Of a stretch of DNA of 32,017 bases, positions 1 through 32,017 are shown one piece after another. Location of the stretch: the NCBI GenBank assembly GCA_025458005.1, contig JALOTG010000005.1, forward strand, positions 1-32,017. Direction: 5' to 3'. Both the position numbers and the translations under genes were made by a program. Position 1 is the first letter of the stretch; the number at the start of each line of letters is the position of its first letter. Below the pieces are notes generated by a model. That model saw only the letters and a list, made by a program, of their open reading frames with translations. It was not told where the DNA came from and ran no database searches. Origin of the DNA: Thiobacillaceae bacterium (GTDB lineage: Bacteria; Pseudomonadota; Gammaproteobacteria; Burkholderiales; Thiobacillaceae).

Positions 1-1
1 G

Positions 2-406
2 GTGCTGCTGCGCCTGTTCCAGACCTCGCGCCGCTTCGGCATGGAGGTGCAGCCGCAGCTGGTGATGCTGCAGAAGACCCTGATCAACATCGAGGGCCTC
101 GGCCGCGACCTGGACCCGGACCTGGACCTGTGGGCCACCGCCAAGCCGTTCCTGGAGCGCTGGATGAGCGAGCAGGTGGGTTGGCGCGGCTGGCTGGAGC
201 GGCTCAGGGAAGAGGCGCCCTACTGGGGCATGGTCATCCCCCAGTTGCCCCGGCTGGCCCACCAGGCCCTGCGCGGCGACCACCTGGTTCGGCTGGAGAC
301 CGGCATGGAGCTGATGTTGCGCGAGCAGCGCCGCCGCAACCGCTGGCTGATGGCCATCGCGGCCCTGCTCGCCGCCATGCTGTTCCTGCAACTGCCGGTC
401 TGGTAA
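2..406 (+). CDS. ubiB: UbiB family (ubiquinone biosynthesis kinase-like) protein, C-terminal fragment truncated by window start
   Basis: ORF open to window edge; C-terminal segment [35 protein letters not shown] is characteristic of UbiB, followed by a hydrophobic C-terminal helix. Confidence 0.9.
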
Positions 407-425
407 GGGCCGGACGCCAGACGCC

Positions 426-1511
426 ATGTCCCTGCTGGAGATCCGCGACGTCACCCGCCGCTTCGGCGCGTTCGAGGCGGTCAAGGAGGTCAGCTTCGGC
501 GTGGAGGGCGGAGAATTCTTCACCCTGCTGGGTCCCTCCGGCTGCGGCAAGACCACCCTGCTCAGGATGATCGCCGGCTTCGACCTGCCGAACGCGGGGC
601 GGATCCTGCTCGACGGCCGTGATCTCGCCGACACCCCGGCCGAGCTTCGGCCGATCCACACCGTGTTCCAGAGCTTTGCCCTGTTCCCCCACCTGACGGT
701 GGCCGAGAACGTCGCCTTTCCGCTCAGGATGGCCCGGGTGCCGGACGACGAACTGAAGCGCCGGCTCGGCGAGGCGCTGGACATGGTGCACCTGGCGGAT
801 CTGGCCGACCACTATCCGCACGAGCTCTCCGGCGGCCAGAAGCAGCGCGTCGCCCTGGCGCGCGGGCTGATCAACCGGCCGCGCCTCTTGCTGCTGGACG
901 AGCCTCTGGGGGCGCTTGACCTCAAGCTGCGCGAGGAGATGCAGCTGGAGCTGATCAAGCTGCAGCGCGAGGTGGGCATCACCTTCATCTTCGTCACCCA
1001 CTCCCAGCCCGAGGCCCTGGCCCTGTCGCACCGCATCGCGGTGATGCGGGATGGCCGCGTCGAGCAGCTCGACGAGCCTTCACGAATCTATGGCTTCCCG
1101 GTCAACCGCTTCGTCGCCGACTTCATCGGCAATTGCAACCTGCTGGAGGCCGAGGTGCGGGCGGCGGACGAGGGCGGCCTGCGCCTGGCGGTGGCCGGTC
1201 TGGGCGAGGTGCGTGCCCCGCCGGACGGGGTCTCGAAGCAGGGGGACAAGGGCTTGCTGGCCTTGCGCCCGGAGCAGGTCGGCGTGGCCGGCGAGGCCGA
1301 CCCGGCCTGGGGCAACCGCTTCCCCGGCACGGTGGAGGACTTCCTCTACATCGGCGACGTCACCACCTACCAGGTGCGCCTGGACAACGGCTTTCGCCTC
1401 CAGGCCCTGCTGCCCAACGCGGCGGCGGGCCGGGCGCGCTTCTTCGATCCCGGCGACCGGGTGACGGTGGGCTGGTCGGGCGCGGCGGGGCACTATGTCC
1501 GGGAAACCTGA
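426..1511 (+). CDS. potA: Spermidine/putrescine-type ABC transporter ATP-binding protein
   Basis: Walker A GPSGCGKTT, signature LSGGQKQR, Walker B LLLLDEPLGALD, C-terminal TOBE-like region; followed by two permeases and a PotD-like binding protein. Confidence 0.93.
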   Translation: MSLLEIRDVTRRFGAFEAVKEVSFGVEGGEFFTLLGPSGCGKTTLLRMIAGFDLPNAGRILLDGRDLADTPAELRPIHTVFQSFALFPHLTVAENVAFPLRMARVPDDELKRRLGEALDMVHLADLADHYPHELSGGQKQRVALARGLINRPRLLLLDEPLGALDLKLREEMQLELIKLQREVGITFIFVTHSQPEALALSHRIAVMRDGRVEQLDEPSRIYGFPVNRFVADFIGNCNLLEAEVRAADEGGLRLAVAGLGEVRAPPDGVSKQGDKGLLALRPEQVGVAGEADPAWGNRFPGTVEDFLYIGDVTTYQVRLDNGFRLQALLPNAAAGRARFFDPGDRVTVGWSGAAGHYVRET

Positions 1512-2412
1512 CCCCCGGCACACCCGACCGCGCGGCGCGCGGCTGACGAAATGGGTCGTCACCGCGCCGCCCACCCTGTTCCTGCTCGCCTTCTTTCTCG
1601 CCCCGGCGCTGATCGTGCTGGTCGCCTCCTTCCAGTATCCGGGCGAGTTCGGCGGGCTGGCGCCGATCACGAACCCCGGCGACGGCCGCGAGCATGGCCT
1701 CACCCTGGAGAACTACGCCTTCTTCTTCAGCGACTTCCTGTTCGCCGAGATCTTCGTCAAGTCCTTCACCGTGGCCGCGCTGTCCACCCTGGCCTGCCTG
1801 GTGCTGGCCTATCCGGTGGCCTGGCTGATCGCCCGCAGCCCCAGGCACCACCGCGACCTGCTGGTGTTGCTGGTGATCCTGCCCTTCGCCAGCAACTTCC
1901 TGATCCGCGTCTACGCCTGGATGATCATCCTCGGGCCGCAGCAGGCCGTGGCCCAGGCGGTGAACGGTGTACTGGCCCTCTTCGGCCTGGCGCCGGTGAA
2001 CCTGCTCTTCTCCCCCTTCGCCGTGCTGGTGGGCATGGTCTACGTGCACCTGCCGTTCATGATCCTGCCCCTCTACACCAACCTGGAGAAGCACGACCCG
2101 GTGCTGCTGGACGCCGCCCAGGACCTGGGGGCCAACGCCTGGCGGCGGTTCTGGCGGGTGACCTGGCCGCTGTCCCTGCCCGGCGTGTTCTCCGGATCGG
2201 CCCTGGTGTTCATCCCGGTGCTGGGCATGTTCGCCGTGCCGGACATACTCGGCGGCACGCGCGACATGCTGATCGGCAACCTGATCAAGGACCAGTTCCT
2301 GGGCGTGCGCGACTGGCCGTTCGGCGCCGCCCTGTCCATCCTCCTCACCCTGGCGGTGCTGGTGCTGGCCGGGCTGGCGGCGTGGGCGGCCAGGCCGCGG
2401 GGGGCGACATGA
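1495..2412 (+). CDS. potB: Spermidine/putrescine-type ABC transporter permease
   Basis: Multi-TM protein with EAA-loop-like DAAQDLGANAWRRFWRVTWPLSLPG; overlaps potA by 17 bp. Confidence 0.92.
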   Translation: MSGKPDPRHTRPRGARLTKWVVTAPPTLFLLAFFLAPALIVLVASFQYPGEFGGLAPITNPGDGREHGLTLENYAFFFSDFLFAEIFVKSFTVAALSTLACLVLAYPVAWLIARSPRHHRDLLVLLVILPFASNFLIRVYAWMIILGPQQAVAQAVNGVLALFGLAPVNLLFSPFAVLVGMVYVHLPFMILPLYTNLEKHDPVLLDAAQDLGANAWRRFWRVTWPLSLPGVFSGSALVFIPVLGMFAVPDILGGTRDMLIGNLIKDQFLGVRDWPFGAALSILLTLAVLVLAGLAAWAARPRGAT

Positions 2413-2556
2413 GCAGGGAGCAGTGCCTGCCGCCAAAGGCGGGAGGCGCGAGCGGCCGCGAATGGCGCCGGCCCGCGCAAGGGAGGGAGATTTGACGGCC
2501 ACTCACTTTCAGCCACGGTTCATCCTTCGGGAAACTGACGTGCGGGGGTCCAAGGC

Positions 2557-3336
2557 ATGAGGCGCCTGCCCTGGTGGCTGATCCTGGCGGCGGCGGGCAC
2601 CTATGCCTTCCTCTACGTGCCGCTCATCGTCGTGGTGGCCTACTCCTTCAACAACTCCCGGCTCAACGCCGAGTGGGTCGGCTTCACCCTGGACTGGTAC
2701 CGGCTGCTGTTCCAGGACGAGGAGATGCTGCGGGCGGCGCGCAATTCCCTCTTCATCGCCCTGGTGTCCAGCGGCGTGGCCACCGTGCTGGGCACCATGG
2801 CGGGGTTGGCCATGCACCGCTGGCGCTTCCGCTGGCTGCCGCTGCTGGTGGTCACCCCGGTGGCCATGCCGGAGATCCTGCTGGGGGTGTCGCTGCTGGT
2901 GTTCTTCATCCAGGTGCTGCACCTGACGCTGGGGATGCTCTCCGTGGTACTGGCGCACATCACCTTCTCCATCGGCTTCGTCGCCATCGTGGTGCGGGCA
3001 CGCCTGGCCGGCATGGACGAGAGCGTCTTCGAGGCGGCGCGCGACCTGGGGGCAAGCCCCTGGCAGACCTTCCGGCTGGTGACCCTGCCGCTCATCCTGC
3101 CGGCGGTGGTGGCCGGCTTCCTGATGGCCTTCACCCTGTCCATCGACGATTTCGTCATCACCTTCTTCACCGCCGGCGTGGGGGTGTCCACCCTGCCGCT
3201 GCAGATCTACTCCATGATCAAGATCGCGGTGACCCCGGAGGTGAACGCGGTGTCCACCCTGCTCATGCTGCTGACCCTGGTGCTGGTCCTCGCGGCCTCG
3301 CGCCTGGACAAGGGTTTGATGAGGGCCGGCCGATGA
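2557..3336 (+). CDS. potC: Spermidine/putrescine-type ABC transporter permease
   Basis: Multi-TM protein with EAARDLGASPWQTFRLVTLPLILPAVVAGFLMAFTLSIDDFVITFF, typical of PotC. Confidence 0.93.
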   Translation: MRRLPWWLILAAAGTYAFLYVPLIVVVAYSFNNSRLNAEWVGFTLDWYRLLFQDEEMLRAARNSLFIALVSSGVATVLGTMAGLAMHRWRFRWLPLLVVTPVAMPEILLGVSLLVFFIQVLHLTLGMLSVVLAHITFSIGFVAIVVRARLAGMDESVFEAARDLGASPWQTFRLVTLPLILPAVVAGFLMAFTLSIDDFVITFFTAGVGVSTLPLQIYSMIKIAVTPEVNAVSTLLMLLTLVLVLAASRLDKGLMRAGR

Positions 3337-4463
3337 GCGCGCCCCACGTGGGAGCGGCCCCTGTCCGCGATCACAGGCGCTGGCATCGCGGACAGGGGCC
3401 GCTCCTACAAAGCCATATGCTTGTCCACGCCTTGAGGGTTGTTACCCCGGCCCAGGCCGCCGACACCCTCTACCTCTACAACTGGAACAACTACATCTCC
3501 GACGCCACCATCGCCCGCTTCGAGGCGCGCTGCCGCTGCCGGGTCGTGCAGGACTACTACTCGGACAACGAGGAGATGCTGGCCAAGCTGGCCGCCGGGG
3601 CGAGCGGCTACGACCTCATCGTGCCGACCGGCAACGCGGTGGAGGCGCTGATCCGCTCGAAGCAGCTCAGGCCCATCGACCGGGCTCGGCTGCCCAACCT
3701 GAAGAACATCAAGCCCGAGTTCCTCGATACCCGCTTCGATCCGGGCAACCGCTACTCCGTGCCCTACGCCTACACGGTCACCCTGATCGGCTACAACGAG
3801 CAGAAGCTGCGCGCCCTGGGTCTGCCCACCGACAGCTGGGCGCTGATCTTCGAGCCGAAATATCTGAAGAAGATCAAGGGCCGGGTCACGGTCCTGGATT
3901 CCCAGCGCGAGCTGATGGCCGCCGCCATGAGGTACCTGGGCCATTCCATCAACGACACGGACGAGGCCAGGTGGCGCCGCGCGCGCGACCTGATCCTGCG
4001 CGCCAAGCCCTACTGGGCGGCCTTCAATGCCTCCAGCTACATCAAGGAGCTGACCATCGGCAACATCTGGGTCGCCCACGGCTATTCCAACGACATGTTC
4101 CAGGCCCGCCAGGACGCCCTGCGGGCGGGCCGGCCGTTCAGCATCGGCTATTCCATACCGAAGGAAGGCGCGGTGCTGGCCCTCGACTCCATGGTCCTGC
4201 ACCGCACCGGCCGGCACCCCGATCTGGCGCATCGTTTCATCGACTTCATGCTGGAGGGGGCCAACTCGGCGGAACTGACCAACCTGATCGGCTCGGGCAA
4301 TCCCAACCGCGACGCCCTGCGCTACATCCGCCGGGAAATCGCGGATAATCCGGCCGTTTTTCCGGATGCCGAACACCTCAAGCGGCTGGAGATGATGCGC
4401 GACCTGGACCGCAGGAGCCGCCGGGTGCTGAACCGGATCTGGACCGAGATCAAGTTGCGCTGA
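3333..4463 (+). CDS. potD: PotD-like polyamine/spermidine substrate-binding protein with atypical N-terminus (alternative ATG at 3417)
   Basis: ADTLYLYNWNNYISDATIARFE...IVPTGNAVEALI matches the PotD family. ATG at 3333 overlaps the potC stop (ATGA) and reads in frame through a REPIN-like palindrome; ATG at 3417 is the next in-frame start. Exact start uncertain. Confidence 0.85.
   Translation: MSAPHVGAAPVRDHRRWHRGQGPLLQSHMLVHALRVVTPAQAADTLYLYNWNNYISDATIARFEARCRCRVVQDYYSDNEEMLAKLAAGASGYDLIVPTGNAVEALIRSKQLRPIDRARLPNLKNIKPEFLDTRFDPGNRYSVPYAYTVTLIGYNEQKLRALGLPTDSWALIFEPKYLKKIKGRVTVLDSQRELMAAAMRYLGHSINDTDEARWRRARDLILRAKPYWAAFNASSYIKELTIGNIWVAHGYSNDMFQARQDALRAGRPFSIGYSIPKEGAVLALDSMVLHRTGRHPDLAHRFIDFMLEGANSAELTNLIGSGNPNRDALRYIRREIADNPAVFPDAEHLKRLEMMRDLDRRSRRVLNRIWTEIKLR
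3348..3408. repeat. REPIN-like palindromic element (two inverted REP arms)
   Basis: Left arm GTGGGAGCGGCCCCTGTCCGCGAT (3348-3371), 13-nt loop, right arm ATCGCGGACAGGGGCCGCTCCTAC (3385-3408); reverse complements with one mismatch over 24 nt. Head GTGGGAGC / GCTCCTAC resembles REP elements of Pseudomonas and related taxa. Confidence 0.85.
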
Positions 4464-4478
4464 ACCGAGCGATACGTC

Positions 4479-4718
4479 ATGGCCCCCACCATCGTCCGTC
4501 ATGGTCCCTTTCGGCTGTTCTTCTTTTCCCGTGAAGAGCCGAGAATGCATGTCCATGTGGCCCATCCCGACGGTGAGGCCAAATTCTGGCTGCAGCCGCG
4601 GGTGTCGCTCGTCAACCATACCGGATTGTCCCCGCGGCAGTTGGCCGAGGCCGAACACATCGTCATGCTGCATCTAGAGGAGATTCGCCATGCCTGGCAC
4701 CAGCACTTTGGCCGCTGA
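4479..4718 (+). CDS. DUF4160 domain protein
   Basis: 79-aa ORF: PTIVRHGPFRLFFFSREEPRMHVHVAHPDGEAKFWLQP...HFGR, typical of DUF4160. Confidence 0.85.
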   Translation: MAPTIVRHGPFRLFFFSREEPRMHVHVAHPDGEAKFWLQPRVSLVNHTGLSPRQLAEAEHIVMLHLEEIRHAWHQHFGR

Positions 4719-4950
4719 AGTAACCCATGTCTCGCCCAAGGGGTTCTGGCTGCTCCTGGGTGAGGAGGAACTCCTCGTGCCGTTCGATGAGTTCCCGTGG
4801 TTCAGGCAGGCCACGATCGAGCAGATTTGCACCCTGGAGTGGCCTACCGCCGATCACCTCTATTGGCCCCTGCTCGACATCGACCTTTCCGTCGAATCCA
4901 TCCGCCACCCCGAGGACTTCCCCTTGAAGGCCAAGCCCGTGCAGGCATAA
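4690..4950 (+). CDS. DUF2442 domain protein
   Basis: 86-aa ORF overlapping the DUF4160 gene by 29 bp; VTHVSPKGFWLLLGEEELLVPFDEFPWFRQATIEQI is DUF2442-like. Confidence 0.83.
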   Translation: MPGTSTLAAEVTHVSPKGFWLLLGEEELLVPFDEFPWFRQATIEQICTLEWPTADHLYWPLLDIDLSVESIRHPEDFPLKAKPVQA

Positions 4951-4968
4951 CACGCAAAGGACCCGCCC

Positions 4969-6402
4969 ATGCTGCTCGGCTTCGTCATCCTCTACCTGGT
5001 CATCTCCATCGGCATCGGCATGTACGCCGCCACCCGCGTGCACAACGCCCGCGACTACATCGCCGCCGGCCGCAGCCTGCCGATCTGGATCGTCATCGCC
5101 ATGGTGTTCGCCACCTGGTTCGGGGCGGAGACCGTGCTGGGCATCCCGGCCACCTTCCTGGAGGAGGACCTGGGCGGGCTGATCTCCGACCCGTTCGGCG
5201 CGTCGCTGTGCCTGGTCCTGTTCGGGCTGTTCTTCGCCCGCAAGCTCTACCGCATGAACCTGCTCACCATCGCCGACTTCTACCGCGAGCGCTACGACCG
5301 GCGCGTCGAGGTGATCACCGGCATCGCCATCGCCCTGTCCTACCTGGGCTGGGTGTCGGCCCAGATCACCGCCCTGGGGCTGGTGTTCAACGTCCTCTCC
5401 GACGGCGAGATCACCCAGGCCCAGGGCATCCTGATCGGCGCCAGCGTCGTCCTGATGTATACCCTCTACGGCGGCATGTGGTCGGTGGCCCTGACCACCT
5501 TCTTCCAGATGATCATCATCGTTGTCGGTCTTTTTTACATCGCCTGGCTGATCGCCGACCAGGCCGGCGGGGTGGCCCCGGTGGTCGCCCACGCCGCCGC
5601 GAACGCCAAGTTCGAGTTCTGGCCCCAGCTGGAGGCGGTGGCCCTGATCGCCTTCATCTCCGGGCTCCTCACCATGGGCTTCGGCTCCATCCCGCAGCAG
5701 GACGTGTTCCAGCGCGCCAACTCGGCGAAGAACGAGAACGTGGCGGTGTGGGGCACGGTGCTGGGCGGGGTGGCCTACTTCCTGTTCGCCGCCGTGCCGC
5801 TGTACATGGCCTATTCGGCGCACCTCATCGACCCCGCCCTGGTCGCCCGCTGGATCGGCGTGGACGCGCAGAAGATCCTGCCCGAGCTGATCAAGGGCGA
5901 CTTCCCCCTCGCCGCCCAGGTCATCTTCTACGGCGCGCTGCTGGCGGTGATCATGTCCACCGCCTCGGGCACCCTGCTGGCCCCCTCGGTGACCATTTCG
6001 GAGAACGTGCTGAAGGGCTTCGTCACCCGGCGCAAGCACCTCTCGGACAGGAAGCTGCTGGCCATGACGCGCTGGGTGGTGGCCGTCTTCGCCGTGCTGG
6101 TGACCGTCTATTCCCTGTGGTCCCTGGACCGGGAGACCACCATCCACCAGATGGTGGAGAACGCCTACAAGGTCACCCTGGTGCTGGCCTTCGTGCCCCT
6201 GGTGGCGGGACTCTACTGGCGGCGGGCCACCACCCGCGGCGCCTACCTGGCCATCGCCTGCGGCCTCGCCACCTGGCTGGGCATGGAATGGCTGGCGCCG
6301 GAAGGCGAGGGCCTCCTGCCGCCGCAGTTCGCCGGCTTCCTGGCGGCCATCGTCGGCATGCTCATCGGCGCTCTCTCCGACGGGCGCAAGCGCGCCTCCT
6401 GA
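4969..6402 (+). CDS. Sodium:solute symporter (SSS) family protein
   Basis: 477-aa multi-TM protein; RDYIAAGRSLPIWIVIAMVFATWFGAETVLG and SGTLLAPSVTISENVLKG are SSS-like. Confidence 0.9.
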   Translation: MLLGFVILYLVISIGIGMYAATRVHNARDYIAAGRSLPIWIVIAMVFATWFGAETVLGIPATFLEEDLGGLISDPFGASLCLVLFGLFFARKLYRMNLLTIADFYRERYDRRVEVITGIAIALSYLGWVSAQITALGLVFNVLSDGEITQAQGILIGASVVLMYTLYGGMWSVALTTFFQMIIIVVGLFYIAWLIADQAGGVAPVVAHAAANAKFEFWPQLEAVALIAFISGLLTMGFGSIPQQDVFQRANSAKNENVAVWGTVLGGVAYFLFAAVPLYMAYSAHLIDPALVARWIGVDAQKILPELIKGDFPLAAQVIFYGALLAVIMSTASGTLLAPSVTISENVLKGFVTRRKHLSDRKLLAMTRWVVAVFAVLVTVYSLWSLDRETTIHQMVENAYKVTLVLAFVPLVAGLYWRRATTRGAYLAIACGLATWLGMEWLAPEGEGLLPPQFAGFLAAIVGMLIGALSDGRKRAS

Positions 6403-6459
6403 CCGGCCCGGTCTGCCGCGGGCGGCTGCGCCCACCCCCCGCCGGCCATGACGCTCCCC

Positions 6460-6488
6460 GGCCGGTCGGCGCATCGAGCCGATCGGCC
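6460..6488 (+). terminator. Possible hairpin downstream of the SSS gene
   Basis: GGCCGGTCGGC (6460-6470) / loop / GCCGATCGGCC (6478-6488), 11 bp with one G:U; only a short T run follows. Confidence 0.3.
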
Positions 6489-6516
6489 TTGATGTCCCTC
6501 ATCATCGTCATCCTGT

Positions 6517-6575
6517 TTGTCGGTTTTATTTACGTCTTTTCGCGAAAATTGTCGGATCGCTTTACAAATTTTCGC
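6517..6575 (+). promoter_or_regulatory. Tandem upstream activator-like repeats for the PEP-CTERM gene
   Basis: Two copies of TTGTCGG-N6-TTAC-N3-TTTTCGC at 6517-6543 and 6549-6575 (32-bp period) with a perfect palindrome TTTTCGCGAAAA at 6537-6548. Confidence 0.65.
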
Positions 6576-6631
6576 TTCCCCCCTGCCCGGCCCAGAAAGC
6601 AAGTCATTGAATAATCATGTAATTCATCGAG

Positions 6632-6647
6632 TGGCATGAGGGTTGCT
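6632..6647 (+). promoter_or_regulatory. Sigma-54 (RpoN) -24/-12 promoter
   Basis: TGGCATGAGGGTTGCT against consensus TGGCACGN4TTGCW: one mismatch, correct GG-GC spacing; 35 bp upstream of the start codon. Confidence 0.75.
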
Positions 6648-6682
6648 AATGACTGTGCACCCTCATGACGCAAGGATAATCC

Positions 6683-7672
6683 ATGAAACCGAATCTTCTC
6701 TCCCTGGCCTCCGCCGCCCTCCTGGCCCTCGGCACGACCAGCGCCGCCCAGGCCAGCGTGATCGCCTCCTGGACCACGCCGCCGAACGCCTCCAGCTACC
6801 TGGTGGGCACCAAGGTCACGCCCACCGGCAACGCCAACGCCAGTGGCGTGGTCGGCGGCACCGGCCTGGACCTGGCCCTGGTCCTCGACTCCTCCGGCAG
6901 CATGACCACCAGCAACAGCGGCAAGACCCGCCAGGTGTGGCAGCGCGAGGCGGCCATCGCCCTGGTCAATGCCCTGCCCCAGCTGACCACCTCGGTGGCG
7001 GTGGTGGAGTTCGACAGCGACGCCAACCTGGTGCGCCAACTGACCGCCCTGACCCCCGACAAGAACCTGGTCGAAAGCGCCATCAACAGCGTGGATGCCT
7101 CGGGCAGCACCAACATCGGCGCCGGCATCGACCGCGCCCGCACCGAGCTGCTCGGCGCGAACGGCACCGCCGGCCGCGCCCAGGTGATGGTGGTGATCTC
7201 CGACGGCGCGAGTTCCGGCACGCCCGCCAGCAACGCCGCCGCCGCCGTGACCGCCGGCGTGGACGCCATCCACACCGTGGGCATCCCGGGCCACAGCGCC
7301 GCCACCATGCAAGCCATCGCCACCTCGGGCAACGGCACCTACACCAACGGCACCGACGTGACCACGCTGGCCGGCCTGTTCAGCGGCACGGCAGGCAACC
7401 TGGTGGGCATCGACTACGTGGACATCCTGATGGCCGACGGCACCCTGATCAACGACATCGCCATCGACGGCCTGGGCAACTTCACCCTGCCGGAGTTCTC
7501 GATCCGGCTGGGCGACAACATCTTCACCGCCACCGCCTACGACACCGCCGGCAACTCGGCGTCGGCCCAGTTGCGCCTGATCGGGATCCAGCAGAACGTC
7601 CCCGAGCCCGCCACCCTGGCCCTGCTGGGCCTGGGTCTGGCCGGATTGGGCCTGATGCGCCGCAAGGCCTGA
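6683..7672 (+). CDS. VWA domain-containing PEP-CTERM sorting protein (predicted secreted)
   Basis: N-terminal signal peptide; MIDAS-like DLALVLDSSGSM; C-terminal VPEPATLALLGLGLAGLGLMRRKA; RBS AAGGA upstream of the ATG. Confidence 0.93.
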   Translation: MKPNLLSLASAALLALGTTSAAQASVIASWTTPPNASSYLVGTKVTPTGNANASGVVGGTGLDLALVLDSSGSMTTSNSGKTRQVWQREAAIALVNALPQLTTSVAVVEFDSDANLVRQLTALTPDKNLVESAINSVDASGSTNIGAGIDRARTELLGANGTAGRAQVMVVISDGASSGTPASNAAAAVTAGVDAIHTVGIPGHSAATMQAIATSGNGTYTNGTDVTTLAGLFSGTAGNLVGIDYVDILMADGTLINDIAIDGLGNFTLPEFSIRLGDNIFTATAYDTAGNSASAQLRLIGIQQNVPEPATLALLGLGLAGLGLMRRKA

Positions 7673-7709
7673 GCCCCCGGTCGGGGCGGTTCACCGCCCC
7701 GGATCGGTC

Positions 7710-7751
7710 AATGTAAAAAGGCCCGACAAGTTTGTCGGGCCTTTTTACATT
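7710..7751. terminator. Bidirectional intrinsic terminator between convergent PEP-CTERM gene and rsfS
   Basis: AATGTAAAAAGGCCCGACAA (7710-7729) and exact reverse complement at 7732-7751; A-tract/T-tract on both sides. Confidence 0.95.
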
Positions 7752-7762
7752 TTGCGCCTCGC

Positions 7763-8107
7763 TCAGGCCGCCGCACGCTCCCGCGCCACCGCGCCCCAGA
7801 GCTCCTCCAGGTTGTAGTGGCTGCGCGCCGCCGGGTGCATGACGTGGATCACCACGTCCCCGGCGTCGACCAGGATCCACTCCGCCGCCCGCTCCCCCTC
7901 GGTGCCGATGATGGCGGCGCCGGCCTCCTTGAGCTTCTCCTCGACGTGGTCGGCCAGGGCCTTGACCTGGCGGGTTGAGTCGCCGCTGGCGATGACCAGG
8001 GTGTCGAACAGGGAGGTGAGCGGGCGCACGTCCAGCACGGTGATCTCCTTGCCCTTGATGTCTTCCAGGGCGGCGACGGCGACGCGGGTGAGGGCTTCGG
8101 TATCCAT
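7763..8107 (-). CDS. rsfS: Ribosome silencing factor RsfS
   Basis: 114 aa; ALEDIKGKEITVLDVRPLTSLFDTLVIASGDSTRQVKALADHV and WILVDAGDVVIHVMHPAARSHYNLEELW are RsfS hallmarks. Confidence 0.95.
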   Translation of the reverse strand: MDTEALTRVAVAALEDIKGKEITVLDVRPLTSLFDTLVIASGDSTRQVKALADHVEEKLKEAGAAIIGTEGERAAEWILVDAGDVVIHVMHPAARSHYNLEELWGAVARERAAA

Positions 8108-8772
8108 TCAGTCGGGGGGCTCCTGTCGGTAGAGGTGATGGTGGTCGATGTAATCCAGCACGGCGTCCGGGACCAGGTAGCGGGCACTGCGGTGCGCCCC
8201 CACCAAGGCCCGGACGCGGCTGGCGGAGATGTCCAGCTGGGTGATCTCGTGAATGAAAATGCGGCCGGCCGGGGCGGAATGCAAGTCCGCCGCCGCCCCG
8301 GCCCGCCGGCCGTGCAGTTCGTCGCGCAGCGCCAGTGGCATGGCCGCCTCCCAGGTGGCGGGGGCGAAGCCGGGGCGGTGGGCGACGGCCAGGTGGGCCA
8401 GTTCGACCAGAAGGTGCCAGTCGTGCCAGCCGGTCAGGCCCAGGAAGGCGTCGGCGCCCACGAACAGGATCAGCGGCCGCTCGCCGCCCAGCTCCCCGCG
8501 CAGCTCGGTGAGGGTGTCCACCATGTAGCAGGGCGCGGTCTTGCCGATCTCGTGCTCGTCGACGACGAGGCGCGGGTTGCCGGCGACGGCCAGGCGGACC
8601 ATGGCCAGCCGCTGCGGCGCGGCGGCGGCGGGGGCGGCGCGGTGCGGCGGCGTGCCGGTGGGCAGCACGCGCACCTCGGCCAGTCCCAGCGCCTCACCCA
8701 TCTCCTCGGCCAGGCGCAGGTGGCCATAGTGGATCGGGTCGAAGGTGCCGCCGAGCAGGCCAATGGGCTGCT

Positions 8773-8776
<4 letters not shown>
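8108..8776 (-). CDS. nadD: Nicotinate-nucleotide adenylyltransferase (GTG start)
   Basis: [24 protein letters not shown] and [13 protein letters not shown] at 8776 overlaps the proA stop (GTGA); 222 aa. Confidence 0.93.
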
Positions 8777-10039
<1,263 letters not shown>

Positions 10040-10050
<11 letters not shown>

Positions 10051-11080
10051 GGCTTTCCTCGAAGGTACGTGGGCACCGCGCGCCGGTCAGGCCGAGGGCC
10101 AGTTGTTGCAACATCTGCCAGGCGTCGTCCCGGCCGAGCCCCTTGGCGACCCGGTCGATGCGGGCGGCCTGGCGCAGGGCGGCGCGCAGGGTGTCCGCGT
10201 CGAGCCGCTGCAGGGCCCGCCGCACGAGCGGCTGGCGGCTTTCCCAGATGCGCAGGGCGGCGAACCCGCGCGCCAGGGATTCCCCCCGTCGCGCGCCCGA
10301 GGCGAGACGGTAGAGGGTACGGATTTCCTGGGTCAAGACCCACAGCGCCAGGATGGGGGTCTCGCCCTCCTCGCGCAGTCCGGCCAGGATGCGCGCCAGG
10401 CGCACCGGCTCGCCCTTGAGCAGGGCCTCGGGGATCTGGCCGGCGTCGTGGCGGGAGACGTCGAGCACCGCCTCGCGGGCCTGGTCCAGGGTGAGGGGGC
10501 CGGGTGGCAGCAGCAGGGCCAGCTTCTCGATCTCCTGATGGGCGGCGAGCAGGTTGCCCTCCACCCGCTCGGCCAGAAAGGCCAGGGTCTCCCGGTCGGC
10601 CTCCAGGCCGCGGCCCGCCAGGCGCGCCCCGATCCACTCCGGCAGGCGTTCCAGGCCGGGCGCGACGGGGGTCACCAGGGCGCCGGCGCGCTCCAGGGCG
10701 GCGAACCACTTGGCGTTCTGGGCGGCCCGGTCGAGGCGCGGCAGGAGCACCAGCAGCCAGGTCTCCGCGGGCGGCCGGGCGCACCAGGCCTCCAGCGTCT
10801 TGCCGCCCTCCGTGCCCGGCTTGCCGGTGGGCAGGCGCAGTTCCACCAGGCGGCGGCTGGCGAACAGGGACAGGGAGTCGAAGCCGGCCAGCCACGCGGA
10901 CCAGTCGAAGCCGCTCTCGGCCTGGAAGGACTGGCGCTCGTCCACCCCCGCCCGGCGCAGGGCGGCGCGGATCCGGGCGGCCGCCTCGTCCACCAGCAGC
11001 GGCTCGTCGCCGCTCACGGCATAGACCGGCAGCAGGCCTCGGCCGAGGGCGGCGTCGAGCTGTTCGGTCTTCAGGCGCAT
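10040..11080 (-). CDS. holA: DNA polymerase III subunit delta
   Basis: 346 aa; [26 protein letters not shown] and [20 protein letters not shown]. Confidence 0.92.
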
Positions 11081-11129
11081 GGGCTGGACGGGCCGGCGCG
11101 TGGGCGGGAAGATGGCGTCGCCCCGGCCA

Positions 11130-11621
11130 TCAGCGTTTCACGTAGGCCAGCCGCTGCAGGATCTGGCGCAGCATGTCGCGTTCCATGTCGCGGTGCAGCA
11201 GGGCCTCCTCGCTCTCCTTGGCCAGGGCCTGGGTGTCGTCGTAGGAATAGTCCCGCGTGACGCGCAGGGGGGTGGGGGCGAGGATCTCCAGGCCGGCGGC
11301 GTCCGTGGCCGAGAGGGTCAGCCGGTACTCGATGCGATATTCCCGCACCTTGCCGCCGCCGGACAGGGCCAGGATGTCCTTGCGCTTCTCCTCTCCGGCC
11401 AGGCGCACGGACACCTCCGCCTCCTTCGCCCTGCCCGCCAGCTGCTTGCCATGGCCGCGCAGGTCCTCGGCGAGCAGGGGGGCCATGAAGGAGCTCCCGC
11501 CAGCGTCCAGGTGGACGATGTTGAAGGGCAGGTGATCCTGGCCGCGCAGCTTGAAGCCGCAGCCGCCCAGGAGGCCGAGGGCCATGGCGGCCAGCATGAT
11601 GTTCAGCAGGATGCGTCGCAC
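11130..11621 (-). CDS. lptE: LPS-assembly lipoprotein LptE
   Basis: Lipobox LLGGCGFKLRG; sits between leuS and holA, the conserved order. Confidence 0.9.
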   Translation of the reverse strand: MRRILLNIMLAAMALGLLGGCGFKLRGQDHLPFNIVHLDAGGSSFMAPLLAEDLRGHGKQLAGRAKEAEVSVRLAGEEKRKDILALSGGGKVREYRIEYRLTLSATDAAGLEILAPTPLRVTRDYSYDDTQALAKESEEALLHRDMERDMLRQILQRLAYVKR

Positions 11622-11639
11622 GCCTTCCTCCTTCTCCGA

Positions 11640-14375
<2,736 letters not shown>

Positions 14376-14413
14376 TTATTGAAGATTTCTTTGTCGATTA
14401 AAGGAACCCCAAA

Positions 14414-15304
14414 ATGTCCAAGAAGCATCCCGTCGTGGTGGTGACCGGCTCCTCTGGCGCGGGCACCACCACCGTCAAGCGCGCGTTCGAGCATATCTTC
14501 TCGCGGGAGAAGCTTTCCGCCGCCGTCATCGAGGGCGACAGCTTCCACAGTCTGGGGCGGGTGGAGTTCAAGGAGGCGATGAAGAAGGCGGAGGCCGAGG
14601 GCAACAAGCATTTTTCCCACTTCGGCCCGGAGGCCAACGATTTCGACGCCCTCGCCAATCTGTTCAAGACCTACGGCGAGACCGGCGGCGGCAAGAAGCG
14701 CTACTACATCCACAGCGACGAAGAGGCCGCCGACCACAACAAGCGCCTGGGCACCAGCCTCAAGCCGGGCGAGTTCACCCCCTGGGAGGACGTGCCGGCC
14801 AATACCGACCTGCTCTTCTACGAGGGCCTGCACGGCCTGGTGGTGACCGACAAGGTGGACATGGCCCAGCACGTCGACCTGGCCATCGGCGTGGTGCCGG
14901 TGGTGAACCTGGAGTGGATCCAGAAGATCCACCGCGACGCCAAGGAGCGCGGCTACTCCGCCGAGGCCATCGTCGACACCATCCTGCGCCGCATGCCGGA
15001 CTACGTGAACTACATCACGCCGCAGTTCTCGCGCACCCACATCAACTTCCAGCGCGTGCCCACGGTGGACACCTCCAATCCGTTCATCGCCCGCGACATC
15101 CCCACCCCGGACGAGAGCTTCGTGGTGATCCGCTTCGCCGACCCGAAGGGGGTGGACTTCCCCTACCTGCTGTCCATGGTGCACGACTCCTTCATGTCGC
15201 GGCGCAACAACCTGGTGGTGCCCGGCGGCAAGATGGGCATGGCCATGGAGGTGATCCTGGAGCCCATCATCCACGGCATGGTGGAGCAGAGCAAGAAGGG
15301 CTGA
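14414..15304 (+). CDS. prk: Phosphoribulokinase
   Basis: 296 aa; VVVTGSSGAGTTTVKRAFEHIF, EGDSFHSLGR, HFGPEANDFDALANLF, typical of bacterial CBB phosphoribulokinase. Confidence 0.96.
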   Translation: MSKKHPVVVVTGSSGAGTTTVKRAFEHIFSREKLSAAVIEGDSFHSLGRVEFKEAMKKAEAEGNKHFSHFGPEANDFDALANLFKTYGETGGGKKRYYIHSDEEAADHNKRLGTSLKPGEFTPWEDVPANTDLLFYEGLHGLVVTDKVDMAQHVDLAIGVVPVVNLEWIQKIHRDAKERGYSAEAIVDTILRRMPDYVNYITPQFSRTHINFQRVPTVDTSNPFIARDIPTPDESFVVIRFADPKGVDFPYLLSMVHDSFMSRRNNLVVPGGKMGMAMEVILEPIIHGMVEQSKKG

Positions 15305-15325
15305 GACGCGCCCTGACGCTGAACG

Positions 15326-15350
15326 AGGCCGGCCCGCGCCGGCCTTTTTT
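15326..15350 (+). terminator. Intrinsic terminator of prk
   Basis: AGGCCGGC-CCGC-GCCGGCCT followed by TTTTT. Confidence 0.9.
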
Positions 15351-15369
15351 CATGTCGCGCCGAACCCTC

Positions 15370-15657
15370 ATGGATTGCCGACCCGGCTGCGGCGCCTGCT
15401 GCGTCGCCCCCTCCATCTCCAGCCCCATCCCCGGCATGCCCGCGGGCAAGGCGGCCGGGGAGCGCTGCGTCCAGTTGACCGCGGACAACCGCTGCCGGCT
15501 GTTCGGCGCGGCCGAGCGGCCGGACGTCTGCGCCGGCCTGCGCCCCGCGCCGGAGATGTGCGGCGCCTCGACCGAGGCGGCGCTCGCCGGGCTGGCCGCC
15601 CTGGAGGCGGCGACCCGGCCGGAGCGGCCGATCTCCTCCCCACCTTTGGAGCACTGA
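15370..15657 (+). CDS. YkgJ-family cysteine cluster protein (start may be 15352)
   Basis: MDCRPGCGACCVAPSISSPIPGMP...CVQLTADNRCRLFG; CxxGCGACC cluster. Confidence 0.85.
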   Translation: MDCRPGCGACCVAPSISSPIPGMPAGKAAGERCVQLTADNRCRLFGAAERPDVCAGLRPAPEMCGASTEAALAGLAALEAATRPERPISSPPLEH

Positions 15658-15663
15658 CCCGCG

Positions 15664-16485
15664 ATGGATCCCCAACTGCTGCTCACCGCCCTGATCCTGG
15701 GCATCGTCGAGGGGCTGACCGAGTTCCTGCCCATCTCGTCCACCGGCCACCTGATCATCGTCGGCAGCCTGCTGGACTACACCGACGAGCAGAGCAAGGT
15801 GTTCAAGATCGTCATCCAGCTGGCGGCGATCCTGGCCGTGTGCTGGGATTACCGGGCGCGGATCGCGACGGTGGCCGGCGGGCTGGGTTCGGATCCGGTC
15901 CAGCGGCGCTTCGTCATGCACCTGCTGGTGGCCTTCCTGCCCGCGGCGGTGCTGGGGGTGATGTTCCATGGCCTGATCAAGGCCTATCTGTTCAATCCCC
16001 TCACCGTCGCCGGGGCGCTGATCGCCGGCGGGCTGCTGATCCTGTACATCGAGAAGCGCGCCTACCACCCGCGCATCCAGAGCGTGGACGAGATGACCTG
16101 GCAGACCGCCCTGAAGGTGGGCTTCGCCCAGGCCATGGCCATGTTCCCGGGCGTCTCCCGGGCCGGGGCGACCATCATGGGCGGGCTGGTGTTCGGCCTG
16201 TCGCGCAAGGCGGCCACGGAGTTCTCCTTCTTCCTGGCCATCCCCACCATGCTGGCGGCGACCGTCTACGACCTGTACAAGAACTGGGACCTGCTCTCGG
16301 CGTCGGACCTGCCGGTGTTCGCGGTGGGCTTCGCCGCCTCCTTCGTCTCCGCCATGATCGCGGTGAAGGCCTTGCTGCGCTTCGTTTCCAACCACACCTT
16401 CGTCGGCTTCGCCTGGTACCGCATCGTGTTCGGCCTGGTGGTGCTGCTCACCGCCTACACCGGGCTGGTGGAGTGGAAGGCGTGA
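15664..16485 (+). CDS. uppP: Undecaprenyl-diphosphate phosphatase
   Basis: 273 aa; [22 protein letters not shown] and [15 protein letters not shown]. Confidence 0.96.
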
Positions 16486-16494
16486 CGACGACCG

Positions 16495-19400
16495 CTATCC
16501 CGCCGCCACGACCTCCCCGGTGAGCCTGGCGATCTCGCCCAGCAGCGCCTCGTCCTGATAGGGCTTGCCCATGTAGGCGTTGACGCCCAGATCCAGGGCG
16601 TGCTGGTGGTGCTTCTCCGCCGTGCGCGAGGTGATCATGATGATCGGCAGGTCACGCAGGCGAGCGTCGGCGCGCACCGCCCGGGTCACCTCGAAACCGT
16701 CCATGCGCGGCATCTCGATGTCCAGCAGCATCACCGCCGGGATCTCGTCCTGCATGAATTCCAGGGCCTCCACCCCGTCCTTGGCGGTGGCCACGCGGTA
16801 GCCCTCGCGTTCGAGCAGGCGGCTGGTGATCTTGCGCACGGTGAGGGAGTCGTCCACCACCAGGACCAGGCGCGATTGTTCCTCCGCCGCCTGGATCTCT
16901 TCCTCCGGCAGCGGCTGGACCGGGGCGCGCTCGGCCAGGGCGAAGGGGTTGAGGATCAGGGCGATGCGCCCGTCGCCGAGGACGGTGGCGCCGACGATGC
17001 CGGCGATGCGCGCCACCTGGGCCCCGGTGTTCTTGATCACCGCCTCGTAGTTGCCCTCCATGGCGTCCACGCGCAGGGCCAGGCGCTCGTCGCCGGCGCG
17101 CAGCAGCAGGAGGGTGCGGAAGCGGCCCTCGGCCGGCTGGGGGCGGCAGTCCGTCAGTTCGGCCAGGCTGCGCAGGGGGTAGCGTTCGTCCTCGAAGACC
17201 ATCTGCCCGGCCTCGTGCAGGGCATTCAGCTCCTCGACGCGGACCTCGCGCACCAGCGCCACCAGGTTGGCGGGCAGGGCGTAGGTCTGGCCGCCGGCCC
17301 GCGCCAGCACGACGGGGGCGACGGCCAGGGTGAGGGGCAGGCGGATGGTGAAGCGGGTGCCGAGCCCGGCCTCGGTCTCCATGCGCACGCGGCCGCCGAT
17401 GCCGGCGATCTCGTTCTTCACCACGTCCAGGCCGATGCCGCGGCCCGCCACCTCGGTGACCCGCTGGGCGGTGGAGAAGCCGGGCGTGAACAGGAAGGAC
17501 TCCAGGCGCTCGGTGGAGATCACCTCGCCCGCGCCGACCCAGCCGAGGGCCTCGGCCCGGGCGCGCACCGCTTCCAGGTTGACGCCGGCGCCGTCGTCGG
17601 CGACGGTGATGAGGATCTCGTTGCCCTCCTGGCGGATGGCCAGGTGGATCTCGCCGTATTCCGGCTTGCCCGCCGCGCGCCGCTCGTCTGGCGGCTCCAT
17701 GCCGTGGGCCACGGCGTTGCGCAGCAGGTGCTCCAGGGGTGCCACCACGCGGTCCAGGACGGTGCGGTCCAGCTCCGTCTGGCCGCCGTCGATCTCCAGC
17801 TGCGCCTTGCGTTGCAGTTCCTTGGCCGCCTGGCGGACGACGCGGTGGAGGCGCTCGGCCAGGGAGTCGAACGGCACCATGCGCATGCGCATCAGCTCGT
17901 GCTGCAGGGAGCGGGTCATGCGCGATTGCAGGTGCAGCGTGCGGTCCGCCTCGTCGATGCCGGAGAGCAGGTTGTCCTGGGCGGTGGACACGTCGTTGAC
18001 GCTCTCCGCCAGCAGCCGGGTGAGCTCCTGCAGGCGGCTGTAGCGGTCGAACTCCAGTGGGTCGAAGTGGCTCTCGTCCATCTGCGACAGGCGGGTGCGC
18101 ATCTGGCTCTCGGCCTGGATCTCCAGTTCGCGCAGCTGGCTGCGCAGCCGTTCCACGTTGGCGGTCAGTTCCTGGGCGGTCTGCTTGTAGTTGTTGAGCA
18201 GGTTCTCCACCCGCGCCCGGGCGATGGCCACCTCGCCTGCCTCATTGAGCAGGGTGTCGAGGATGTTGGCCTTGAGCTTGAGGGTCTGGCGCAGGCGCAG
18301 GTCCTCCTCGGTCACTGCCGGGGCGGTCACCGGAACCGGCGGCGCGGCGAGCGTCTCGGGCGGCGCGGCGGCCAGCGGCTCGGTGGCCGCCGGGGCGGCT
18401 TCGGGGGGCGTGGACAGGGCCTCCACCATCTCCGCGAGGGTGTCGTATTCGGCCTCCAGCCCATCGAGGAATTCCGCCTGGGGGGCGCCATCGCCCTGCT
18501 CCAGCAGGCGGGCTTCCAGGATGTGGGTGCGCTCGCCGAGGCGCATGGCGCCGGCCATGCGCGCGCTGCCCTTGAGGGTGTGCAGGGCGCGTTGCAGGGC
18601 CTGCCGCGCCGTCGCGTCGCCGGGTTCCGAACGCCATTGGCGCAGATTGGTGCCGATGCGGGGCAACAATTCCGCCGCCTCGTCCAGGAAGATGGGCAGC
18701 AGTTGCGGGTCCAGGTCGTCCTCGGGGAGGGCACGGGGGGCGGCCTGGGCGGCAGCCTCCGGCTCGGGCTGCGTCGGCTGATCGGCTGTAGCCGGCTGCT
18801 CGGGCAGGTCCGGGCGGACCTCGGTCCGGGCGGCGACCGTGGGCGCGGGCACGGGGGGGGCGGCTTCGATTTCGGCGGCGGGGGCCATGACCTGCGCTTC
18901 CGCGGCCGGCTCCGCGTCCGGTGGCGGGGCGAGGGCGTCAAGACGCTCGGGGATCTCCGGGCTGCCGTCGGGCAGGCTGCCAGCCTCGATTTCCTGCAGC
19001 ATGCCGGCCAGTTGCGCCAGGATGTCCTGGAGGACGGAGACGGCGGCCCCGTCCAGGGGGCGGTCCTTCCCGGGCCAGGCGCCGGCCCACAGTTCCACGG
19101 CGTGCACGGCATCGGCCAGGGACTGGAAACCGGTGGTTCGCGAGATGCCGGCCAGGGTGTGGGCGGCGCGGATGAGGGCCTCCCAGGCGGCTGTGTCAGG
19201 CCCGTCGGCGACGCGTCCGAGGTTCTCGTGCAGTTCGCCCAGGCGCTGCAACGCCTCCTCGGCGAAGACGCGGTACAGGGCGACCGGCAGGCTGTGGCCG
19301 CCGATGTCCATCATCTCTTCCTCGCCGGCGGCCGCTGCGGACGTCGGCGCGCCGGCTTCAGACTTTGGGGGTGGCGAGGCCTCCGGCGTTCCGCCGCGCA

Positions 19401-21792
19401 GTGCCCGGGCGCGGGCAAGCAGGTCGCCGGCCTCGACCCGCGGCTGGCCGCCAGCCTCCAGGACCTGGACCCAGCCGCCGAAGGCGTCGGCGACCTTTTC
19501 CAGCCAGTCGAGCAGTTCCGGGGTGGGGGCCTTTTCCGCACGCAGCCAGTGGTTGAGGGTGTCCTCCACCTGCCAGGCCACCTCGGCCAGTTCGGTCAGC
19601 CCCACCATGCGCCCGCTGCCCTTCAGGGTATGGAAGCTGCGCCGGACCGAGGCGAAGGCATCATTGTCGAACGGGCTGACATTCAGGCGCGCCAGCTGGG
19701 CGACGATGTTGCCCAGCACGTCGTTGGCCTCCTCGATGTAGACGTTGAGCATCTCGGCGTCGATGGTCTCGTCCGTGGCGCCGGCCAGCTGGGCGGCCTC
19801 GGCGCTCGGCGCGGCCTGGGCGGCGCCGGCCGGCGCGCCGATCTGCTGCACGACCGAGCCGATGGCCTGGGCCGGGGCGTTCTCCTTGAGGGCCTGGATG
19901 GCCTGCTGGGCCTGTTCCTTGAGCTGGACGTTGCCGACCAGGTCAGCGTCGCGCGCCAGCTTGCTGAGGCCCTCGCCGAGGGCCTGGCGGTCGGCCTCGG
20001 TCGCCTCGCCGCCGGCCAGGCGGGCCGCCTCTTCCTGCAGGCGGGCCGTCTCGGCGCGGATTTCGGCCTCCACGCTGGCCTCGGGGGAGGGCAGGGACTC
20101 GCGGCGGGCGAGCAGGCCGGTCAGCTTCTGGGTGTCGTCGCGTCCATAACGCAGGGCCTCGACGTACAGGCCCAGGGTGGACAGGGCCTCGGCCACCCAA
20201 TCCAGCTCCTCGGCGCTGATCGGATAGTCCGGATCGGCGAAGCGGTCGATCCGCTCCAGGCTGGCGCGGGTGAGGTCCGCCGCCGTGCCGAGCTGCAGGA
20301 TGTTGAAGGCGCCCAGCACCTGCTTCATCAGGCCCGGCACCAGCGGCACGCGGCCGCGCTCGCTGGCGTCGCGGAAGAACTTGTCGAGGATTTCCTCGAC
20401 CTGGTTGAGGTTGGCCTGGATCTCCTGGGACACATGGGCGACGATGAGCCGCTCCTGGGCCTGGCGCGAGACCTCGTCGAGCATCGGCACGTCGGCGGGG
20501 ATGCGCGAGACGTCGTAGTTCGGGTCGATGGCCGCCTGCAGCCGCTGGGTCTGCACGTCCGCCTGGCGATCGAACTCCTGGCCCAGCGACTCGAAGTGAT
20601 CGATGGCGTTGTGGGTGAGCAGCATGGCGGTGGCCATCTCCAGCTGCAGGGCCTCGTTCTGGGCGGTGTCCGCCACACTGGACGAGCGCTTGGCCACCGC
20701 GTGCACCATGCGCAGCAGGGCCTTGAGGGAATCGTTGGGCAGCCGCACGGCGGCCTCGAACATCTCCAGGGCGGCGCTCTGGAAGGGCTCCAGGTTGTCC
20801 TGGCGTCCGCCGCAGTATTTCATCCAGGCATCCTTGGCCCGGTTCAGGGCCTCGCGCAGGGCGTTCAGGTGCGGCCGCCAGCTGGCCTCGGCGCCACCGG
20901 CCTCGGCGCCGATCCCGGCCGTCATGTAACGGTCGAGGTGGAAGATGCGCCGGGCATCCAGGGCCCGTCCGTCGATGCCCTTGTCCTGGGCCAGGTAATA
21001 GAGCACGTCGCGCAGCAGGCGCTCGGCGAGCTGCCGCGAGCCTTCGGCGAGGCGGCGCATCTGCAGGTCGATCCGGCCGCACAGCCGCTTGACCCAGAAA
21101 TCCACCGGCAGGGCGCCCCGGCGCAGCGACTCGAGCAACCCCGCCACCAGCCACCAGAAGGTGTACTGGGTGGCGCCGGGCGCCAGCCTCTCCAGTTCCC
21201 GCACCGCCTGGTCCATGTACATCAGGCCGACGGTCGCTTCCTTGTCCTGCAGGAACATCAGCAGGCCGCGCTGGTACTGGCCGCGGGCGCGGCGGATGGC
21301 CCGGTTGAGGGCCTCCTCGTCGAGGGGCGGGGCCTGGGGCGCGGTGCGGCCGACGCGCAGGGAGACGTCGGGGAAGAACAGCTCGCTCGGCGCCGGCGGC
21401 TCGGCGCCGCGCTGGGCGAGGACCCGGGCGTAGATGCCGGCGAGCTTGAGTTCGGCGTTCGGGGCGCCGCCCATCAATTCGTCCAGGTAGACGAGCAGGG
21501 CATCGATGGCGTCGATCGCCACCTCCGCGCTTTCCGGGCCGCGCCGTTCCGCCTCGTGGACCATCTCGGTGAGCAGCCGCTCGGCCTCGCCGCAGAGCAG
21601 GGACACCCCCTGCAGATCGACGATGGTCAGCGCGCCGGATACCTGGTGCAGGTGGGCCGCGGCCGCCTTGAGCGGGTTGGTGTCCTCGCCGTTCCAGTCG
21701 GCGAGGGCCTGGCGGGCCGCCCCGAGGGCCTGGTCCACCTCCGCCTTGACCCAGGTCAGGGGCCCCAGATCGAAATCCATGTCCTCGCTCAT
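16495..21792 (-). CDS. chpA: Hybrid chemotaxis histidine kinase ChpA/PilL (Hpt repeats, CheA kinase, CheW, REC)
   Basis: 1765 aa; Hpt motifs HTLKGSGRMVG, HTLAGISRTTG and HTLKGSARMAG; kinase H-box region LEHLLRNAVAHGMEPPDER; C-terminal REC LVVDDSLTVRKITSRLLEREGYRV. Confidence 0.95.
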   Translation of the reverse strand: MSEDMDFDLGPLTWVKAEVDQALGAARQALADWNGEDTNPLKAAAAHLHQVSGALTIVDLQGVSLLCGEAERLLTEMVHEAERRGPESAEVAIDAIDALLVYLDELMGGAPNAELKLAGIYARVLAQRGAEPPAPSELFFPDVSLRVGRTAPQAPPLDEEALNRAIRRARGQYQRGLLMFLQDKEATVGLMYMDQAVRELERLAPGATQYTFWWLVAGLLESLRRGALPVDFWVKRLCGRIDLQMRRLAEGSRQLAERLLRDVLYYLAQDKGIDGRALDARRIFHLDRYMTAGIGAEAGGAEASWRPHLNALREALNRAKDAWMKYCGGRQDNLEPFQSAALEMFEAAVRLPNDSLKALLRMVHAVAKRSSSVADTAQNEALQLEMATAMLLTHNAIDHFESLGQEFDRQADVQTQRLQAAIDPNYDVSRIPADVPMLDEVSRQAQERLIVAHVSQEIQANLNQVEEILDKFFRDASERGRVPLVPGLMKQVLGAFNILQLGTAADLTRASLERIDRFADPDYPISAEELDWVAEALSTLGLYVEALRYGRDDTQKLTGLLARRESLPSPEASVEAEIRAETARLQEEAARLAGGEATEADRQALGEGLSKLARDADLVGNVQLKEQAQQAIQALKENAPAQAIGSVVQQIGAPAGAAQAAPSAEAAQLAGATDETIDAEMLNVYIEEANDVLGNIVAQLARLNVSPFDNDAFASVRRSFHTLKGSGRMVGLTELAEVAWQVEDTLNHWLRAEKAPTPELLDWLEKVADAFGGWVQVLEAGGQPRVEAGDLLARARALRGGTPEASPPPKSEAGAPTSAAAAGEEEMMDIGGHSLPVALYRVFAEEALQRLGELHENLGRVADGPDTAAWEALIRAAHTLAGISRTTGFQSLADAVHAVELWAGAWPGKDRPLDGAAVSVLQDILAQLAGMLQEIEAGSLPDGSPEIPERLDALAPPPDAEPAAEAQVMAPAAEIEAAPPVPAPTVAARTEVRPDLPEQPATADQPTQPEPEAAAQAAPRALPEDDLDPQLLPIFLDEAAELLPRIGTNLRQWRSEPGDATARQALQRALHTLKGSARMAGAMRLGERTHILEARLLEQGDGAPQAEFLDGLEAEYDTLAEMVEALSTPPEAAPAATEPLAAAPPETLAAPPVPVTAPAVTEEDLRLRQTLKLKANILDTLLNEAGEVAIARARVENLLNNYKQTAQELTANVERLRSQLRELEIQAESQMRTRLSQMDESHFDPLEFDRYSRLQELTRLLAESVNDVSTAQDNLLSGIDEADRTLHLQSRMTRSLQHELMRMRMVPFDSLAERLHRVVRQAAKELQRKAQLEIDGGQTELDRTVLDRVVAPLEHLLRNAVAHGMEPPDERRAAGKPEYGEIHLAIRQEGNEILITVADDGAGVNLEAVRARAEALGWVGAGEVISTERLESFLFTPGFSTAQRVTEVAGRGIGLDVVKNEIAGIGGRVRMETEAGLGTRFTIRLPLTLAVAPVVLARAGGQTYALPANLVALVREVRVEELNALHEAGQMVFEDERYPLRSLAELTDCRPQPAEGRFRTLLLLRAGDERLALRVDAMEGNYEAVIKNTGAQVARIAGIVGATVLGDGRIALILNPFALAERAPVQPLPEEEIQAAEEQSRLVLVVDDSLTVRKITSRLLEREGYRVATAKDGVEALEFMQDEIPAVMLLDIEMPRMDGFEVTRAVRADARLRDLPIIMITSRTAEKHHQHALDLGVNAYMGKPYQDEALLGEIARLTGEVVAAG

Positions 21793-21805
21793 CTTTTGCT
21801 GGCCC

Positions 21806-23893
21806 TCAGAGTTTGAAGCCTGCCACCGACACCTTGAGTTCCTCGGCCAGGGCGGTCAGTTCGTCCATGGACTGGGCGCTGCGCTTGGCACCGGTGGAGG
21901 CCTGCTGGGTATCGTTCAGGATCTGCTGCATGTTGGCGGTGATGTTCTCCGCGGTCCTGGCCTGGGCCTGGGTGGCCTGGGAGATGTTCTGGATCAGCCG
22001 GGCGAGCTGTTCGGACACCGTCTCGATCTCCTGCAGGGCGTGGCCCACGGCATCGGCCCGGGTGGCGCCCTCCACCACGCCCTGGGTGCTGATCTCCATG
22101 GCGTTCACCGCGTCCTGGGTGTCGCCCTGGATGGTCTTGACGATGGCGCCGATGCGCCGGGTGGCGGCGCCGGAACGCTCCGCCAGGCGCTGCACCTCCT
22201 CCGCCACCACCGTGAAGCCGCGCCCCGCCTCGCCGGCGGCGGCGGCCTGGATGGCGGCGTTGAGGGCCAGCACGTTGGTCTGCTCGGTGATGTCCGAGAT
22301 CAGCTCGACGATCTCGCTGATCTCCTGGGAGGATTCGCCCAGGCGCTTGATGCGCTTGGAGGTCTCCTGGATCTGGTCGCGCAGGCCATTCATGCCGGCG
22401 ATGCCCTCGCGCACCGAGTCGCCGCCACGCCGGGCGACGGCCAGCGAGTTCTCGGCCACCTGGCTGGACTCGGCGGCGTTGCGCGAGACCTCGACGATGG
22501 ACTGCGACATCTGGGTGATCGCCTCGCCGGTCAGGGTGATCTGGCGGGATTGCCGCTCCGCGGCGCCGAGCAGGTCGTCGGAGACCTCCTTGGCCTCGTT
22601 GGTGGCGTGGGTCAGCTGGTCGGTGGCGCGGTGGATGTTGTTGACCAGGGTGCGCAGCTCCTCGATGGCGAAGTTCACCGAGTCGGCGATGGCGCCGGTG
22701 ATGTCCTCGGTCACCGTGGCGCGCACCGTCAGGTCGCCCTCGGCCAGGTCGCCCATCTCGTTGAGCAGTTTGAGAATGGCGTCCTGGTTGCGCCGGTTCT
22801 CCCGCGCCGCCTCCTCGGCACGCCGACGCGCCTCGGCCACGTTCAGGCTGCCCAGCACGATCAGGCAGGCCAGCGCCACGATGCCGAACAGCAGCGCCAG
22901 GATCAGGGTGGCGCCGGCGCCCAGGCCTTCGTAGCGGGTCGTCAGCCGCTGGGTCATGGTCAGCAGCTTCTCGCTCTCGTCGAAGATCTCGCGCGCGGCG
23001 CGCTTGGCCTCCACCAGCAGCGGCATGTTCTTCAGGATGCCGTTGACCTGCTCCTCCAGGATGACGAAGACGTCATTGAGTTCGCGCAGTTTCTCCTGCG
23101 TCGCCCGATCGGACACCGGCAGCACCCCCAGGCTGGTGCTGCCCTTCAGCAGGGCGTCCAGCACCTCGCGGAAGGTGCGCACGTCCTGGCCGAGCTGGTA
23201 GGCGGTCTCCGGGTTGATGATGTCGGAGGAAACCAGGGCGTTGACGTTCTTGGCGATGCGCTGGGTCCACAGGGCCTGCTGGTTGGCGAAGGCGAGCTGC
23301 CGCTTGGAATCGGCCGGCAGCAGGGCGATGACCTGCTCGGTGAGGTCGAGCAGTTCGGTGTTGCGCGCGTTGATCTGGGCGAGGGCCTGGGAGAACTGGA
23401 TCAGCTGGGCCTGCTGGGAGTGCAGCGCCTCGATGTTCTTCCTGGAGACCTCCCAGCGCTTCTTCAGCTCCGCCAGGTCGGGCTGGATGGCGCCCGGCGA
23501 CGCGGGGACGCCGAGGCCCCCGTCGATCAGGGCGCCGAGGCCCTCGGCGAACTGCTTGCGGCTCTCCTCCAGCTGGGCGAAGGCGGTCTTGTTGCCGAGC
23601 ACGGCCTGCTGGGCGGTCTTCGAGTAGCGCTGCGACAGCATCTGCAGCTGGGTGGCGATTTCCACGTACTTGCCGCGGTTGCCCACCTGGTAGGTGTGCC
23701 AGACCGCCGCGCCGAGGCCCAGGATCAGGGCCACCAGCAGCGCCAGGGTGAGAGCTCCGGTGCGCTGGTCGGCGGGCAGCCGATTGACCAGCGGCAGCCG
23801 CTCCGGATCCAGCGTGGCCCAGCGGCCGAGCAACGCGGACAGCGCCTCGCCCCATCCCTTGCCGACCGATATCTTGGGCAGCTTCAACGCCAT
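21806..23893 (-). CDS. pilJ: Twitching motility methyl-accepting chemotaxis protein PilJ
   Basis: 695 aa; two TM regions, HAMP-like region, MCP signalling tip variant [32 protein letters not shown]; next to ChpA and PilI. Confidence 0.95.
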
Positions 23894-23969
23894 TGCTTGT
23901 TCTCCTCGGTATCCGTTATCGATCCGGCAGCCCGCGCGCGGTGCGCGAGGGCAGCTGCGTCATGCCCGC

Positions 23970-24479
23970 TCAGGCCCCGGCATCGAGGAAGGCGGCAGAG
24001 GCCACCAGCCTCTCCATGTCCAGTTCGATCCATTCCGTGCCGTCCGCGCCATGCCAGCGGCCCTTCCACCAGTCCGGGTCGTCCTCCTGGCGGGCCGCCT
24101 CGGACATCTCGGACAGGTTGCGCAGACCCAGCGCGCGTTCCATGCGCAACGCGGCATTGATGCCATATCGCGGATGCACCAGCAGCAGGCGGCTTTCCCC
24201 CGCGGGCATGACCTCGGACAGGCCGGCGAAGGCGGCCAGGTCGGTGCAGCCGTAGACCGTGCCGCGGATGCTGGCCAGGCCGGCGAACCAGGGCTTCGCC
24301 CAGGGCACCGGGCTGATCCCGGCCACCGTGACCACCTCGTTGATCTCGGCCAAGTCCGTCAGCCAGTGCCGCCCGCCCGCCTGGAAGCCCAGCTTGGAGG
24401 CGGGGTTCCGGCTCGACGCGGTGCGGAACCGCTCCGCCAGCTGGGCCTGAAAGTCGCGCAGGCTCTGCTTTTCGGCCAT
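23970..24479 (-). CDS. pilI: CheW-like adaptor PilI
   Basis: 169 aa; SPVPWAKPWFAGLASIRGTVYGCTDLAAFAGL; between pilJ and pilH. Confidence 0.9.
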   Translation of the reverse strand: MAEKQSLRDFQAQLAERFRTASSRNPASKLGFQAGGRHWLTDLAEINEVVTVAGISPVPWAKPWFAGLASIRGTVYGCTDLAAFAGLSEVMPAGESRLLLVHPRYGINAALRMERALGLRNLSEMSEAARQEDDPDWWKGRWHGADGTEWIELDMERLVASAAFLDAGA

Positions 24480-24494
24480 CGCTGCGATCCGGCC

Positions 24495-24860
24495 TCAGCT
24501 CAGGGCCTTGATCTTGGCGAGCAGATCGTCGGCGGCGATGGGTTTCACCAGGTATTCCGCCGCGCCCTGGCGCATGCCCCAGATGCGGTCGGTTTCCTGG
24601 TCCTTGGTGGTGCACATGATGACCGGGGTGTCCTTGGTGTCGGCGTCTCGGCTCAGCATGCGGGTGGCCTGGAAGCCGTTCAGTCCGGGCATGACCACGT
24701 CCATCAGGATCAGGTCGGGTCGGTCGCTCTTGGCCCGCGAGATGCCCTCCTCGCCGCTGTTGGCGGTGATCACGTCGTAGCCGTTCTTGCGCAGGATGTC
24801 GGTCAGGTAGTAGCGCTCGGTGGGGGAATCGTCCACCACCAGCACGGTGCGGATGGCCAT
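24495..24860 (-). CDS. pilH: Response regulator PilH
   Basis: 121-aa stand-alone REC; TVLVVDDSPTERYYLTDILRKNGYDVITA, phosphoacceptor LILMDVVMPGLNGFQATR. Confidence 0.92.
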   Translation of the reverse strand: MAIRTVLVVDDSPTERYYLTDILRKNGYDVITANSGEEGISRAKSDRPDLILMDVVMPGLNGFQATRMLSRDADTKDTPVIMCTTKDQETDRIWGMRQGAAEYLVKPIAADDLLAKIKALS

Positions 24861-24875
24861 GCGGGCGTCTCCTTG

Positions 24876-25265
24876 TCAGTTGGGCCGGTGCTGACGCACC
24901 GCGCTGAGCAGCGTGTCCTTGGTGAAGGGCTTGGTCAGGTATTCGTCGGAGCCCACCAGCCGGCCGCGCGCGCGGTCGAACAGGCCGTCCTTGCTCGACA
25001 GCATGATCACCGGGGTGGCGCGGTAGCGGGAATTCTTCTTGATCAGGGCGCAGGTCTGGTAGCCGTCGAGGCGGGGCATCATGATGTCGACGAACACCAC
25101 GTCGGGGTGATGGTCGGTGATCTTGGCCAGGGCGTCGAAGCCGTCCTCGGCCAGGATCACCTCGCAGCCCGCCTGCAGCAGGAAGATCTCCGCGCTGCGG
25201 CGGATGGTGTTGCTGTCGTCGATGACCATCACCTTCACGCCCTTCAGTTCCGGGGAGTTGTCCAC
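24876..25265 (-). CDS. pilG: Response regulator PilG
   Basis: 129-aa stand-alone REC; KVMVIDDSNTIRRSAEIFLLQAGCEVILAEDGFDALAKI, VFVDIMMPRLDGYQTCALIK. Confidence 0.93.
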   Translation of the reverse strand: MDNSPELKGVKVMVIDDSNTIRRSAEIFLLQAGCEVILAEDGFDALAKITDHHPDVVFVDIMMPRLDGYQTCALIKKNSRYRATPVIMLSSKDGLFDRARGRLVGSDEYLTKPFTKDTLLSAVRQHRPN

Positions 25266-25287
25266 GCGTCCTCCTTGCTTTCGAGTT

Positions 25288-26463
25288 TCATGCGCCGCGT
25301 TCGAGCGGGTAACCCGACGCCTTCCAGTCGGGAATGCCGGTGCGGAACCAGTAGACCTTGGTGTAGCCCCGCCTGACCATATAGCGGGAGGCCTTGTAGC
25401 TGTACCAGCACTCCGCGCCGTTGCACTGGAAGATCATCGGCGCGTTCTTGTCCTTGGGCAGTCGGGTGAGGTCGAAGCGGTCCAGCGTGTCGTCGGCGTC
25501 CGGCTCCTTGGGGCTGTTCAGCTCGTAGGTCACGTTGATCGCGCCGGGGATGTGCGCCTCCCGGTAGTGGCTCTTGGGACGCACGTCGTAGAGGGGGACG
25601 CCCTGGCCGATCAGGGTCTTGGCCTGGGCGGCGTTGATGAGGGTGGCGCCGGGCAGCACCTCGGGGGTGTAGAAGCCGCGCGTGGAGACGAACTCGAAGT
25701 CCTTGTCGCTGGCGGCCGCGAAGGAATCCAGCTTGACCCGCCGCAGCCGGGCCTCCATCTCCTGCCCGACCGAGATGAAGGCCTCGCGCACGCGCGCCCT
25801 CAGCGCCTCGTCCATCTTGTGGCTGACCGCCACGCCCGCCATGGGCACCTGATTGAACGCCTTGACCACCTTGGTGTCCTTGCGCTGGGCCGCCCATTCC
25901 CGGGCGACGCTCTCCTTCACCGCGGCCAGGTCGGCCTGGCCGATGTCCATGGCGTACATGACCGCGCCATACTGGTTCATGTGCATGACTCGGCCGAAGT
26001 AGCTGTCGGGGGTGGTGCCCAGGGCGTTGAGTTCGCCGCGCACCAGATAGCTCACCAGGGATTCCCGGTGCGGCATCGCCACCGGCTTGCCGCGCGCCTG
26101 CTCCAGGTTGGCGATGCGGGCGCCCGAGCGGGACACCAGCATCACCCGGGTGTTTTCCCGCGTCCTGGCCACCGGCGTGTAGCCGTGGCGCATGGCCAGG
26201 CCCACCATCTGGGCGGGGGCCAGCAGCAGGTCGTAGCTTTCGGTGCGGATGCGCTCGCCGACCCGCTCCGCGTTCTGGGTCATGACCAGCTTGACCGGCT
26301 GTCCCAGCCGCGTGCTCAGTTGTCTGGCCAGGTCGCTGAAGACGCTCTGGGTGGTGAAATGATCACGTTCCTGGTCGTAGTCCAGCGTGACGTTCAGGAT
26401 CAATTCGGCGCGCGCGCTGGCCATCACGGCCAGGGTCGCCAGCAACAAAGCCAAGCGTCGCAT
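25288..26463 (-). CDS. Periplasmic phosphonate-binding-like (PhnD/PBP2) domain fused to a C-terminal rhodanese domain
   Basis: Signal peptide MRRLALLLATLAVMASARA; N-half LARQLSTRLGQPVKLVMTQNAERVGERIRTESYDLLLAPAQ; C-half PLYDVRPKSHYREAHIPGAINV...MIFQCNGAECWYSYKASRYMVRRGYTKVYWFRTGIPDWKASGYPLE. Confidence 0.85.
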   Translation of the reverse strand: MRRLALLLATLAVMASARAELILNVTLDYDQERDHFTTQSVFSDLARQLSTRLGQPVKLVMTQNAERVGERIRTESYDLLLAPAQMVGLAMRHGYTPVARTRENTRVMLVSRSGARIANLEQARGKPVAMPHRESLVSYLVRGELNALGTTPDSYFGRVMHMNQYGAVMYAMDIGQADLAAVKESVAREWAAQRKDTKVVKAFNQVPMAGVAVSHKMDEALRARVREAFISVGQEMEARLRRVKLDSFAAASDKDFEFVSTRGFYTPEVLPGATLINAAQAKTLIGQGVPLYDVRPKSHYREAHIPGAINVTYELNSPKEPDADDTLDRFDLTRLPKDKNAPMIFQCNGAECWYSYKASRYMVRRGYTKVYWFRTGIPDWKASGYPLERGA

Positions 26464-26524
26464 CGTTACCTCCTCGCGCTCGAGCGCATGCCAGGTATGT
26501 GTCCGCTGTTATCGGCAGGCGGGA

Positions 26525-26695
26525 TCAAATCTTTACCATCTCGAAATCGTCCTTGCGGGCGCCGCATTCCGGGCAGGTCCAGTTGATGGGGATGTCCTCC
26601 CAGCGCGTGCCGGCCGGGATGCCTTCCGCCGGCAGTCCCTTGGCCTCGTCGTAGATGAAGCCACATACCACGCACATCCAGGTCCGGTATTCCAT
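26525..26695 (-). CDS. Rubredoxin
   Basis: 56 aa MEYRTWMCVVCGFIYDEAKGLPAEGIPAGTRWEDIPINWTCPECGARKDDFEMVKI; two CxxCG motifs. Confidence 0.95.
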   Translation of the reverse strand: MEYRTWMCVVCGFIYDEAKGLPAEGIPAGTRWEDIPINWTCPECGARKDDFEMVKI

Positions 26696-26772
26696 GTCAG
26701 CGCTGCGATCCGCCTCGGCTGCAGTAAAATTCAATTTTGCTCCAAAGACTTTGCCAAGCAAAGCCAGACGCC

Positions 26773-27597
26773 ATGCGCGATACGCCGCCCCTCGTGATGA
26801 CCTTCGCCGGGACCGACCCGACCGGCGGCGCCGGACTGCAGGCGGACATCCTGACCCTGGCCAGCCTCGGCTGCCATCCCCTGTCGGTGGTCACCGCCGT
26901 GACCGTGCAGGATTCCCTGGGCGTGGAGGATTTCCTGCCCCTGGAGGCGGACTGGGTGGTCGACCAGGCGCGGCGCGTCCTCGAAGACATGCCGGTGGCG
27001 GCCTTCAAGGTGGGCATGCTGGGCAGCGTGGAGGTGGCCCTGGCGGTGGCCGAGGTGGTGTCGGACTATCCCGGCGTGCCCCTGGTGCTGGACCCGGTGC
27101 TGGCTTCGGGGCGGGGCGACGAGCTGGTCACCGAGGACCTGCTGGCGGTGATCAAGGACACCCTGCTGCCACAGACCACGGTGCTCACGCCCAACAGCCT
27201 GGAGGCACGTCGCCTGGCGATCGACGACGCCCTCGACGAGGATGAGCCGGACCTGGCCGAATGCGCGCGACGCCTGCTCGACCTCGGCTGCGAGTACGTG
27301 CTGGTCACCGGCTCCCACGAGCAGACGCCCCAGGTGGTGAACGTCCTGTACGGCGAGTCGGGCATCATCCAGACCCTGCGCTGGGACCGCCTGCCGGCCA
27401 GCTACCACGGCTCCGGCTGCACCCTCGCCGCGGCGGTGGCCGGCCTGCTGGCGATGGGCCTCGACCTGCCGGAGGCGGTCAAGGAGGCCCAGTCCTTCAC
27501 CTACCAGACCTTGCGCGGCGCCTTCCGGGCCGGCATGGGTCAGGCCATGCCGGATCGCCTCTACTGGGCCCACGAGGGCGGGGATGAACCAGGCTGA
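26773..27597 (+). CDS. thiD: Hydroxymethylpyrimidine/phosphomethylpyrimidine kinase
   Basis: VMTFAGTDPTGGAGLQADILTLASLGCHPLSVVTAVTVQD; GSGCTLAAAVAG. Confidence 0.95.
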   Translation: MRDTPPLVMTFAGTDPTGGAGLQADILTLASLGCHPLSVVTAVTVQDSLGVEDFLPLEADWVVDQARRVLEDMPVAAFKVGMLGSVEVALAVAEVVSDYPGVPLVLDPVLASGRGDELVTEDLLAVIKDTLLPQTTVLTPNSLEARRLAIDDALDEDEPDLAECARRLLDLGCEYVLVTGSHEQTPQVVNVLYGESGIIQTLRWDRLPASYHGSGCTLAAAVAGLLAMGLDLPEAVKEAQSFTYQTLRGAFRAGMGQAMPDRLYWAHEGGDEPG

Positions 27598-28231
27598 GGC
27601 GGGCCGCCTCGCCGGACTGTACGCGGTGACGCCGGACTGGCCGGACACCGCCAGGCTGCTGGCGGTCACCGAGGCGATCCTGGCCGGCGGTTGCCGCCTG
27701 CTGCAGTACCGGCACAAGACGGCCACGGACGGGCTGAGGCTCGAACAGGCCCTCGCCCTGCGCGCCCTGACGCGGCGCCACGGCACCCGGCTGATCGTCA
27801 ACGACGACGTCGAGCTGGCGCTGCGGGTGGCGGCGGAAGGCGCACACCTGGGTGGCGAGGACGGCGATCTGGCGGCGGCGCGGCAACGGCTGGGACCGGA
27901 GCGCTTGCTCGGGGCCTCCTGCTACCAGAGCCTGGCCACGGCGCGCCAGGCGCGGGCGGCGGGCGCCGACTATGTCGCCTTCGGCAGCTTCTTTCCCTCG
28001 CCCACCAAGCCCCGGGCCGGTCGGGCCGAGCTGGCCCTGCTCGCCGAGGCGCGGCGGACAATCGACGCGCCGCTGGCGGCCATCGGCGGCATCAACCTGG
28101 ACAATGCCGCGCCGCTGGTCTCGGCCGGCGCCGACCTGCTGGCCGTGATCTCCGCCCTGTACGACGCGCCCGACCCGCGCGCCGCGGCCGAAGGCTTCAA
28201 TCGCATGATCCTGAAAGGAACGATGGCATGA
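27584..28231 (+). CDS. thiE: Thiamine phosphate synthase
   Basis: 215 aa; [64 protein letters not shown]. Confidence 0.94.
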
Positions 28232-29514
28232 CCTCGCGTAACGACACCCTGTTCGAGCAGTCCCAGAAAGTCATTCCCGGCGGGGTCAACTCGCCGGTGC
28301 GCGCCTTCCGCTCGGTGGGGGGCTCGCCGCGTTTCTTCACGCGCGGAGCGGGGGCGCGGGTGTGGGATGCCGATGGCAAGGCCTACCTCGACTACGTCGG
28401 CTCCTGGGGGCCGCTGATCCTCGGGCATGCCGACCCCGACGTGGTGCGCGCCGTCCAGGAGACCGCCGCCAACGGCCTGTCCTTCGGCGCGCCCACCGAG
28501 ATGGAGCTGGAGATGGCGCAGCTGCTGGTGAGCCTGCTGCCCGGCCTGGAGAAGGTGCGCCTGGTCAGCTCCGGCACCGAGGCCACCATGAGCGCCATCC
28601 GCCTGGCGCGCGGCTACACCGGGCGCTCCACGCTGATCAAGTTCGAGGGCTGCTACCACGGCCACGCCGACAGCCTGCTGGTGAAGGCCGGTTCCGGCGC
28701 GCTCACCTTCGGCCAGCCGAGCTCCGCGGGGGTTCCGGCGGAAGTGACCGCCCACACCCTGGTGCTCGACTACAACGACATCGAGCAGGTCAACCGGGTG
28801 TTCGCCGAGCGGGGCGGCGAGATCGCCTGCGTCATCGTCGAGCCGGTGGCCGGCAACATGAACCTGGTCACCCCGGCGCCGGGCTTCCTGGAGGCGCTGC
28901 GCGAGAACTGCACGCGCCACGGCGCGCTGCTGATCCTCGACGAGGTGATGACCGGCTTCCGCGTCGGGCCGCGCTGCGCCCAGGGTCTCTACGGCATAAC
29001 CCCGGACCTCACCACCCTGGGCAAGGTCATCGGCGGCGGCATGCCGGTGGGCGCCTTCGGCGGCCGCGCCGAGATCATGGACCATCTGGCCCCCCTGGGG
29101 CCCGTCTACCAGGCCGGCACCCTGTCGGGCAACCCGGTGGCGGTGGCGGCCGGCCTGGTCACGCTCAGGAAGCTGCAGGCGCCCGGCTTTCACGACACCC
29201 TGGCGGCGCGGACGCGGCGGCTGACCGAGGGGCTGGTCGCCGCCGCGCGGGAGGCGGGGGTAATCTTCTCCGCCCAGGGCGTGGGCGGCATGTTCGGCGT
29301 CTATTTCGCCGCGCGACCGCCGGCCAGCTACGCGGAGGTGATGGCCTGCGACAAGGAAGCCTTCAACCGCTTCTTCCACCTGATGCTGCTGGAGGGGGTC
29401 TACCTCGCCCCGTCCGCCTTCGAGGCCGGCTTCGTCTCCGCCGCCCACACCGAAGCGGACATCGACGCCACCATCGCGGCGGCCGGCCGGGCCTTCGCCC
29501 GGCTGGCGCCCTGA
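28228..29514 (+). CDS. hemL: Glutamate-1-semialdehyde 2,1-aminomutase
   Basis: 428 aa; [70 protein letters not shown] overlap with thiE stop. Confidence 0.97.
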
Positions 29515-29519
29515 CCGCC

Positions 29520-30599
29520 ATGCACGACGAGCTCTCGCCCGAGGACCTGCTGCGCCTGCAGGTTCTGCTCGCCCAGGATCTCAAGGCGGTGCGCCTGGAC
29601 GATGCCAACACGGCCCTGGTCGCCCTGACCGACAAGGGCGAGGCGACCGTGCCGCTGCATCCCACCTGCCGCCCGGACCGCTACATGCGCCTGGTGCAGG
29701 AGCTGCTCTCCGGCCACGCCCTGGGCTCGCCCGGCGGCTACCCGATCTACCTCACGCGCTGGACGCGGCACGGCCAGATGGAGACGGAAAACCTCGGCAA
29801 GCTGCTGCTCATCGGCGAGCCCGAGGCGGTGGTGGCGGTGGTGCACTCGCCGGCCCTGACCGACCAGCTCGCCGAGTACGCCTGGTGGGCCATGCCCACC
29901 ATCGAGAACGCCCGCCTCATGCTGCGCCGCGAGGCGGTGTCGCGGGGCCGCATGGGCAAGGTGCTGGTGGACTTCCTGGTCGAGCACCTGCCGTTCCTGC
30001 AGGACGACCATCTGGCGATCATGGACACGGTGGCCGTCCTGCTCGCCTCGCCCGCCCTCGACGCGGAGCAGCGGGCGGCGGTGTGGCGTCGCGGCAAGCA
30101 GACCAACAGCTATTACGTCGCCTTCCTCGAACAGGCCGCGAACGATCTGCCCGAGATCGGCGCGGCGGGCCGCGACGCGCCGGGCCGGGAGTGCCTGGAC
30201 GGGCTGGTCGCCGCCGGCAACATCGCGGCGGCCATGCTGGCGCGGGCGCGTTCGGCCCAGGGCCAGGCCTTCCTGGCCGCGGCGGCCGAGGTGCTCGCCC
30301 GGCCCGAGACCCAGGAGGTGGTCAACCGTCTGCTCAAGGCCCTCGGCGAGCGCTTCCGGCCGGCCGGCATGCAGATGGACACCGATCCGCCGGGGCTGGA
30401 GGCGGCGCGGGCGGCCTGCCCGGAACTGGCGGCCGAATGGGACGCCATCGCCGCCCTCGCGCGGGTGTCCGATGCCCTGTCCACCCCCATCTTTGCCCGC
30501 ACCACCGCCATCGGTTCCCTCATGCGCCGCAAGATCGAGCCGCTGGTGGCGCCGCTGCGCGCGCACATCCAGACGCTGCGCGGCCGGCCGGACGCCTGA
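29520..30599 (+). CDS. DsrS-like sulfur-oxidation-associated protein (tentative)
   Basis: 359 aa; LLRLQVLLAQDLKAVRLDD...LLSGHALGSPGGYPIYLTRWTRHGQM...LLLIGEPEAVVAVVHSPALTDQLAEYAWWAMP resembles DsrS as remembered; not verified by search. Confidence 0.5.
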   Translation: MHDELSPEDLLRLQVLLAQDLKAVRLDDANTALVALTDKGEATVPLHPTCRPDRYMRLVQELLSGHALGSPGGYPIYLTRWTRHGQMETENLGKLLLIGEPEAVVAVVHSPALTDQLAEYAWWAMPTIENARLMLRREAVSRGRMGKVLVDFLVEHLPFLQDDHLAIMDTVAVLLASPALDAEQRAAVWRRGKQTNSYYVAFLEQAANDLPEIGAAGRDAPGRECLDGLVAAGNIAAAMLARARSAQGQAFLAAAAEVLARPETQEVVNRLLKALGERFRPAGMQMDTDPPGLEAARAACPELAAEWDAIAALARVSDALSTPIFARTTAIGSLMRRKIEPLVAPLRAHIQTLRGRPDA

Positions 30600-30606
30600 A
30601 ACGCAA

Positions 30607-30661
30607 CGGGCGCGCAGCTGAGGACAGGCGCGCGCCCGGACTGCCGGCCGGACCGGCCGGC
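30607..30661. terminator. Two GC-rich hairpins in the convergent gap between the DsrS-like gene and the Met-rich gene
   Basis: CGGGCGCGC (30607-30615)/GCGCGCCCG (30630-30638) and GCCGGCCGG (30643-30651)-A-CCGGCCGGC (30653-30661); no T tract. Confidence 0.4.
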
Positions 30662-30678
30662 CCCGCCGGGGGATTGTG

Positions 30679-31347
30679 CTACTGGCGGCCGGCCGGTCGG
30701 GTGAACTGGTTGAGCCACATGCCGGGATCGAAGGGCATGGCCGGCGTGGGGGCGTTTGACGCCGCCGCAGGCGCAGCGGGCAGGGCGAACGGGAAGGTCG
30801 GCGCCGGCTGGGCGGCTTGCGGCGCGCCGAAGCCAGGCATGGGGAAGGGCAGTGCCGGCGCCTGGGCCGCCGGCATGAAGGGATTGGCCGGGCCGGCGGA
30901 CGGGTAGCCTGGCGCCGCCGCGCCGAACATCGGCACAACGGGGTAGGGGCTCTGGCCGCCGAAGGGCAGGCTCGGCGAGAAGGCCGGCGGCGCGAAGGGC
31001 AGGGGCAGGCTCTGCTTCAGGTAGGGGTTGCCGGCGAACGGTCCGCCCAGGTAGGGATTGCTCATCTGATTGATGTGCTGGTAGGACATCATGTTCGGGG
31101 CCATCTGCATGGCCGGATGCATCACTCCCATGCCCATCGGGCTGCCCATCATCATGGGCGCGGCCATGCCCATGCCCATCGGCCCCATCATGCTCACGGG
31201 GTTCATCATGGTGGCCGGGCTCATCATCCCCATCGGGTTGATCATGGTGGCCGGATTCATCATCCCCATCGGGTTCATCATGCCGTCGAATGCGTGCCCC
31301 AGAAGCGGCATGCCGGCCAGCAGGGTCTGGGCGAGTACGCGTCTCAT
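30679..31347 (-). CDS. Secreted Met/Pro-rich low-complexity repeat protein
   Basis: 222 aa; signal-peptide-like MRRVLAQTLLAGMPLLGHA followed by MMNPMGMMNPATMINPMGMMSPATMMNPVSMMGPMGMGM and a Pro/Ala/Phe-rich C-half; GC-rich window makes spurious ORFs common, but signal peptide and internal periodicity support it. Confidence 0.75.
   Translation of the reverse strand: MRRVLAQTLLAGMPLLGHAFDGMMNPMGMMNPATMINPMGMMSPATMMNPVSMMGPMGMGMAAPMMMGSPMGMGVMHPAMQMAPNMMSYQHINQMSNPYLGGPFAGNPYLKQSLPLPFAPPAFSPSLPFGGQSPYPVVPMFGAAAPGYPSAGPANPFMPAAQAPALPFPMPGFGAPQAAQPAPTFPFALPAAPAAASNAPTPAMPFDPGMWLNQFTRPAGRQ
31202..31273 (-). repeat. 36-bp tandem repeat encoding the 12-aa Met-rich unit
   Basis: TTCATCATGGTGGCCGGGCTCATCATCCCCATCGGG (31202-31237) and TTGATCATGGTGGCCGGATTCATCATCCCCATCGGG (31238-31273), with degenerate flanking units. 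Confidence 0.85.
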
Positions 31348-31382
31348 CCTGTGTCTCCACGTGTCCTGTCGCGGTGGGTGGC

Positions 31383-32017
31383 CTACAGATCACCCTCGGC
31401 GGCGGCCTTCATGATGTTGTCCATCTTGTCGCGTATGTCGCGAGCGTAATTGATCAACTCGGTCTCGCCGGCCATGCCCATCTTGCCGGCGATGGAGTCG
31501 AGCCAGGAGGTGTCCCAGTCCAGGGTCATCACCCAGATGTTCTTGTCCGCGTCCTCCATGATGCCGATGCGGCAGGGCAGGTAGACCAGAGACTCCGGCG
31601 CGTACCTGAGTATCGCGCGACCGGCGGCGATGTCGCAGTAGTGGAACACCTCCACCCGCGGCGCCTCCATGTCGCCCAGCACGGCCTGGAAGTCCTTCCA
31701 CATGGGCGAATGGCCGACCAGCTTGAAGTTGACCTGGTTGGCGCGCAGTTTCATTGACTCCACCACGTCGTCGAAGGACAGGCCCGCCTTGACCTTGTAC
31801 TTGGTGGCCATCAGGTTCATCACGTCCTTGACGTCCATGCGGGTGGCCAGGCTCATCATCGGCATCATCTGCTTCATCAGCTTGGCCTTCTCCTCCGGCG
31901 AGATGATGCCGGACATTTCGTAAGGCCGGGTGCCGCGGGTGGCGGGGGAGACCGGCAGACTGATCGGTCCGGCGGAGACCGGGACGTGCTGCAGGTAGGG
32001 GTTCGCGGCTTGCTGGG
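31383..32017 (-). CDS. DUF302 domain protein, 5' end beyond window
   Basis: DUF302-like VESMKLRANQVNFKLVGHSPMWKDFQ...FHYCDIAAGRAILRYAPESLVYLPCRIGIMED. The frame stays open from the Met at 31916 to the window edge, reading QQAANPYLQHVPVSAGPISLPVSPATRGTRPYE-MSGIIS. Confidence 0.8.
   Translation of the reverse strand, partial: QQAANPYLQHVPVSAGPISLPVSPATRGTRPYEMSGIISPEEKAKLMKQMMPMMSLATRMDVKDVMNLMATKYKVKAGLSFDDVVESMKLRANQVNFKLVGHSPMWKDFQAVLGDMEAPRVEVFHYCDIAAGRAILRYAPESLVYLPCRIGIMEDADKNIWVMTLDWDTSWLDSIAGKMGMAGETELINYARDIRDKMDNIMKAAAEGDL

Follow-up and report, generated by a model that had tools for sequence, protein, structure and literature searches.

The DNA analysed here, referred to as the window, is a 32,017-nt stretch from a Thiobacillaceae bacterium that makes up the whole of contig C262 in a 90% complete draft genome (3.19 Mb in 329 contigs). 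The gene of interest, at 6683-7672, encodes a protein with an apparent signal peptide in its translation, a VWA domain (PF00092, 68.9 bits) and a C-terminal PEP-CTERM sorting signal (TIGR02595, 27.6 bits vs a cut-off of 16, with PF07589 also above cut-off), in agreement with the initial annotation, made from the sequence alone, which had named it a PEP-CTERM VWA protein. As the neighbouring genes are a sodium:solute symporter gene upstream (4969-6402) and the minus-strand rsfS downstream (7763-8107), the 280-bp gap at 6403-6682 serves the PEP-CTERM gene alone. The features of the locus are as follows.

6518-6534, plus strand: distal motif 1, TGTCGGTTTTATTTACG, 1 mismatch to TGTCGG-N5-TTTACA, gap to the -24 box of 98 nt
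6537-6548, no strand: palindrome TTTTCGCGAAAA, noted in the initial annotation, probably incidental
6550-6566, plus strand: proximal motif 1, TGTCGGATCGCTTTACA, 0 mismatches to TGTCGG-N5-TTTACA, gap to the -24 box of 66 nt
6600-6612, minus strand: IHF-like site CAAGTCATTGAAT, which differs at 1 position from the reverse complement of WATCARNNNNTTR, in the enhancer-promoter spacer
6632-6647, plus strand: sigma-54 -24/-12 promoter TGGCATG-N4-TTGCT, TGGCATGAGGGTTGCT
6672-6676, plus strand: ribosome-binding site AAGGA, read from the sequence
6683-7672, plus strand: target gene, encoding a 329-aa secreted VWA protein with a C-terminal PEP-CTERM sorting signal (profiles and translation)
7710-7751, no strand: hairpin with a perfect 19-bp stem, likely a bidirectional terminator, between the target gene and the convergent rsfS

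The -24/-12 box proposed earlier is the only exact match to TGGCA-N6-TTGCW in the window, where versions with one or two mismatches are no commoner than chance expectation. Transcription is predicted to start near 6658, and the AAGGA and the ATG at 6683 lie exactly where the initial annotation placed them. Its description of the region as AT-rich in a GC-rich window is also accurate, with 45% GC in 6500-6682 vs 69% in the window. Upstream of the box it reported two copies of TTGTCGG-N6-TTAC-N3-TTTTCGC, which are borne out to the base: the copies, at 6517-6543 and 6549-6575, are offset by 32 bp and display 0 mismatches, remain the sole 27-bp matches in the whole window when up to three mismatches are allowed, and have no counterpart in 100 shuffles of the window.

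Judged by their letters, both repeats are copies of a published element, motif 1 (TGTCGG-N5-TTTACR) of Haft et al. 2006 (PMC1569441). That study described a 17-nt motif ending TTTACA, sometimes repeated, that occurs upstream of proteobacterial PEP-CTERM genes and is separated from a sigma-54 box (motif 2) by a spacer of 62.8 ± 10.6 nt. The arrangement preceded 99 of 167 proteobacterial PEP-CTERM genes, and PrsR was proposed as the activator, with PrsK/PrsR/PrsT as partners. The criteria used were a spacer of 32-92 nt from the 3'-most motif 1, a -24(GG)/-12(GC) box and a start codon 23-221 nt further on; in the window the proximal 17-mer ends 65 nt before TGGCA, and 35 nt separate the box from the ATG. 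The interpretation given in the initial annotation is thus largely right, yet already published. The locus resembles the Haft system in its repeated motif 1, spacer, sigma-54 box, downstream PEP-CTERM gene and prsK/prsR in the genome, but differs in the tightness of its repeat, a tandem with an offset of 32 bp. Across the sites compared here, moreover, the spacer proves to be quantised in steps of ∼11 bp. The Haft paper contains no mention of IHF or helical phasing.

TGTCGG-N5-TTTACA has the form of an imperfect 6-5-6 dyad, as is usual for sites bound by dimers of Fis-type regulators of the NtrC family. The two copies are candidate PrsR-dimer sites with predicted centres near -132 (6518-6534) and -100 (6550-6566). 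The repeat unit delineated earlier was only partly correct: its core is the real element, while the TTTTCGC tail, considered as part of the binding site, is common to these two copies only and is not conserved in 83 related sites. As columns 3' of TTTACA, and outside the 17 nt generally, carry almost no information in those sites, the 27-bp unit is a local resemblance. Similarly, the palindrome TTTTCGCGAAAA is present at 6537-6548 but was rejected as an operator, being one of 14 perfect 12-bp palindromes in the window and unconserved in the 83 related sites. A further exact motif 1, TGTCGGTCTTTTTTACA, occurs at 5523-5539 within the sodium:solute symporter gene (VGLFY codons) and is presumably a chance match.

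Related promoters were identified with a composite pattern, TGTCG-N6-TTTAC-N48-78-TGGCA-N6-TTGCW, with the reversed pattern as control. Of the 349 genomes examined from the order (Burkholderiales), 45 contained the composite and none the reversed control, and a phylum sample added 6 sites outside the order. The first gene was strictly PEP-CTERM at 54 of 83 distinct composite sites; at least 9 more preceded genes with related tails, for example of VPLPA or EPA types, as judged by eye. At six loci (L163, L174, L175, L210, L211 and L212) motif 1 and sigma-54 boxes are found ahead of genes whose C-terminal tails are of VPLPA/VPVPA type, so that the regulon seems to include proteins with further sorting signals of exosortase type.

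The TTTAC-to-TGGCA gap was measured in 107 motif-1/sigma-54 pairs from ∼350 genomes of the order and the phylum sample; as fixed consensus patterns were used for genome sites, the resulting histogram describes strong sites. The 83 sites from the N48-78 search comprised 19 with gaps of 51-56, 51 with 62-67, 12 with 74-78 and a single site at 59. A further search, covering gaps of 79-109, yielded 24 more sites, at 84-89, 96-101 and 106/109 (control 0). The gaps therefore occur almost only in clusters ∼11 bp apart (51-56, 62-67, 74-78, 84-89 and 96-101; n=107). Their periodicity has a resultant length R of 0.75 at a period of 11.3-11.4 bp (a broad peak), and when gaps were shifted by up to 5 bp in 20,000 trials R never exceeded 0.36. 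As read from these sites, motif 1 is helically phased against the sigma-54 promoter, a rule that is new here, and this suggests that the activator site must face one particular side of the helix with respect to the promoter. Both gaps in the window fit: the proximal gap of 66 lies in the main cluster, 62-67, and is consistent with the published spacer, and the distal gap of 98 falls within a populated phased cluster.

The close tandem is unusual, not typical. Two motif-1 starts within 46 bp of each other were found in this genome alone (1 of 349), which disposes of the tandem as a widespread arrangement; no second close motif 1 was found at 82 other related promoters, and other secondary copies lie 125-176 bp upstream. 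At four loci in this genome (L191, L079, L078 and L114, on contigs C285, C209, C192 and C7, respectively) the first motif 1 is preceded, ∼134-148 bp upstream, by another; such extra copies are possible distal enhancers, and on C209 and C192 they have no sigma-54 box of their own visible in range. The rarity of the tandem raises the possibility that the promoter, while sigma-54 dependent, has proximal motif 1 as its sole working enhancer and that the copy at 6518 is a chance match or a decaying, functionless duplicate, a view in keeping with the final G of the distal copy, where most sites have A. We regard this as the less probable alternative, albeit one that deserves serious weight. Between the two copies every core base is kept, whereas 12 of ∼13 positions outside the core and TTTTCGC differ, and the retention of the core while the rest changed favours, in this single case, a function for the distal copy. 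Its gap of 98 is, moreover, an allowed phased position, and elsewhere enhancers at gap 98 are the sole predicted site, as at C54:3726 in this genome.

A putative double enhancer at the locus, in which both dyads are in helical register (32 bp apart) and both in phase with the promoter, has a parallel in the NtrC enhancer of glnA (glnAp2), where two tandem activator sites also lie upstream of a sigma-54 promoter. At glnAp2 the NtrC sites are dyads of 17 bp (TGCACC-N5-GGTGCA) with their centres at -108 and -140 and thus 32 bp apart, the same separation as between the window centres at ∼-100 and ∼-132, although one review places the glnA sites ∼90 and 140 bp upstream. The systems differ in half-site sequence, and outside this locus most PrsR sites occur singly. 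Helical phasing has been judged less relevant at glnA, while face-of-helix dependence was shown for NtrC at nifLA.

The regulators that the initial annotation implied are all present in the genome, above profile cut-offs. A prsR gene (744.7 bits vs a cut-off of 502.6) adjoins prsK (799 bits vs 300) on C292, and rpoN is single copy at C16:3693-5072 (451 bits vs 277). The gene preceding prsK-prsR reads as polyprenyl sugar transferase-like, which would reproduce the epsB2-prsK-prsR order of Aquincola. In Aquincola tertiaricarbonis RN12 (PMC9850573) pepA transcription is RpoN1-dependent, and its start and -24/-12 box have been mapped. The window resembles RN12 pepA in combining a PEP-CTERM gene, a -24/-12 box and a predicted upstream enhancer with this gene order elsewhere in the genome, but here the start and RpoN dependence are predictions, and the target protein has a VWA domain. 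Together with Zoogloea, in which a PEP-CTERM gene is regulated by RpoN and PrsK-PrsR, this literature agrees with the mode of control stated in the initial annotation. The genome contains 51 PEP-CTERM domains; motif 1 (up to two mismatches) occurs upstream of 19 of the 51 genes, 15 of which also have a sigma-54-like box in range. The expected enrichment upstream of other PEP-CTERM genes is thus seen in this genome and recurs across the order. As the other 32 genes have no motif 1 upstream at this threshold, other regulators, or operon promoters further upstream, must exist.

An NtrC-family regulator other than PrsR could bind the repeats, with PrsR merely correlated. The genome encodes at least 9 further proteins that match the receiver-AAA-Fis profile, and the open-access literature yielded no data on PrsR-DNA contact, the motif having been a computational prediction since 2006. 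All of these further proteins, however, score below the profile's cut-off, whereas exactly one PrsR, with GAFTGA and a Fis-type C-terminus, and one PrsK exceed theirs; the phylogenetic profile of motif 1 matches that of prsR (Haft et al. 2006, PMC1569441); and in Zoogloea PrsK-PrsR are needed for PEP-CTERM gene expression. A different regulator is therefore improbable, and PrsR remains the favoured activator.

The 11-bp periodicity might alternatively reflect the shared ancestry of a handful of promoters that acquired 11-bp insertions, rather than helical constraint, as the sites come from related genomes and their counts are not independent. When one site per family was retained (25 families), however, mean R was still 0.70, vs 0.52 for the 99.9% null. 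Furthermore, the 21 relaxed-motif composites within this one genome, mostly before unrelated genes, are all in or next to clusters (including gaps of 42, 89, 98 and 109), and the same holds for all 6 sites outside the order. Descent is improbable, and helical constraint is the preferred explanation. That the entire arrangement arose by chance in AT-rich DNA between genes can be dismissed, for while sigma-54-like boxes with one or two mismatches are frequent by chance, the absence of the repeat from shuffles and of the reversed composite from the genomes, the phased spacing and the PEP-CTERM gene directly downstream already refute it statistically.

Between enhancer and promoter lies an IHF-like site that the initial annotation overlooked. 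It is at -32 from the T of TGGCA, in a promoter of gap class 64. Exact WATCARNNNNTTR occurs in 19 of 83 spacers, compared with 1.2 in dinucleotide shuffles, and with up to one mismatch in 57 of 83, compared with 15.8. The sites cluster at two promoter-fixed places, in reverse orientation from ∼-32 and forward at ∼-19, which together account for 46 of 83 spacers vs 2.1 ± 1.4 in local shuffles. Promoters of the 53 and 64 classes show this fixed-place enrichment strongly, those of the longer gap classes weakly; in the latter a few forward IHF-like sites lie near -30. Because IHF bends DNA to one side of its core sequence, the two placements may each bring the bend to near -20. IHF has an established role in helping sigma-54 promoters to loop, and a site between enhancer and -24/-12 box, here predicted to be bound by IHF at 6600-6612, is reminiscent of NifA/IHF-type promoters, although in this system the strongest enrichment is confined to the two shorter spacing classes.

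These data support the earlier reading of a PrsR-like enhancer with a sigma-54 promoter, which is consistent with the presence of prsR, prsK and rpoN, the 51 PEP-CTERM domains and the recurring composite. The region is very probably an enhancer-dependent sigma-54 promoter of the PEP-CTERM regulon, activated by PrsR at motif 1 with looping aided by IHF or a bend. For this locus we infer PrsR binding, phosphorylation, looping and a surface role. In the proposed mechanism the sensor kinase PrsK would phosphorylate PrsR, whose receiver, AAA+ domain with GAFTGA and Fis-type helix-turn-helix would enable dimers to bind motif 1 (TGTCGG-N5-TTTACR). With two dimers spaced 32 bp apart and facing almost the same side of the DNA, the AAA+ ring should assemble more readily, which may give a stronger or more sensitive promoter. 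IHF, or an intrinsic bend of the AT-rich 6600-6612, would then fold the DNA such that PrsR touches sigma-54 RNA polymerase at 6632-6647, and ATP hydrolysis would open the promoter, so that the gene of the VWA PEP-CTERM surface protein is transcribed from a start near 6658. It is likely, though less firmly so, that a general PrsR grammar operates across proteobacteria, in which motif 1 is placed only at steps of about one turn (∼53, 64, 75, 86 and 98 nt), a promoter-fixed IHF-type bend is present in the short classes, and two of the positions are used here as a double enhancer. The phased spacing constitutes strong natural evidence for motif 1 as an enhancer that loops onto sigma-54 polymerase, and supplies an exact spacing rule for finding members of the regulon, which matters for floc formation in activated sludge.

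PEP-CTERM surface proteins of relatives are linked to clumping and floc formation, and the target may, by analogy with PepA of Zoogloea and Aquincola, have a role in cell aggregation. Phylogenetic footprinting of the target gene was abandoned, as 60 relatives contained no close orthologue (matches were to the PEP tail or VWA domain only) and the nearest homologue, from Alteromonadaceae Bs31 (50% identity), lacks the promoter, having upstream only motif-1-like sites with two mismatches and no sigma-54 box.

The hairpin at 7710-7751 (fold -33.2 kcal/mol, z = -7.3) has two arms that both spell motif 1 exactly. It was rejected as a regulon feature, being unique among 349 genomes, with varied terminators at other PEP-CTERM genes here; motif 1 in the arms is possibly a coincidence, and PrsR might bind there. 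One arm also spells motif 1 exactly in a comparable hairpin after PEP-CTERM gene C116:20795-20866. Elsewhere in the window, the minus strand of 16495-25265 carries a Pil/Chp-type chemotaxis cluster, which includes a 1765-aa CheA-like kinase with Hpt, HATPase, CheW and receiver domains, a PilJ-like transducer and two single-domain response regulators. The stretch 25288-26463 encodes a periplasmic phosphonate-type binding domain fused to a C-terminal rhodanese domain, an unusual pairing.
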